A stretch of DNA of 64,000 bases from Opitutia bacterium ISCC 52 (GTDB taxonomy: Bacteria > Verrucomicrobiota > Verrucomicrobiia > Opitutales > UBA2995): the NCBI GenBank assembly GCA_014529675.2, contig CP076040.1, forward strand, positions 2,499,894 through 2,563,893, in the 5' to 3' direction. Position 1 is the first letter of the stretch. Every line of letters begins with the position of its first letter. Below are positions 1 through 64,000 of the stretch, piece after piece. Made by a program: the position numbers and the translations under genes. A model generated the notes under the pieces. The model did not search any database, was not told the DNA's origin, and worked only from the letters and a program-made list of their open reading frames with translations.

Positions 1-141
1 AAAATAGCAGAAACTTTCTCCAGTAGGTTCGTCGCGGTCGTTCCATACATTCATCGAAGCAGAATTCCTATCCCTCGCCCATATCAAAAATTGAAAATCG
101 GCAGCAAGCTACCTTCCTACATTAGAGAGCCGGAACTATTA

Positions 142-168
142 TGTAGGAGAGGAGACTGCTCCCGAATC
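142..168 (+). repeat. possible degenerate GTAG-type palindromic element
   Basis: The stretch begins TGTAGGAG and runs into a GC-richer segment with an imperfect hairpin (GGAG near the left, CTCC near the right). This head-plus-hairpin layout resembles the clearer element at 2044-2070, which carries the same TGTAGGAG head on the minus strand. The stem is weak here, so this may be a decayed copy or chance. The rest of positions 1-270 shows no gene, tRNA or strong promoter that I can support. Confidence 0.25.
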
Positions 169-270
169 CATCGACCAACGTAAACGGTTTATCAAATCAC
201 CTCAAAAAATGATAAGGACGTGCTGACAGACCATGGATACACTATCCGTAGTCCTAATTCTTCAAGGATT

Positions 271-819
271 ATGCGCATTTTCACGGTCATACGCTTCGTT
301 TTCTGGACTGCAGTTCTATCAGTCCAGTTTCCGCTCATGGGCGACATAAGCGGTAAAAGCAAAGATGAGATCCTGGCTTCCTTTGGAAAACCCATCAGTG
401 CGCTCAATAGCTCGAAAAGGGAAATCCTGAACTACCCACAGGGACAAATCGTTCTCGTTGGAGGAATAGTCAGTTCCTATAAAGGAGCTTTCAATGCCGG
501 TGATGCAGCGGCCCCATCCTCACAGCCCAGTGCATCGGTCTCTACGCCTGAACCTCAACGACCTGCTCCACAGACAGCCCCTCCTGCTTCAACACCTCAG
601 CCAGAGGAGCGCAGGAGCATTCAACCAGCGGGAACGGCTACCCTCACCTGCTACTTAATTCCCTACATTGTTTATGCGGGAGTGATCGCTCTTTCAATTA
701 CCTTACCTGAAAGCCTGAGAACAGAGACCGTAGGTCTACTCAAATCCCTGTGCTTCGCCTTCGCGATTGTTTGGGTGACTGGCTTGATAAACCGCTTAGG
801 AATCAAGCTAAAGATATAG
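271..819 (+). CDS. hypothetical protein, BamE-like N-terminal segment plus C-terminal membrane helices
   Basis: I do not recognise the family. I chose the ATG at 271 because it is followed directly by a basic and then hydrophobic segment that looks like a signal or anchor; the frame is open upstream to an ATG at 220. After the anchor comes a stretch with the pattern GKSKDEILASFGKP and a later tyrosine/glycine-rich part. This is typical of short lipoprotein-type repeats of the BamE/SmpA kind, where a Gly-x-x-x-x-Glu/Asp-hydrophobic turn precedes GxP. A Pro/Ala/Ser/Gln-rich linker follows, and then two C-terminal hydrophobic segments that probably span the inner membrane. It ends about 20 bases before the convergent end of the CxxC protein. 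Function unknown. Confidence 0.55.
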   Translation: MRIFTVIRFVFWTAVLSVQFPLMGDISGKSKDEILASFGKPISALNSSKREILNYPQGQIVLVGGIVSSYKGAFNAGDAAAPSSQPSASVSTPEPQRPAPQTAPPASTPQPEERRSIQPAGTATLTCYLIPYIVYAGVIALSITLPESLRTETVGLLKSLCFAFAIVWVTGLINRLGIKLKI

Positions 820-840
820 AGTCGGAGCAAAGCCAAATCC

Positions 841-1398
841 TTAAATCCCCTCTCCCTTTGAAAGCACGGTCAACAGAGGATCGTAGCCGTTTTCCTGAAG
901 GGCTTTTCCGCGTTCATCGTAGAGAGAAGAATGTCCCTTTACGCCATGCCCTTCGACCAGGCGATTCATAAAGTTGAAGAGACACACCACATTCACCGTA
1001 TCGTGCAGGGTCTGTTCATTCCAGCCGGCTTTCAATATAGCTTGGGCTTGAGCCTCCGTTGTTTTTGCCGGTTCCAGAGTCAATTGTTTGCCGTAGTGAA
1101 GTATCGGTTTAAGACGCTCTTCAATGGGAGATGAATCCACATCCTCCAACAAGGCGTTCAGCAAATCCTCTTCCACGCCAAAAGATTGGGCAGTCACTGA
1201 ATGAACACCGTGGCAATACTGACAGTTGTTCAGGCCTGACACGTAGGCTGCAATGAGTTCTCGATCTTTGACGGATAGTTCAGATGTTTGCCGCATAACG
1301 GCCGTATGGTATTCAACCAAGGCGATACCCGCAGTATTGTTTAGTAGTAAGATATCTCGGACTTCCTCGATCGGGCCTTCGTCTTTTAGGAAACTCAT
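841..1398 (-). CDS. AhpD-like / carboxymuconolactone decarboxylase-family peroxidase-related protein
   Basis: This 185-residue protein belongs to the AhpD-like fold family, whose members use a CxxC thiol pair to reduce peroxides or disulfide partners. The signature is visible: Glu47, then Cys59 and Cys62 in NNCQYCHGVH, with His66 four residues after the second Cys. This is the Glu...CxxCxxxH arrangement of the AhpD proton relay. The flanking segment (MRQTSELSVKDRELIAAYVS) is typical of the peroxidase-related subgroup. It is transcribed divergently from the ArsR-type regulator, and the inverted repeat at 1452-1489 lies in the shared region, so it may be co-controlled (inference). Substrate unknown; an AhpC partner is not in the window. 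Confidence 0.85.
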   Translation of the reverse strand: MSFLKDEGPIEEVRDILLLNNTAGIALVEYHTAVMRQTSELSVKDRELIAAYVSGLNNCQYCHGVHSVTAQSFGVEEDLLNALLEDVDSSPIEERLKPILHYGKQLTLEPAKTTEAQAQAILKAGWNEQTLHDTVNVVCLFNFMNRLVEGHGVKGHSSLYDERGKALQENGYDPLLTVLSKGEGI

Positions 1399-1451
1399 AT
1401 TACACTTACATGACCTAGCTAACCCTTGATTTCTAGATTAAAATCATTTCA

Positions 1452-1489
1452 CTCGTTTACATATAGATGTTTATCTATATGTAAACGAG
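1452..1489. promoter_or_regulatory. perfect inverted repeat, probable ArsR-family operator
   Basis: Two perfect 17-base arms (ctcgtttacatatagat at 1452-1468 and its exact reverse complement at 1473-1489) flank a 4-base spacer. The repeat ends one base before the ATG of the regulator at 1491 and lies upstream of the divergent CxxC gene. AT-rich dyads with ATAT-type half sites are typical ArsR/SmtB operators. TTTACA (1456-1461) and TATGTA (1478-1483), 16 bases apart, could be the regulator's promoter inside the operator. That would give a nearly leaderless transcript (inference). Confidence 0.7.
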
Positions 1490-1490
1490 C

Positions 1491-1799
1491 ATGAATTCAA
1501 AACAAGCAGCTGCGTTTGGAAAAGCCGTGGGCGATGTGACTCGCTATGCGATCCTAAGGAATTGTTGCTCTGAGAAGCGCTCCGTAGGTGATATCGCGGA
1601 GCATGTGAAATTGCGTCAACCGACTGTCACTCATCACATGAGCATTCTTACCGAAGCCGGACTGGTCACCCGCGAACAGGAAGGAAAACAAGTTTACTAT
1701 AGGGTGAATCAGGAAGCCGTAGTCAATTGCTGTGGGCAATTGCTCCTAGCATTAGCGCCTGACCAAAAAGCTACGCAGGCTGTGTGTGATTGCTGCTAA
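1491..1799 (+). CDS. ArsR/SmtB-family winged-helix regulator, cysteine-rich
   Basis: A 102-residue ArsR-type repressor. The recognition region LRQPTVTHHMSILTEAGLV (about residues 41-59) and the wing that follows (EGKQVYYRVN) are characteristic of the family. Cysteines are numerous and placed as potential metal or thiol sensors: Cys25-Cys26, Cys80-Cys81, and a C-terminal Cys99, Cys101, Cys102. Family members bind As, Cd, Zn or other thiophilic inducers, or sense oxidants, and then release DNA. The gene starts directly after a perfect inverted repeat and has no good Shine-Dalgarno sequence. Downstream lies a tiny Cys-rich peptide gene preceded by a second operator-like site. Which metal or thiol it senses cannot be told. 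Confidence 0.9.
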   Translation: MNSKQAAAFGKAVGDVTRYAILRNCCSEKRSVGDIAEHVKLRQPTVTHHMSILTEAGLVTREQEGKQVYYRVNQEAVVNCCGQLLLALAPDQKATQAVCDCC

Positions 1800-1815
1800 A
1801 AAAATTTGCCAATTC

Positions 1816-1835
1816 ACATAGACAATCATCTATAT
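1816..1835. promoter_or_regulatory. second, degenerate copy of the ArsR operator core
   Basis: Half site acatagac (1816-1823), a 4-base spacer, and half site atctatat (1828-1835). The right half is identical to the core of the perfect dyad at 1452-1489, the left half matches at 6 of 8 positions, and the 4-base spacing is the same. It lies between the regulator's stop and the Shine-Dalgarno sequence of the Cys-rich peptide. It overlaps a TATAAT (1833-1838), though a start from that box would cut off the ribosome site. Probable binding site of the same regulator (inference). Confidence 0.5.
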
Positions 1836-1840
1836 AATGA

Positions 1841-1849
1841 AAGGAGGTG
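1841..1849 (+). promoter_or_regulatory. strong ribosome binding site for the 8-Cys peptide
   Basis: AAGGAGGTG, close to the full anti-Shine-Dalgarno complement, ends 6 bases before the ATG at 1856. It is one of the strongest ribosome sites I noticed in the window. It decides in favour of a real start for a gene only 22 codons long. Confidence 0.7.
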
Positions 1850-1855
1850 AAACCC

Positions 1856-1924
1856 ATGAGCAAAGAAGACATCAAAAACTGTTGCTGTGATTGTGACTGC
1901 AATTGCGATTGTAACTGCAAGTAA
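1856..1924 (+). CDS. 22-residue, 8-cysteine micropeptide (metallothionein-like, undescribed)
   Basis: An open frame from ATG to TAA encodes 22 residues. A short polar head (MSKEDIKN) is followed by CCCDCDCNCDCNC and a final Lys, so eight of the last fourteen residues are Cys, alternating with Asp or Asn. No family that I know matches exactly. The composition suggests a thiolate metal ligand or chaperone, like a minimal metallothionein. Support for a real gene: a near-perfect Shine-Dalgarno at 1841-1849, an operator-like site just upstream, and its position 56 bases after an ArsR-family regulator that is itself Cys-rich. An alternative is that the Cys codons act as a translation-sensing leader peptide for cysteine or thiol state, but no obvious attenuated gene follows closely. 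The function is inference only. Confidence 0.65.
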   Translation: MSKEDIKNCCCDCDCNCDCNCK

Positions 1925-2043
1925 ATAGAACCACTGAACATTTAAACGAGCAGCGCCCGGATGCTCATTTGTTTCAATCGTTTTGTTAAGATGCACATTG
2001 CCGCGAATGTCGAAAATCTCTGAATACCTTCATAGGCCTCAAT

Positions 2044-2070
2044 GCGATCGCGGCATAAAGCCGCTCCTAC
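2044..2070 (-). repeat. GTAG/REP-like palindromic element
   Basis: Read on the minus strand it starts GTAGGAG and forms a CGGC...GCCG hairpin with a TTTAT loop, followed by CGATCGC. This is the layout of the GTAG-class REP elements known from gamma-proteobacteria, which are dispersed by REP-associated tyrosine transposases (established for those groups; my assignment here is by resemblance). It lies in the 241-base gap between the Cys-rich peptide and the efflux operon. No other gene or clear promoter is seen in that gap. No transposase is in the window. Confidence 0.45.
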
Positions 2071-2165
2071 AGTTGTATTTAAGAAATGTGTTTTTTCTTT
2101 CTTTAAAGTTACAGATTAACCCCTAGAAACATAAGTCATTCCGCACGTTTCGGCGGAATTTATTT

Positions 2166-3575
2166 ATGTCTATCCGTTCCCTGAGTCCACCCCCCTGCCT
2201 ATTCGTTTTTGCATGCTTTGCTGGACTCTTCTCCTTATTGCTGCTGAACGGTTGCACGATGGGTCCCGATTACGAACGACCTGAAGTGGAAACACCGAGT
2301 GCATTTCTGAACAGCGATGCAACTGCACCCCCACTGATGGGTGGCTGGCGTGAGATCTTCCAAGCTCCCGAACTCGAGGCACTCCTGAGAAAGGCGGAGG
2401 CCAATAACCATAATCTTCAGGCAGCCTGGCAATCGGTCCTCGCGTCACGAGCGGTATTGCAACGCTTTCGAGCGGATGGGCGACCTCAAGTCGACGCCGG
2501 ATTGACCGCGGATTATTTCAACAACTCCGATGCCCTTTCTACGACTGGTCGCGGCGCTAGCGGAGAACGTTACGATGCCGACATTCAAGTTGGCTGGGAA
2601 CTAGACCTTTTTGGAAGAATACGAAGAACCGTCCAGGCGGCTTCTGCTTCCGCCGAAGCGCAGGAAGCTTTATACCAAGATCTGCTCTTCACCCTGCAGG
2701 CCGACATCGCCCAACACTATTTCCAAATCAATTCGCTTCAGTCTGAGATTGAACTACTCGAGCGCGGCAAACAGTCGCGCCAGGAATCACTCGAACTGAT
2801 TCAACAGCGTTTTCGCGCCGGCACGGTAAGCGAACTGGATGTAGCACAAACAACCTCGCTTCTGGCCAATGCAGAGTCCCGTCTGTTTGCCACCGTTCGG
2901 ATACAAAACAGCCTCATTTATTCATTGGCTGCCCTGCTGGGTGAAACACCCTCTAGCTTCAACTTTCAACCGCAAAGCCTGGATACTGCCCCACCCTCGG
3001 TCCCGAACGGATTGCCAGGACAATTGATTGAACGGAGACCTGACATTCGTCGGTCGGAGCGGCAACTGGCGGCGGATAGCGAATTGATCGGAGCGGTCAA
3101 AGCCTCTTACTTCCCCAGTATCACTTTGAGAGGCACAGCGGGATTCGCGTCCCCCAACTGGGACGACCTATTCAGCTCCGATGCTGCCTTGGATAGCATC
3201 CGGCCAGGCATATCGGTCCCTATTTTCGAAGGGGGACGGTTGAGAGCCAACGAAGCAGCGGCTCAAGCCAACTACAACGAAAGCCTGGAGCTCTACAGAC
3301 AGCAAGTGATCAACGCGGTAACGGAGGTGGAAGATTTTCTTCAATCCGTTCGGCTTCTTGAGTCTCAGCGTGAAGCTCTTGAACGCTCGGTTGTCGCCTC
3401 CAATCAAGCCCGGGAGATTTCGATGCTTCAATACCGACGAGGCGTCTCTGATTTTATCACAGCCCTCGATGCGGAACGCACCGCCCTGAATGCCGAGCAA
3501 CAATTGGAACAGATCCGACGCGCACAATTTACAAACACCATCCATCTTGTTCGTGCATTGGGAGGCTCCTGGTGA
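2166..3575 (+). CDS. outer membrane factor lipoprotein of RND efflux (NodT/OprM type)
   Basis: 469 residues, first gene of a three-gene RND efflux operon. It is the outer membrane channel that joins the adaptor and pump to export compounds across the envelope. The N-terminus is a lipoprotein signal with a lipobox ending LNGC (Cys30). It is followed by TMGPDYERPEVETPSAF, the hallmark start of NodT/OprM-family mature proteins. Two homologous OEP repeats follow, with long heptad-like helices (for example around residues 190-240 and 370-430) and the motif LIERRPDIRRSERQL of the second half. Length is normal. The adaptor gene begins 21 bases downstream. Substrate not determinable from sequence. 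Confidence 0.93.
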   Translation: MSIRSLSPPPCLFVFACFAGLFSLLLLNGCTMGPDYERPEVETPSAFLNSDATAPPLMGGWREIFQAPELEALLRKAEANNHNLQAAWQSVLASRAVLQRFRADGRPQVDAGLTADYFNNSDALSTTGRGASGERYDADIQVGWELDLFGRIRRTVQAASASAEAQEALYQDLLFTLQADIAQHYFQINSLQSEIELLERGKQSRQESLELIQQRFRAGTVSELDVAQTTSLLANAESRLFATVRIQNSLIYSLAALLGETPSSFNFQPQSLDTAPPSVPNGLPGQLIERRPDIRRSERQLAADSELIGAVKASYFPSITLRGTAGFASPNWDDLFSSDAALDSIRPGISVPIFEGGRLRANEAAAQANYNESLELYRQQVINAVTEVEDFLQSVRLLESQREALERSVVASNQAREISMLQYRRGVSDFITALDAERTALNAEQQLEQIRRAQFTNTIHLVRALGGSW

Positions 3576-3596
3576 TAAACTAAGTATGCTCTTATC

Positions 3597-4694
3597 ATGT
3601 TTTTCCAAATTTTAGTTCGCCGAATATCCACCTTGGCTTTCATCAGCTTGTTGAGCTTTTCCTACTTACCCAGTTCAGGACAAACTCCCGTATCTGTGGC
3701 AAAACCAGTGATCGAGACCGGACAATCTCGCTTTCGGTTTACCGGAACAATCACCTCGGAACGGGAAGCCGAAATCTCTCCACGCGTGGCCGGGCTCGTA
3801 GCCAAGGCCGATAAGGAAATGGGACATTCCGCCAAGGAAGGCGATTTGCTCGTAAGCCTCGACGACACCTTGGCCACAATGGACCTTCGGGAAAGAGTGC
3901 TCAACTTGGACGCAGCCAAAATTGAATTGGCCAATGCCAAACGACGCTACGAAGAAGCGGTGGAACTCGGAGATGCCAATTTTCCACGCTCAGAAAGAGA
4001 AAACCGTGAAACGACCTACCGCACGGCTGAGATTGCGGTCAGTCGCTCGCAAACCATGATCGAAACCCAACGGGAAATCGTGGAACGACACCGTATCATT
4101 GCTCCCTTTGAGGGAGTGGTGGTGGAAAAAAATGCCGAAGTCGGAGAATGGGTCCAAACCGGCAACCCCGTTTTGAGTTTTGTCGACACCCGCAACCTGC
4201 GCCTGGATATTCAGGTTCCACAAGAGCAATTGAATCTCATCTTAACATCCCAAACCGTCATGGTAGATATTGCGGGAACGAATGGTCAGCCTTTCGAAGC
4301 TCAAATTGAAGCGCGGTCGCCCAAGGTGGACCCCCAGAACCGAACCTTTCAGGTCAGGATCCAAATTAACAATCCTCCATCTTACGTAAAACCCGGCATG
4401 TCAGCTGAGGCTCTCCTTAACCCCTCCTCTAAAGGTTCACATTTATTCATCTCCCGGGATGCGATTCTTCGAACCGCAGATGCGAAGGTTATGGTCTGGG
4501 TCGCAAAAAAAGACGGACCATCAACCGTAGCCTCGGGACGAACCGTTGAATTGGGAGGATCAAGCGGCCAATATATTGAGATTACGAAAGGACTGGAAGC
4601 TGCGGACGATGTCATTTACCAAGGTAATGAGTCTCTACAAGAGGGTCAGCAAATCCAGATCGTTGATTCCATAATCCCTTCCAGAGGTCGTTGA
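3597..4694 (+). CDS. RND efflux periplasmic adaptor (HlyD/AcrA-type membrane fusion protein)
   Basis: 365 residues. Middle gene of the operon, linking pump and channel in the periplasm. An N-terminal signal peptide is followed by the lipoyl/barrel-sandwich half motif FTGTITSEREAEISPRVAG and a helical hairpin (about residues 95-160, with ANAKRRYEEAVELGD). The second lipoyl half (IIAPFEGVVVEKNAEVGEWV) and beta-barrel and membrane-proximal parts (VKPGMSAEALL) come after. This order is standard for the AcrA/MexA/HlyD group. Its stop is followed after one base by the pump ATG, indicating translational coupling. No metal-binding His-rich tail is seen, so there is no sign of a CzcB-type metal adaptor. 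Confidence 0.92.
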   Translation: MFFQILVRRISTLAFISLLSFSYLPSSGQTPVSVAKPVIETGQSRFRFTGTITSEREAEISPRVAGLVAKADKEMGHSAKEGDLLVSLDDTLATMDLRERVLNLDAAKIELANAKRRYEEAVELGDANFPRSERENRETTYRTAEIAVSRSQTMIETQREIVERHRIIAPFEGVVVEKNAEVGEWVQTGNPVLSFVDTRNLRLDIQVPQEQLNLILTSQTVMVDIAGTNGQPFEAQIEARSPKVDPQNRTFQVRIQINNPPSYVKPGMSAEALLNPSSKGSHLFISRDAILRTADAKVMVWVAKKDGPSTVASGRTVELGGSSGQYIEITKGLEAADDVIYQGNESLQEGQQIQIVDSIIPSRGR

Positions 4695-4695
4695 T

Positions 4696-7600
4696 ATGTT
4701 TGAATGGTGCCTGAAACATCCCACCCAAGTTGCGGTAATCGCGCTGCTCATTTGCGTGCTGGGTGTGGTCGCTGCGGTTCGTATACCCGTGCAAATGATT
4801 CCAGACCTGGATGTCCGGACTATATCAGTAGTAACCGGATGGCCAGGAGCCACGCCTCAGGATGTAGAAAAAGAGATTCTTATCGAACAGGAAGATTACC
4901 TGCAAAACGTGCCGGGACTTCAGCGTATGGTCTCATCCGCCAATATGGGATCCTCAGAAATCGAGTTGGAATTCCCCGCCACGATTGACGTCAACGATGC
5001 CCTCATCCGGGTCCTCAATGCGCTGAGCCAGGTTCCCAGCTACCCCGAAAACGTGGATGAACCCAGGGTCCTGGCTTCCTCCTTCTCCTCAAACAATTTC
5101 ATGTTCTTTGCTATTCAGGACACCTCGGGTAAACGGACACCTGAGGATGTACTCAACATGTTCGACTTTATTGTCCAACGGGTAAAGCCACGCATGGAAC
5201 GTGTCCAGGGAGTATCGAGTGTCCGGGTACAGGGTGCTCCTGAAAGACAGATACATATCAATGTCGACCTGGCCCGACTGGCTGCCGTAGGCATCACGAT
5301 GTTCGATGTGCGCAATGCGATCCGGGATCGCAACCGCGACATTTCTGCAGGAGACATTAGCAGTGGCAAACGACGTTACCTCGTTCGCACCATTGGAAGA
5401 ATCGAATCTCCCGAAGATCTATCGTCGATCATATTACGTCGCCAAGGAGATTCCGTTACCACTCTGGGTGATGTTGCGGAAATCGAACTCGGTTTATATG
5501 AAACCCGATCCGTTGCCTACCTGAACACTATGCCTAGTATCCTTGCAGGTGTATCTCGCGAGATAGGATCTAACGTAATCGATATTCGTGATGCCATGAT
5601 GGAGGTGGTGGATGAAATCAATGAAGACGTCCTGGCTCCAGTGGACCTCGTTTTGTTTAAAACGAGTGATGATGTACGCTACGTGGAAGCCTCCATCAAA
5701 AACGTATGGAGAAACCTGATACTCGGTGCGATTGCCGCCACGATTGTGCTTTGGCTGTTTCTACGATCCAAGTCAGGTACGCTACTCTGTGTGGCTGGTA
5801 TCCCCATTTGCACCATTGCTGCTTTTATCGGACTGCAAGCGGCCGGACGCACGATCAACGTCATTTCACTGGCAGGCGTGGCGTTCGCCATAGGCATGAC
5901 GGTCGACAACGCCATTGTCGTTTTGGAGAGTATTGAAAAGAAACGTCGGGAAGGGCTCGGACGATCCGAGGCAGCTTTAAAAGGGGTTAAAGAAGTCTGG
6001 TCTTCTGTACTGGCGTCCACCATGACGACGGTCATCGTGTTTACTCCGATCTGGTTAATTAAAGAAGAAGCAGGCCAATTATTCTCCGACATCTCCATTG
6101 CCATCTCCGGAGCCATCCTTGCTTCGATGCTGGTTTCTATCGCCATTATCCCAACCGCCAGCGTGCATTTTAAACGCTTGGGAAAAACGGCTAAAGTGGG
6201 CATGAACCGACCTCGTTTGTTCCAGCTGTTTGATTGGATGGTAGACAAAATTGTCACTTCGACGACAGGAGCCCTTATCGGACTCGCCTCTACCGTCGGA
6301 ATCAGTGCGCTTATCATTTTTCTTTTAACGCCCTCAGCTGAGTACTTACCTGAAGGCGAAGAGGCTAAGATTTTTTGCCGAATCCTGCCTCCACCGGGCT
6401 ACAATATTGAAACAATGGAATCCATCGCTCAGGCGATAAATAACAAGTTTAGTCCCTACCTGACACAGAATGGATCTTTGGAAAACGTTTCCCTTGATAA
6501 GTCGATTCCTCCCATTATTCGCCTCAGAGTAACCATGAGTAGCTCCAGGAGCTTGGTGGTTGCCGAAACCTACGATCCGAAGCGAATCAATGAGTTAAGA
6601 GGCGCATTTTCGGAGTATTTTAAACAATTCCCGGGGATACGTACATTCATTAGCAAAGGATCCATTATCTCTAGTAACGATGGTGGTTCGCGCAGTGTGA
6701 ATTTAAATGTCGGAGGCGACGACCTGAATGAAATTTACGGTGTTGCAGAAGCGGCTTACAGAAGAGCATTCGAAGTCTTTGACGGACCTTCGGTCAATTC
6801 TACTCCTTCGGCTCTCAGCCTACAGCAACCTATGGTCGAGATACAACCCAATTGGAATCGCGTCGCAGAATTGGGTTTTACGAATTCCTCTTTTGGATTT
6901 ACCGTACGCGCCCTGACCGATGGAGCCTATGTAGATGAATTCCTCCTGGATGGTCGACGAGTCGACATGTTTCTCTACAACCAGTTAGGAGAAGTCGACA
7001 GCTTGGATACCTTGGCAAACCTGCCTCTTTATGCACCAACCGGAGGCGTTGTTTCAGTAGATTCCGTTGCGAGGCTTGTTGAAAAAGTGGATACTGATTC
7101 CCTTCGAAGATTGAATGGCGACCGAACGGTTACCTTAAACATTATACCACCCAAATCGGTGGCTCTTGAAGATGCGGTGGAGGTAGTTCGAAAAGACATC
7201 GTAAACTATTTGCGCGACCAAAATGCTATTCCTGGTGGAGTGGTTGTTGATGTAACGGGTGCCGGTGATCAATTACAAAAAACGAGAGAAGCGCTTATCG
7301 GTAACTTTGCCATCGCTGTCATTTTATCCTACTTACTGCTAAGTGCGGTATTTTCTCACTGGGGATTTTCCTGGGTCATTTTGGCGACCGTCCCGATCGG
7401 GATCGCCGGAGGAATCGGTGGTCTTTGGATTATAAATGCCAGCGGCGCGGTGCTTGGCTTGTTGGGCTTAGAGCCGATCAGTCAGCCATTCGATATGATT
7501 ACGATGCTGGGATTCCTGATACTACTAGGAACGGTGGTCAATAACCCCATTCTCATTGTCAGTGGAACGATCGATCGTCTCAGAGCAGGTATGGAGGCTC

Positions 7601-7884
7601 CCGAATCTGTAAAAGAAGCAACTCTGGCGCGTATCCGCCCCATCCTCATGTCGACTACGACCACCGTGTTCGGAATTGCACCACTCGTTCTCTTTCCTGG
7701 AGCAGGTACCGAACTGTATCGGGGAGTCGGCGCCATTGTATTGTTTGGTCTACTCTTTTCGACCTTTGTAACATTGATTTTCTTACCCTCATTTCTAGTC
7801 CTCAGTTTAAAGCTCGTAGAGAAATTGCGGCCTCAAAGAAATCCCATAGCAGTCGATCTACCCGATCCAGGACTCGTAAACTAA
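4696..7884 (+). CDS. RND-family efflux pump (AcrB/HAE1-like permease)
   Basis: 1062 residues, the proton-driven inner membrane pump. One N-terminal helix, a large periplasmic loop (IPVQMIPDLDV, GWPGATPQDVEKEIL), a block of six helices (about 340-560), a second periplasmic loop, and a final block of helices (about 870-1040, with GTVVNNPILIV) match the duplicated RND architecture. In helix 4 the usual Asp-Asp pair is Asp404-Asn405 (GMTVDNAIVVLESIEKK). The second proton-relay Asp of AcrB is thus replaced, while the pump at 14288-17395 keeps both. This could change coupling or indicate a different subfamily. Last gene of the operon; 148 bases without a gene follow, holding only a 14-base AT-rich palindrome at 7938-7951. 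Confidence 0.93.
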   Translation: MFEWCLKHPTQVAVIALLICVLGVVAAVRIPVQMIPDLDVRTISVVTGWPGATPQDVEKEILIEQEDYLQNVPGLQRMVSSANMGSSEIELEFPATIDVNDALIRVLNALSQVPSYPENVDEPRVLASSFSSNNFMFFAIQDTSGKRTPEDVLNMFDFIVQRVKPRMERVQGVSSVRVQGAPERQIHINVDLARLAAVGITMFDVRNAIRDRNRDISAGDISSGKRRYLVRTIGRIESPEDLSSIILRRQGDSVTTLGDVAEIELGLYETRSVAYLNTMPSILAGVSREIGSNVIDIRDAMMEVVDEINEDVLAPVDLVLFKTSDDVRYVEASIKNVWRNLILGAIAATIVLWLFLRSKSGTLLCVAGIPICTIAAFIGLQAAGRTINVISLAGVAFAIGMTVDNAIVVLESIEKKRREGLGRSEAALKGVKEVWSSVLASTMTTVIVFTPIWLIKEEAGQLFSDISIAISGAILASMLVSIAIIPTASVHFKRLGKTAKVGMNRPRLFQLFDWMVDKIVTSTTGALIGLASTVGISALIIFLLTPSAEYLPEGEEAKIFCRILPPPGYNIETMESIAQAINNKFSPYLTQNGSLENVSLDKSIPPIIRLRVTMSSSRSLVVAETYDPKRINELRGAFSEYFKQFPGIRTFISKGSIISSNDGGSRSVNLNVGGDDLNEIYGVAEAAYRRAFEVFDGPSVNSTPSALSLQQPMVEIQPNWNRVAELGFTNSSFGFTVRALTDGAYVDEFLLDGRRVDMFLYNQLGEVDSLDTLANLPLYAPTGGVVSVDSVARLVEKVDTDSLRRLNGDRTVTLNIIPPKSVALEDAVEVVRKDIVNYLRDQNAIPGGVVVDVTGAGDQLQKTREALIGNFAIAVILSYLLLSAVFSHWGFSWVILATVPIGIAGGIGGLWIINASGAVLGLLGLEPISQPFDMITMLGFLILLGTVVNNPILIVSGTIDRLRAGMEAPESVKEATLARIRPILMSTTTTVFGIAPLVLFPGAGTELYRGVGAIVLFGLLFSTFVTLIFLPSFLVLSLKLVEKLRPQRNPIAVDLPDPGLVN

Positions 7885-8032
7885 GGCATAGTCCTTAGGA
7901 GACTTACGGATCTTAAAAATTAAAGTGTCGGATCTTGTAACAAGCTTGTTAAAAGCGGCAATTACCTAGCCTCTAGAGCCACATTTTATTCTTTTCCTTG
8001 AGCAGCCAAAGAAACCGCTCGCTGGAAAAATT

Positions 8033-8929
8033 ATGACGATTCCCCCTCAGTTTGTACTCATGATCGTATTGTTCGGTCCTGGAATAATAGCCTGCTATAT
8101 CTTCATCAAAAAGATACAGCAGAATCGAGCCCGACTCCGCGAGTCGATGGACGATGAGGAGCCAGTAAAATTACCGGGGCACAGTGTGCTGGAAAAGATC
8201 GAGCAGACACACGAAAAGGTAACCGAAAAAATCGTATTTCTTATATTCCCGACCATTCTCCACGCCTGCGTCTTCTACATGTTTTTCGAAAGTCGTACCG
8301 GTGACGAAATGACTTTTGTGTTTCTCTTTGGTGTAGAAACGGGAATCATTGCCCTGCTTGGGTTTAAATTATGGCGACTCCTGAAAGAGCTGGAAAAATA
8401 TAAGATGGGTTACCGCGGAGAATTGTTTGTTTCTCAAATACTTCAGCCGCTGTCTCTCATGGGGTATCGGATTTTCCATGACCTGGATCTGGAGGGATTA
8501 AAAATCGACCATTTGCTAATAAATGACAGCGGCGTATTTTGCCTGGAAACAGAAACGCCCGAAACTCCAAAGACTTATAGACGAATGAAAGAGCGTGAGC
8601 TCAATTACAACGTTCGGGAGCTTCAATACCCATGGGGAAACGATGCTTCCTGTATTCGAACCGTACAAAAAAACGCCTCTACCCTGGCAAGGATTCTGCG
8701 TGAACACACGGGGGAGGCGATTCCTGTCTACCCGCTTATCATTTTACCGGGTTGGAAGATCAATCGGACAAGCAAAGGTCCCGTCAATGTGGTAAATCCA
8801 AGAGAATTACCCGCAGGATTATTTTACTTTCCAGATTTTCCTATGCCAGAACGTTTGATGGATGAAATCGAACAAGCATTGACCGGCAACCGAATTGAGG
8901 AATTAGCAACTGCTCAGAAGGCAAGTTAG
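8033..8929 (+). CDS. membrane-anchored NERD-domain protein
   Basis: 298 residues. One hydrophobic segment near residues 5-25 and two more near 67-85 and 92-115 precede a cytosolic domain with NERD (nuclease-related) features. These are YRGELFVSQIL (Glu130), GYRIFHDLDLEG, then KIDHLLINDSGVFCLET with Asp159 and Glu172/174. NERD domains share the restriction-endonuclease-like core (Glu, Asp, Glu-x-Lys). Here the position after the last Glu is not Lys, so nuclease activity is uncertain. Such proteins are often stand-alone and of unknown role; some sit with defence genes, but none is seen next door. Neighbours are the RND operon upstream and a sulfatase downstream, apparently unrelated. Confidence 0.75.
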   Translation: MTIPPQFVLMIVLFGPGIIACYIFIKKIQQNRARLRESMDDEEPVKLPGHSVLEKIEQTHEKVTEKIVFLIFPTILHACVFYMFFESRTGDEMTFVFLFGVETGIIALLGFKLWRLLKELEKYKMGYRGELFVSQILQPLSLMGYRIFHDLDLEGLKIDHLLINDSGVFCLETETPETPKTYRRMKERELNYNVRELQYPWGNDASCIRTVQKNASTLARILREHTGEAIPVYPLIILPGWKINRTSKGPVNVVNPRELPAGLFYFPDFPMPERLMDEIEQALTGNRIEELATAQKAS

Positions 8930-9003
8930 AACTGCTACCTTTTTAATTATCGCCTCAGTTGAATTTTAGGCAAAAGCTAGGAAGAAATATATCCTTCTTC
9001 CTT

Positions 9004-10560
9004 ATGTTTCGTCGTTTTTTTCACACCACCAGTTTCCTACTGCTCACGGGATTCTTGTCTGTAGTTGCGCAGGATAGACCCAACATCATATTCATCATGT
9101 CAGACGACATGGGTTGGGCTCAGCCCGGATTCAACGGAGGCAATTCGGAGCTTACCCCCCACATTGACAAGCTGGCTGGAGAAGGCATGCGGCTCACACA
9201 GTATTACACCCACTCCGTTTGTGCGCCTACCCGAGCCGCTTTCTTAACCGGCAAGTATTCATTCAGAACTTGGAGTGACTGGCGCACAGAAGACTTTGGG
9301 AAACCCAGTTACCTGGCCAAGCTAGGACTAACGCTGGCCCACAATGATCGCGGAGAAGCGACGCGACGCATTCATGGACTAGACACGAATGAACGAACGA
9401 TTGCTGAAGCCTTAAAAGAGGCCGGTTACTTCACAGCCCTGATAGGAAAATGGCACGCAGGCGAGTGGCTCCCCGAACACCTGCCCATGGGACAAGGCTT
9501 TATGTATCAGTATGGTCATTACGCCTGGGGAATCGATTACTTCAATAAATCAATCGTTCACAATGCACCAGCCACCTTCGCAGTCTATGATTGGCATCGA
9601 AAGCAAAAACCCGTGCAAGAATTCGGCTACGCGACCGATCTTTTCACCCAGGAAACCGTCAAGCTGATCGCCAACCAGGCAGATCGTTCAAAGATGGGGC
9701 ATCCCTTCTTTTTTTACGTCGCCTACAACGCGGTCCACGGACCACTCAATGTTCCTGATCGCTACAAACATCTCGATGCGCGAGACGCTATGCTCAAAGC
9801 ACTTGATGATGGTGTCGGCGAAATCGTTCACGCACTCGACATCCACGGATTAAAAGAAAACACCTTACTTGTCTTCACCAACGACAATGGCCCGGTACTG
9901 GAGGAGATGAGTAAACCTTATCGGGGTACTAAAAACACAACCTTTGAAGGCGGAGTGAGATCACCGGCCATCGTTCGCTGGCCAGGCCATACCGAGGCAG
10001 GTACGAGTACGGATGGCATGATGTTCGTTGCCGACTGGTTCAGCACATTTATTTCAATCGGTGGAGCCTCACATGAACAGGTGAGCAAAGTAGATGCGCT
10101 CGATATGCGCGCGATGCTCTTCGAAGGTAAGGAAAGCCCACGGGACGAAGTGGTCTACGACGTGGTCGGCAGCGTCCGTCTACCAACGATACGCAAAGGT
10201 GACCACAAGCTGATGGGTGATATGCTCTTCAACATTAAAGAAGATCCCTACGAAACAAAAGACATCGCAGCCGAAAATCCAGAACTGGTTGAGAAGCTCA
10301 AGGCCAGAGTAGCAGCCGTGGGTGCTGAGCGTCCTCCCATGGGTAATAAGCCACTTCTCATGGATCCTCCCCTGCCCTATGTTTATGGAATGGAGGAAAA
10401 CAAGAATCCTCCTCAGTGGTTAAAAGATCACGTAGATGCAATAAGAGCCAAGCAGCCACAAAGCTGGGCACCTGGGGAAACTCCCTGGCCCAAAGCTCCT
10501 CAAGGAGCTGTTGCCAGCAAAATGACAGGCGGCATCGACGAAGTGCCCGTAGCGAAATGA
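9004..10560 (+). CDS. secreted sulfatase (type I, formylglycine-dependent)
   Basis: I chose the ATG at 9004 rather than an upstream TTG because it begins a clear signal peptide ending in VVAQ (518 residues). Mature protein starts RPNIIFIMSDDMGW, with metal-binding Asp34-Asp35, followed by the sulfatase signature SVCAPTRAAFLTGKYSFRT. Cys73 in CxPxR is the residue converted to formylglycine by the maturation enzyme. Later motifs include GKWHAGEW and FTNDNGP, typical of the arylsulfatase A/B-like S1 family. It hydrolyses sulfate esters, in marine bacteria usually from algal polysaccharide or sulfated glycans; the exact substrate cannot be read. Its stop overlaps the start of the TPR gene (ATGA). 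Confidence 0.92.
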   Translation: MFRRFFHTTSFLLLTGFLSVVAQDRPNIIFIMSDDMGWAQPGFNGGNSELTPHIDKLAGEGMRLTQYYTHSVCAPTRAAFLTGKYSFRTWSDWRTEDFGKPSYLAKLGLTLAHNDRGEATRRIHGLDTNERTIAEALKEAGYFTALIGKWHAGEWLPEHLPMGQGFMYQYGHYAWGIDYFNKSIVHNAPATFAVYDWHRKQKPVQEFGYATDLFTQETVKLIANQADRSKMGHPFFFYVAYNAVHGPLNVPDRYKHLDARDAMLKALDDGVGEIVHALDIHGLKENTLLVFTNDNGPVLEEMSKPYRGTKNTTFEGGVRSPAIVRWPGHTEAGTSTDGMMFVADWFSTFISIGGASHEQVSKVDALDMRAMLFEGKESPRDEVVYDVVGSVRLPTIRKGDHKLMGDMLFNIKEDPYETKDIAAENPELVEKLKARVAAVGAERPPMGNKPLLMDPPLPYVYGMEENKNPPQWLKDHVDAIRAKQPQSWAPGETPWPKAPQGAVASKMTGGIDEVPVAK

Positions 10561-11279
10561 ATACGGAATGGGATAAGCTTCATTTTGGCCACACTGGTGA
10601 CAGCGTGGGTTCAGTGATAAGGTTAAAAGACGTACTTTCCACGCTCTTACGAACGTGGCTACTTCTTATGTGCGTGGCCTTGGGGGGGCATTTCGTCAAC
10701 GCCCAAGAATCCGAATTCTCCTCGGGCGAATATCAGCAACAAGGCGTCGAACATTTCGTTGCTGGGCATTTCGCCGAATCGGTCGAGGCCTTTGACAAAG
10801 TGATCGAGCTGAACCCACGTATGGCTCCTCGCCATTGGCAGCGAGGAATATCTCTTTACTATGCGGGCGAGTATCAAAAAGGCGTCGAACAATTTGAGCT
10901 GCACCAAACCTACAACACGCAAGATGTTGAAAATGCCGTGTGGCACTTCATCTGTAAGACCAGAGCGGATGGACTAAAAGCTGCACGCGAATCACTCATT
11001 CCCATTCATCATGATTCCAGGATTCCGATGAAGCAAGTCTGGCAACTATTTGCTGGAGAAATTGAGCCGGAAGGAGTTCTTAAAGCCGCGAAACAAAACT
11101 CCCCCTACTCCCGACAGCAACTCAACTACGCACACTTATACTTGGGCCTCTACTATGAAGCCTTAGGTCAGGATGAACTTGCCAAGAAGCATATAGACCT
11201 CGCGGCCACCGAGTATTCGGCGAATAACTACATGGGAATGGTTGCCAAGGTTCACGCAAGGGTTCTGGCTGAAAAGTAA
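10557..11279 (+). CDS. secreted TPR-repeat protein coupled to the sulfatase
   Basis: Starting at the ATG that overlaps the sulfatase stop, the product has 240 residues. An in-frame GTG at 10614 would instead place a typical signal peptide (LLRTWLLLMCVALGG...VNAQ) right at the N-terminus and may be the true start. The mature part has tetratricopeptide-like helices (GVEHFVAGHFAESVEAFDKV, then RGISLYYAGEYQKGVEQFEL), followed by a conserved C-terminal half with YLGLYYEALGQDELAKKHI. TPR modules mediate protein contacts; overlap with the sulfatase suggests co-translation and a shared envelope location. Partner and specific role unknown. Confidence 0.8.
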   Translation: MNTEWDKLHFGHTGDSVGSVIRLKDVLSTLLRTWLLLMCVALGGHFVNAQESEFSSGEYQQQGVEHFVAGHFAESVEAFDKVIELNPRMAPRHWQRGISLYYAGEYQKGVEQFELHQTYNTQDVENAVWHFICKTRADGLKAARESLIPIHHDSRIPMKQVWQLFAGEIEPEGVLKAAKQNSPYSRQQLNYAHLYLGLYYEALGQDELAKKHIDLAATEYSANNYMGMVAKVHARVLAEK

Positions 11280-11282
11280 GAT

Positions 11283-11306
11283 TTCCTTATCAAGGAAGCC
11301 CTTTTT
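11283..11306 (+). terminator. weak intrinsic terminator after the TPR gene
   Basis: A short 6-base stem (ttcctt / aaggaa) with a 3-base loop is followed by gcccttttt. It lies just after the stop at 11279. The stem is short and AT-rich, so efficiency may be low. Confidence 0.4.
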
Positions 11307-11376
11307 CTAAACTTTATGAGTCAGTTGCTTTAAGCCGGATTCAATATCCGAGCTGGGAGCGACTAAACCGTCTCCG

Positions 11377-11411
11377 TTATTGAGCTATTTATTAATCAAA
11401 TAACTCAATAA
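11377..11411. promoter_or_regulatory. 14-base inverted repeat abutting the DUF4153 gene start
   Basis: Arms ttattgagctattt (11377-11390) and aaataactcaataa (11398-11411) pair at 13 of 14 positions around a 7-base spacer. The right arm ends one base before the ATG at 11413, where a ribosome binding site would normally be. It could be a repressor operator or an RNA hairpin that hides the start codon (inference). Confidence 0.5.
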
Positions 11412-11412
11412 C

Positions 11413-12957
11413 ATGAACACCCCTCCACCACTACCACAAAAGCGGCCCATTCCGCTGCCCGCTCCCACTGTCGACATTCCCAAGGGAATCATTCGACCCA
11501 TTGCCTCGGTCATAAGCACTGTCTTTTTGGCGGACTTTCTGTTCCTGGACTACATGCCTGGATTGTCCGTTGGAGTATTCGGTGCTTTTCTAGGCCTTCT
11601 AGTTCTCACAAACAGGACTGAGCAACCTAAGAAAGCCTGGCATTGGGCCACCTTCCTGCTTCTGGGGCTCAGCTGCGCCCAAAGCGCCCGATTCCTGAGT
11701 CTATCTAATATCTTGGCCATAACCATTCTACTGTTCTGTTTAAGCGGATTCAGTGCCCATAGTAAGCTACCCAAAGCGTGGTTACGTTGGTGCGAAGGCC
11801 TACTATCTATTGTCCGACCATTTGGAGCCATGTTCACCTTCCAAACGCTCATCCAGCAAAAGCAATCGGCAAAAAGTATGAATCCCGAACGAATCAAATA
11901 CGCCTTCGCAATCCTCTTACCCGCTCTCTGCCTTCTATTTATATTTGGTTGGCTACTCGGTTCAGGGAATGCCGTGCTGGGAAAATGGACGGGCGACTTT
12001 TTTAGCGCTTTCTTCGACTACCTTGCTGGCATTCAATTTCCAACATTCAGGCGTTTCGTTTGGTGGTCACTATTTGCAACCCTAACTCTGATTCTGGTGT
12101 GTCCGCCTAAAGCCAGCTCACTCTCTGCAAAACTGGACTTATCCTGGAGGCAATTCGGAGTCGCTGAAGGTTCTTTAAGACTGCATCAATGGTTAGCCTG
12201 CCTGGGAGCGCTTAATTTACTATTCCTACTTTCTAACGTCACTGATGTGATCTTTCTTTGGTTTTCCAGAGAACTGCCACCGGGCATCTATCACAGCGAC
12301 TACGTTCACCAAGGCGTTTATGCTCTCATCGCAACGACGATTCTTTCGGCCATGATCATGGCCTTGCTAACTCAGCACCATGCAGTCGTTTCGCAAAACC
12401 ACGGGATCCGAATACTCGCTCTGGTTTGGATGGTCCAAAACCTGATCCTTATCAGTGGAGTATTTTTCCGACTCTGGATCTATGTAGATGCCTATGGTTA
12501 TACACCCAAGCGAGTTTACGTAGCGCTGTTTCTGGCCTTAGTCATCCTTGGCTATGGGCTACTGGGTTGGGCCATTTTGCGGAACCAAAACATCAAATGG
12601 TTAACCGTGACTAACCTGATTCTCGTATTCTCATATTTCAGTGGTCTCCAATTCGTGGATACTCCGAAATGGGTAACCCATCAGAATATTGCTCTGTATC
12701 AGGCAGATGAAATTCAATACCCGGAGGAGCTATTCTTTAAACAAGTGAGCTCTCACAGCATTCCTTATTTGCTTGGAATTATTGATCACCCTCAAAACGC
12801 AAAGGATCAACAGCAGGCACTGATAGAATTAAAAAAACAGCCTCATAACCGTGACGCCTACAAGCTATCAGGCTGGCGTGGATTCCAAAAGAGACACCAT
12901 AAGAACTATCAGTTACTTTCAGAGTTCAATCAGTCGAAAGCAACCTATTATCCCTAA
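11413..12957 (+). CDS. DUF4153-type polytopic membrane protein
   Basis: 514 residues. A Pro-rich head is followed by about ten or more hydrophobic segments up to residue 420 and a polar C-terminal tail of about 90 residues. The segment from about 345 on (FRLWIYVDAYGYTPKRVYV) matches the conserved core of the DUF4153/DUF4173 family, membrane proteins of unknown function. RLHQWLACLGALNLLFLLSN in the middle also fits. Length is usual. The start is preceded by an inverted repeat, and the gene ends 3 bases from the convergent TolC stop, leaving no room for a separate terminator. No functional partner is evident. Confidence 0.75.
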   Translation: MNTPPPLPQKRPIPLPAPTVDIPKGIIRPIASVISTVFLADFLFLDYMPGLSVGVFGAFLGLLVLTNRTEQPKKAWHWATFLLLGLSCAQSARFLSLSNILAITILLFCLSGFSAHSKLPKAWLRWCEGLLSIVRPFGAMFTFQTLIQQKQSAKSMNPERIKYAFAILLPALCLLFIFGWLLGSGNAVLGKWTGDFFSAFFDYLAGIQFPTFRRFVWWSLFATLTLILVCPPKASSLSAKLDLSWRQFGVAEGSLRLHQWLACLGALNLLFLLSNVTDVIFLWFSRELPPGIYHSDYVHQGVYALIATTILSAMIMALLTQHHAVVSQNHGIRILALVWMVQNLILISGVFFRLWIYVDAYGYTPKRVYVALFLALVILGYGLLGWAILRNQNIKWLTVTNLILVFSYFSGLQFVDTPKWVTHQNIALYQADEIQYPEELFFKQVSSHSIPYLLGIIDHPQNAKDQQQALIELKKQPHNRDAYKLSGWRGFQKRHHKNYQLLSEFNQSKATYYP

Positions 12958-12959
12958 GC

Positions 12960-14291
12960 CTACTGTTCCGGCTCTTCGTATGGGATCGCATTTCCAAACG
13001 ATCGCGACAGAGCTGCCTGTGCAATCTTGTAACTGTGGAAGGCTTCCAGCTGATTTAAGCGCGACTCGGTTAATGCTACTTGAGATTGAAGCACATCAAG
13101 TTGGGTTCCTTGCCCTGCTGAATAAAGTTCATTAGCGAGCCGAAGTGATTCTTCGGCTTGCTCTATGACTTTCTCGGCCGCATTCGAAAGCTCAGCCGCC
13201 TGACGAAGGTCGTGCATGGAACGGCGGACATCGACTTCGATGGCCAAAGAAGCTTCCCCCAGATCCAGACGGGCTTGCTCTAGCTGTGCTTGCGCTTGTT
13301 GAACCCGTCCATCTGTGGCCTTACCATCCCAGATATCCCAACTGGATTGAACTCCAATGGTCCATCCATCGCGGGAATCGTTGAAACTACTGGAAGTTAC
13401 AGATTTATTAAACTGATAAGAACCGACCAAATCTAGGGAGGGTCGCTTTCCAGCTCTTTCAATTATGACCCCTTCTTCCCGCGCGCTGGATATCAGCTCT
13501 AATTGCTGCAATTCTGGACGGCTGGCTTTTGCCGTTTCGATAGCCGTCATTAAATTAACTGAATTTGGTTCGAAGTCTAAAGTCCCAACAAAAGTCGGCA
13601 CCTTGTCCAAGTCATCAAGGTGGACTCCAGTGAAACCGAGTAGTTGACGTAGTTCTTCAATGGCAATTTTGAATCCATTGCGGGCCCGAATCAGTTCGGG
13701 TTGCGCATTGGCCAATTCTACTTCGGACCGCAGTACTTCAAACTGAGACACCGCTCCTGCTTCATACCGATTGTTGGAGTCCTGAAGTTGATCTTCGAGC
13801 AACTGGATATTCTGCTCCTGCACTGAAATTTTCTCACGAGCTAGCAAGACATCGTAGAATCCAGCCGAAACGAGGAACACCGCTTGATTAATCGTAGCCT
13901 TGAGATCAGAGATCACTGCCTGTTCTAAATAGTCTTGGGCGCGCAACGCAGCTCTCACTCCCCCACCCGTATAAAGCGCTTGCTTAACATCGAGCGAAAC
14001 TCGCCAGTCATTATTAGTAGGAGAAAAAAACTGACTGGACTCAGAGAGACCTGAGTCCAACTCCGTATAGCTGGCATTCACACTTACGTTTGGTAGAGCG
14101 CGTGACCGTACTTCCACGATCAGGCCATCCTGTTCCTTGATACGCTGCTGTGCCTGCCGAATAGCAAAGTTATTCTCCAAGGCATAAGACAATGCTGTTG
14201 GCAGATCCAAGGTATCCGGAATGGCAACAGGCGTTTGAGCCGGCAGTGAGCCAACAAAGAGAATGGCTGTTACTCTTATAATCCACTTCAT
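12960..14291 (-). CDS. TolC-family outer membrane efflux protein
   Basis: 443 residues, last gene of the minus-strand RND operon. It has a short signal peptide (IIRVTAILFVGSLPA) and no lipobox, unlike the outer membrane factor at 2166. TolC-type OEP features are LPTALSYALENNFAIRQAQQRI near the N-terminus, long alternating helices, and the second repeat with QLDVLQSQVALTESRLNQLEA. It would form the outer membrane exit duct for the pump at 14288-17395, whose stop overlaps its start by 4 bases (ATGA). Substrate not predictable. Confidence 0.92.
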   Translation of the reverse strand: MKWIIRVTAILFVGSLPAQTPVAIPDTLDLPTALSYALENNFAIRQAQQRIKEQDGLIVEVRSRALPNVSVNASYTELDSGLSESSQFFSPTNNDWRVSLDVKQALYTGGGVRAALRAQDYLEQAVISDLKATINQAVFLVSAGFYDVLLAREKISVQEQNIQLLEDQLQDSNNRYEAGAVSQFEVLRSEVELANAQPELIRARNGFKIAIEELRQLLGFTGVHLDDLDKVPTFVGTLDFEPNSVNLMTAIETAKASRPELQQLELISSAREEGVIIERAGKRPSLDLVGSYQFNKSVTSSSFNDSRDGWTIGVQSSWDIWDGKATDGRVQQAQAQLEQARLDLGEASLAIEVDVRRSMHDLRQAAELSNAAEKVIEQAEESLRLANELYSAGQGTQLDVLQSQVALTESRLNQLEAFHSYKIAQAALSRSFGNAIPYEEPEQ

Positions 14292-17200
14292 GATACAGGC
14301 GCTCCTTCCTCATGGATGCTAAAGCGAGCCTTACCGTGATGGTCTTTTGCAAGAAGCATATAAACACTAGGAATGACGAGCAGGGTAAAGAAGGTACCAA
14401 TTGCCATTCCACCAACCAAAACAAGGCCAATACTATTTCGTGCTTCTGCACCTGGCCCAGTTACAAGAACTAATGGAAAGTGACCAAAGATGGTTGCGGT
14501 GCTCGTCATGAGCACGGGCCTGAGTCTAGTAAGCGCTCCTTCTTTGATTGCTGACAACTTATCTAGCCCTTCTCGCTGAAGCTCATTGGCAAATTCCACA
14601 ATAAGAATTCCGTTCTTAGCGACGATTCCAATTAGCGTTACCAAACCAACTTGAGAATAAATATTAAAGGTCGTGGTAAATGGATCCGTCCAATGCGCCA
14701 AGCCCGGATTGAGCATTTTAAGAAACATAAAAATAACAGCACCAAACATAGCCAATGGAACCGAGCCGAGCAGAATGATGAACGGATCCCTAAAACTATT
14801 AAACTGAGCAGCCAGTAACAGGAATATCAATACAATCGCTAGACCAAAACTAGAGAAAAACTTGCTTCCTTCGACCCTCAGCTGCCTTGATTCACCGGTG
14901 TAGTCGATATTGTAGCCTTGAGGTAGTATTTTGGCAGCTTCGGTTTCAAGAAATGTGAGCGCATCATCCACAGTAGTAATAGCCACACCGCTAATCTTAA
15001 CGGCATTGAATTGCTGAAAACGGTTTAAAGTTCGGGGAATCGTATTGTGCTCGATAGTTGCGATTGAACTTAGCGGAATTGTAGTTCCATTCGGACCCGT
15101 AACATAGATAGAAAGCAACTGTTCTGATGTGAGTCTTTCGGATCGTTTGATTTGAGGAATCACCTTATAACTTCTTCCATCGATATTGAACCGGTTCACG
15201 TAGTTTCCACCAAACATCGCTGAGAGATCATTGCCGACGTCAGCCAAATTCAAGCCGAGCGCTGCAACCTTATCACGATCTATAATGAGCTCTGCCTCAG
15301 GTTTATCTATCTTAAGGTCAATGAGAGGAGGAAATGCGAACTTTCCACTCTGAGCCGCCTTCTGTGCAATTTCCTGAGCAAATCCCAAGATAACCTCTGT
15401 GTCCGCAGTAGATGTGATAACGAATTCGACAGGAAATTGGCTCCCCCCTGGTAACGCACCTGGAGTTATACTCAGGACCCTTACTCCGGGAATGCTCGAC
15501 ATTTTCTGCTGAACTTCAGGAAGGATTTCAAAGACAGATCGAGCTCTCTCATCCCAAGGCTTCAAAATCATGCCTCCAAACCCAGCATTGGGTTGAGTTT
15601 GCTGAAAGGTAAAATCCGTTTCGGGGAAAGTTAGCCAGATGCGGTTCACTTCATCAGCGGAAATATTTGTTTGCTCGATAGTCGAATTGGAAGGCGTATC
15701 CAAGATGCCAAAAATGACACCAATATCTTCAGATGGCGCTAACTCCTTGGCCAAAACTAGAAACATAGGAATCGTAAATAGAGACAAAGAGATCCAAACA
15801 ACGTAGACGAACGGCCGTGAAGCCAAGGTGCTATTAAGAACGCCAGAGTAGAATCGAGTAACCTTTTCAAACCCATAGTTAATCTTACGCTTTAGCCATC
15901 TATCCTCTGAACTTGGCTTAAGTAATCCTGAAGCCATCACCGGAGAGAGAGTTAATGCCACAAAGCCAGAAATCAGAATTGCCCCGGTAAGTGTAAACGC
16001 AAATTCCTTAAAGAGGGATCCGGTCAGACCACCCTGGAAACCGATGGGCGCATAGACAGCCCCCAATGTGAGTGTCATCGCTATGATGGGACCAACCAGT
16101 TCTCGCACGCCATCAATGGCAGCATCCAATGGAGATTTTCCACGCCGCAAGTTTCGGTCGACATTCTCAACGACAACAATGGCATCATCAACCACAAGTC
16201 CCACAGAAAGCACGATAGCCAGTAATGTGAGCAGGTTAATAGAGAATCCAAAAACCTGCATCAGAAATACGGAGCCGATTAATGAAACCGGAATCGCAAC
16301 CACCGGGACTAGAACAGAGCGCAGAGAACCGAGAAACAGAAATATAACGAGGACAACAATCACCAATGTCTCAACCAGGGTTGTCACCACTTCGGAGATC
16401 GCATTGCGAATGTATTTCGTCGAATCGTAATTCACCAACGCTTCCATCCCCACCGGCAAATCGTTCTGCAGCGCTTCCATCTCATCAATGACATCAGCGA
16501 TCACATCAAGCGAATTAGCATCCGGTAAAACATAGATCCCCATAGAGGTTGCTCGGTTTCCAGAAAAGCGCGCGTCCGAATCATAATTTTCGGAACCAAG
16601 CACCACGTCTGCGATATCCTCTAACCTTACGATTGTGTTCCCCTCTTGTTTAACCACTAGCTTTTGAAATTCCTCAATCGTTTGCAGATCGGTATTGGTG
16701 GTCAGATCGATGGAGATCAATGCACCTTTGGTCGAACCGGGAGCTGCCAAGATATTGTTGACAGCAACTGCTTGCCTAACTTGTGCAGGACTAAGATCAA
16801 ATGCAGCCAGCCGGTCAGGCTTGAGCCAGATACGAGCGGCAAAGGTTCTGGCTCCAAGGATTTGTGCGCGTTGAACACCGACGATCGCTGACAAACGAGG
16901 TTGAACCACACGGATAAGATAATCCGTGATCTCGTTTTGAGCCATGTACTCTGAAGTGAACGAAAGATAACAGGAAGCAAACTGACTATCAGCGGTAGTC
17001 ATGTTGATAATCGGAACTTCAGCAGACGGAGGCAGATCATTCCTGACGCGGTCTATCTTCGAGCTAATTTCTGCCAAAGCGTCATTGCCATCGTAATTTA
17101 ACTCCAAGCGAATCGTTATCGTTGAAATTCCTTGAGCACTAATCGACTCGATGTAGTCAATACCGCCAGCCTCGGCGATGGCCTGTTCGAGTGGAGTCGT

Positions 17201-17395
17201 TATAAAACCTCTGACCAACTCCGCACTAGCCCCTAGATATACCGTATTAACAGTAACAACCGCATTTTCGTTCTTGGGATACTCCCGCAAATTCAGGGAG
17301 CTCACAGCCTGTATACCGGCAATGATAATCACCAGGTTTACGACTATGGCCAATACTGGGCGCCTAATAAATATCTCTGTAAAGGACTTCATCAA
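14288..17395 (-). CDS. RND-family efflux pump (HAE1/AcrB-like)
   Basis: 1035 residues. The proton-drug antiporter of the second efflux system. It shows the N-terminal helix (FIRRPVLAIVVNLVIIIAG), LREYPKNENAVVTVNTVYLG, the helix-4 Asp-Asp pair in VGLVVDDAIVVVENVDRN, and the C-terminal block with VGLVTLIGIVAKNGILIVEF and a TRLRPVLMTSTATIFGH loop. These match the HAE1 subfamily more closely than the first pump. The adaptor gene lies 24 bases upstream and the TolC gene overlaps downstream, so all three are probably one transcript. No local regulator gene is visible. Confidence 0.94.
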   Translation of the reverse strand: MMKSFTEIFIRRPVLAIVVNLVIIIAGIQAVSSLNLREYPKNENAVVTVNTVYLGASAELVRGFITTPLEQAIAEAGGIDYIESISAQGISTITIRLELNYDGNDALAEISSKIDRVRNDLPPSAEVPIINMTTADSQFASCYLSFTSEYMAQNEITDYLIRVVQPRLSAIVGVQRAQILGARTFAARIWLKPDRLAAFDLSPAQVRQAVAVNNILAAPGSTKGALISIDLTTNTDLQTIEEFQKLVVKQEGNTIVRLEDIADVVLGSENYDSDARFSGNRATSMGIYVLPDANSLDVIADVIDEMEALQNDLPVGMEALVNYDSTKYIRNAISEVVTTLVETLVIVVLVIFLFLGSLRSVLVPVVAIPVSLIGSVFLMQVFGFSINLLTLLAIVLSVGLVVDDAIVVVENVDRNLRRGKSPLDAAIDGVRELVGPIIAMTLTLGAVYAPIGFQGGLTGSLFKEFAFTLTGAILISGFVALTLSPVMASGLLKPSSEDRWLKRKINYGFEKVTRFYSGVLNSTLASRPFVYVVWISLSLFTIPMFLVLAKELAPSEDIGVIFGILDTPSNSTIEQTNISADEVNRIWLTFPETDFTFQQTQPNAGFGGMILKPWDERARSVFEILPEVQQKMSSIPGVRVLSITPGALPGGSQFPVEFVITSTADTEVILGFAQEIAQKAAQSGKFAFPPLIDLKIDKPEAELIIDRDKVAALGLNLADVGNDLSAMFGGNYVNRFNIDGRSYKVIPQIKRSERLTSEQLLSIYVTGPNGTTIPLSSIATIEHNTIPRTLNRFQQFNAVKISGVAITTVDDALTFLETEAAKILPQGYNIDYTGESRQLRVEGSKFFSSFGLAIVLIFLLLAAQFNSFRDPFIILLGSVPLAMFGAVIFMFLKMLNPGLAHWTDPFTTTFNIYSQVGLVTLIGIVAKNGILIVEFANELQREGLDKLSAIKEGALTRLRPVLMTSTATIFGHFPLVLVTGPGAEARNSIGLVLVGGMAIGTFFTLLVIPSVYMLLAKDHHGKARFSIHEEGAPVS

Positions 17396-17419
17396 ATGAT
17401 CATTGATGCCAGACAGGCT

Positions 17420-18532
17420 TTATGCGTCTTCCGGATCAGGCTTGAGTTGAGGATCGGTATTGAGCTCGTTATTCAACGCCACTTTCGCTCCTTGCCTCAG
17501 TTTAAATGCACCCGTTGAAACCACAATGCTTCCAGGCTCGATGTCAGAAACGATGGAAACAAAATCCCCTCTCGCTTCACCCACCTGAACAAAGGTCTGG
17601 TCTACGATCATTGCTCCATCTTTTTCGTTTATCACAAAGACCGAATTACCATAGGACGCGTAAAGAATACTGGTAGCGGGCACGATCTTCTTAAGTTGGG
17701 TATCAGGTAATATGACCGACACCGTGGCAAACATCCCAGGTAATAACTTTTCGTCCGTATTATCCAAGGTAGCTTGCAGACTAATCGTCCTCGTCTCGGC
17801 ACTCACACTCGGATCAACGGCGGTTAGCTTTCCAGTAAATACCTCTTCTGGATAAGCATCCACTCGGAGCTCAACCGTCAGCCCCTCCTTCACTTTTGAA
17901 ATCGATTGTTGAGGAAGCGAAAAATTAACAAAAATAGGATCAAGCGATTGCAGAGATACAATGGGGTTTCCATTGTTTAGGAATTGCCCAAGATCAACTT
18001 GCCGAATTCCAAGCCGACCGTCAAAAGGAGCCAGTATTTTCTTTTTCTCTATGATAGCTTGGAGATTTTCAACTTGGGCAGCTGCAGCCAGTTGTGCGGC
18101 ATCCGCGGCATCAAACTCTGCCTCAGGCACCGTTCTGCTTTTAAATAACTTCCGCGCCCGCACAAGGTTTGTTTCTGCGAGCTTTGCTTCGGCTTTAGCA
18201 GCTGCCAACTGAGCTTCTTCTGTCGATGTATCCAGTTCGACAAGCAATTGGCCCTGGGTAACCACCTCGCCTGATTCAAAATGTAGTGTCGAAATCTTTC
18301 CCGCAGCCTCAGTCGTAACAGTCACACCTTGAACGGCGGCAAGCGATCCAACTGCATCCAATGTTTGCACCCAACGACTCTCCGTTACAGGTGCACTCGT
18401 CACAAACTCTGGGGGGAGCTGAAAATCAGCACCCGCTTCGCCCATAGCTTTGAACTGAGAAGACTTAATGGCTACGAGACTGCCAATGATCACAATCAGG
18501 ACAATGAGGGTAACGAGGATCTTCTTAAACAT
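17420..18532 (-). CDS. RND efflux periplasmic adaptor (HlyD/AcrA type)
   Basis: 370 residues, first gene of the minus-strand operon. An N-terminal membrane anchor (ILVTLIVLIVIIGSLVAI) is followed by the lipoyl part (GSLAAVQGVTVTTEAAGKI), an alpha hairpin rich in Ala/Glu/Lys (about residues 105-145), the second lipoyl half (KILAPFDGRLGIRQVDLGQF), a beta-barrel, and the membrane-proximal domain (LLPGMFATVSVILP). It bridges pump and outer channel in the periplasm. The gene order adaptor-pump-channel differs from the channel-adaptor-pump order at 2.2-7.9 kb, so the two operons are not a recent duplication. Confidence 0.93.
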   Translation of the reverse strand: MFKKILVTLIVLIVIIGSLVAIKSSQFKAMGEAGADFQLPPEFVTSAPVTESRWVQTLDAVGSLAAVQGVTVTTEAAGKISTLHFESGEVVTQGQLLVELDTSTEEAQLAAAKAEAKLAETNLVRARKLFKSRTVPEAEFDAADAAQLAAAAQVENLQAIIEKKKILAPFDGRLGIRQVDLGQFLNNGNPIVSLQSLDPIFVNFSLPQQSISKVKEGLTVELRVDAYPEEVFTGKLTAVDPSVSAETRTISLQATLDNTDEKLLPGMFATVSVILPDTQLKKIVPATSILYASYGNSVFVINEKDGAMIVDQTFVQVGEARGDFVSIVSDIEPGSIVVSTGAFKLRQGAKVALNNELNTDPQLKPDPEDA

Positions 18533-18814
18533 TTCCAGTATAAAACGGTTCTAAACGTATCCGATGCCCCAAGTGATTACAGAGTAACAACTGGGTTTAT
18601 GGTACAATGAGCAGGGATGATGGACCTTTTCACTACTCTGGCAATCCTCAGTAACATAAAATTACAGCAGCTGCACAAGCTATGGATCAATGGGGCATTA
18701 CCCTCACTGATCAGGTGTATCATCAGACAAAATACCTGATGGGCAGCTTTGGAAAGTACCTGAAATTGAGCTACCTTTTAAGAGGAGCATTGTAACCACC
18801 TAACCCCGGCAAAT
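18533..18814. other. divergent intergenic region with a stop-interrupted reading frame
   Basis: 282 bases between the adaptor gene (minus) and the next plus-strand gene. Promoters for both should lie here, but I cannot place them firmly. A plus-strand frame from ATG at 18607 reads 15 codons to a TAA at 18652, then continues open in the same frame (including ATG 18682, encoding MDQWGITLTDQVYH...) to a TAA near 18793. This could be a decayed small gene, or chance. A 7-base inverted repeat (atcaggt 18710-18716 / acctgat 18734-18740) lies inside it. Confidence 0.3.
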
Positions 18815-19837
18815 ATGAGATATCGAAACCTCTTTACTCTCCTTTCAACAATAGCAATCAGTCTAGTTATTGACTTTCAAGTGAAAGTGTTCTCCGCCGA
18901 AGAACAACCCAGCCTGTATTACGGTGCGAATGTGCTTGTTGCTTATGAAGGCGACTCATTTCCCTTAGCTGATCTTCAAAACAAAAGATACCTCATTTTT
19001 GTTAACGGCAAAAAGAAGACCTTGCCCCAAACATCCATCATTCAGGTTCAAGGAAGCCTGAAGTTTAGCACCCAGTTCATAACCATCGAAAACTCGGCTT
19101 ACACGACCGAGAACCGATACTACCAAAGGCTTTCTGATGAATATAACGAACTGCAAAGCCTGCAGATGTCTTCTTCGAATCTAAGCATAGACAACACCGA
19201 AACTCTATTTGACTACGAGGATCGACTGATGGAGCTCGATATGGAAATGGCAGATGCATTGGCATTTCCCGACACGGTTCGAGTAAACCTGACCTTCACA
19301 CCGAACTGGATTCACGAAAATGCATATCTCTTCGGGTTAGTTCATTTCTCAAACCAAGAAAATAATGAAGTCAAAAAAGGGATCAAAGGCCGAATGGTTG
19401 AATTAAATGATCTGATTCCCGATGACACTCAAACCGTAAACTTTGATATCCGAGGAATGCCTGAGGGGTTTGAACTGAGTAAAGTCTCCTATCATTTCTA
19501 TTCCAAAGGCGAAGAAATCCCCAATAATCTGTCCGAAAAACGCCGATTGTTGAATGAAGAAGAGACCTACCAGTTTTTCATGCTTCAATACATGGCTGCT
19601 AATGAGGGCAGAACACGGGGCCCAAGCCTCTACGAACCCTTGGACAAAGCATCTATTTCAAAGTACCTGAAAGAAGAGCAAATTAACCAGGTCATTTTGA
19701 CCGTCCTCATTGATGAGGTGGGTAATGCAAAGGATGTCATTATAAAATCAGGATTGACTGAAGTTCAAAAGGAAATCTGTGAACTCGCTCGGCAAGTCCA
19801 GTTTTTCCCCACGCTAAAGAATGGCGAACCGATTTAG
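18815..19837 (+). CDS. secreted protein with TonB-C-like end, function unknown
   Basis: 340 residues, no firm family for most of the length. The N-terminus is a signal peptide (LFTLLSTIAISLVIDF...VFSAEE). The central part is acidic, with many polar residues. The last 60 residues (INQVILTVLIDEVGNAKDVIIKSG, then ARQVQFFPTLKNGEPI) resemble the C-terminal beta-strand module of TonB-type energy transducers, which also occurs in free-standing periplasmic proteins. The end is abrupt, at the position where the TonB domain normally continues for about 15 residues, so the module may be shortened. It is followed by typA, 137 bases downstream, with no clear functional link. Confidence 0.65.
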   Translation: MRYRNLFTLLSTIAISLVIDFQVKVFSAEEQPSLYYGANVLVAYEGDSFPLADLQNKRYLIFVNGKKKTLPQTSIIQVQGSLKFSTQFITIENSAYTTENRYYQRLSDEYNELQSLQMSSSNLSIDNTETLFDYEDRLMELDMEMADALAFPDTVRVNLTFTPNWIHENAYLFGLVHFSNQENNEVKKGIKGRMVELNDLIPDDTQTVNFDIRGMPEGFELSKVSYHFYSKGEEIPNNLSEKRRLLNEEETYQFFMLQYMAANEGRTRGPSLYEPLDKASISKYLKEEQINQVILTVLIDEVGNAKDVIIKSGLTEVQKEICELARQVQFFPTLKNGEPI

Positions 19838-19974
19838 CAGAAAATCAATATCCGCTTGTCACAGATCATTTTATGATCGCTCTTCAGGGGCTTAGGGAGG
19901 CCCATTCGGCCTATGTTTTTTAGCTGGCCATCCGGTGCGGCGGTGTCAACTTGTGCGGCTTCACAATTTTCATC

Positions 19975-21798
19975 ATGGAATCCAGCACCATCAGAAACAT
20001 CGCAATCATTGCGCACGTTGATCACGGTAAGACCACCCTAGTGGACAAGCTCTTACAGCAAAGCGGCACCTTTCGCGAAAACCAGGCCGTTGAAGAACGG
20101 GTCATGGATTCCATGGATCTGGAGCGCGAAAAAGGTATCACCATCAAGGCCAAGAACACGGCCGTTATCTGGAATGGTACTACCATCAACATCGTTGATA
20201 CACCGGGTCACGCCGATTTCGGCGCTGAAGTGGAACGAGTCATGAAAATGGTCGATGGTGTGCTCTTATTAGTGGATGCGGCTGAAGGTCCACAGGCTCA
20301 GACCCGCTGGGTACTCAAGAAAGCACTCGGACATGGTCTAAAACCAATCGTAGTCGTAAACAAAGTCGACCGCGACACTGCCCAACCTGAGGTCATTCAC
20401 GACAAGGTGTTGGAGCTGTTCCTGGATCTGGAAGCCAACGAAGAACAATTTAACGCCCCTTTCCTTTACGGAAGTGCCAAGGACGGTTGGGCGGACAAGG
20501 ACCTTGATGGTCCCAGAGCCAACATGGACGCCCTCTTTGAAACGGTGGTTGAAAACATTCCAGCTCCTGTAGTCGAAGATGCCCCTTTCCGCATGCTCGT
20601 CAGTAACATCGATTGGAATGATTTTGTTGGACGTGTTGCAGTGGGTAGAATCCTAAGCGGATCCATCAAACAAGGCGAAACCGTGCATGCTCTTAGAAAA
20701 GACGGCTCCAAGCAGCGCGTAAAAATCACCAAGCTTTTTACTTATAGTGGAGTGAAGACCTCGGATTCGGCTGAAGGAATTGCTGGCGACATCATTGGAT
20801 TGGCAGGTTTTGAGGACATCGATATCGGAGACACTTTAGCAGCGACTCCTGATGCGGAAACCCTTCCATTCGTTGAGATTGATCCCGCAACCATTCAGAT
20901 GGAGTTTGCTGTGAACGACGGACCGTTGGCTGGCCGCGATGGGAAAAAAGTAACTTCCCGACAAATCCGCGAACGCCTCATCCGCGAAACCCAATCAAAC
21001 ATATCAATAAGCCTGGAAGACACGGACAAATCCACAACTTTCAAGGTGAACGCACGTGGTGCCATGCAGATTGCGGTCTTGGTAGAAACGATGCGCCGTG
21101 AAGGATTTGAGCTTCTTGTTTCCCGCCCGAACGTACTCTATAAAGAGATCGATGGCCAAAACTGTGAACCTTTCGAACGCGTTTGGGTGGAAGCACCGTC
21201 CGATATGCTCGGAGGCGTTATGGAAGCGTTGAGCAACCGGAAAGCAACCATCACCAACCTGGAACACCATCACACGGGTGTAACCGTGGAAGCAGAAATT
21301 TCCACGCGCGGCCTGATCGGCTTTGAAAGTGAGTTGGTAAACCTGACTAGCGGGCACGGGGTGATGAGTCACCTGTTCCACGAGTATCGTCCATTTGCCG
21401 GTGAAATCACTACACGTCTCACGGGCACTCTTGTCTCCATGGACCAAGGGAAAGCAGCTACCTATGCGTTGGAAGCCTTACAAACTCGAGGTAAACTTTT
21501 TGTAGGACCTGGAGATGAAGTATATGGAGGCCAAGTCGTGGGGGAGAATCCACGAAATCATAGCTTGCCAGTCAACCCTACCAAGGAAAAGCAATTGGAT
21601 AACATGCGTTCGAGCGGCAAGGACAACACCGTAGCTCTCACACCTCCCATCCAATTCAGCCTAGAAAGAGCCATCGAATACATCGAACAGGATGAGCTAG
21701 TAGAAGCGACCCCGAAGCACCTAAGGCTCAGGAAACGGATTCTCGATGCAGGTCAACGTCGCAAAGAAGAAAAGAAGCGTGCGGTGGCAACTACCTAG
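19975..21798 (+). CDS. typA: translational GTPase TypA/BipA
   Basis: 607 residues from the ATG at 19975. A TTG at 19951 is in frame, but the family starts just before [20 protein letters not shown], so I prefer the ATG. G-domain motifs are visible: AHVDHGKTT (P-loop), DTPGHADFG (G3) and NKVD (G4). Domain II and the EF-G-like domains III/V follow, ending in the BipA-specific C-terminal domain ([36 protein letters not shown]). TypA binds the ribosome and supports growth under cold or stress and 50S assembly. It is monocistronic, with 85 bases before fabV. Confidence 0.97.
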
Positions 21799-21883
21799 AC
21801 AAAGCTAGGCCTATTCAAATTATCGCCTTGAAAGAGGCAGAGTGAGATTTCAGCCTTGGCGCCTTTAACCCGACTCCCAGCCC

Positions 21884-23068
21884 ATGATCATTAAACCCAA
21901 AGTTCGCGGATTTATTTGTATTACAGCTCATCCTGAAGGATGTGCAGCCAACGTTCAGGAACAAATCGATTACGTTCAGTCACAAGGCACTTTTGAAGGT
22001 GGCCCAAAGAAAGTCTTAGTCATCGGCTCGTCGACAGGTTATGGCCTCTCTGCACGGATCGCAGCAGCTTTTGGGAGTAATGCATCGACCGTCGGAGTAT
22101 TCTTCGAGCGTCCCTCCACTAATGGCCGAACGGCATCAGCTGGTTGGTACAACTCTGTTTCTTTCGAAGAAAAAGCCAAAGCAGCTGGCCTCTATGCGAA
22201 GAGCGTGAACGGCGATGCATTTTCAGACTCAATAAAAGACGAAGTCATTGAAATTTTGAAAAATGATGTGGGTCCGGTCGACCTAGTCGTCTATAGCTTG
22301 GCAGCCCCAAGACGCGAACACCCCAAAACGGGAGCGATTCATAAGAGCACTTTGAAGCCTCTAGGTGAGGCATTCGTTGGCCCCACCCTGGATACAGACA
22401 AAGACATTATCAAAGAAGTGACTCTCGATCCCGCAACCGATCAGGATATTGCAGACACCGTAGCAGTCATGGGTGGCGAAGACTGGGAAATGTGGATGAA
22501 TGCCCTGGAAGAAAACAACCTTTTGGCAGATGGCTGCCGGAGTGTCGCATTCTCTTACATTGGACCCAAAGTAACCTGGCCCATTTATTGGAACGGAACC
22601 ATTGGTCAGGCAAAAACTGACCTTGATGCCACCGCCAAACGCATCGACGCCATGCTTAAAGTCAAAAGAGGCTCAGCATTCGTAAGCGTGAATAAGGCGG
22701 TCGTTACTCAAGCCAGTTCCGCCATTCCAGTAGTTCCACTTTATATCTCGATTCTTTTCAAGGTGATGAAAGAAAAGGGACTCCACGAAGGCTGCATCGA
22801 GCAGCTTTATCGTTTGTATGCTTCTCAAATGTATAATGACAACGCCATTGATTTCGATGAAGAGGGTCGCGCCAGGATCGACGATTGGGAAATGAAGCCC
22901 GAGATCCAGGAAGCCGTTGCCGAATTATGGGACCAAGCAACCAACGAGAACTTCCAAGAAATTTCTGACTACGCTGGTTACAAATCCGAGTTTTTGAAGC
23001 TCTTTGGCTTTGGATACGACTCCGTTGATTACGAAGCGGAAACCGAGCCAGAAAGAGACTTCAGCTAA
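21884..23068 (+). CDS. fabV: enoyl-[acyl-carrier-protein] reductase FabV
   Basis: 394 residues, the usual length. FabV catalyses the last, NADH-dependent reduction of each fatty-acid elongation cycle and is naturally insensitive to triclosan. Family motifs: an N-terminal [20 protein letters not shown], the nucleotide-binding [21 protein letters not shown], and [16 protein letters not shown]. The catalytic Tyr-x8-Lys region lies around [19 protein letters not shown]. No other enoyl reductase is in the window. It lies between typA and the convergent Fe-S protein gene, probably as its own unit. Confidence 0.97.
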
Positions 23069-23081
23069 TTTGCTGGCTGAC

Positions 23082-23399
23082 TTAGTTAAAGGAGCGACCG
23101 CAACCGCAGGTCGTCTTGGCATTGGGATTTTTTATTTCGAATCCCTTGCCGTTTAAGCCATCATCAAAGTCGACGATAGATCCATCCAAATAGGCAAGAC
23201 TGGTCGCGTCCATCAGGAAAGAGACACCATAACTCTCCAAGACATTGTCCCCGTCTTTCTCCATATCGAAGCTCATTCCATATTCTAATCCAGAGCATCC
23301 ACCGGCTTCGACAAATATGCGCAAGCGCTTGGACTCATCAGCCTTTTCTTTCTGGAGTGATTCAATTTTTCGAGCAGCAGATTCAGTCAGTGAAATCAT
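23082..23399 (-). CDS. erpA: iron-sulfur cluster insertion protein, HesB/IscA/ErpA family
   Basis: About 105 residues from the internal ATG at 23399 (MISLTESAARKIE), where the family normally begins; the open frame extends 14 codons further upstream. The three conserved cysteines that carry the cluster are present: one in EAGGCSGLEYGM and two in the C-terminal CGCGRSF. A-type carriers receive Fe-S clusters and deliver them to apoproteins. Its end is close to and convergent with fabV. The symbol erpA is the best guess within a family whose members (iscA, sufA, erpA) are hard to tell apart. Confidence 0.9.
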   Translation of the reverse strand: MISLTESAARKIESLQKEKADESKRLRIFVEAGGCSGLEYGMSFDMEKDGDNVLESYGVSFLMDATSLAYLDGSIVDFDDGLNGKGFEIKNPNAKTTCGCGRSFN

Positions 23400-23535
23400 G
23401 GCGAATACAGATGTTGAGGAGGCCACTATTGTCAACCCCATCTGCCCTTTCTGGTTAACACAGCATATTTCATGCTAGTTTTACAATTGATCGCTTGAAA
23501 GTTGCGAATAAATAGCCTCTAGTTGTTTCATCGTA

Positions 23536-24546
23536 ATGCAGCTAAACGAAATTTCAGACCAGCTTAAGATCGACCTTGTGCGTAAAATCGCAGAAGGCGG
23601 CATGGGAATTGTTCATGAAGCAGTGCAAAATGGCGCAGGAGGTTTTGAAAAATCCATCGCGGTGAAACTCATTCGTGAAGAATACTCCCAGGTTAGGGAT
23701 TTTCGGAGCAATTTTTTTGGAGAAGCTCAACTCGTAGCCGATTTAATCCACACCAATATTGTGCAGACTTATCATCTCGGTGAGGTCAATGGACAGTACT
23801 TTATCACCATGGAGCTGGTGCGTGGCATCAATCTCAGCGAGTTCATTAACATACACCGCGGCCTCCGAAAGAAAATCCCGGTTGATTTAGCCGTTTTTAT
23901 CGCCAGTCGTCTTGCCAGAGGCGCTTCCTACGCTCATCGCAAGCGGGATCGCCGAGGTCGAGAACTCGGCATCGTACACAGAGATATCAATCCAAGAAAT
24001 GTCATGCTCGCCTGCGAAGGTGACGTGAAGCTCACCGACTTCGGCATAGCGAAAGCACGCAACCTGATGTATAATCAAGAAGGCAGAATCATCGCAGGTC
24101 GTTATGAGTATATTTCCCCTGAGCAGGCGCGCAAAGAAGTGACCGATGCGCGGGCCGACCTGTTCTCAATCGGAGTCGTCCTGGCAGAAATGCTGGAAGG
24201 TTATAATCGATTTCTTGGAATCGATGATGACGCATCGATAGAAAACATTCTGGAAATGGAGATTCCCAACTACGAAGAACAACGAGAGGGGATCGACTCA
24301 CACCTGAATAACATTTTGCAAAAGCTTCTCACAAGAGATCGTGACCAACGATACCAGGAAGCAGTAGAAGTGCTAACCGACCTCGAATTCTACATGTACG
24401 GTGAGGGATACGGTCCTACGAATGAGAAACTATCCCTTTACCTGGGACACATCTTTAATGAAGCGGGATTCTTCGAAAAGGATCCTACCCTGGAATATTT
24501 CTTTTCGCCCTTAGACCAAGAACCCACCCAACCTACAAAATTCTAG
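23536..24546 (+). CDS. soluble Hanks-type serine/threonine protein kinase
   Basis: 336 residues: a kinase domain (about 14-285) plus a short tail, no membrane helix and no sensor domain. Present: the glycine-rich loop (AEGGMGIVHEA), ATP lysine Lys44 in IAVKLIREE, helix-C Glu63, DFG (168-170), and a YISPEQ activation-end motif. The catalytic loop reads HRDINPRN (148-155): Asp150 and Asn155 are kept, but the usual Lys two residues after the Asp is Asn152. Similar replacements (HRDxSPxN) occur in some myxobacterial kinases that may still be active. The gene ends 13 bases before rpoN, so the two are probably co-transcribed. Targets unknown. Confidence 0.9.
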   Translation: MQLNEISDQLKIDLVRKIAEGGMGIVHEAVQNGAGGFEKSIAVKLIREEYSQVRDFRSNFFGEAQLVADLIHTNIVQTYHLGEVNGQYFITMELVRGINLSEFINIHRGLRKKIPVDLAVFIASRLARGASYAHRKRDRRGRELGIVHRDINPRNVMLACEGDVKLTDFGIAKARNLMYNQEGRIIAGRYEYISPEQARKEVTDARADLFSIGVVLAEMLEGYNRFLGIDDDASIENILEMEIPNYEEQREGIDSHLNNILQKLLTRDRDQRYQEAVEVLTDLEFYMYGEGYGPTNEKLSLYLGHIFNEAGFFEKDPTLEYFFSPLDQEPTQPTKF

Positions 24547-24559
24547 AACAAACTAAGCG

Positions 24560-26005
24560 GTGCCCTCACAAGGTTTCCAACAACTACAAAAGCAGACCCA
24601 ATCCCTGGTTCTGGCGCCTCAGCTTCGCCAATCCCTGAAGATATTGCAGGCGCCCACAATGGAGCTTCGCAATGAAATTCTCGGTGAACTGCAAAGCAAC
24701 CCAGCGCTCGAAGAATTACCAATTGAAGGCGCGAGCCTTGAATCTACCCTGGAAAGCGGAGCTGAAGATAATACTCCGGACCAATCCGATGAAATGGATT
24801 TCGATAAGGACTTCGAAATCCTAAGCAAACTGGATGAAGACTGGAGGGACCACTTCGCTCAGGAAAGCTCGGCAAGCACTTATACCTCCCAGGATGCAGA
24901 ACGCAGACAACACTTCTTCGATAGCCTGGTAACCAGCACCAGCTTACAGGAGCATTTAATCCAACAGGCAGACTTGGTCGATCTTGATGGGAATCAAAAA
25001 GAGGCAATCAACTACCTGATTGGGAGCCTGGACGATCGTGGCTTTCTCACAACGTCCCTGTCGGACCTCTCCCTGCTTTGTCGTCAATCTCTCAAGACTA
25101 TACAACAAGCTCACACTATTCTCAAATCATTGGACCCTCCTGGCATTGGCGCAGTGGATCTGCAAGATTGCTTGCTCATTCAATTGCAAGCAAATGATCG
25201 AACGAAGAGTCTCGCATGGCGTATTGTTAAAGACCAATTCAAGCTATTATTGCGCCGACGGATTCCGGATATCTCCAAACGACTAAACGCAGACATAGAC
25301 GAGGTCCAAGAAGCGATCGAAGAAATATCTAAGCTGGATCCTTCTCCGGGAAGGAAATACGGAGAAGATACCAATCAAGTTATCACCCCCGATGTATATA
25401 TTGAAAAAGATGAAGGCAATTGGGTCATTCATCTTAACAACGAATACATCCCCCGTCTTCGAATCAGCAATGTTTACAAGGAGATTATTGCACGAGGAAA
25501 ACTAAGCAAACAGGAGAAAGAATATATTCAGGAAAAAATGCGCTCTGGGAAATTCCTGATAAGCTCCATCGAACAGCGCCAGCAAACGATCGAAAAAATA
25601 AGTCGATCGATCCTCGATTTCCAAATCGATTTTTTTGAAGAAGGCTTATCAAAACTGCGCCCACTGACAATGACTCAAGTAGCACACGAAGTGGGCGTAC
25701 ATGAAACGACGGTAAGTCGTGCCATTGCAGGCAAGTATGTTAAAACCCCACACGGGCTATTTGCTCTGAAGTACTTTTTCACTCCTGGTTACAATTCATC
25801 TGGAGGAGAGTCACTGTCGAACACCACAATCAAGGATATGATTGCAAATATCATTGAGAGCGAGAATCCAGCGAAGCCCTTGAGCGACCAAGCAGTAGTC
25901 AACTTGCTGGCAGAAAAAGATATTAAAATTGCACGTAGAACCGTGGCTAAATACCGGGAAGAATTAGGCATCCTCCCCACAAACCTGAGACGACGGTATA
26001 ACTAG
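24560..26005 (+). CDS. rpoN: RNA polymerase sigma-54 factor
   Basis: 481 residues, with a GTG start at 24560. Region I is Gln/Leu-rich (QTQSLVLAPQLRQSLKILQAP) and contacts enhancer-binding activators. An acidic region II, a core-binding part, and a DNA-binding half with the helix-turn-helix TMTQVAHEVGVHETTVSRAI follow. The RpoN box ARRTVAKYREELGI at the C-terminus reads the -24 promoter element. All regions are complete, so it is likely functional. It is immediately downstream of a Ser/Thr kinase gene. No sigma-54 activator (AAA+ enhancer-binding protein) is in the window. Confidence 0.97.
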   Translation: MPSQGFQQLQKQTQSLVLAPQLRQSLKILQAPTMELRNEILGELQSNPALEELPIEGASLESTLESGAEDNTPDQSDEMDFDKDFEILSKLDEDWRDHFAQESSASTYTSQDAERRQHFFDSLVTSTSLQEHLIQQADLVDLDGNQKEAINYLIGSLDDRGFLTTSLSDLSLLCRQSLKTIQQAHTILKSLDPPGIGAVDLQDCLLIQLQANDRTKSLAWRIVKDQFKLLLRRRIPDISKRLNADIDEVQEAIEEISKLDPSPGRKYGEDTNQVITPDVYIEKDEGNWVIHLNNEYIPRLRISNVYKEIIARGKLSKQEKEYIQEKMRSGKFLISSIEQRQQTIEKISRSILDFQIDFFEEGLSKLRPLTMTQVAHEVGVHETTVSRAIAGKYVKTPHGLFALKYFFTPGYNSSGGESLSNTTIKDMIANIIESENPAKPLSDQAVVNLLAEKDIKIARRTVAKYREELGILPTNLRRRYN

Positions 26006-26035
26006 AGCACCCCGCTCACATTACTACCGGTTGAA

Positions 26036-26530
26036 TTACCGGACCAGTACCTGTAATTGCTCCTGAACACCCATGACTACTTTCGCAGTAATATCTGTAA
26101 CAGGAACTGTAAACTCACGCTTACTTTTTACGTGTATATAAGTAGTAAGCTCGTTAGTCGATTTAGCGGGTAACCTGCGGAGAATTCTTTTGCGCTCCAG
26201 CATCAGACTCACGATCTGCTTGAGTGTCTCCGTTTCTTCACCGGCAACCGCATCCTCCACTTCGAAAAGGCTAAAAAACAATTCTTCCAATGTTCTTTGC
26301 TGATTGAGAGTCTCCTCCCGCTTATCGGGGCTAGCCTCATAAGTTCTCGTCCACCGACCAAGAATAGGGGTTTTCGCATCGATACTCTCAATGTCATTCT
26401 CATGCACATCTATACGCGCGACAGCTCCCTCTTCAGTTCGAACTAAAAAGCAATTAACTTCTTCTCCGTCCTGAAAGGGATTGCCAGAGAAGGCGGATTC
26501 TTTACCAAAGGGCTTAATTTCCCATTCCAT
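26036..26530 (-). CDS. conserved-looking hypothetical protein
   Basis: From the ATG at 26530 the product has 164 residues; an upstream in-frame start at 26590 would overlap the divergent phosphatase gene, so I prefer the internal ATG (MEWEIKPFGKESAFSGNPF). No known family recognised. The first 60 residues look like beta strands with many acidic residues and a CFLV strand. The middle is helical (about 90-130, with ETLKQIVSLMLERKRILRRL), and the end is a strand-rich Val/Thr segment. No signal peptide or membrane segment. It is divergent from the metallophosphoesterase gene with only 18 bases between starts, so they share a promoter region. Function unknown. Confidence 0.7.
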   Translation of the reverse strand: MEWEIKPFGKESAFSGNPFQDGEEVNCFLVRTEEGAVARIDVHENDIESIDAKTPILGRWTRTYEASPDKREETLNQQRTLEELFFSLFEVEDAVAGEETETLKQIVSLMLERKRILRRLPAKSTNELTTYIHVKSKREFTVPVTDITAKVVMGVQEQLQVLVR

Positions 26531-26548
26531 AGATAAGTAACATTCGTT

Positions 26549-27277
26549 GTGGAACCTGAATTGAAAAACAGATTGTTTCCCTTTCATCAAGAAAAGGGTT
26601 CAGAAAGTTTTCCGGTCAATGGCCGGTTAATTGTCATTGGTGACGTACACGGCTGTATTCGCGAGCTTGAAAAGCTCCTTAAGAAAATCCGACCCAAGAA
26701 AAAGGATCGGATCCTATTTTTGGGAGATCTGGTCAATCGTGGCCCAGATTCCAAAGCGGTCCTTCAACTCGCACGAGAGCTAAAAGCCGGTTCTCTATTA
26801 GGTAATCATGAATATCGCTTACTGCAATTCTACCACGATCTGGATTCATCACAACTAAGGGATTACGAAAAAGACACTCTTAAATCCTTGGAGGCAGAGG
26901 ACTGGAACTATATCTCAAACATGGTCATTTGGCAGGAATTGCCCGCCAAAGACATGGTGTTTGTTCATGGGGGCTTTCTTCCCGACATCCCATGGAGAAA
27001 ACAATCTGCCCAAGTAGTCACTCACATTCAGAAGATTGATAACAACGGCCAGCCCAGAAAGAGGAATGAAAGAACCCCTGGGAAGTTCTGGGCCCAATCC
27101 TGGAAGCAGAAACCGTTCGTCGTCTACGGCCATACGCCTCGAAAAAACGTATTCAAACGCCGCTACTCGCTAGGCATAGACACTGGCTGCGTATGGGGTG
27201 GAAAACTGACTGCATTGATCCTTCCTGAGAATGAAATCATTCAGGTGAATTCAGCAAAAAATCATATCAGGGGATAA
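26549..27277 (+). CDS. calcineurin-like metallophosphoesterase (ApaH/PrpE/PPP type)
   Basis: 242 residues, GTG start at 26549. The full PPP-type metal and phosphate motifs are visible: IGDVHGC (31-36), LGDLVNRGPDS, GNHEYR, VHGG and YGHTP. These coordinate a dinuclear metal centre. The spacing resembles ApaH-like diadenosine tetraphosphatases and bacterial protein phosphatases of the PrpA/PrpE kind, so it may act on phosphoproteins or on nucleotides. Its closeness to the Ser/Thr kinase and rpoN (about 2 kb upstream) leaves open a role in reversing protein phosphorylation (inference). It is followed by the isochorismatase-like gene after 21 bases. Confidence 0.88.
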   Translation: MEPELKNRLFPFHQEKGSESFPVNGRLIVIGDVHGCIRELEKLLKKIRPKKKDRILFLGDLVNRGPDSKAVLQLARELKAGSLLGNHEYRLLQFYHDLDSSQLRDYEKDTLKSLEAEDWNYISNMVIWQELPAKDMVFVHGGFLPDIPWRKQSAQVVTHIQKIDNNGQPRKRNERTPGKFWAQSWKQKPFVVYGHTPRKNVFKRRYSLGIDTGCVWGGKLTALILPENEIIQVNSAKNHIRG

Positions 27278-27298
27278 ACAAAGAACTTTCCAACTATC

Positions 27299-27868
27299 AT
27301 GAACGAACATTCAGAGCCCCTCATTCCGCATCTTGGACTACTAATCCTCGATATTCAGCCTCCATTCCTAAAAGTCATTGGGACTGCTGATTCACTCCTA
27401 GGTCGAAGCGCATTCGCAGTTGAAACAGCTCGGCTATTTGGCCTCCCTACTCTTTTTACGGAGCAACGCCCCGAGGTCCTTCAATCCACCGTAGAAGAAT
27501 TGAGCGAATTACTCCCCCATGCGCCCCGGATCGCAAAAACCGGTTTGTCAGCATTTACAGAGCCCGCAATCGAAGAATGGATCCAAGAAAATGACCTCCA
27601 ACACATTCTTATTGCCGGACTCGAGACCTCCATTTGCGTTTACCAAACGGCTCTGGATGCCATCAATGCGGATATAGAAGTTACTCTCCTCAGTGACGCT
27701 ATCGGCTGCAGACGAGAACAGGACAGTGAGGCAGCGCTGGCATCCTTACGCATTCACGGAGCACACCTACTACCAAGCGAATCCATCTTTTACAGCATAC
27801 TCCGAGATTCAATGCACCCACGATTTAAAGAATTTACTGCTTTAGTAAAAAAATACTCGGATAAATAA
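27299..27868 (+). CDS. isochorismatase-family cysteine hydrolase
   Basis: 189 residues. The catalytic triad of the family can be placed: Asp in LLILDIQPPF, Lys in RIAKTGLSAF, and Cys in LIAGLETSICVYQTALDA. Members hydrolyse amide or ester bonds in small molecules (nicotinamide, isochorismate, N-carbamoyl compounds). Without a specific partner gene the substrate cannot be set. Length is typical for the stand-alone hydrolase group, similar to YcaC-like proteins. It sits between the phosphoesterase and mgtE in a co-directional run with short gaps. Confidence 0.88.
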   Translation: MNEHSEPLIPHLGLLILDIQPPFLKVIGTADSLLGRSAFAVETARLFGLPTLFTEQRPEVLQSTVEELSELLPHAPRIAKTGLSAFTEPAIEEWIQENDLQHILIAGLETSICVYQTALDAINADIEVTLLSDAIGCRREQDSEAALASLRIHGAHLLPSESIFYSILRDSMHPRFKEFTALVKKYSDK

Positions 27869-27909
27869 AGTTTCCCTGTTTGCTAGGAAGAGTTTCTCAT
27901 AATCTGGCA

Positions 27910-29286
27910 ATGACTGCGGCGAACACATCCTCCGAAAACACACCGGAAACGTCCGGATACGATCTGAAGTACCTACTCAGCCTCGACCCGGATGATATTG
28001 GTTCCCTCAAGCAATCGCAATTGTCTGAGACTCCTCCCGTCGAGTTAGCCCACTTCATTGATAGGCTCGATTTAGAGCATCGCAGGGAGTTGTTGCGCAT
28101 GGTTTCAGATGAAGTGGCGACGGAAATCATTGCAGAAATGGACGTGGAGGCCAGCGCCGAAGTGTTCGAAAACATGCAGGAACCGCGTGCGGCGAAACTG
28201 CTCGAGGAGCTAGACCCAGATGATGCCACTGACTTGGTAGCTGAGCTTGAGGATCAGAAAAGAGAAGACCTCCTCAACAAAATGGAGCCTGAATCTGCCC
28301 AAGAGATTAAGGAACTCCTTGAATACGATCCCGATTCCGCAGGAGGGGCAATGACCCCAGACGTGTGTTCGATCCGCGATTTTTTTACCGCCGACGAAGC
28401 AATTCAAGCGATCCGTGATCAGGCGTCGGAATTAGAAACTATTTACTACGTATACGTGGTGGATGCGGAGGAAAAATTGCTCGGGGTAGTCTCCATGAAG
28501 GATCTGCTACTTTCATCACCTGAAACCAAGGTGACAAAGCTTATGGAAACTCACATGCTTGGCATGCTGGAGCCAGACACTGACAAAGAGCAAGCTGCAA
28601 ACATGATGGCTGAATACAACCTGATTGCCCTACCCGTCGTGGACAGCAACAGCAAGCTGCTTGGAATCGTGACCCACGATGATGTCATCGACATTATCCA
28701 GGCTGAGGCAACTGAGGACATTCAAAAGCTAGTAGGTGCAGGTGCCGATGAAACCATCCATCATAGCGTTGGTTACAGTCTAAAAAAGAGACACTTCTGG
28801 CTACAGGTAAATCTATTCACCGTCGCATTAGCGGCTGGCGTGGTATGGTTCTTTGAAGAACAAATCGCCACCCTTACCTTCTTGGCAGTTTTTATGCCCA
28901 TTATCGCTGCGACTGGGGGTAACACTGGAGCCCAGACTCTTGCTGTAGTCATTCGGAGCTTAGCACTAGAAGATGTTCATGACACCGATAAATTCAAAAT
29001 CTATCTCAACGAGCTCTTCAAAGGGATCATAAATGGACTTGGAGTCGGTCTCATCGGCGGAGGCTTGGCCTATGCACTTGAAAGAGATGCCATGACTTCC
29101 CTGGTCGTATTTGTAGCGATGGTTTTGACCATGGGAATATCCGGTTTCAGTGGAGCGTTTATTCCCCTGTTCTTGAAACGCATTGGTCTCGACCCCGCAC
29201 AAAGCTCGTCCATCTTCCTTACAACTATAACCGACATAACCGGTTTCTTTATCTTCTTAAGCTTAGGCTCCTGGCTACTATTATAA
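27910..29286 (+). CDS. mgtE: magnesium transporter MgtE
   Basis: 458 residues from the ATG at 27910; a TTG at 27880 is in frame but gives a less family-like start. Order of parts: N-terminal helical MgtE_N superhelix (ELSETPPVELAHFIDRLDLE region to EELDPDDATDLVAEL), two CBS domains (about 135-255) with GGAMTPDVCS just before, and then five C-terminal helices. The latter carry the pore motif PIIAATGGNTGAQT. MgtE is a Mg2+-gated channel in the inner membrane; the N and CBS domains close the pore when cytosolic Mg2+ is high. The gap to the previous gene is only about 40 bases, so there is no room for an M-box riboswitch. Confidence 0.95.
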   Translation: MTAANTSSENTPETSGYDLKYLLSLDPDDIGSLKQSQLSETPPVELAHFIDRLDLEHRRELLRMVSDEVATEIIAEMDVEASAEVFENMQEPRAAKLLEELDPDDATDLVAELEDQKREDLLNKMEPESAQEIKELLEYDPDSAGGAMTPDVCSIRDFFTADEAIQAIRDQASELETIYYVYVVDAEEKLLGVVSMKDLLLSSPETKVTKLMETHMLGMLEPDTDKEQAANMMAEYNLIALPVVDSNSKLLGIVTHDDVIDIIQAEATEDIQKLVGAGADETIHHSVGYSLKKRHFWLQVNLFTVALAAGVVWFFEEQIATLTFLAVFMPIIAATGGNTGAQTLAVVIRSLALEDVHDTDKFKIYLNELFKGIINGLGVGLIGGGLAYALERDAMTSLVVFVAMVLTMGISGFSGAFIPLFLKRIGLDPAQSSSIFLTTITDITGFFIFLSLGSWLLL

Positions 29287-29293
29287 TCGTACT

Positions 29294-30337
29294 ATGAATT
29301 TGGATACTATAAGCACCATTAATGACATTAAGAAAATGGACCATACCCAGGGCGTACCCGTCCAAGGCGTATTCGTTCTTAAAAAGAAAGCCAACAAGAA
29401 GGCGAAGAATGACTCGAACTACCTTAGCCTGGAATACGGAGATCGCACAGGAAACTTCCACGCATTCTGCTTCGGCGACAACCCAATCTATTCGAGAATC
29501 GAATCGATAAAAGAAGGTTCACCCGTATTCGTCGGATTAACTACCGGGATCTATCAAGGGCGATTTTCACCTCGCCTAACAGAAACACGAGCACTCACTG
29601 AAGAAGAACTCGCAAATCCAGATCTGTCTTCGCGCTTAGTAGAAACATCGCTGGAAAATGCCGATGAGCTGTGGGAAGAGTTTCAAACTTTTGTCGCAGA
29701 TATCGAACACGAAAAACTAAGAGAAACAGTCCGCCTGGCCATTGATGAAATAGAATTGGGATTTCGCTCAACCCCGGCAGCCATCGCCATGCACCATGCT
29801 TACCGGCATGGATTGATTGAGCACACGATTCATATGGCTCGAGCCTGCAAGGCGCTATTGCCTCTCTATAAGGAAGTAGATCCGAGTCTAGCCATGGCAG
29901 GCCTTTTATTACACGACATCGGTAAAGTCATCGAGTATGAAGGCGAATTAAGTGTGAGCAAAAGCCGAACCGGCATTCTGCAAGGGCACGTCGTACTAGG
30001 CTATCGAATGGCACGAAAAGCGGGCATGCTAGCCAAGCTTGAGCCTGATCTTCTCGAAAGATTGGAACACATTATCCTTTCCCACCAGGGTGAATTAGAA
30101 TGGGGAGCTGCAGCTATGGCGGCTACTCCTGAAGCCGTTTTTGTATCCATGATCGACAACCTAGACGCGCGCATGGGAATGGTTCAATATGCGCTACGTC
30201 ATCGAAGTGATGATAAACCGTTTAGCGACTATTTACCGGGACTCAAAGCGCCATTGCTAACCACCCCGGTCAAAGAACCTTTGCCTGAGTTAGACCTAAG
30301 CGCAGAAGACTTAGAAAACTCGCTGGAGCTGGAATAA
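29294..30337 (+). CDS. YhaM-like 3'-5' exoribonuclease (OB fold plus HD domain)
   Basis: 347 residues. The N-terminal part (GVPVQGVFVLKKKANKKAK, then YLSLEYGDRTGNFHAFCFG) has the layout of an OB-fold nucleic acid binding domain. The second half is an HD domain: His in AMHHAYRHGLIEHTIHMA, the His-Asp pair in MAGLLLHDIGKVIEY, later histidines in LEHIILSHQGE, and an Asp in SMIDNLDAR. This combination defines YhaM/CBF1-type exoribonucleases, which trim RNA (and DNA) 3' ends. It begins 7 bases after mgtE, suggesting co-transcription. Confidence 0.88.
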   Translation: MNLDTISTINDIKKMDHTQGVPVQGVFVLKKKANKKAKNDSNYLSLEYGDRTGNFHAFCFGDNPIYSRIESIKEGSPVFVGLTTGIYQGRFSPRLTETRALTEEELANPDLSSRLVETSLENADELWEEFQTFVADIEHEKLRETVRLAIDEIELGFRSTPAAIAMHHAYRHGLIEHTIHMARACKALLPLYKEVDPSLAMAGLLLHDIGKVIEYEGELSVSKSRTGILQGHVVLGYRMARKAGMLAKLEPDLLERLEHIILSHQGELEWGAAAMAATPEAVFVSMIDNLDARMGMVQYALRHRSDDKPFSDYLPGLKAPLLTTPVKEPLPELDLSAEDLENSLELE

Positions 30338-30352
30338 GCTGCTTATCTCCAA

Positions 30353-31495
30353 TCAAGTTTCAGCAATTATAAATCTGATAAAACAAGCTGTTTCACGAGG
30401 CACCTTTACCAGGAATGCGTCTCCTGAATCTTCAATTCGGATACCATTGAGAAAATCCGATATAGGAATCCAAGTGGGGCTTGCTAAATCATCCGTGTAT
30501 TCTGCCGATATAGAAATATCGACTGCATTAGGATTTTTCAAATAGCTGTAGATTACATACTGGTTCGAAAGAATCTGTTTAAAGCCCACTTGAGGTAACT
30601 GAATAGCCGTAGGAGAGGTAGGATCTGAACCAATGGCGTATTCGATTAGGTTGATCAATCCATCCAAGTCTGGATCCAACTGCGCATCCGTTAATTCAGA
30701 AAAAGGATCTTCGAAAGCCACTTCTTTCCACCGCTCTACGCCACTGGATGTCACAGAAGCTGAATCTGAAGTGACGGTGTCTCCGTCTTTAGTAACCAGA
30801 ACGTCATACACTCCCTCATCCATACTGGTAGCTTGAGAAATAGCCAAGGTCGTTGAGCTTGCTCCAGGAATTTCAATTCCATCTTTGCGCCACTGGAAAC
30901 TGGCGCCGTTGTCATCCTGAAGCTCAACCTCCAAATCAAATGCCGCACCCCAAGCGGTGGATACACCTTGAGGCTGCGTCGAAATAGTCGGGCCCTTCTC
31001 ACGAATATAAACTGTAATAGCCAAAAGCGTGGAATCTCCCTTCAGCCCCTCCTCCTCGAAAGCCCAGATATCAAGATTGTGGACCCCCTTTTTTGTTGGA
31101 ATCCCATCTATCGTACCAACTCCGAACTCAGAAACATTAGGATTAAGAGAAAGACCATCAGGAGCGGCTCCTCCCAACCTGTAGGATTTCACAACGTAGT
31201 CAGAGGATGCAAAACTCAGACGAAAATATTCTCCCACATATGCGGTAGTATCGTCATATCCTTCTAATAGTTTAACTGAAGCCGTAGCTCCAGTTACAGT
31301 ATTCATACCACCTACAACGCTAGCAGAGCCACTCACCCATTTAAGCAAAAATGATGCCCGTGGTAAAAGATTGGCGTTTCTTTCCAAAAGCACTTTAATA
31401 ACCGGTGCACGGCTTAAAAGGATTACGAGTGCATATACCGGCACTTGAAACCTCACACAAAACGCCGCGAATTCTTTCTTTAAATCCCTATCCAT
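30353..31495 (-). CDS. extracellular protein with Ig-like domain
   Basis: 380 residues. The N-terminus carries a hydrophobic stretch (VYALVILLSRAPVIKVLL) but no clean signal cleavage site. Residues about 85-170 resemble a cadherin-like putative Ig fold (GTIDGIPTKKGVHNLDIWA). Residues about 170-255 are an immunoglobulin-like domain with the hallmark FQWRKDGIEIPGASSTTLAI...DEGVYDVLV. A DLDGLINLIEYAIGSDPTSP segment, common in Verrucomicrobia secreted proteins, follows before a final beta-rich tail. Likely adhesion or surface display; no enzymatic domain. It is downstream of the lactate permease on the same strand, with a probable terminator between. Confidence 0.7.
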   Translation of the reverse strand: MDRDLKKEFAAFCVRFQVPVYALVILLSRAPVIKVLLERNANLLPRASFLLKWVSGSASVVGGMNTVTGATASVKLLEGYDDTTAYVGEYFRLSFASSDYVVKSYRLGGAAPDGLSLNPNVSEFGVGTIDGIPTKKGVHNLDIWAFEEEGLKGDSTLLAITVYIREKGPTISTQPQGVSTAWGAAFDLEVELQDDNGASFQWRKDGIEIPGASSTTLAISQATSMDEGVYDVLVTKDGDTVTSDSASVTSSGVERWKEVAFEDPFSELTDAQLDPDLDGLINLIEYAIGSDPTSPTAIQLPQVGFKQILSNQYVIYSYLKNPNAVDISISAEYTDDLASPTWIPISDFLNGIRIEDSGDAFLVKVPRETACFIRFIIAET

Positions 31496-31538
31496 TCATT
31501 GACCCCCTGCATCCATAATTCAGGACGCTTTTAATCTT

Positions 31539-31575
31539 AAAACAAATAAGGAAACTAAGAAGTCTGGTTTCTTAG
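31539..31575 (-). terminator. probable intrinsic terminator of the lactate permease gene
   Basis: On the minus strand a 7-base stem (ctaagaa / ttcttag) with a 7-base loop is followed by TTTCCTTATTTGTTTT. It lies about 30 bases after the permease stop (31607) and upstream of the Ig-domain gene, so it should end the permease transcript. Confidence 0.45.
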
Positions 31576-31606
31576 CGGAAGGAGCTGTGGCTTTTTTAAA
31601 AGTTTT

Positions 31607-33382
31607 TTATCCTGAAGACGATTCCGATTTCGCCCCTTGTACAATTAGCCAGAGAATTAAGACGGTCATACCAGCAAGAATAAGCGTGCCCAGATTTAGA
31701 CCTAAGCCATTTAAGAATATCAACCCAAGTCCACCTGCAAAGATCACATACCAAGCCATAGGGATAAGGGTCTTTCGAATTACGCTTCCTTCCTTACCAA
31801 GTAGGCCGACTGTTGCAGAAGCTGCTACTACATTGTGAACACAAATCATATTCCCTGCCGCACCTCCAACTGCCTGAAGCGATACTACAATATATTCTGT
31901 GACTCCGATATTTTGAGCCATCTCAAACTGGAACAGCGAAAACATCATATTACTTATGGTATTACTTCCCGCGATAAACGCACCCAAAGCACCAATGGTT
32001 GGAGCAACCAAAGGCCACATCGTCCCGAATAGTTCAGATACACCTTGTGCAAGAACTCGTGGCATCGCTTCCAAAGTTGCCGACTGGGTATTCAAAAACA
32101 CCTGAACCATAGGTACTGCAAAAATCAAGGCTGAGGCGGCACCAAGCAGCGTGTGCCCGGACTCTTTCCAGGATCGTTTAATTTGCTCTCCGTTCATCCT
32201 GAATATGCCGTAGGCGCATAGCACTGTGATAATAAATAAAAATCCTGGCAGGTATAATGGCTGAGATTTGGTCGAAATGGCCGTTCCAAAGATATTACTC
32301 CAAGATAGCGTTAAACCAGATTGAGTTATAAAGCCTTTAACCGCCGGAATCGTTCGCGTTATGACTAGGAGAACGGCGACAATAATGTATGGAGACCAGG
32401 CCTTAAAGAAGTGCCCCCGCGAGACTTTCATTTCAGCATCGTGTGCGTCCACATGAAAATCTCCTCTCCACTCATCTTCCCAATCTTCTTCACGCGGGAA
32501 ACTCCAAATATTTTTTGGCTGAAGAAAGCCTGCCTTGGTAGCACTCACAACAATCACAAGCCCTACCAACGAACCTAACAGAGAAGGAAACTCAGGACCT
32601 AATAATCGCCCTAAAAGCATATATGGAACAGTAAATGATACGCCTGCAAAAAGAGCAAACTTCCAAATAGCAAGGCCTTCACGAAATGACTTTTTGCTTC
32701 CAAAAAATCGCGTCATTATGGCTACCATAATCAATGGAATAAAAGTGCCAACAATTCCATGAAACAGAGAAACAGTCGCTCCAATCGTATGCAAATAAAC
32801 TTCATGAGATACGCCCAACTCAGTCAGCAACTGCTGCACTTGCGGTTGTTCAGAAAGCCCTGTATTCACACCCACGAGAATAGGAGTTCCGACAGCGCCA
32901 AACGAAACAGGTGTACTTTGTATAATTAAAGCCACTACAACGGCAGCCATTGCAGGAAAGCCAATAGCCACAAGCAATGGAGCAGCGATGGCAGCAGGAG
33001 TTCCAAATCCAGCTGCTCCTTCAATGAAGGATCCAAATAGCCAAGCAATGATTATTACCTGCACTCGCCTGTCGGGAGAAATATCCACAAACCCCTGCCG
33101 AATCGCATGTATATCTCCGCAAGCCTTTAGAGTATTCAGAAGCAATATGGCTCCGAAAACAATGAACAGTAAATTTAAGGCCGTGACCAATCCATGAACC
33201 GATGCAGCACCGATTTGGGGAGCCGAAGTTTTCCATACCGTAAACGCAATCAGAGCAGTAAAGAAATAGGCTACCGGCATGGCTTTCTTTGCAGGCCACC
33301 TTAAGATCACCAAAAAGATGAACACCACTAGAATGGGCGTAAGAGCCAACAACGAAAGCAAAGACAGGGGTAAATCAGACAT
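31607..33382 (-). CDS. lctP: L-lactate permease (LctP family)
   Basis: 591 residues with about 12-14 hydrophobic segments spread over the whole length, the size and shape of the LctP family of proton-lactate/glycolate symporters in the inner membrane. Family signatures include [21 protein letters not shown] (about residues 117-137), [19 protein letters not shown], and the C-terminal [17 protein letters not shown] and [20 protein letters not shown] soluble loop rich in Asp/Glu (about 300-325) lies between helices. No lactate dehydrogenase gene is adjacent. The leader holds an imperfect hairpin (33415-33444) of unknown meaning. Confidence 0.93.
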
Positions 33383-33689
33383 AATAAAGACCTGGGAGAA
33401 TTGAGACAGTTGATGATCGAGGAGCCTCGGCTCTTCTTCGATAAACTACACAGAGAAAAGACTAGGTGATCAAGCTTTGGATAAATTCTTTCTATAGGAT
33501 GGGGGTATTATAAATAGTTTCATCCAGATTACCTTTGAAATTTGATAATTTAAGGATTGGACATACCCATCATCTACAAGAGACTTTAAGTTCGAACATC
33601 GTATCAACCATTAAATTGATTCGAATAATTCCTTAGGCAAAGACCAATCTCATCTTAGCCACTGTTACGAATCGCCTACACACTCAGAT
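33383..33689. other. divergent intergenic region, lactate permease / methyltransferase
   Basis: 307 bases. No coding frame of note. A GC-richer imperfect inverted repeat (ggagcc ... ggctc, within 33415-33444) sits 33 to 62 bases before the permease start in its leader direction. Elsewhere the sequence is AT-rich, as expected for two divergent promoters, but I cannot assign -35/-10 boxes with confidence. Confidence 0.4.
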
Positions 33690-34484
33690 ATGTCTCGCGA
33701 AGACGATAGATCACTCCGCTTCTACAACGAAGTCCTTGGACTGGACCATCTCCATTACGGAATATGGGAGGGCAATGAAGAGCTAACGATTGCCAATTTA
33801 AAAGAAGCTCAGCTGCGCTACGAAAATTTCCTGATCAGCAAGTTACCTTCCACAGCCAAAAAAGTCCTGGACGTAGGCTGCGGAACTTCAGCCATGACTC
33901 AGCGTATGCTTTCCATGGGACTCGAAGTACATGGCCTGTCCCCAGATAAGACTCAAAAAGAAAACTTCACACAGAACCTAAACGTCCCCTTTTACCACTG
34001 TTTGTTTGAAGACTTTGATTCTGAAGAACGTTTCGATTGTGTAGTAATGAGCGAGTCAGCTCAGTATATACCCTTTGTCCAGCTCTTCGAAAAAGTAAGA
34101 AAACACCTAACCCCAGGAGGACATTTGATGATCTGTGACTATTTTGTGCTCGATCACTCCGATGGGGTATTAGCAAAAAGCGGACACAACCTGAATAATT
34201 TTAAAGCGGAATCAGAGAAGCAGGGATTTAGACTAATTGATGAACGTGACATAACAGAAGAGACAGCCAAAACATTGGACTTGGCGCTTCTCTTGGCTGA
34301 ACGGATTCTCAAAGCAGCTGAAATTTTTTCAGAAAAGCCACGGCAAAAACATCCTATTCTCTCCAAGCTATTGTTTCGTATATTCAGAAAGAAGTGGGAT
34401 AAAATAAATCGAGATCGTGATCTTATCGATTCTGCCGCTTTCACAGATCAGAAACGTTATCTTTTCCTCCTCTACGAATGCTAG
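33690..34484 (+). CDS. class I SAM-dependent methyltransferase
   Basis: 264 residues. Motif I (VLDVGCGTSAMTQRM, about residues 52-66) binds S-adenosylmethionine. The acidic position after strand 2, the FDCVVMSESAQYI strand-4 region, and the post-motif LTPGGHLMICDYFVLD fit a class I Rossmann methyltransferase of the Methyltransf_11 or cyclopropane-synthase-like group. The N-terminal HYGIWEG segment resembles that of small-molecule methyltransferases, and the C-terminus is basic (FRIFRKKWDKINRDRD). Substrate unknown. It stands alone, with over 300 bases on the left and over 500 on the right. Confidence 0.85.
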   Translation: MSREDDRSLRFYNEVLGLDHLHYGIWEGNEELTIANLKEAQLRYENFLISKLPSTAKKVLDVGCGTSAMTQRMLSMGLEVHGLSPDKTQKENFTQNLNVPFYHCLFEDFDSEERFDCVVMSESAQYIPFVQLFEKVRKHLTPGGHLMICDYFVLDHSDGVLAKSGHNLNNFKAESEKQGFRLIDERDITEETAKTLDLALLLAERILKAAEIFSEKPRQKHPILSKLLFRIFRKKWDKINRDRDLIDSAAFTDQKRYLFLLYEC

Positions 34485-35016
34485 GAATAGTTAGGATGAA
34501 TTCTCACCTTGGAGTTTTAAAAATAAACGCTCCCGGTTGGATCCATCCGGGAGCGTCTAGACCTTAGGCCTAAGGCGTCTACCCTAAGAAATATGAAAGC
34601 TTAAAAGTGTTTGATAGATTCTTAGGGTCAAAATCTTCAAAAGTAGAAGAAAATAGGCGGATACTCTACAAGCCTCAGACGATTGTCAAAGACTGTTTCT
34701 TGAAAATATTTATTGTAGGTAAAACCTCCAGCAGAGCCCAGAAAACTTCAACATTTTCAGGAAATAGAGACAAAACATTTAAAGATTAAGCGATGCGTTG
34801 GACATTGGAAAATTTAGCTACTAACCAATCATGAGTTCCATAGTGTTTTCTCTGTCACATGGGTTCCTATTTTCTCAAATTAAAGAGAATTTTTGATGGT
34901 AAAGAGAGTGTAATTTAATCAATTTGCTTTATTGAACTACACAATAAGGCTTTCCATTTAGAGTCTTTATCCTAATTTTGACCACTTATGGATTATCTAA
35001 ATTTACCCAATAATCA
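34485..35016. other. 532-base region without a convincing gene
   Basis: It holds a perfect hairpin at 34527-34556 and a 14-base palindrome ccttaggcctaagg (34562-34575). A 60-codon frame (34607-34789) with no family resemblance and no ribosome site is probably not real. The part from 34800 to 35016 is AT-rich and should hold the promoter of the DUF1800 gene. Confidence 0.5.
34527..34556 (-). terminator. strong hairpin with a T-rich flank on the minus strand
   Basis: Perfect 10-base arms acgctcccgg (34527-34536) and ccgggagcgt (34547-34556) with a 10-base loop. On the minus strand it is followed by TTATTTTTAAAA, as in an intrinsic terminator. On the plus strand, where the upstream methyltransferase ends 43 bases earlier, no T run follows. 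It may act in both directions at lower efficiency, or protect against read-through from an antisense transcript. Confidence 0.5.
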
Positions 35017-36975
35017 ATGAAATATCCCGCAGTGTTAGCCACCTTTCTGGCAATTTTCGGGCCTGTATTCATAGGCTTCTCATCAGCATCAGCTCAGGAA
35101 GAAGATCAAATACCCACGGTTTCAATCCTAACAACCATCTCAATAGATCCTCCATATTTGTTTCCAATGCCAGGATCCAGGGAACTAATTTTTTACCTGG
35201 AAGGAAATGATGATTTATCAGAGGAAAGTTGGACAACCATAGCCATAAAAATTGGAAATGGCGAATGGATTCCCTTTATCAATGGAATAGAGGTCCAAGA
35301 AATCAAAGGGGGCGTGAGATTAAGCTTTAATGACGATCCCACCGCTAAATTCATTCGTCTCCGCGCAGATGCCAATGAGAGCAGCCTGTCTAACGAAGGA
35401 CTAGCCGCTCGCTTCTTAAAACAGGCAACCTTCGGTCCAACCATCGAGGAAATCGATGAGCTGTCAGATTCAGATTTGAACTTTGCCGGTTGGATTGACG
35501 ATCAAATGGCTTTGGCTCCGGGCTATCACCTCGATCATTATTACACTTTCGACCTGCTCAATCATATTGATCCAAGAGGTGATGATGTAAGAGCTCAATA
35601 CTTGGGAGGCCCCGCAACCCTTAAGGTCACAGTTTGGTGGGACAAAGCTCTGCTAGGTGAAGATCAACTGCGACAACGCATGGCTTGGGCGCTCTCACAA
35701 ATCTTTGTGATGGGAGAAGCGGGAAGTAAAGCGAACCAATACCCCATTCAATGGATGAACTGGTACGACATTCTAATCCGCAACTCTTTTGGCAATTTCC
35801 GAGAACTCCTTCAGGAAGTAACTCTGAACCCAAAGATGGGAGATTATCTAACCTACTGGAATAACCAAAAGGCAAACGGGGCTCAACTACCTGACGAGAA
35901 TTACGCTCGCGAAGTGATGCAGCTTTTCACGATCGGGCTCTGGATGTTGAACAATGATGGGACCTTACAATTAGACGAGCAGGGAGAGCCCATTCCCACC
36001 TACACCAACTACCACATCACTGAATTGGCAAAAGTATTCACAGGTCTAGTACGCTCGGCAAACCAACCAGATAAGTACTGGAACCCCAATCGAGTGACTC
36101 CCATGAGGGAAAACAACAATCGTCATGACAAAACTGCGAAGGAGATGTTCGACGGCACTATTATTCCAGCTGGGCGTGATACGATCGTCGACATCACTCA
36201 CGCTCTCGATGTCCTTTTCAACCACTCCAATACCCCACCCTTTATCTCCCACAAGCTCATCCAACGGTTTACTTCTTCTAACCCAAGTCCTGAGTATATA
36301 GAAAGAGTTGCCAATGTTTTTATCGACAATGGAGAAGGCGAACGCGGAGATCTAGCTGCCGTGTTGCGTGCTATTCTCCTGGATCCGGAAGCCAGAGATG
36401 CCGGTTATATGATCAACGCCGGGCGAGGGAAATTGCGCGAACCGCTACTTAAATTCACGCAACTCTGCCGTGGGTTTTACCTGCGCCCTGTCGACGATCC
36501 AAGCCGGAGAGACCACGGGCATTTCTGGATGCAGGCAATGGATGTCGAATTTGGAATGTCCCCTTATAAATATCCCTCAGTATTCAATTTCTACTACCCG
36601 GATTATGTTCCTTATGGAGAAGTCAGTGAGGTACAGAAGGTAGGACCTGAATTTCAGATTCTGGATGACTCAACCGGAATGAAGACATTTGATGTGTTTC
36701 GGAGACTTATCGAACAAGGCTTGGTCGGAGGTGTGGCAAACGGGCTCAACCCGCGTCCGCAGTTGAACTATACCAATGAGCTAGCTTTAGCCAATGACAT
36801 CCCCGCTTTGATCGATCGCTTGGATTTGCTTTTAACTCATGATACAATGAGAGATTCCACTAAGGAAATTATTGCGAACGCTCTCGAAGCCATTCCAGAT
36901 ATTTTCCCTGAAACAAGAGTAGAAACCGCAGTCCTGTTGGTATCCATAAGCCCTGAATTTGCTATCCTCGAATAA
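35017..36975 (+). CDS. secreted DUF1800 family protein
   Basis: 652 residues. Signal peptide (ATFLAIFGPVFIGFSSASAQ) followed by a short beta-rich domain (to about residue 120), then the DUF1800 domain. The latter has AARFLKQATFGPTIEEIDEL at its start, LRQRMAWALSQIFV, and further typical stretches such as NYAREVMQLFTIGLW and ITELAKVFTGLV. DUF1800 proteins are common in Verrucomicrobia, Planctomycetes and marine bacteria. They are nearly always paired with a DUF1501 protein, as here (8 bases downstream). The function is unproven; a role in export or processing of large secreted molecules is only a suggestion. Confidence 0.88.
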   Translation: MKYPAVLATFLAIFGPVFIGFSSASAQEEDQIPTVSILTTISIDPPYLFPMPGSRELIFYLEGNDDLSEESWTTIAIKIGNGEWIPFINGIEVQEIKGGVRLSFNDDPTAKFIRLRADANESSLSNEGLAARFLKQATFGPTIEEIDELSDSDLNFAGWIDDQMALAPGYHLDHYYTFDLLNHIDPRGDDVRAQYLGGPATLKVTVWWDKALLGEDQLRQRMAWALSQIFVMGEAGSKANQYPIQWMNWYDILIRNSFGNFRELLQEVTLNPKMGDYLTYWNNQKANGAQLPDENYAREVMQLFTIGLWMLNNDGTLQLDEQGEPIPTYTNYHITELAKVFTGLVRSANQPDKYWNPNRVTPMRENNNRHDKTAKEMFDGTIIPAGRDTIVDITHALDVLFNHSNTPPFISHKLIQRFTSSNPSPEYIERVANVFIDNGEGERGDLAAVLRAILLDPEARDAGYMINAGRGKLREPLLKFTQLCRGFYLRPVDDPSRRDHGHFWMQAMDVEFGMSPYKYPSVFNFYYPDYVPYGEVSEVQKVGPEFQILDDSTGMKTFDVFRRLIEQGLVGGVANGLNPRPQLNYTNELALANDIPALIDRLDLLLTHDTMRDSTKEIIANALEAIPDIFPETRVETAVLLVSISPEFAILE

Positions 36976-36983
36976 GAAGACCT

Positions 36984-38366
36984 ATGAACAACGATAAATT
37001 TATTTCAAGACGACGTTTTCTCGGTGAGGCCAGTTGCGCCGCAGTAGGTTCAACCGCATTACTTTCAAGTCTTCTTCAGCTTCGCATGACCAGTACGGCA
37101 GCGGCGCAAGAAGCAGGAGGCGATGATGATTACAAGGCCTTGGTCTGCTTATTCCTGGCCGGAGGTAATGATTCCTTCAATATGCTCGTTCCTAATAATG
37201 ACGACGCCTACTCGGAATATAAGGCTACCAGGGATAACATAGCGATTGATCAAAGCGATCTCCTACCAATCACTACTGGCGGCCAGAATTATTCTGAATT
37301 TGGAATCCACCCGAGTATGCCGGAGTTGAAGGATCTTTACGACACCGGGGACGTTTCATTTGTATCCAACGTTGGAACTCTGGTTCAACCGACAACGAAA
37401 CAGGATTACAACAACAAGATCGCTTTGCCAAGTGGACTATTCTCGCACTCAGATCAGCAGATTCATTGGCAAACCTCAGTGCCACAAGTAAAAGGTGCCA
37501 GCCCCGGTGGTTGGGGCGGCAGAACAGCTGACCTACTCATGGCGATGAATGAAGACTCACAAGTCTCCATGAATATTTCACTAAGCGGGGTAAACATCTT
37601 CCAAACAGGAAATGAAGCCTTCGCTTATATCAGTGGCCTCAATGGTGGAACCGAGATGGTTAACTATAACCAAAAGTATTTCAAAGATGCCGTGGACGAC
37701 CTCTTGAGCCAAGAATACCACAATCTGTTTACAAGAACCTTTGCCCAAAACACTCGACGCTTCATTGACTCATCCATTGTATTCAAAGAAGCCATTGAGC
37801 CTATTGACATATCTACACCGATGCCTCCTTCGCGATTGGCCGAACGCTTTCGCATGGTCGCTCGCTCAATTGCAGCACAAGGATCATTAAATCAGAAACG
37901 CCAAACCTTCTTTGTAAGAGCTGGAGGATGGGACCACCACAGTGAAGTAAACGATGCACAAACAGTCATGCTTGCTGAAGTCAGCCAAGCGGTAAAGTAC
38001 TTCAATGACGCGCTCGAAGAAATTGGGATGAAGGACAAGGTCGTAACATTTACCGCTTCAGATTTTGGAAGAACGCTTACTTCCAATGGGGTAGGCTCAG
38101 ACCATGCCTGGGGAGGAAATCATTTTGTCATGGGAGGACCCGTCACAGGCGGTCGTATCTTTGGTCAATATCCCTCCCTTCAACTTAATAACAGTCTAAT
38201 GCTCAATCGAGCACGACTGATACCAACCACTTCAGTTGATGAGTATAGCTCCGAGCTGGCACGTTGGTTCGGCGTATCTTCCGGTGAGATGGAAACCGTG
38301 TTTCCAAACATCAAGAACTTCTACGATCCAGCGTTAATAAGTCATCCCCTTGGTTTCTTATCCTAA
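36984..38366 (+). CDS. DUF1501 family protein with Tat signal
   Basis: 460 residues. A twin-arginine type N-terminus (SRRRFLGEASCAAVGSTALL) directs folded export through Tat. The DUF1501 domain follows with KALVCLFLAGGNDSFNMLVP, FGIHPSMPELKDLYDTG, and FVRAGGWDHHSEV. Its core is sulfatase/alkaline-phosphatase-like in fold, with a late DFGRTLTSNGVGSDHAWGG motif that could bind metal. Partner of the DUF1800 gene just upstream, presumably one operon. The tatA gene at 57.8 kb is far away but would serve this signal. Confidence 0.9.
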   Translation: MNNDKFISRRRFLGEASCAAVGSTALLSSLLQLRMTSTAAAQEAGGDDDYKALVCLFLAGGNDSFNMLVPNNDDAYSEYKATRDNIAIDQSDLLPITTGGQNYSEFGIHPSMPELKDLYDTGDVSFVSNVGTLVQPTTKQDYNNKIALPSGLFSHSDQQIHWQTSVPQVKGASPGGWGGRTADLLMAMNEDSQVSMNISLSGVNIFQTGNEAFAYISGLNGGTEMVNYNQKYFKDAVDDLLSQEYHNLFTRTFAQNTRRFIDSSIVFKEAIEPIDISTPMPPSRLAERFRMVARSIAAQGSLNQKRQTFFVRAGGWDHHSEVNDAQTVMLAEVSQAVKYFNDALEEIGMKDKVVTFTASDFGRTLTSNGVGSDHAWGGNHFVMGGPVTGGRIFGQYPSLQLNNSLMLNRARLIPTTSVDEYSSELARWFGVSSGEMETVFPNIKNFYDPALISHPLGFLS

Positions 38367-38380
38367 AGGGCACAAGCCAT

Positions 38381-39775
38381 TTAATAGCTGATACTTGGAA
38401 GCCAGATCACAAGCTTTGGAAACATCATAAGCAAAGCCAAGGCGATCAGTTGGAGAATGATAAAGGGCACGGCTCCTCGATAAACATCGCCAATGGTAAT
38501 TTCCTTTGGAGCAACTCCCTTTACATAGAAAAGCGCAAATCCGACCGGTGGGGTCAGGAACGAAGTCTGGAGCGTCATGGCAAACAGGATACAAAACCAG
38601 ACCAACGAAGGACGTGCTGTCGGATCCATCCCAGCTTCAGCCACCCATGAGAAATCCATTTTAAGGATAACCATGCCCACAATAGGCAAAATAATGAGAG
38701 TAATCTCAATCCATTCGAGAAAGAACCCTAGAAGAAATACAACAAACAATATGGCCGCAATTTTCGTATAGTCTCCAACATCCCAATTCTGAACCAAGTT
38801 AGCGATCAAATCGTCTCCGCCTAATAACCGAAGCACCAATGAAAAGCAGGTAGCTCCAATAAAGATGGCAAACAAGAATCCCATGGTATGAAGAGTACCT
38901 TCAAGGGATTCTCGAATCACTTTCATATTCAACCTCTTATTCGAAGCAGCGAGCAACATAGCACCAGCAGCCCCTAACCCACTCGCTTCCGTTGGTGTGG
39001 CAAATCCGTAAAAAATACTACCCAGAACCAGGAGTATTAATGCCAAGGTCGGCACAATCGCCATAAACAAAGCACCTAAGCCTCCTTGACCTTCCTCACC
39101 TTCTTCTAGCTCCACGGCTGGAGCAACACCGGGTTTAAGCAACGAGTATCCAATAATAAAAGCGAAATAGAGGCCGGCCAACAGCATACCCGGAACCACT
39201 GCACCCAAAAACAAATCGCCAACAGAAAGCTGCAAACGATCCGCCATAATAATCAGCATAATGCTAGGAGGAATCAATATCCCTAAAGTGCCTGCACCAC
39301 AAACAGTACCTACCGCTAAGGCTTTTTGATATTTCGCCCTCATCATAACCGGAAGCGAAACCATTCCCAATAAAACGACGCTGGCTCCTATAATTCCAGT
39401 TGAGGCTGCCAAAAGCACTCCAATCAAAGTCACGCTGAGTGCTAGTCCTCCTGGAAACCGCCGACTCATATAGCCTAATGAGTGCATTAATTTTTCAGCC
39501 AACCCAGATTTACCGAGGAAATTTCCCATTAAGATAAACATGGGAAGAGCAACTAGTGCCCAATTCCCCATGACACCATAAATCCGATTCACCACCAATG
39601 AAAACACATTGAAATCAATTCCAGAAAAGGTCCCGAAGGTCTGATCTGAAAATACTGCGATCGCAGTGGTGATAACCGACGCTCCACCAAGAGAAAAACC
39701 AACTGGAACTCCCAAAAGAAGGAATCCCAAAAAAAGAAAGCAAAGAATGATTAGGAGAATATTTTCAATCCCCAT
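38381..39775 (-). CDS. dctM: TRAP transporter large permease DctM
   Basis: 464 residues with about 12 hydrophobic segments. Family features are the N-terminal LFLGFLLLGVPVGFSLGGAS, the GTFSGIDFNVFSLVVNRIYG loop, and the conserved GIIGASVVLLGMVSLPVMM and AGTLGILIPPSIMLIIMAD segments. It is the Na+-driven transport channel of a tripartite ATP-independent periplasmic transporter for an organic acid. It overlaps the small subunit gene by 11 bases upstream. Last gene of the operon; convergent with the DUF1501 gene, 14 bases away. Confidence 0.95.
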   Translation of the reverse strand: MGIENILLIILCFLFLGFLLLGVPVGFSLGGASVITTAIAVFSDQTFGTFSGIDFNVFSLVVNRIYGVMGNWALVALPMFILMGNFLGKSGLAEKLMHSLGYMSRRFPGGLALSVTLIGVLLAASTGIIGASVVLLGMVSLPVMMRAKYQKALAVGTVCGAGTLGILIPPSIMLIIMADRLQLSVGDLFLGAVVPGMLLAGLYFAFIIGYSLLKPGVAPAVELEEGEEGQGGLGALFMAIVPTLALILLVLGSIFYGFATPTEASGLGAAGAMLLAASNKRLNMKVIRESLEGTLHTMGFLFAIFIGATCFSLVLRLLGGDDLIANLVQNWDVGDYTKIAAILFVVFLLGFFLEWIEITLIILPIVGMVILKMDFSWVAEAGMDPTARPSLVWFCILFAMTLQTSFLTPPVGFALFYVKGVAPKEITIGDVYRGAVPFIILQLIALALLMMFPKLVIWLPSISY

Positions 39776-40283
39776 GAATGATCTCCGTTTCTTCCAAAAG
39801 TTCAGGTTTTGACCAAATCAAAATCGCTCTCAAAATTGCGGTCACCATAAGAAGTACGCTAGCAATTGGAATAAATGCCTTCACAATCCAACGATACGGC
39901 ATACCTCCCGGATCCGGACTTCCTTCCATTATGGAAAAGGATTTGATGGCAAAATCCCACCCATACACAAGCGTAACAATATAAAGAGGAATCAGAGCAA
40001 TGATGATCCAAACTGTTTCCAATACTTGCTTTGTTCGTACCCCAAAACGACGATGCAGGACATCGACGCGAACATGCCCATTTCCAGTCATGGTATAAGA
40101 GAGAGCAACCATAGAAGAAATTCCATACAGGTACCACTGAAGTTCCTCCATCCAGGTTATAGAACTACTGATTGCGTTCAGCCCAACCTGAAGAACTATG
40201 GATGCGAGCAAGACCAACAATATCCATGCACTCGCACGGCCAATAGACTCCAAAATGGCTTCAATTTTTTCGATAAAGGGCAT
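39765..40283 (-). CDS. dctQ: TRAP transporter small permease DctQ
   Basis: 172 residues with four hydrophobic segments, the normal DctQ layout (ASAWILLVLLASIVLQVGLN, YLYGISSMVALSYTM, WIIIALIPLYIVTLVYGWD, and a last helix near 145). The GHVRVDVLHRRF loop between helices 2 and 3 is typical. It couples the solute-binding protein to DctM in the inner membrane. It starts 28 bases after the binding protein stop and overlaps dctM, so the three are one transcript. Confidence 0.92.
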   Translation of the reverse strand: MPFIEKIEAILESIGRASAWILLVLLASIVLQVGLNAISSSITWMEELQWYLYGISSMVALSYTMTGNGHVRVDVLHRRFGVRTKQVLETVWIIIALIPLYIVTLVYGWDFAIKSFSIMEGSPDPGGMPYRWIVKAFIPIASVLLMVTAILRAILIWSKPELLEETEIIHGD

Positions 40284-40311
40284 CGATTTTCTCTACACAC
40301 TCAGAAATGGA

Positions 40312-41385
40312 TTAACGTGTGTAAGCACGCGAACTCCACTCTTTGTATTCTGCACGAAAAGCGGATAGATCTTCCCAGACCTTCTTAAAATAAGGATCTT
40401 CTGTGACCTTCTCTCCCACAACCTCTTCCCATGCAGAGCGGAGCTGCTCAATAATTTCAGGAGGCCAAGTAACTTGGTGAACACCTCGCTCAACATTGCG
40501 CCTCATCGCGGGCCCCTGACTTCCTTCTCCCACGGCTATTCCTTTTATGATATTCGCTCGAGCAGCATTTTCAATAATGGCCTGCTGACTGGGCGCTAGC
40601 TCATTCCAGACGTCCTTGTTGATCAATAACTCGAAGGTCGTTGCCTGTTGATGCCAACCTGGAAAATAATTATACTTTGCAATCTTATAGAAACCAAGCT
40701 GCTCATCGATACTAGGCATGGCAAACTCGGTAGCATCAATAACTCCCTTTTCTAATGCCGGGTAAATTTCACCTGGAGGAAGCAAACGAACAGCTACACC
40801 AAATTTCTTCATGATATCTCCACCAAGACCAAAGAATCGCATTTTTAGCCCCTGCAGTTCATCCAAACTTTTTATTTCGTTGGCAAACCATCCGCTGGTC
40901 TCTGGAGGAATAATGCCGCATAACAATACCTTAACATTGAAGTTATGCTGGTCATACATTTCCTGATACAACTTCATCCCATTTCCGTAATAGAACCAGG
41001 ACAGATATTCAGCAGCGTCAGGCCCAAAAGGAACCGAGCAGAACAAAGGAGCCGCTGGGATTTTTCCCATCCAGAACCCAGATGACGAGTAACCTGCCTC
41101 AACCTTTCCAGATGATACGGCATCTAAAACTTCCATGGCCCCTACTAATTTATCCGGATCATACACCTTCACCTGGATACTATCGGACGCCATTTCGTTA
41201 ATGCTGTCTGCGAGCCAAATGAGTTGCTCACCAACAATGGGGGTCGATGTATTTTGAAGAGAGACCAAGCGAAGATTCCGTTTTTTGACTTGAGCTTGGC
41301 CGTCATTACCGCCGTTGCTTTGACTGTTAGAACAGCCAGAGAAACTAAGTATGAGGGGGATCAATAGAAGAGGTTTATATTTCAT
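40312..41385 (-). CDS. dctP: TRAP transporter solute-binding lipoprotein DctP
   Basis: 357 residues. The lipobox FSGC (Cys18) anchors the protein to the membrane, which is not universal for DctP. DctP features: IVGEQLIWLADSINEMASDSI, VKVYDPDKLVGAMEVLDAVS, a substrate-site region with GWFANEIKSLDELQGLKMR, and the Arg that clamps a carboxylate in this stretch (KMRFFG). The YPALEKGVIDATEFAMPS motif is also typical. Likely ligand: an organic acid or related carboxylate, not identifiable more closely. First gene of dctPQM; a leader inverted repeat lies at 41403-41432. Confidence 0.93.
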   Translation of the reverse strand: MKYKPLLLIPLILSFSGCSNSQSNGGNDGQAQVKKRNLRLVSLQNTSTPIVGEQLIWLADSINEMASDSIQVKVYDPDKLVGAMEVLDAVSSGKVEAGYSSSGFWMGKIPAAPLFCSVPFGPDAAEYLSWFYYGNGMKLYQEMYDQHNFNVKVLLCGIIPPETSGWFANEIKSLDELQGLKMRFFGLGGDIMKKFGVAVRLLPPGEIYPALEKGVIDATEFAMPSIDEQLGFYKIAKYNYFPGWHQQATTFELLINKDVWNELAPSQQAIIENAARANIIKGIAVGEGSQGPAMRRNVERGVHQVTWPPEIIEQLRSAWEEVVGEKVTEDPYFKKVWEDLSAFRAEYKEWSSRAYTR

Positions 41386-41402
41386 TGTATGGAAATGATC
41401 GA

Positions 41403-41432
41403 GCCAGCGTGGAAAGGAAATTAAACGCTGGC
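41403..41432. promoter_or_regulatory. 8-base inverted repeat upstream of dctP
   Basis: gccagcgt (41403-41410) and acgctggc (41425-41432) are exact reverse complements with 14 bases between. The repeat lies 18 bases before the dctP start, between it and the epimerase gene. It could be an operator for the TRAP operon or a weak terminator for the upstream gene; no T run follows. Confidence 0.35.
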
Positions 41433-41467
41433 AAGAAGTAACTGGTCTGACAAGTGGAAGACCGGTT

Positions 41468-42847
41468 TTAGTATTTCCCCAAGCAATGCCTGAGCGCTAA
41501 ATCCAGTTCCGGAAAATCGAATTTAAAGCCTATTTCCTCCAGTCGCTCAGGAATGGCTTTTTGCCCTGTCAGCAATGCTTCCTCAGCCATGCGGCCAATC
41601 ATTGCTTTCAGAACTATTGCGGGAACAGGCAGTAAAGCAGGACGTTTCAATACACCTCCGAGCGTCTTAGAAAATTCCGCATTTGTAACCACCTCAGGGG
41701 CAACCGTATTAAAGACTCCGTCCATTGCTTGATCGCAAATGGCTGTATCGTAGATTCTAAGAAGATCGTCCATCGCAATCCATCCCCAGAACTGGTCGCC
41801 CTTCCCTACTCGACCTCCTAAGCCTGCCGCAAACACCGGAAGTAATTTTTCCAGGGCTCCACCATTCCGATCCAACACCACTCCTGTCCTAAGAATGACC
41901 CGACGAATTCCAGCAGCTCTAAGTCCATCCGAAGCATTCTCCCAGGACTCACAAACCTCAGCCAAGAATCCCTTGCCCCTAGATGCAGACTCTGCAGTGT
42001 CTGTTTTAGTAGATCCATAAAAGCCAGTACCAGAAGCACTAATAAATACCTCAGGAGCCTTTTTTTGGCTAAGAATGTACTCAGAAAGAAATCGGGTAAC
42101 TTCAGTTCGACTTGCCCTGATAGCTTGCATCCGATTTTTCGTCCACCGACCATCTGACAAATTTTCACCTGCCAAATGGATCCATGCATCCACAGCTCCC
42201 AAATTTGGATCTATGTATCCCTTGCTTGGATCCCATTGGACGCCTCTCAAACCAAATACCTTGCTTCTTCCAGATCGACTGAGAATTGAAACACGGTGTC
42301 CTTGAACACTAAGAAAAACAGCCAATGCGGAGCCAATTAAACCATTCCCACCCGTGATCGCAACATGGAGCCTCGAAGTCTTCTTAAATCGTACAAAATG
42401 TCGCAAATCGTTTTGAGTAACGGTATGCCGATAACTGAACATCCGCTCTAATTTGTTTCGAACAGCTCGAGCTCCGAACAACCGACCTAAGGCCCCCATG
42501 GGCAGTTGGTATTTTATACTGTCATTCAATACGGTCTCATTTGCAGAAACCGGACGAAACGAGTGGACATGGTTCCAGAACTTAAAGGGGCCACTCAGCT
42601 GGCTATCGGAAAACTGCCTATTTTCAATATAATCCTGATGAACGGCTTTCCAGTTTGTTTTGAAAGGGCCCGCACCGACCCGGAGCAGTGTCGTCCCATT
42701 ATCTTCAATTCCGTCTACTTTCTCAATAATTTGAGCCCCTTCCCAGGGAGGAGTTAAGCGCTGGAGAGCAGTAGGCCTACGATGATAATCAAAGACATCA
42801 ACTACAGGTCCTGGAATGCGTGTCTCATGTGTGAACGAAGAAGCCAT
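41468..42847 (-). CDS. SRPBCC - TIGR01777 epimerase fusion
   Basis: 459 residues. The first ~150 form an SRPBCC (START-like/cyclase-dehydrase) lipid- or ligand-binding domain (SSFTHETRIPGPVVDVFDYH, LLRVGAGPFKTNWKAVH). The rest is an SDR of the YfcH/TIGR01777 type: the Rossmann motif VAITGGNGLIGSALAVFL, IHLAGENLSDGRWTKNRMQ, and FISASGTGFYGS with the Tyr. In many bacteria these are separate genes; the fusion suggests the SRPBCC part presents the substrate to the reductase/epimerase. Function of TIGR01777 is not established. It is upstream of dctP on the same strand. Confidence 0.88.
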   Translation of the reverse strand: MASSFTHETRIPGPVVDVFDYHRRPTALQRLTPPWEGAQIIEKVDGIEDNGTTLLRVGAGPFKTNWKAVHQDYIENRQFSDSQLSGPFKFWNHVHSFRPVSANETVLNDSIKYQLPMGALGRLFGARAVRNKLERMFSYRHTVTQNDLRHFVRFKKTSRLHVAITGGNGLIGSALAVFLSVQGHRVSILSRSGRSKVFGLRGVQWDPSKGYIDPNLGAVDAWIHLAGENLSDGRWTKNRMQAIRASRTEVTRFLSEYILSQKKAPEVFISASGTGFYGSTKTDTAESASRGKGFLAEVCESWENASDGLRAAGIRRVILRTGVVLDRNGGALEKLLPVFAAGLGGRVGKGDQFWGWIAMDDLLRIYDTAICDQAMDGVFNTVAPEVVTNAEFSKTLGGVLKRPALLPVPAIVLKAMIGRMAEEALLTGQKAIPERLEEIGFKFDFPELDLALRHCLGKY

Positions 42848-42940
42848 TATAAACCGGAGACCTTAAACCACCTGTGAACACATGAAAATGAAAACCCCAA
42901 CAAAACGCATTCAAAGGGCTTCAAAATTGATTTAGGGACA

Positions 42941-43888
42941 TTATCCCGCAACTTCTTCCCGAGCTTTCTCGCCGAGTGGGGTCGATATGTAGCGCTCACC
43001 AGCACTGGCGGCGATCACGACAATATTCTTCCCTTCCATTTCCGGACGCTTCCCAACTTCCATAGCAGACCATACCGTGGCACCTGATGAAATGCCCACC
43101 AACAATCCTTCCTGAAGAGAAAGTTGTCGTGCGGTATTGAAGGCGTCATCGTTAGAAACCTGAACAACATCATCGATAATATCCGTATTGCAATTAGAAG
43201 GAATAAAGCCAGCACCAATCCCCTGAATCTTGTGAGGCCCCGGCTGGCCACCAGAAATAACCGGCGATGCAGAAGGTTCTACCGCGACCGTGAATAGCTC
43301 TTTTCGGCTTTTAATAACCTCAGATACGCCAGTGATCGTACCTCCCGTTCCAACTCCGGTCACAAATGCGTCGATCTTACCCTCGGTTGCGTTCCAAATC
43401 TCCTCAGCTGTGGTCAGCCGATGGATCTCCGGATTTGCTGGATTTTCAAATTGCTGAGGCATCCATCCTTCATCACCCAAGTCTTCGAGCAACTCCTTCG
43501 CTTTCGCAATGGCGCCTCCCATTCCTTTGGGCCCTGGAGTGAGCACCAATTCTGAACCAAGCATCCGAAGCAGAACACGTCTCTCCATGGACATCGTCTC
43601 AGGCATGGTCAGTATCAGGCGGTAGCCTTTTGCAGCGGCAACAAAAGCCAAAGCAATACCGGTATTTCCTGAAGTAGGCTCCACAATAACTGAACTCTCC
43701 TTCAAATGTCCAGAATCCTCGCCCGCTTTTATCATGGAGTAGCCAATGCGGTCCTTGACGCTCGACAAGGGATTAAAGAACTCACACTTCACATATATAT
43801 TTGCCGGTATATCGGCGGCGATGCGATTGAGCTTAATGAGAGGAGTATTCCCAATGGATTGGGTTACATTTCCGACGAGTAAAGACAT
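42941..43888 (-). CDS. cysK: cysteine synthase A (O-acetylserine sulfhydrylase)
   Basis: 315 residues, the family's usual length. A PLP-dependent enzyme forming cysteine from O-acetylserine and sulfide. The PLP lysine is in [16 protein letters not shown], the substrate loop is [13 protein letters not shown], and the glycine-rich phosphate loop is [15 protein letters not shown]. The C-terminus includes [15 protein letters not shown]. Close to CysK rather than CysM by length and motifs. Stands alone between the epimerase fusion and infA; no CysE in the window. Confidence 0.96.
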
Positions 43889-43999
43889 AGTGATTTTCTG
43901 GGTGACAGTTTGAGCGTTATCTTATAAAAAAAGAAACACCTAAAGCCTTCACTCCACAAGGTGAAAACCAAAAAGCTAAACAGGAATTGAACCAGCAAG

Positions 44000-44275
44000 C
44001 TAGCGTCTACGGCGTGGGCCAAAACTTCTAATGGGCGCGTTTCGGCGAATTTGATTATTTCTCAATCGATAAACAATGCGCGCTTTATCAATATCGTAAG
44101 GGCTCATTTCCATTTTCACCATGTCGCCCGTGGTAATTTTAATGAAGTTTTTTCTCAACTTCCCAGAGATGTGCGCAAGCACTTGGTGACCGTTTGCAAG
44201 TTCAACCCGAAACATAGTTCCCGGGAGAACCGCCGCGATCTTACCTTCAACTTCAATTACTTCATCATTCGCCAT
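44000..44275 (-). CDS. infA: translation initiation factor IF-1
   Basis: 91 residues. The OB-fold of IF-1 is clear ([20 protein letters not shown], then [19 protein letters not shown] and [20 protein letters not shown]). It binds the ribosomal A site during initiation. Most IF-1 proteins end near the RIVYRLR segment at about 72 residues. Here a basic tail of about 18 residues ([19 protein letters not shown]) is added. The start codon is ATG with an upstream GGG-like site. Divergent from tadA with 116 bases between. Confidence 0.96.
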
Positions 44276-44391
44276 AAGGGAAATTCAATATATTCCAGTT
44301 CGTTTGAGCTTGTATCTTTTTGCAAAAAAGAAGGGTGTAGGAAGCTCTATCGACACCTCCGAGTCAAGGTTTAAGAAACTAGCGAAATCAC

Positions 44392-44910
44392 GTGAAAATT
44401 AAGCAAGAAAGCCCAATTTCATGCCCATTTGAGAAGGTATACCCTTCTCAGCTCAATAGAGATGATACCTTCTTCATGCGACTCGCCTACAATGCCGCAA
44501 TCGATGCCTATAAACAGAATGAAGTTCCTGTGGGCGCCGTCATCGAATATCAAGGGGATGTCATCGCCACTTCACACAACCAGGTGGAGTTCACCCGAGA
44601 CGCCACGGCCCATGCAGAGATTCTAGCCATTACTCAAGCCACTCAGAAGGTAGAAGATTGGCGACTCAAAGACTGCACCTTATATGTGACTAAGGAACCT
44701 TGTCCGATGTGCTCAGGCGCAGTGTTTATGGCACGATTAGATCGAGTCGTATTTGGCGTACCTGATCCCAAGATGGGATTTCTGGGAGGAGCACTCGATA
44801 TTTCTAAAGTTCAATCACTCAATCACCAGATTGCAGTTAGCCGCGGCATCCTGGAGGATGAATGCAAGGCCCTCTTAACGCAGTTCTTTTCAGAAAAAAG
44901 AACCTCCTGA
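44392..44910 (+). CDS. tadA: tRNA adenosine(34) deaminase TadA
   Basis: 172 residues from a GTG start. The deaminase core begins at an internal Met (MRLAYNAAIDAYKQNEVPVG, codon at 44476). The ~28-residue N-terminal extension contains CPFEKVYPSQLNRDD, which I judge genuine though unusual in other phyla. Zinc ligands: His in HAEILAI with catalytic Glu, and Cys in PCPMCSGAVF. It deaminates A34 to inosine in tRNA-Arg(ACG). The gap to the superoxide dismutase start is about 110 bases. Confidence 0.93.
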   Translation: MKIKQESPISCPFEKVYPSQLNRDDTFFMRLAYNAAIDAYKQNEVPVGAVIEYQGDVIATSHNQVEFTRDATAHAEILAITQATQKVEDWRLKDCTLYVTKEPCPMCSGAVFMARLDRVVFGVPDPKMGFLGGALDISKVQSLNHQIAVSRGILEDECKALLTQFFSEKRTS

Positions 44911-45022
44911 GCATATGGGATTGACGACTTCAGGCATTTACTAAAGATATTTCTTTATAAAGTCCCTCCCCTTGAGGTATTTCACATCTAATCAAAATCA
45001 ACAGAAAACACTTAGTATAGTT

Positions 45023-45634
45023 ATGGCATACGAACTTCCCGATCTTGGATACGCTTATGACGCTCTCGAGCCTCATATTGACGCACGCACGATGGAAATC
45101 CATCACAGCAAACACCACCAAACTTATATCACCAATGCCAACGGTGTATTGGAAAATAACCCTGACCTCGCATCCAAATCTTCAGATGAGCTGATTTCAG
45201 ATCTCGATTCAGTTCCAGAAGCAGCTCGAACAGCGCTTCGTAACAATGCGGGTGGACACAGTAATCACTCTTTCTTTTGGAAAATCATTGCTCCAGGAGG
45301 CAGTAGTGAACCGACAGGAAATCTTGCCGCTGCTATCGACGCAGAACTCGGAGGACTCGATGCCTTCAAGGATGCATTTGCTAAAGCCGGAGCGACTCGT
45401 TTCGGAAGTGGCTGGGCATGGTTAAGCGTAAAAGACGGAAGCCTCGTGGTTCATTCTACCGCCAACCAAGACTCTCCCCTGATGGAAGGAGCCACACCGA
45501 TCATCGGTTTGGACGTATGGGAACATGCGTATTACCTCAACTACCAGAATCTCCGCCCGGCTTACATTGGCGCATTCTGGAATGTGGTTAACTGGAGCCA
45601 GGCAGAAGAGAATTTCAACGCTGCCAAGGGTTAA
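45023..45634 (+). CDS. sodA: superoxide dismutase, Fe/Mn family
   Basis: 203 residues from the ATG at 45023 ([20 protein letters not shown]), the normal N-terminus; the frame extends upstream without need. The four metal ligands are placed: His27 in MEIHHSKHH, His in [10 protein letters not shown], and Asp and His in [20 protein letters not shown] and the HSFFW/GGLDAF layout suggest a Mn-type enzyme, but Fe cannot be excluded, so sodA versus sodB is a guess. Cytosolic (no signal peptide). A strong terminator follows. Confidence 0.95.
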
Positions 45635-45657
45635 GCTGTCATCTTAAGTCAATTTCC

Positions 45658-45690
45658 AAGGCCATCCCATTCGGGGTGGCCTTTCTTTTG
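45658..45690 (+). terminator. intrinsic terminator of the superoxide dismutase gene
   Basis: An 11-base stem (aaggccatccc / ggggtggcctt, one U-G pair) with a 4-base loop is followed by ttcttttg. It starts 24 bases after the stop. One of the clearest rho-independent terminators in the window. Confidence 0.85.
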
Positions 45691-45849
45691 TAAAGGATCT
45701 GTTAAATAGAATTTTGTACTTAACACAGGCTAGAGTCTATCAACTGGAGGCATCAGGGTTGGGGAGGATTTATTGATCAGTCATAGCCCAACTTTCCTAT
45801 CAACTGACTCCCAATAATACATCCTATACTGAGTGTATAATTATAAGTG

Positions 45850-45876
45850 CGCCGGTTCGGTAACCCCAAACCGGCG
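45850..45876 (-). terminator. hairpin after the TolB-like gene
   Basis: Perfect 8-base arms cgccggtt (45850-45857) and aaccggcg (45869-45876) lie 9 bases past the stop of the minus-strand TolB-like gene. It is a likely terminator or 3' stabilising hairpin; the T-rich flank is stronger on the plus side (ttcgcgtttt). The other bases between 45691 and 45849 hold nothing recognisable. Confidence 0.5.
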
Positions 45877-45884
45877 TTCGCGTT

Positions 45885-47078
45885 TTAACGTAAGTAAACC
45901 GCGTCCGCCTGTGACGTATTACCAAACCGGGGACTACTGATAGGTCGCTCTTGTAAACTCTCTGAATCAATAACCATCAGTTGCTTCTTGGATCCAATTC
46001 TTCTGGTAAATACAATATGACGTCCATCATCTAGCCAACAGGGCTCAATTGAATCACGGGCTCCACGAGTAAGAATGGTGCTTTTATTTGCCTTAAAATC
46101 CCAGAGAACCAATTGAAAGCCCTCCCGAAACACTGCGGTGAATACAATCTTGCTCGGATCCAACGGATTCCAATCCGGTTCTGCACAATAATTACTAATC
46201 TGCGTCGCAATCCGGGTCATTTTACCACCCTTGGAAGGAATACGATAAAGCTGAGGCTTCCCCATTGAGTCTGACGTAAATACGAGCTCCGTGCCATCTG
46301 GCTTCCAGGAAGGAGAAGCTTCCAGGCTATTGTTACGTGTTAAACGAGTCGCATTAGCCCCCATCGAGTTGGCTATGTAGAGCTCAGAATTGCCTGTAGC
46401 TGAAAGAACCATAGCTACCGCCGAGCCATTCGGACTGAAACGAGCACCCGAGTTGGTTCCTTCGTAGGTAGCAAAGGGACTGCGATGAGAGGACTTAGAA
46501 TCAATAATAAAGATATCCGGGAATCCGGAGCGAAAATATCCGGTGTAGATTATTTTGTTACCATCCGGGGACCAACGAGGATTTACCGACTGGGATTGGT
46601 CAGCCGTGTGATATTTGACTTCTCCAAAAAACATATCGGAAGAATAGACCTCCTGATTATTATTTCCGCGTTCACCGATAAACACCAGGCGTGAAGCAAA
46701 GAATCCTGGTTTACCTGAGGTTAACCTAACCACTCGATCGGCAGTCCTGAAAAGACTGCTGCTATTGGAAGTACCACGTTCAGAGAATCGTTTTAACTCT
46801 TTAGCAGGCCGACCTGACAGTATCGCACACTCTACTTCATTGGCACTCCTGCGAGTAAATTGAAGATGGAACTGTGATTGATTGGCGGCCACTACCTTAT
46901 AGCCACCGTGTGCATTGAAGGCTGTGTTCAGTAGTGCTTTGTCTTGAGCATCGCTCGAATCGATCGAAACCGTGATAGATTTAGCATGGGTGACGATCGG
47001 GCCGAGATCAGTCTGACCGGGAGCATTCAGCTTAAATAGTGTTATAAAAAGAAGGAGGATAAATTTAAGGATACGCAT
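45885..47078 (-). CDS. TolB-like beta-propeller protein
   Basis: 397 residues from the ATG at 47078 (MRILKFILLLFITLF signal peptide, cut near LNAPGQ). The N-terminal domain to about 130 is followed by PD40/WD40-like blades with the repeat hallmark, for example NPRWSPDGNKIIYTGYFRSG, GARFSPNGSAVAM and SPSWKPDGTELVFTSDSMG. These are typical of TolB. TolB acts in the Tol-Pal envelope complex; no tolQRA/pal genes are in the window, so the Tol assignment is by resemblance only. Periplasmic. Confidence 0.82.
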   Translation of the reverse strand: MRILKFILLLFITLFKLNAPGQTDLGPIVTHAKSITVSIDSSDAQDKALLNTAFNAHGGYKVVAANQSQFHLQFTRRSANEVECAILSGRPAKELKRFSERGTSNSSSLFRTADRVVRLTSGKPGFFASRLVFIGERGNNNQEVYSSDMFFGEVKYHTADQSQSVNPRWSPDGNKIIYTGYFRSGFPDIFIIDSKSSHRSPFATYEGTNSGARFSPNGSAVAMVLSATGNSELYIANSMGANATRLTRNNSLEASPSWKPDGTELVFTSDSMGKPQLYRIPSKGGKMTRIATQISNYCAEPDWNPLDPSKIVFTAVFREGFQLVLWDFKANKSTILTRGARDSIEPCWLDDGRHIVFTRRIGSKKQLMVIDSESLQERPISSPRFGNTSQADAVYLR

Positions 47079-47216
47079 GGTTGGAATGTCAGAAACTAAA
47101 AGACCGCAAAAGTTCATCTATTTGTCTCGTCTAATAAACGGTTACACTTTCACTATCGACAACTAAAATTTTTTAAGAAATCACAAGTCCTCACCAAATT
47201 CGGGAAATTTCCTTTT

Positions 47217-48293
47217 ATGTCATCAGAACAATCTCTTTTAGACGCGCTAGCTACAATCAATTATCCGGGCTTCAGTCGGGACATCGTATCCTTCGGTCTC
47301 GTGCGGTCCGCTGCGTTCGAAAATGGCACCGCCAATGTCAAATTGGCGATCACCACTTCAGATCCACAAATCCCTGCTTCGCTCAAAAAAGATGCGGAGC
47401 TCGTCCTAGGCGAAGTAAATGGAGTGGAAGATGTACAAGTGGAGATCGCAGTTACTAAACCCAAGTCCACACCTCCCCCACAGGGTGCACCCGCCGCTAG
47501 CAATCAGCAAAGCGCAGCCCTCATCAAAGGAGTGAAAAAGATCATCGCGGTCGCAAGCGGTAAAGGGGGTGTAGGAAAATCGACCTTTTCAGTGAATCTG
47601 GCCTGCGCATTCGACTACGTTATCAACGAGATGAAGGGCTCGAGCGCCGTAGGCATAATGGATTGCGATGTGTACGGTCCAAGTATCCCATTAATGATGG
47701 GAGTTCGAGGCAGACCCACCATCGAAGAAGAATCCTTGGTCCCGTTAGAAAACCTGGGAATCAAAACGATGTCCATGGGGCTTCTGGTAGATGCAGACAC
47801 GCCCGTTATCTGGCGTGGCCCCATGGTGAATAAAACGATTCAGCAATTTGCCCAAAACGTAAACTGGGGTGACTTGGATATTCTCGTAGTCGATTTACCA
47901 CCTGGAACCGGTGATGCCCAGTTGTCTCTGGCTCAAAACATTCCACTCGATGGAGCGGTTATTGTTACCACACCACAGGAAGCAGCTGTATCAGTAACCA
48001 CACGAGGCGCGAAAATGTTTGAAAAAGTAAACATTCCTATCCTGGGCGTTTCAGAAAACATGAGCTATTTCCTCAACCCAGCTAATGGAGAGAAAGAATA
48101 CCTCTTCGGAACCGGAGGTGGAGAAAAGGCAGCCGAAGAACTCAACACGACTCTCCTTGGCAAGATCCCCTTAGATGCTGCAATTCGTCAGGGAGGAGAC
48201 GCCGGAATACCCATTGTCAAAAGCGCGCCTAGCTCTGAAGCTGCACAATCATTTTTTAAAATAGCACGCCAAATCTTAGAATCTTTGTCATAA
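47217..48293 (+). CDS. Mrp/ApbC-family P-loop ATPase (Fe-S carrier type), CxxC absent
   Basis: 358 residues. An N-terminal DUF59/MIP18 domain (to about 85) and an Ala/Pro/Gln linker precede the Mrp ATPase with AVASGKGGVGKSTFSVNLA (deviant Walker A), DCDVYGPSIPLMMG, and VVDLPPGTGDAQLSL. Members load and transfer [4Fe-4S] clusters through a C-terminal CxxC. The equivalent stretch here is ENMSYFLNPANGEKEYLFGTG, in which both Cys are replaced (Asn287, Asn290). Bacteroidetes have similar forms. Cluster binding by the usual ligands is therefore doubtful. Monocistronic. Confidence 0.9.
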   Translation: MSSEQSLLDALATINYPGFSRDIVSFGLVRSAAFENGTANVKLAITTSDPQIPASLKKDAELVLGEVNGVEDVQVEIAVTKPKSTPPPQGAPAASNQQSAALIKGVKKIIAVASGKGGVGKSTFSVNLACAFDYVINEMKGSSAVGIMDCDVYGPSIPLMMGVRGRPTIEEESLVPLENLGIKTMSMGLLVDADTPVIWRGPMVNKTIQQFAQNVNWGDLDILVVDLPPGTGDAQLSLAQNIPLDGAVIVTTPQEAAVSVTTRGAKMFEKVNIPILGVSENMSYFLNPANGEKEYLFGTGGGEKAAEELNTTLLGKIPLDAAIRQGGDAGIPIVKSAPSSEAAQSFFKIARQILESLS

Positions 48294-48422
48294 TTGAGAT
48301 GTTTCTCCCAAAATCGTTAATAGAATCCCCTATTTATATGTGTAGATTCATTTAATTTTTGATTTTCCCAAGTCCGTGAATATACGTCTTAGTTCTCCCA
48401 GTTTCTAGCTTTCCTAACCAAA

Positions 48423-48638
48423 ATGACTACCGACAGGCAGCCCGAAGAGATGTCGCAATCTGAAATTATAACCCGTTCCAGCCTATACCAGGAGTTTCTC
48501 GCTGAACGGGAGGAAATATTGCGCCACAAGTGGCTGGAATCAGAAAAAGCTGGATACGATATCGGATTTGAGCGGGCATTGCTGGATTGGATCCGCAAGC
48601 ACCGTGACAAATGGCGGGCCAGCCGCAGTAAAGACTAG
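48423..48638 (+). CDS. small hypothetical helical protein
   Basis: 71 residues, mostly helical, with many charged residues (SSLYQEFLAEREEILRHKWLE, then FERALLDWIRKHRDKWRAS). It has no membrane segment or Cys. Not recognised as a known family. It begins 130 bases after the Mrp gene and is followed directly by a terminator, which supports a real transcript. Could be a small DNA- or protein-binding factor; no evidence for either. Confidence 0.65.
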   Translation: MTTDRQPEEMSQSEIITRSSLYQEFLAEREEILRHKWLESEKAGYDIGFERALLDWIRKHRDKWRASRSKD

Positions 48639-48643
48639 AAAAG

Positions 48644-48675
48644 AAAAAGGCGCTCCGATTTGGGGACGCCTTTTT
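48644..48675. terminator. intrinsic terminator between the small protein and rpmG
   Basis: Arms aaaaaggcg and cgccttttt pair, with an extra inner pairing around a 5-base loop. A/T runs flank both sides, so it can work for the plus-strand small gene and for the convergent minus-strand rpmG. Confidence 0.8.
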
Positions 48676-48692
48676 AGTATCTATAAGAAAGT

Positions 48693-48860
48693 CTATTTCT
48701 TTTCCCGGTGCACGGTATGACGCTTCAGCCAAGGATTGTATTTCTTTTTTTCCACGCGCTCAGTTTGGAGCTTCTTATTGCGTGTGGTCATATAGCGAGA
48801 AGGTGGTTTGCCTTCGGCTTTTGCTTCTGTGCATTCGAGGATAACGGTATCTCTAGCCAT
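48693..48860 (-). CDS. rpmG: 50S ribosomal protein L33
   Basis: 55 residues. The sequence fits L33: an N-terminal [17 protein letters not shown] strand, [17 protein letters not shown], and the basic end [17 protein letters not shown]. Only one Cys is present, so this is the zinc-independent (C-minus) form rather than the four-Cys form. Component of the large ribosomal subunit near the E site. Convergent with the small protein gene across the terminator; the EIIA-DAC gene lies upstream on the same strand. Confidence 0.95.
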
Positions 48861-48924
48861 GGTAATAAAAGTACAATTTTAGAATTAAGCGGAGGAGAAA
48901 GAACGATTTTTTGGGCAATATCAA

Positions 48925-50277
48925 TTAAAATCCTCCACTGATTCCTTTTTCAATCAGTGGGAGCATAACACCTTTCCTGAACAGAGTTACTTGCCCGGTG
49001 CTCGAAGAAATCACAATCGATACGCACTGGGTCGCTAAAGAGATGGCAAATGCGGCAGCGTGTCTGGCTCCCAACCCTGAAGGCAACTTGTGCTCGTAGT
49101 CGGGAACGTGAATGAGTGAGCCTGCTGAAAGAATGACCCCGTCTCCTCGAATAATAAATGCGCCATCTATACTGGAGAATTCCTTAATCGTCTCATCCAT
49201 GAATGGATTAAGAATATTTCGGTCTTCGTGCTTGTAGCCGTAGAAAGGATTAAGAACCAATGGCTTGGTCAATGCCTCTACCTTTTTCGAATCACCGATC
49301 ACAAAAAGGGCGCCTATTTTTTGTCCTTCACGCCCTTCTACAGTCAGTTCTGTCGCAATAGCGATAATACGCTCCAGAACCTCGGGCTTAACATTAGCCG
49401 GTAAAATACTCCCCTTATTGGATAATACCGATCGAAACTCCTGCTGGATATCGATAATGACAACACTATCAAATTGATTGCTATCGGCGATTCCTCCAAC
49501 ACAGCAAATTTTATCGGTAAACTTGAACAACCCCTTTCCCAACCCGATCAGAGCCGCGCTCCGCAATTGGGAAAAGCGTTTACTGGAAAAAGCTTGAATA
49601 TGAAGCGTCGGTGTATTCTGAGCCAATACCGGCGAATCAATCATACGGGACGATATCACGACAGCAGGAATTTCCCCAAAGTCGGGGATCACATCTACTC
49701 CTCCTATCATCGTATCCGCAAAGAACAGGATGGCCGAAGCATCCACCCCTTTCGCCAAGCGTTGAGCTTCCCTGAAGAGTAAACGATTGGTTTTGCTCTG
49801 CTGGGCACTCAAGCGCGTCTGAACACCTGAAAAACCAGAAAGTAATTCAGCTTTGTATTCATCATATGAAGGAGCCTGCAACAGGCGCTCCACAAATCCT
49901 TCATCGCGAAATACGCGAGCCACAGACGCTAAAGCTTGCAGGTAATTGCGCTCCTTCTCACTTGCCAATAAAACGACGACTAAATGAACCTTTTTGGTTT
50001 CCGAGGATCCGTCATAATCAAATCCCTCCTTCGAACGCCCAACCGCGAAAACAAATCGGGACCGCATATTAACCCTGATGTGGGGAAGAATAACCCCTCG
50101 CCCCAGATAAGTGGTCATCGCATTCTCACGGTTGATCAGGTCTTTAAATAAGCTCCGCTTGTTAAGCTTCTGATTTTTGAAACATATAGAGTCCAATAGT
50201 TCCACCAATACGGATTTCAGATCCTGGCCTTCTAGGTCCAGGATTCGATCTTCAGAGATGTAACGGTCCAGCTGCAT
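48925..50277 (-). CDS. PTS EIIA(fructose-type) - diadenylate cyclase (DAC/DisA_N) fusion
   Basis: 450 residues. N-terminal part (about 1-145) is a fructose/mannitol-type EIIA domain with the phospho-histidine His66 in YLGRGVILPHIRVN. The middle (about 165-340) has two strand/helix stretches that look like an alpha/beta regulatory module. The C-terminal ~110 residues match the DAC domain that makes c-di-AMP from two ATP: DGAFIIRG (DGA at 371-373), GLGARHAAA (RH at 405-406), and ISSSTGQVTLFRKG. The classical motif is RHR; here it is RHA, and the downstream acidic residues of the usual SEET motif are absent, so activity is uncertain. The combination suggests that PTS phosphorylation tunes c-di-AMP synthesis (inference). 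Confidence 0.82.
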   Translation of the reverse strand: MQLDRYISEDRILDLEGQDLKSVLVELLDSICFKNQKLNKRSLFKDLINRENAMTTYLGRGVILPHIRVNMRSRFVFAVGRSKEGFDYDGSSETKKVHLVVVLLASEKERNYLQALASVARVFRDEGFVERLLQAPSYDEYKAELLSGFSGVQTRLSAQQSKTNRLLFREAQRLAKGVDASAILFFADTMIGGVDVIPDFGEIPAVVISSRMIDSPVLAQNTPTLHIQAFSSKRFSQLRSAALIGLGKGLFKFTDKICCVGGIADSNQFDSVVIIDIQQEFRSVLSNKGSILPANVKPEVLERIIAIATELTVEGREGQKIGALFVIGDSKKVEALTKPLVLNPFYGYKHEDRNILNPFMDETIKEFSSIDGAFIIRGDGVILSAGSLIHVPDYEHKLPSGLGARHAAAFAISLATQCVSIVISSSTGQVTLFRKGVMLPLIEKGISGGF

Positions 50278-50336
50278 TGGAGAATTTAAGATTCTTCCAG
50301 TGCGACATTAATTAAGAGAGGGCAAATAAGACGGGC

Positions 50337-50714
50337 CTACTTTTCCCACTCTAAGGCACCTTTTTTCATTTCATAAAAGAGGCCTACAATGAGCACGGCG
50401 AGGAAGAACAATATGGGTAGTAAAATAGGGATACTCTGGGAAATAAAATCGCGATAGATCACAGCCCAAGGGATGAGAAATACGATCTCAATATCGAAGA
50501 GGATAAAAAGCATGGCGGTGACATAGAACTTCACCGAAAATCGCGTATGAGTGATTCCTTCTGAAGGAACCCCACACTCATAAGGTGTGCCTTTAAATCG
50601 CGAATGCTTACGGATCCGCTGACCAAACAAATGACTAGCCGCAATCACGCCAATGGCGATTGCCAAAGCAAGCGTTACTTGAACAAGTAAGGGAAAGAAA
50701 GATTCAAGGGTCAT
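50337..50714 (-). CDS. nuoA: NADH-quinone oxidoreductase subunit A
   Basis: 125 residues with three hydrophobic helices. The conserved loop FKGTPYECGVPSEG contains the reactive Cys of the quinone-chamber loop. The LFILFDIEIVFLIPWAVI helix with Asp/Glu is diagnostic of NuoA/ND3. It is part of complex I in the inner membrane. No other nuo gene is next to it, unlike the usual nuoA-N order, so the operon is split. It begins 81 bases from the convergent-side DUF362-like gene and is oriented toward the EIIA-DAC gene. Confidence 0.95.
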   Translation of the reverse strand: MTLESFFPLLVQVTLALAIAIGVIAASHLFGQRIRKHSRFKGTPYECGVPSEGITHTRFSVKFYVTAMLFILFDIEIVFLIPWAVIYRDFISQSIPILLPILFFLAVLIVGLFYEMKKGALEWEK

Positions 50715-50795
50715 CGGAACAAGTTAGAAATGGGATACCCTTGATTTACAAGACGTTTCTCACTTCTAAATCACTTTTTGAAGCCGTTGTAAAAA

Positions 50796-51881
50796 CTACT
50801 CCAGAGCAATAATCCTTGAAGGATCCAGATGAGCCATCCCAACTCCCAATTGATCTGCATAAACTAACATGGATACGTCCTTCCGAATTAAGGGAAAGCG
50901 GTATCTTTCACGCCAGGTATTCATCTTACCTATCATATAAGCGTCAATGGACACCGGGTCCGAACTCATCACCAGTAATTTCTCGGATACCGCATACAGA
51001 CTATTAAACTGAGGCCCACCGATAAACTGATACTTCTCCAGGCTTACGATGTTCATATTCCAGGTCTCGAGAAATTCAGGAATCGCAGCCATCTCGGCTA
51101 CGGCCGCTGGAGCATTTGATGGAGAGTGAAAAAATCGAAGTGTGTTGCTGGCATTCCAGAGTGTTGCATTTACCAACGCTCCATTCAACTCGAGCACCTC
51201 ATGATCACTCACGGCCGGTAAGTTAATCCAGAAATCTACTTCCTCAATGAGAGGCGATGGCAAAAAGCTTTTTCGATCCTCAGGAAGCTTGGCTTTCTCA
51301 TCAGGATCCGGCTCAACAAATTCCTGAACCATGGGTGTTATCCCAGGCAAATAGTGCTCTCTTGGAGGAACTGGGCTGTCATAGTACCAGAGATCCTCAA
51401 AATAGTCCCCGGAGTTAATAACCATAACTTCGTGTCCATGAAAGGTGACTCCTCCTTCACTGAGGGGTGGTAGATATCCACAAGCCCTCAACCATTCTTT
51501 GTTTATATCGATGATAAAAACATCCTTAGGAGAATAGCCTCGGTCGACCAGACTACCAATGACTGCACGCACTAAATTCTTGGAGGTCATCAACCCAGGT
51601 CCGGCAGCAGTGTATACTTTCAAGCCAACCCGCTGTTTCTCTCCAGGCTTAATCTCCTGCCCCTTTTGTTCCTCCCAAGCTTCGAATAAAGAATCAACTG
51701 CCCCTTTGTAGGTTCGAAGCTCAAAATTATCCAGTGAGTATTCCCACACAGGATCCACCTGAGAAATTGCCGGAAGGTGTGATAGCCCCAAAATCAGGAA
51801 TAGTGCTCTTAATCGTATGTTATGGGTCTTGACACTAAAGATGCTGCTCAAGACATTTGCACGGTGGCTCGTAAACTTCAT
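50796..51881 (-). CDS. DUF362-like secreted protein
   Basis: 361 residues. An unusually long N-terminus holds a hydrophobic stretch (LRALFLILGLSHLPAIS), likely a signal peptide. The start may be downstream of the ATG at 51881, since that would overlap the divergent TPR gene. The C-terminal half carries DUF362-type features: WINLPAVSDHEVLELNGALV, NATLWNASNTLRFF, MSSDPVSIDAYMIGKM, and LGVGMAHLDPSRI. DUF362 is a domain of unknown function, often beside ferredoxin-like parts, which are absent here. No Cys cluster is seen. Confidence 0.75.
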   Translation of the reverse strand: MKFTSHRANVLSSIFSVKTHNIRLRALFLILGLSHLPAISQVDPVWEYSLDNFELRTYKGAVDSLFEAWEEQKGQEIKPGEKQRVGLKVYTAAGPGLMTSKNLVRAVIGSLVDRGYSPKDVFIIDINKEWLRACGYLPPLSEGGVTFHGHEVMVINSGDYFEDLWYYDSPVPPREHYLPGITPMVQEFVEPDPDEKAKLPEDRKSFLPSPLIEEVDFWINLPAVSDHEVLELNGALVNATLWNASNTLRFFHSPSNAPAAVAEMAAIPEFLETWNMNIVSLEKYQFIGGPQFNSLYAVSEKLLVMSSDPVSIDAYMIGKMNTWRERYRFPLIRKDVSMLVYADQLGVGMAHLDPSRIIALE

Positions 51882-53321
51882 GAAGCTATTGTTGGTATTA
51901 GAGGAATTCTACTGTTAGGATTTCTATTATTGGTTGGATGTTCCTCACCAGAAGAAAGGTTTGCCGAAAAAATGGCTCAGGCAAACGAAAACTTGGATAA
52001 TGGAGAGGTCGATAAAGCCATAGCAATACTCGATAAACTAAAAACCGATAATCCCAAGAACCCCCAGGTCTTGGAGAATCTTGCTTTTGCATTTACTCAG
52101 GATGAAGACTATTTCACCTCAGCTTTTTATTTTAATGAGCTAGCAAAAACATTTCCGGAGAATGTCGACTACTATTTATACGCAGCCCAATCGTGGATTA
52201 AGGCCCAAGATCTGGAATCTGCGATCCGCGATTACGAAGCCTATCTATTGGAATACCAAACGGATTGGAACACCTGGCAGCAAATTGGGGATCTGTATTT
52301 GCAAACTGATCAGACAGCCAAGGCTATTCATGCTTACTCTAATAGTAGCCAAATCCGTTTTAATCCAGAGCTGGACCTGAAAGCATCCCTTTTGGCAACA
52401 GAGAGTGGAAACCTGAGAGAAGCAGAAGCTGGTTTTGAGCGCCTCCTGATCGTCGAGGACGATTCAGTGGCCGAACAAGCTCATATTGGACTCCTTCAAA
52501 TTAAACACAAACGTAGGCAGTGGGATGAAGTGGATCGACTGATGAAACAGGTTGAGAAACGATTTCCCGACGCAGCAAAAGCCCCTGAACTCGCAGAAGT
52601 AAAATCTGCACACGACGAATTTAAAAAAGCTGCGGAAGAAGAAGAGGCAAAGATCAAAGAAGAGGAAGAGCGCCGCCAGCAACTTATTGAGCAGCAACAG
52701 GCTCGAGCCGAGCAGATCACGGCGGCCAGAAGAGCTGCATTGACCCAGCAAGCACAACCGGAAGTGGTTCCCCCCAGCCAACTCGCGGTCAACGAGGAGG
52801 AACAGACAGAAGAGAATCCGCAGACAATCGCTCCCCCACCTGTGGTTGCCCCTCCAAAGGAAAAATCTCCGGTCGATGTGGCTCTTGAAGACGCGAGAAG
52901 AATTGCTTCAACCAACTCTAATACCGTCGTAGCAAAATACTGGGATGCTATTAATTTGGGAGAAGACACGGGAGTAGCCTATTACGAGCTCGCCCGTGTT
53001 TATTACAATAGAGGGGAATTCAGCGAAGCAGAGATGACTTCATTGGAAGCGATGCGGAGGCAACCCGAGAGCAATCGGTTCTTGATGACTTACCTTCAAA
53101 TCATTCGAAAGACCAAGGCCAAGCCCAATGTGGTTGCAGAAATTCGCAAGTATCGACAGCTCTATCCGAAAAACCCTGACTTGGTATTGCTCTTAGCTCG
53201 TCTGTATGCGGAACCAAGTGGTGATCCTGTTGCAGCTCGTAGCCTCTACAATTTATTCTTCCAGATGGCTCCAAATCATCCGGATATTGAACGGGCCCGC
53301 TATGAAGCCCGGGGTATATAA
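51864..53321 (+). CDS. TPR-repeat lipoprotein
   Basis: 485 residues from the GTG at 51864; an upstream ATG (51822) gives an improbably long leader. Lipobox LLVGC anchors it. Tetratricopeptide units fill about residues 35-240 and 345-470 (ANENLDNGEVDKAIAILDKL, VDYYLYAAQSWIKAQDLESA). Between them lies a Glu/Lys-rich coiled coil (KKAAEEEEAKIKEEEERRQ) and a Pro/Gln linker. It may scaffold envelope proteins. It is followed by dnaG after 32 bases on the same strand, but their link is unclear. Confidence 0.8.
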   Translation: MARKLHEAIVGIRGILLLGFLLLVGCSSPEERFAEKMAQANENLDNGEVDKAIAILDKLKTDNPKNPQVLENLAFAFTQDEDYFTSAFYFNELAKTFPENVDYYLYAAQSWIKAQDLESAIRDYEAYLLEYQTDWNTWQQIGDLYLQTDQTAKAIHAYSNSSQIRFNPELDLKASLLATESGNLREAEAGFERLLIVEDDSVAEQAHIGLLQIKHKRRQWDEVDRLMKQVEKRFPDAAKAPELAEVKSAHDEFKKAAEEEEAKIKEEEERRQQLIEQQQARAEQITAARRAALTQQAQPEVVPPSQLAVNEEEQTEENPQTIAPPPVVAPPKEKSPVDVALEDARRIASTNSNTVVAKYWDAINLGEDTGVAYYELARVYYNRGEFSEAEMTSLEAMRRQPESNRFLMTYLQIIRKTKAKPNVVAEIRKYRQLYPKNPDLVLLLARLYAEPSGDPVAARSLYNLFFQMAPNHPDIERARYEARGI

Positions 53322-53353
53322 TCCTAACAACTTCTGCCATCACGTTGTAGTAT

Positions 53354-55219
53354 ATGCCTATCATTTCTCGTTCCTGCATTGAAGACATACGCAGCAAGGT
53401 AAATATATACGACCTTGTTTCACCCGTAGTAGGACTAAGAAAGGTAGGAGCTAATTATCGAGGACTCAGCCCATTCACAAATGAGAAAACCCCCTCCTTC
53501 TATGTGCTACCCGACAAAAACATCTTCAAAGACTTCTCCAGCGGAGAAGCAGGAGACATCTATAAATTCATCCAGCTGACCGAACGTTTAAATTTCCAGG
53601 AAGCAGTCGAATCAATTGCTGCTCGTTTCAATATACCTATTGAATACGAGCAAGGCAAAGCACCGTCAGGATTTAAGCCATCGCTGAGAAAAGAGATTCT
53701 CGAAATCCACGATTTCGCCACGGAGCACTACCATCGAAATTTTATGGCAGACACGGAGGACGGTCAGTTCATCCGTGAATATTGGGAAAAGGATCGAAAA
53801 TTCCAATTACAAGTAGCTGAGGAATACAAAGTAGGATTAGCGCTTCCAAACGATCCAAAGCTGTTCTCAAGCCTGCAAAAGAAAAACTACTCTTCCGAGG
53901 CGCTCAACAAGTGCGGAATTTTTTATCCCTCCCGGCACCCGGAATCTAATGAAGCTCTTTATCCGCGCTTCCGGGGGCGATTAATGATTCCAATCCGGGA
54001 ACACGCCAATCAGCGGGTAATTGCATTCACCGCTCGCCAATTATCTATAACCCCGACAGACGATCGCTCCCACGAAGCCAAATACGTCAACTCACCTGAG
54101 ACACCCCTCTTCAATAAAAGCAGCGTTCTGTTCGGTTTACACAAAGCGAAGAAGGAGGTCACTGAGGATTTGCCCTTCATCTTAGTCGAAGGACAACTCG
54201 ACGCCATTCGCTGCTGGACCATCGGATTACCAGCTGTTGCCCCGCAAGGAACTTCTATAACGGAAAATCAACTTTTGCTCCTCAAGCGTTTCAACGAAAA
54301 GATCATCTGCCTTCTTGACGGCGATGATGCAGGTAGAAAAGCGGCCTTGCGAGCACTCCCAATGGCATGGAAAGCCGGACTCGACATTAGATACTACCCA
54401 TTGCCAGACGGAAGCGACCCCGATGATGTGATTATAGAATCGGGAGATGAATTCGCAAATCAGATAATTGAAGGATCTGAATCTGCCCTCCCCTTCGCTG
54501 TCAGATCACTATTGCCAAATGCGCTCCAAGCTGAAGCTCGAGAGAAGAACCGAACTGCAAATGCCATATTCGAACTTCTGACGCACCTCGATTCAGAATT
54601 GATGCGCGTAGAGTATCTCGGAGAACTTTCAAAGCTCCTAGGAATTCGTGAGGATATTCTATCTACTGACTATAAAAATTACCTGGCGACTAAAAGCAGA
54701 CAATCCTACATAAGCAATGAGGCTGGAGAGCGCGAAAACTTAAGGGATTCAGCCAATTCAAAGTCGAAGTTGACAAACGCAGAGGAAGACCTAATTTTGG
54801 CTCTTTTTGAGTTCCCAGGCCTGGGCGCACACCTCTTCCAAGTTGTTGATAATGAATGGATTGATGATTCCCAACCAAGCGGCCGTATCCTTAACAGGAT
54901 CTTGGCTGAAGCAGAACAGGGTTCCTGGCAAGGCATCAGCCAGATGGAAGAGATCGTAGAAACAGACCAAGAGAGGAACTATTATTACAATCTCCGTTCG
55001 AAAGATATTCAGACTGAAAACCTACTCCGAGGAGTAGAAGATTCCATCGTCAAACTTTATAAGCGCTTCTTCCACAAACGAATTCAATCCTTAGACGTTG
55101 AACTGGCAAACGCCCAATCCCTGCCACTTCAGGAACAATTTAAACTACAAAAAGAAAGAACGGATTTAAACCGTTCCATTTCGAACCCACCTGAGGTTCA
55201 CCTGCCAACCGAATTTTAA
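53354..55219 (+). CDS. dnaG: DNA primase DnaG without zinc ligands
   Basis: 621 residues, usual length. It makes RNA primers at the fork. The N-terminal domain aligns with the CHC2 zinc ribbon ([35 protein letters not shown]), but the four ligands are Ser39, Thr42, Asp60 and Ser63 instead of Cys/His/Cys/Cys. The core RNA polymerase region ([21 protein letters not shown]) and Toprim ([25 protein letters not shown]) are intact. The C-terminus is the helicase-binding region (helical, Leu-rich). First gene of the dnaG-rpoD pair, the core of the macromolecular-synthesis operon. Confidence 0.93.
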
Positions 55220-55230
55220 GCTATTACACC

Positions 55231-57273
55231 ATGCCAACAAAAACTACCGCTAAGAAAGCTGCCAAAAAAGCAGTAAAGAAAACGGCCACCAAAACCGCTG
55301 CTAAGAAAGCGGTGAAAAAAGTAGCAAAGAAAGCTCCCGCAAAAAAGGCGGCAGTGAAAAAAGTGGCTGCGAAAAAAGCTACCCCAGCCAAGAAGACGGC
55401 CGCTAAGAAAGCCCCTGCGAAAAAAGCTACCCCAGCCAAGAAGACGGCCGCTAAGAAAGCCCCTGCGAAAAAAGCAGCCAAGAAGACGACCAAAGAAAGA
55501 GAAGAGGAAGCTGTAAAACAAGCTGTTGAGGCACTTCGCAAAGAAGCAGCAAAGAAAGCTGCAGCGAAACCTGAAGGCGAAAAAACTGAAAAAGAAAAGG
55601 CCGTCGAAGCAGATCTCAACGAAAAGATCAGGTTGTTGATTCGGCAGTCAAAAGAGCAAGGCTACCTGACTTTCGCCAACATCAACGATGCTCTCCCGAC
55701 AACGATCGATAGTCCGGACGAGATTGAAAACGTCATTTCCATCCTCGAAAATCTTGAGATCGATATTATCGACTCTGAAGAGGTCGAAACCTATAAGCAA
55801 CGCCTGGAAGAATCCGAAGAGGAGGAAGTAAAAGCCTCCCAGTACGATATCCTGGATGATCCTGTCCGCATGTATCTGAAGCAGATGGGTCAAGTGCCGC
55901 TGCTGACGCGTGAACAAGAAGTTGAGATTTCGAAGCGAATTGAGCGGGCCGAACTGAAAGCGCAGAGCATTATATTTTCAGTGGGAATCACAAGTGAGTT
56001 TCATATCAATCTGGCTACCAAGCTGATCAATCGAGATGAACGATTCGACCGAGTAGTCCTGGACAAAAAAGTCGATAGCCGGGAAAACTACTTCAAGATG
56101 CTGCCAAAGCTCCTGGAAACGGTTGAAGATCTGGAAGCCCGCAGTCAAAAGGCGTGGGATGGTCATCTTAGTGCCACTAATTCCACCAACGCCAAACGGG
56201 CAAACACGCGGTTTAAAAAGTATGAGGCACAGCTGAGTTCGAAATTCAAAAAGTTCTGCTTCAAACTGAAGGTCTTTGAAGAGTTCCTCAACAACTTGGG
56301 GCCCCTCATCAAGCGTATTGATGAAATCAATCAGGAGCTCTCCATGGATGAGCGCTCCAAAACGAAGAAGATTCCTACCAAGATCAAAAACGCGATGCTC
56401 GAAGAGCTAGCGATCTTCCGTAGCGATAATCGTATAGATGCGACCGAATTGGTGAACCTGGTTCGAGATGTTCGTATCGCAATGCGACGTGCCCACCGCG
56501 CTAAGACAGAAATGGTTGAAGCCAACCTTCGCCTGGTAATTTCAATCGCCAAAAAATACACCAATCGTGGCCTCTCCTTCCTCGATCTCATTCAAGAGGG
56601 CAATATGGGCCTCATGAAGGCAGTTGAAAAATTTGAATACCGTCGGGGCTATAAATTCTCCACCTATGCAACTTGGTGGATTCGCCAGGCCATTACTCGA
56701 TCCATTGCGGACCAAGCTCGGACTATCCGGATTCCGGTCCACATGATTGAGACGCTAAACAAGGTTATGCAGGTACAGAAGCAACTGTATCAAGAACTTG
56801 GACACGAACCGACCGCCGAAGAGGTAGCAGATGAAATGCTGCTTCCGGTAGAACGGGTGCAGTCTATCATGAAGATGGCTCAGCAACCGATCAGCTTGCA
56901 AAGCCCTGTTGGCGATAGCGACGACACAAATTTTGGAGACTTTATCGAAGATAAAGGTGCAGAAAACCCATACGATATGACTGCATACAGCCTGCTGCGG
57001 GAAAAAATCGTAGACGTTCTTGATAGTTTGACAGAACGTGAACGCAGAGTGCTGTCCTTACGTTTTGGTTTGGTCGATGGCTACAGCCGCACTCTTGAGG
57101 AAGTTGGCAGACAATTTAATGTGACCCGGGAACGGATTCGACAAATTGAAGCGAAAGCCTTGCGGAAGATGCGTCACCCAACGCGTATTCGTCAGCTTTA
57201 CGGCTTCTTTGATGGAGATCATGTTGAATCTAATCTGGGGATCGCCAAAAACGAAAACCAACCGAACAGCTAA
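55231..57273 (+). CDS. rpoD: primary sigma factor RpoD with Lys/Ala-rich N-terminal tail
   Basis: 680 residues. The first ~115 are a histone H1-like PAKKA/AAKK tail, unlike the usual sigma-70 acidic region 1.1. A region 1.1-like helical part (about 130-185) follows, then region 1.2 ([20 protein letters not shown]), a non-conserved insertion, region 2 ([40 protein letters not shown]), region 3, and region 4 ([20 protein letters not shown]). Reads housekeeping promoters. It starts 11 bases after dnaG, so the two are cotranscribed. Confidence 0.96.
55367..55475. repeat. perfect 48-base tandem repeat inside rpoD
   Basis: Two identical 48-base units (55367-55414 and 55415-55462) plus a 13-base partial third copy encode the 16-residue unit of the Lys/Ala/Pro tail. 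The unit includes the run [16 protein letters not shown]. Being identical at DNA level, the copies look like a recent duplication that could vary in number between strains. Confidence 0.8.
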
Positions 57274-57276
57274 TCA

Positions 57277-57627
57277 ATGGATCTTAGTAGGCAGCTATCA
57301 TGGATGGCCTGCCTGTCCGTAGTCCTTCTCTCAGGTTGTGAATCCACCCAATCGCGAGGGATTCTATCTGAACCGGCCATAACTCCTTCACCCTACACTC
57401 GCATTGGTTCAATTACTCAAGTTGATCCTGGATCGGCTACCGTTGTCGTTCGGCAAGACACACAAAACATTCAACTTAACAACGAACTCTTCGTGCGCAG
57501 CACAAGCTTGGAAATTATGGCCGTTTTAAGGCCAACTGGTATACGCACTCAAAGGAGCGTTGGAATGATAATTTTGAGCGGCGAGCCAGCGATCGGTCTA
57601 GAAGTTGTGCAAAAAATACAGCCATAA
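57277..57627 (+). CDS. small hypothetical lipoprotein
   Basis: 116 residues. Signal peptide with lipobox LLSGC (Cys21). The mature part has three or four beta strands (GSITQVDPGSATVVVRQD, NNELFVRSTSLEIMAVL, SVGMIILSGEPAIGLEVV). This recalls a small OB- or SH3-like fold often found in Verrucomicrobia. No known name. It starts 3 bases after rpoD and is probably in that transcript. The 155 bases that follow hold no gene or clear terminator. Confidence 0.65.
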   Translation: MDLSRQLSWMACLSVVLLSGCESTQSRGILSEPAITPSPYTRIGSITQVDPGSATVVVRQDTQNIQLNNELFVRSTSLEIMAVLRPTGIRTQRSVGMIILSGEPAIGLEVVQKIQP

Positions 57628-57782
57628 CCCCATTTTTCCCAAAACTGTGTATAGTAAAGAGTTTGAAAAAACAGAGTTCTCACTTCAAATAAAACCCAAA
57701 AAATCATTTATGCCTCTCCCTAGCTCTTGTCTTGCACAATCTACGGGCATAGCTCAATAATCACCATTACCTTTTAATTATT

Positions 57783-58052
57783 ATGACACTACCCACCCAA
57801 TCACTCGCGTTTTTACAATCCCTGGGACCCATGGAAATCTTTGTCGTGGTTTTCATCATCTTACTGCTATTCGGGGCAAAGAAATTGCCTGAATTAGCTC
57901 GTGGAATGGGAAAAGCGATGAAAGAATTTAAAAAGGCTACCAAAGATGTCGAAGATGATATACGGACAGCCATGGAAGAAGAGCCAGAACCCGCTCCGCG
58001 CCAAACCAAGCCTGTTCAATCGGAACCAGTCTCACCGGAATCCGACAAATAA
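57783..58052 (+). CDS. tatA: Sec-independent translocase TatA/TatE
   Basis: 89 residues. One N-terminal helix (PMEIFVVVFIILLLF) is followed by the hinge and amphipathic helix FGAKKLPELARGMGKAMKEF, the TatA/E signature. A charged, Pro-rich tail follows. TatA forms the pore that lets folded proteins (such as the DUF1501 protein) cross the inner membrane with TatC. TatB and TatC are not in the window. 60 bases before mreB. Confidence 0.92.
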   Translation: MTLPTQSLAFLQSLGPMEIFVVVFIILLLFGAKKLPELARGMGKAMKEFKKATKDVEDDIRTAMEEEPEPAPRQTKPVQSEPVSPESDK

Positions 58053-58091
58053 TAGCTTCCTTCGTCTCCCATCTATCTCAACTCGCACTAA

Positions 58092-59141
<1,050 letters not shown>

Positions 59142-59170
59142 GCCTTTAATAAAGCAAACCGTTTCCTCCG

Positions 59171-60004
59171 TTGTCCAAGGAACGTAACCAAAGATTAAGA
59201 CCACTGATCGCTTTAGGTCTGGTACTGTTCGCCTGGATACTTATTCCGACTTTTTTCAAAAAGGTCACAGAGGACTTTTTCTATGAATTCCAGGCACCTT
59301 CCTGGATCGGTGGCACCTTAGTGCGAAACGTTCAAAAATTCTGGACGGGACGAATGGAGTCTAAAAAAAGTTTGATCGAAGAAGGGCGAGACCTAGCCAG
59401 GCTTAATGCGACACTTCAATATCAGATCCAGCAACAAGACTCCCTGGCCGCTCAAGTTGATAGATACGAAGAACTATTCAACCTCCCTTCCCTTCCAACC
59501 TATCAGGCCGAAGTGGGTCGCATAGCTAGAAGAGATACAAACGGCTGGTGGCAGGAGATTACCATCCAAAAGGGTATGAATTTTGAGATTCCTGAGGGCG
59601 CGCCTGTCGTATATTCTGGAGGCGTGGTTGGCAAAGTTCGAAAGGTAAACATGACCACCTCAATCATCGATTTGATTACCTCCCCCAATATCCGATTAGC
59701 TGCTGTGTTTGAGGGAGACAAACGACCTGTCCTGTACCAAGGCTCAATTTCGACACCCTTCACCCCACCTAAAGGAACCGTGCAAAACGTTCCTACAGAC
59801 ATCCAAATCAACAAAGATCATCCTCGCCGACTCATGACTTCTGGCTTGGGAGGGGTATTTCCTGAAGGCCTCACAATTGGTTGGGTCCAAAGCTTGGAAG
59901 CTTCCAGTGATGGTTTATTCCAAAGCGGCGAAGTCATCCTTTCAGACGAACTGAATACAATACGAGAAGTTGCCATCCTGAGAACACTTGAAAGCGATGG
60001 ATAA
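59171..60004 (+). CDS. mreC: rod shape-determining protein MreC
   Basis: 277 residues, TTG start at 59171. An N-terminal helix (PLIALGLVLFAWILIP) anchors a periplasmic coiled coil (about 70-105) and the two beta-barrel domains (VGRIARRDTNGWWQEITIQKG, GVVGKVRKVNMTTSII). MreC scaffolds the cell-wall elongation complex between MreB and the PBPs. Its last codons overlap the mreD start. Confidence 0.88.
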   Translation: MSKERNQRLRPLIALGLVLFAWILIPTFFKKVTEDFFYEFQAPSWIGGTLVRNVQKFWTGRMESKKSLIEEGRDLARLNATLQYQIQQQDSLAAQVDRYEELFNLPSLPTYQAEVGRIARRDTNGWWQEITIQKGMNFEIPEGAPVVYSGGVVGKVRKVNMTTSIIDLITSPNIRLAAVFEGDKRPVLYQGSISTPFTPPKGTVQNVPTDIQINKDHPRRLMTSGLGGVFPEGLTIGWVQSLEASSDGLFQSGEVILSDELNTIREVAILRTLESDG

Positions 60005-60536
60005 GAATCCCGAATCGTACCAGTGGCTCATTCTTTTCATCCTCTACGGTATCGTTCTCATACTACTGAGCCAACTAAACCAATCCCTGGCAACCGTTTC
60101 ACTGTTTCTGTTTATGAATGGCCTGCTGGTTTCATTTCCGGCGCTCTTTCTGCCCTTGGGGCAAGGCATAACAGCAGTCTTTCTATTTAGTATCTTTTAC
60201 GACTCTGGTGAATCCTGGAACATCGGGGTTAGCCTTGTGCCCAATTTAGTCACATTCACAGCACTCTATTACCTAAGAGACAGAATTCAGTACGATAACC
60301 GCAGCGCATACAAAATGGTGGTACTAGTCGTAAACCTGATCCTATACCTTTACTACACCATATTGGCAGGAAGCACCTATGGAGTAACTTCACAGTTTGT
60401 TTTCTTGAACCTTCTTCACTTGCTTGTGTCAGAATTGGTATTGTTCCTTGTCGCAGGATTACTCATTAGTTACCAGAAGGATGTCTTGCGCATGTTCAAC
60501 ATCGACGTGGATGCATCTCTGCGCGCTGCCAAATGA
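59997..60536 (+). CDS. mreD: MreD-like membrane protein
   Basis: 179 residues from the ATG at 59997 (a TTG at 59988 is also in frame). Five or six hydrophobic helices (LILFILYGIVLILLSQL to LVSELVLFLVAGLLISY). MreD sequences diverge strongly between phyla, so the name rests mainly on size, topology, and position between mreC and the PBP2 gene. It overlaps mreC by 8 bases and mrdA by 4. Confidence 0.82.
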   Translation: MDKNPESYQWLILFILYGIVLILLSQLNQSLATVSLFLFMNGLLVSFPALFLPLGQGITAVFLFSIFYDSGESWNIGVSLVPNLVTFTALYYLRDRIQYDNRSAYKMVVLVVNLILYLYYTILAGSTYGVTSQFVFLNLLHLLVSELVLFLVAGLLISYQKDVLRMFNIDVDASLRAAK

Positions 60537-62419
60537 ATATCATAGAAATATTTCGCAACTATAATGCCCGGTTAAGGCTGGTTACTTATTTGTTGCTTGT
60601 GATGCTCATCGTTCTCTCTGGCGGACTCGCCTACAGACAGCTTTTCAGATACTCGGAATACTCCGAAAAAGGTGAACGCCAGAGTCTTCGAAGAATTATC
60701 GTCCCAGGACCGCGAGGCAACATCTATGATCGTGACGGCAGGCTCTTAGTCGGCAATCGTCCTCGGTATTCAGCCGATGTGTTTCTTAACGAGCTACGAC
60801 CAGAGTTCCGGGCAGAATTCAAGAAACTCAGAGATCACTACGATACCCTGCCCGAAGAACAGGTAACCAAAACTGGAGATATCAATATCGAAGCACGGCG
60901 CAATGTTGTACAGCGATACATCAATCAAGTCGGGAAAATCCTTGGTAGAAGCCTGGAAATTGATTCGAAGGAAATCGAGCGACACTTCGGGCAACAACTT
61001 TTACTCCGCTTCCCTCTCATCAACGACATGGATCCGGAGGAGTATGCTCTTCTTCTGGAACAGATCCCGGTTCAGTCGCCCATTCAAATTTTTGCGTCAA
61101 ACGCTCGCTACTACCCTTATGGGTCACTTGCAGCACATACTTTGGGCTGGGCAGGCAATACCCAAGAAATGGACACAGATAATTTGCCTGGGGATAAACT
61201 CATGACCTTTCAGGAACGAGGTTATGAAGGAAAATCCGGCATTGAAAAACAATTTGACGAGGAACTTCAGGGAGAAAGTGGTTTGGAGATTTGGGTCGTA
61301 GATCCCTCGGGTTTCCAGTTTGAACCTAAAGTTACGAATACTCCTATTCAGGGGAAAGACCTTCAGATCACCTTGGATTCTGAATTGCAGGATATTGCGG
61401 AAATGGCTCTGGGAGACCAAAAAGGTGCCGCGATCGCACTGGATACAAAACGAGGTGATATATTGGTCATGGCCAGTAAGCCGGATTATGATTTAAATGA
61501 TCTTAGCCCCTACATGTCCAACACGGTCGCCAGAGATATCAACGACCGAGGCGCCTGGATCAATCTCGCCTTCCAGGGACTTTACTCCCCTGGCTCAACC
61601 TTCAAAATCGTCACTAGCCTGGCTGGGTTAAGAAATGGATTTATTGATGGCGAAACCATGTCTCACTGCACAGGTAGCTACACGGTCGGCCGTCGGAATT
61701 TTCGCTGCTGGAACAGGCTCGGCCATGGGGATGTTACCATCCACGAAGCTATCCAACACAGCTGCAATGTATACTTCTACCAGCACGGTCAGGACATAGG
61801 CGTGAATTACATCAGCGCTGAAGCGAGGAGGTTCCACTTAGATCAACCCACCGGTGTCGAATTACCCTTTGAGGCGACAAAGATGATTGTTCCTTCGCGA
61901 GAGTGGAAACGGGAAACTCGCAATGACGCCTGGTATCCAGGTGATACCGCCAATTTCTCTATAGGACAAGGAGACCTCCGAGTAACGCCGCTTCAAATGG
62001 CTTGCTTTACAGCCGCGTTTGCAAGGAGGGAAACAGAGTTTAAGCCCACCATCCTTTACGACCCCTACCGTCAAGCCATTCCAAGCAAGCGAGACATTAA
62101 AGTATCCGAAAGCGACTATAACTTGATTCTCGATGGCATGGAAGCAGCAGCAACAGACGGCACGGCAAAGCTCATTAAGGTACCTGGCGTCCGTATCGCA
62201 GCGAAAACGGGAACGGCTCAGGTGCAAACTCCTGATGGGATGCGTCACTTGGCTTGGTCCATTTGCTTTGCTCCAATTGAAGATCCTGAAATTGCCATCG
62301 CGGTCATGATTGATGGACAATTCGGAGACTCTTTAGGTGGCGGATCGACCTCAGTTCCTATTGCTCAGCCCATCTTACAAAGATTTTTTGAAAAGATGGG
62401 ACATGTAGCGTCTCGCTAG
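60533..62419 (+). CDS. mrdA: penicillin-binding protein 2 (elongation transpeptidase)
   Basis: 628 residues. One N-terminal helix, then a PBP dimerisation part (IVPGPRGNIYDRDGRLLVGN), and a transpeptidase domain with the catalytic Ser in SPGSTFKIV, the SCN motif (QHSCNVYFY) and KTGTA. It cross-links peptidoglycan in the elongasome with MreBCD and RodA (RodA not in the window). Overlaps the mreD stop by 4 bases. Its end overlaps, in the convergent sense, the truncated transglutaminase gene by 4 bases. Confidence 0.96.
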   Translation: MNIIEIFRNYNARLRLVTYLLLVMLIVLSGGLAYRQLFRYSEYSEKGERQSLRRIIVPGPRGNIYDRDGRLLVGNRPRYSADVFLNELRPEFRAEFKKLRDHYDTLPEEQVTKTGDINIEARRNVVQRYINQVGKILGRSLEIDSKEIERHFGQQLLLRFPLINDMDPEEYALLLEQIPVQSPIQIFASNARYYPYGSLAAHTLGWAGNTQEMDTDNLPGDKLMTFQERGYEGKSGIEKQFDEELQGESGLEIWVVDPSGFQFEPKVTNTPIQGKDLQITLDSELQDIAEMALGDQKGAAIALDTKRGDILVMASKPDYDLNDLSPYMSNTVARDINDRGAWINLAFQGLYSPGSTFKIVTSLAGLRNGFIDGETMSHCTGSYTVGRRNFRCWNRLGHGDVTIHEAIQHSCNVYFYQHGQDIGVNYISAEARRFHLDQPTGVELPFEATKMIVPSREWKRETRNDAWYPGDTANFSIGQGDLRVTPLQMACFTAAFARRETEFKPTILYDPYRQAIPSKRDIKVSESDYNLILDGMEAAATDGTAKLIKVPGVRIAAKTGTAQVQTPDGMRHLAWSICFAPIEDPEIAIAVMIDGQFGDSLGGGSTSVPIAQPILQRFFEKMGHVASR

Positions 62420-63219
62420 ATAGTTTTGATCAGTTTACGAGCACGCTTAAGAACTGGACTTACCGTAGGCCATCGATCGACCGATCCAAATCGAATAATG
62501 TGTAGATCACTCATCGATTGAAGAATGTCATCGGAGGGCTGATTACTCTCCAAGCGTAGATGGTATTTCATCAAAAGTTTTCCAGCCAATACACGATCTT
62601 TCAGTTGAATGACTCGTTTTCGCTTTCGTGTACCAAAGAACTTAAAATAAGCTCTCGCTCGTAAACGGCTTAAAAGTATGCGAACCAGGAGATAGATCAA
62701 AAACAAGAAGCCGAAGGTTAATCCAAATAAAGTCATCCTTTCCTTATTAAAAGGATCCTGGAGCATGGCCTTAAACTCACCACTAATTGCCTTAAGCTTG
62801 GCGCGAATGTTTTCCATCAATGCTTCCATCGTGATGGAAAATACATTCACCATCTCAATTTGGTCCTGGTTGTCGAAATTTACTACACGGCGGTACCAGA
62901 GTATGCGCAAACTGTCCACGTAAGCAGTAATACTCGAATCTACAAAAGACTCCACCTCTGTCGTCGCTTGATTCAAATTGATTATATCTTGAGTGCCACC
63001 AGGCGTGGGGTCTATTCGTACCCAGTAATTGTCACCATCGAATACTTCTACCCATGCATGCGCTTCCGCATTCTTCACCATGAAGTAATTCTCAAACCCA
63101 TTCCATGTTCCTCCATGGAACCCGGTAACCACTCGGGCAGGAATTCCAGCAGTTCTGCACAACAACACCAAAGCAGCTGAAAAATATTCACAATGCCCTC
63201 TGGTTCCTAAACTTGAAAT
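62416..63219 (-). pseudogene. 5'-truncated TgpA-like transglutaminase remnant
   Basis: The remaining part contains a transglutaminase core and a C-terminal tail with one helix (FGLTFGFLFLIYLLVRIL) and a basic cytosolic end. Catalytic Cys is in GHCEYFSAAL (codon 63190-63192), His in AEAHAWVEVF, and Asp in RIDPTPGG. Yet the frame meets an in-frame TGA (63220-63222) ten codons before the Cys, and no start codon lies between. The N-terminal membrane block (DUF3488) of TgpA proteins is absent. The longest open frame starts after the Cys (63171). A recent deletion or a sequencing error in this stretch could explain it. Confidence 0.6.
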
Positions 63220-63344
63220 TCAAACCGACTGCCTAAAGGGTTTTCAGGTTACGGCAGGGCTTTAACAGATTTTTCATAGGGGTTTTTAACCAGATAGAAG
63301 GGTCAACTTAAAGTTTTTACAAACGGTCCACGAGCAAGCAAAAT

Positions 63345-64000
63345 TCAACCCACTTTCCAGCTGGGATTTACTTCCAATCCATTGCCATCCTCCACAATTC
63401 CCAAAGGATCCATAAAGGCCGCAAAACAGATCATTCCGGCATTATCGCCCGTTTGCTTGGGTTCTGCAACCAACAAGGGAACCCGCGTCTTTTCAGCCAC
63501 TTTCTCAAATGCCGACTGCAATATCCTATTGTTGGCAACTCCTCCAGATAACCCCAGACTCTTAAAACGTCCCCTCTTCAGGACGGATTTTGTCTTAAGC
63601 GCCAAGGCATCGACCACGGCTTGCTGATAACTAGCGCAGATATCACTCATGGCCTCTTCGAGGTCGGCATCAGACATCTTTTCAAGCCGATAGCGCAGAC
63701 TCGTTTTCAATCCAGAGAAACTGAATTTCACTTCAGGAGATTGAACCATCCCTCGAGGGAATTCGAATCGTGTTGCGTCGCCATTCAGGGCGGACTTCTC
63801 AATCAAGGGACCTCCCGGATAAGGCATGCCGAGTAGTTTCGCCCCCTTATCGAGTGCTTCGCCGGCAGCATCATCTATCGTCTCACCAAGCACCGTCAGC
63901 TTTCTGTCCTCATCGATCTCGAAAAGCACCGTATTTCCACCCGATACAATGAGGCCCAGATGGGGTAACAACTTACCAAAGGTCTCATCAAAGCCACTTG
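63345..64000 (-). CDS. tsaD: tRNA N6-adenosine threonylcarbamoyltransferase TsaD (5' end beyond window)
   Basis: The minus-strand frame stays open to the window edge (SGFDETFGKLLPHLGLIVSGG), so the start lies outside; about 218 C-terminal residues are here. TsaD makes the t6A base at position 37 of ANN-reading tRNAs with TsaB/E. Motifs: LIVSGGNTVLFEI (Asn where most have His), YPGGPLIEKSA, FSGLKTSLRY, LSGGVANNRILQ, and DNAGMICFA with the metal-site Asp. It precedes the transglutaminase remnant on the same strand, with about 125 bases between. Confidence 0.95.
   Translation of the reverse strand, partial: SGFDETFGKLLPHLGLIVSGGNTVLFEIDEDRKLTVLGETIDDAAGEALDKGAKLLGMPYPGGPLIEKSALNGDATRFEFPRGMVQSPEVKFSFSGLKTSLRYRLEKMSDADLEEAMSDICASYQQAVVDALALKTKSVLKRGRFKSLGLSGGVANNRILQSAFEKVAEKTRVPLLVAEPKQTGDNAGMICFAAFMDPLGIVEDGNGLEVNPSWKVG

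Follow-up and report, generated by a model that had tools for sequence, protein, structure and literature searches.

Within a 64,000-nt stretch of Opitutia bacterium ISCC 52 DNA (the window), we find a gene for a 450-amino-acid protein that joins a PTS EIIA domain, a DacZ_P domain folded like the allosteric C-terminal (PK_C) domain of pyruvate kinase and a diadenylate cyclase (DAC) domain in one chain. The reading that we favour, with somewhat better than even confidence, is that of a predicted soluble DacZ-type cyclase, of the class DacD, whose activity is set by the two fused domains, EIIA phosphorylation being among the inputs. In this proposal, two ATP would be converted to c-di-AMP in a head-to-head DAC dimer, PEP-derived phosphate would travel through EI and HPr and end on His66 in EIIA, and the PEP/pyruvate state of the cell would thereby be written onto the cyclase. 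Phosphorylation of His66 may shift the packing of the EIIA and PK_C domains on DAC and so alter the dimer, in a direction that the proposal does not set. The domains, the conserved core, the co-occurrence with EI, HPr and PgpH and the absence of the other PTS outputs searched for are computed results, unlike cyclase activity, His66 phosphorylation and gating, which we infer. c-di-AMP is generally associated with potassium and osmotic balance, and to our knowledge the control of its synthases is largely open.

The gene runs without interruption for 450 codons on the minus strand (positions 48925–50277, ATG to TAA). The original prediction described an EIIA–DAC fusion, and the fusion is real, given the intact frame, the two Pfam domains and the colinear relatives; what this two-domain picture overlooked is the DacZ_P domain between them, recognized both by Pfam and by its PK_C-like fold. 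All three domains, likewise encoded on the minus strand, score above their curated Pfam cut-offs: PTS_EIIA_2 (residues 12–141, positions 49855–50244; E = 1.2e-24), DacZ_P (PF21755; residues 163–281, positions 49435–49791; E = 2.4e-11) and DAC (residues 312–437, positions 48967–49344; E = 6.6e-23). The same three are present in 30/30 aligned family members, and the public genome collection yielded 79 further tabulated loci, nearly all of them full-length, colinear open reading frames at 45–81% identity; the fusion is therefore not a chance or mis-joined frame. A search of the plasmid collection returned partial matches only. DAC was found in 93 of 103 Opitutales genomes, nearly always once per genome and in an open reading frame of about 450 amino acids, and the EIIA–DacZ_P–DAC architecture spans this order as well as one genus (3 genomes) elsewhere in Verrucomicrobiota, a distribution on which we rejected the idea of a rare accident.

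Upstream by 59 bases and on the same strand lies nuoA (Oxidored_q4; positions 50337–50714, minus strand), a probable operon partner in view of the gene order here and at most loci of the order. This gene, for NADH-quinone oxidoreductase chain 3, stands alone at this locus, with no other nuo genes adjoining. The downstream gene product is a bL33-like ribosomal protein, named from its sequence. There is no PTS gene among the neighbours of the fusion gene, and scans for sigma-70 promoters and terminators gave no more matches than in shuffles.

By sequence and by model, the first domain is a PtsN/fructose-type PTS EIIA, for which we found the fold of the family, a score of 87 bits against the curated cut-off of 27 (Pfam PTS_EIIA_2) and the phospho-acceptor histidine. 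In an AlphaFold2 (AF2) model built from 30 native homologues (mean pLDDT 79), residues 1–153 match PtsN (1a6j) with a Z score of 20.7 over 147 residues at 2.0 Å, and the sequence of the domain matches the FruA EIIA subfamily. The phospho-histidine already claimed for this domain corresponds to His66 (LGRGVILPHIRV; positions 50080–50082, minus strand), a predicted phospho-acceptor that aligns with the active-site ‘PH’ of PtsN proteins. It is present in 79 of the 80 tabulated loci (the window protein plus 79) and, in a wider alignment, in 69 of the 84 proteins that have a residue at that column.

The C-terminal domain of pyruvate kinase is a binding place for allosteric effectors. When residues 158–300 of the fusion were folded alone (AF2, pLDDT 80), the best 50 PDB matches were exclusively pyruvate kinases, with E values down to 4e-6. 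This PK_C-like domain stands directly before DAC, as in DacZ-type cyclases, and a PK_C-type fold had earlier been proposed for DacZ/CdaZ from homology modelling (PMC6741144). On the basis of the model, the fusion joins two modules of the PEP/pyruvate node, namely an acceptor for PEP-derived phosphate and an effector domain of the pyruvate kinase type. An additional metabolite is probably bound by the PK_C-like domain.

The other PTS genes for which the original prediction had suggested looking are present in the genome, each with its histidine intact: one EI (C1, at about 2964 kb; 583 amino acids, SRTSH motif, PEP-utiliser N domain at the start) and one HPr (C1, at about 4683 kb; GIHARPA and KSIMG). 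The sole PTS_EIIA_2 domain of this genome is the fused one, and profile searches found neither PTS_EIIC (PF02378) nor EIIA-man; the EIIC search used PF02378 alone, and the EIIA search covered PTS_EIIA_2 and EIIA-man. Of the 103 Opitutales genomes, 80 carry EI, 86 carry HPr, 8 carry PTS_EIIC and 1 carries EIIA-man. A set of 40 combines EI and HPr with no PTS_EIIC match and with the fused domain as sole PTS_EIIA_2, and in 38 of these 40 the fusion is the sole DAC as well, the genome of the window being one of the two exceptions owing to its CdaA. With EI, HPr, a sole PTS_EIIA_2 and no PF02378 permease, the suggestion that the protein could tie PTS phosphorylation to c-di-AMP has become the best-supported reading. 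More tentatively, and with confidence that stops a little short of even, we propose that the Opitutales PTS may be a dedicated second-messenger circuit, with one EIIA that sits, together with a pyruvate-kinase-type domain, on the only c-di-AMP synthase; c-di-AMP would then be set jointly by sugar phosphates and the PEP/pyruvate node. The few PTS_EIIC-bearing relatives usually encode an EI+HPr+EIIA protein of 825–903 amino acids (multiphosphoryl-transfer type; G045, G337, G339, G131, G048, G039 and G010) besides separate EI and HPr.

His66 tends to be kept where EI is kept: it is retained in 62/70 EI-positive versus 7/19 EI-negative genomes (89 aligned members, p = 1.3e-5), an association that comprises few independent events, is nested in few clades and is confounded with genome reduction. 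Independent changes number four for EI and six for His66, and the phylogenetic pair test has four pairs, too few to reach significance; some EI absences may, in addition, be gaps in MAGs. Of the lineages without EI, family f80 (0.8–0.9 Mb genomes) and genome G319 have no EIIA left, and their open reading frames are 294–352 amino acids long with the DAC core intact. The residue at His66 is Tyr in 4/5 members of f82, Cys in f83 and Tyr in 1/3 members of f68, again with the DAC core intact throughout. Loss of His66 or of EIIA after loss of EI, with DAC kept, is as expected of a regulatory domain deprived of its input, although it is not proof.

An active but ungated DAC is unlikely in our judgement, yet it is an account to be taken seriously: the EIIA domain would act in the manner of PtsN, as an output with other protein partners (regulators of K+ transport, for instance), and the fusion would couple expression and location only. 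The EIIA fold is indeed nearest to PtsN, unphosphorylated PtsN1 binds KdpD in Sinorhizobium (PMC9239096) and K+ is also under c-di-AMP control. However, domain order and spacing are constant across the order, suggesting interdomain contact, and EIIA goes where EI goes while DAC stays, although this last pattern is compatible with either view.

It is less probable still, and in our view improbable, that the EIIA domain is vestigial or purely structural. Two EI-positive families lack His66, with Tyr (f65) or with Ser and Cys (f4) in its place, some of these members having a separate EIIA, and EIIA is less conserved than DAC (identity to consensus of 0.57 versus 0.76). A vestigial domain is nevertheless hard to square with the retention of His66 in most EI-positive genomes, or with the 40 genomes in which the fused domain is the sole PTS_EIIA_2 for an EI and HPr that otherwise have no known partner. 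In f65 (L158, L179, L194, L208 and L220), Tyr replaces the phospho-histidine in 5/5 members despite the presence of EI and HPr, which could reflect either loss or a fixed switch state.

Under the favoured reading of a gated cyclase, the DAC domain would have to be active, and the fusion is very probably a c-di-AMP synthase, as predicted from its sequence and genomic company. Residues 290–445 of the AF2 model match the DAC domains of DisA and CdaA with Z scores of 14–16, and among NCBIfam models the DAC half scores 110 bits with DacZ, 34 with CdaA and 28 with DisA; the 110 bits fall short of the 430 set as cut-off for the DacZ equivalog, that model being named for the haloarchaeal form. The motifs are as originally read: D371-G372-A373 (positions 49159–49167, minus strand) and R405-H406 are kept, A407 makes the second motif RHA (positions 49057–49065, minus strand) instead of the RHR of CdaA and DisA, and the downstream stretch has no acidic residues. 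E366, D371, G372, R405, H406 and S424 are identical in 95/95 aligned relatives, including those with reduced genomes of 0.8–1 Mb. In the same alignment, position 407 is mostly Ala and otherwise Ser, Val, Met, Leu, Thr or Gly, and position 404 is T, S or A. Mycobacterium DisA lost its activity when all of RHR was changed to AAA (PMC3328451), a mutation that took away the R and H still present in the fusion. Because position 407 is variable, Haladaptatus DacZ carries RHH rather than RHR and RHA or RHS occurs in CdaA-type enzymes of the window’s genus, this part of the DAC family can probably do without the third Arg.

The turnover of the nucleotide points in the same direction. The 7TM-7TMR_HD domain, which is typical of the c-di-AMP phosphodiesterase PgpH, was found in 90 of the 103 Opitutales genomes, and DAC and PgpH occur together in 87. 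PgpH is absent from 7/10 DAC-less versus 6/93 DAC-bearing genomes (Fisher p = 9e-6, uncorrected for kinship). Retention of the phosphodiesterase beside a single DAC argues for that DAC making c-di-AMP. In very small genomes (0.8–0.9 Mb; L174, L191, L205, L217 and L192), EI and EIIA are gone and DacZ_P–DAC and a PgpH-type phosphodiesterase are retained, so that c-di-AMP seems hard to lose in Opitutales. The genome of the window also encodes a CdaA-type DAC (CdaA_N plus DAC), so the fusion is not the sole cyclase there; among the Opitutales genomes sampled, this second DAC is confined to the window’s own genus. The CdaA-type cyclase (L001:46-2331; C1, at about 4474 kb) has a TM domain and a DAC domain with GTRHAAA, and adjoins a DHH/DHHA1 phosphoesterase-like gene. 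A further kind of DAC, of 300–322 amino acids with DGG and RHL or RHV and without EIIA, is found in relatives of the window’s genus and in G172 (L150, L231, L243 and L245).

These data leave little room for the nucleotide sensor that the original prediction raised as an alternative, here spelled out as a catalytically dead DAC, marked by RHA in place of RHR and the missing acidic residues, that would steer EIIA phosphotransfer. We consider this very improbable, and the equation of RHA with a dead cyclase was rejected, because the other core residues stay the same even in reduced genomes, small residues are normal at position 407, which varies across the clade, and RHA or RHS is shared by CdaA-type enzymes within the genus. 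The DAC domain, moreover, outlasts EIIA, and most genomes have it as their only DAC, together with a PgpH phosphodiesterase. Finally, we give almost no credence to an EIIA of ordinary sugar transport with an incidental DAC domain, since the match to the FruA EIIA subfamily is set against a PTS_EIIC (PF02378) that is present in only 8/103 relatives and missing in the window’s own genome, on which ground a sugar-uptake component was rejected.

The class DacD is listed among DACs by Braun et al. 2019, with class names from Corrigan and Grundling 2013, and its representatives come from Lacunisphaera limnophila, a Puniceicoccaceae bacterium, Coraliomargarita, a Verrucomicrobia and an Opitutae bacterium (PMC6741144). 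Matched by the taxonomy of these listed proteins (Opitutae), a group where it is close to universal, the fusion almost certainly belongs to DacD, and its architecture is in that case not unrecorded. The original remark that no characterised example is known agrees with the open literature on EIIA with DAC, in which we found nothing on the function or characterisation of DacD, but it missed that the class had already been named. We likewise found no description in the open literature of an EIIA or PK_C domain in DacD, of a sole-output PTS or of the co-loss pattern.

If the proposed gating is correct, the fusion would be the first known cyclic-dinucleotide synthase under direct gating by PTS phosphorylation. 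It would connect c-di-AMP with central carbon metabolism, such that sugar metabolism may set c-di-AMP directly, and it suggests what the PTS may be for in the many Verrucomicrobiota that have one without a permease. As the suspected controller lies in the same chain and the chemistry, phosphorylation from PEP, is known, a few purified components would suffice as a test system.

Comparison with known systems places the fusion between two lines of signalling proteins. Archaeal DacZ/CdaZ (DacY), its best NCBIfam match, similarly has a PK_C-fold domain followed by DAC, and experiments showed the DacZ of H. volcanii to be active as a synthase with Mn2+ (PMC6741144); the archaeal proteins differ in being without EIIA, and Haladaptatus DacZ retains the acidic residues after the motif, of which the fusion has none. 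CdaA (DacA) and DisA share the DAC fold, DGA and RH, but carry other N- or C-terminal domains and RHR, and CdaA is membrane-bound. On the side of the PTS, the closest parallels are PTS-Ntr (EI-Ntr, NPr and EIIA-Ntr) and the permease-less PTS of Brucella and Caulobacter, which likewise have EI, HPr and EIIA with no permease and serve regulation only. Control of a second messenger by such a system has a precedent in Caulobacter, in which EIIANtr~P acts on SpoT and thereby controls (p)ppGpp (PMC4848567). In PTS-Ntr, however, EIIA is free and binds its target, whereas here it is covalently fused to a predicted second-messenger synthase.
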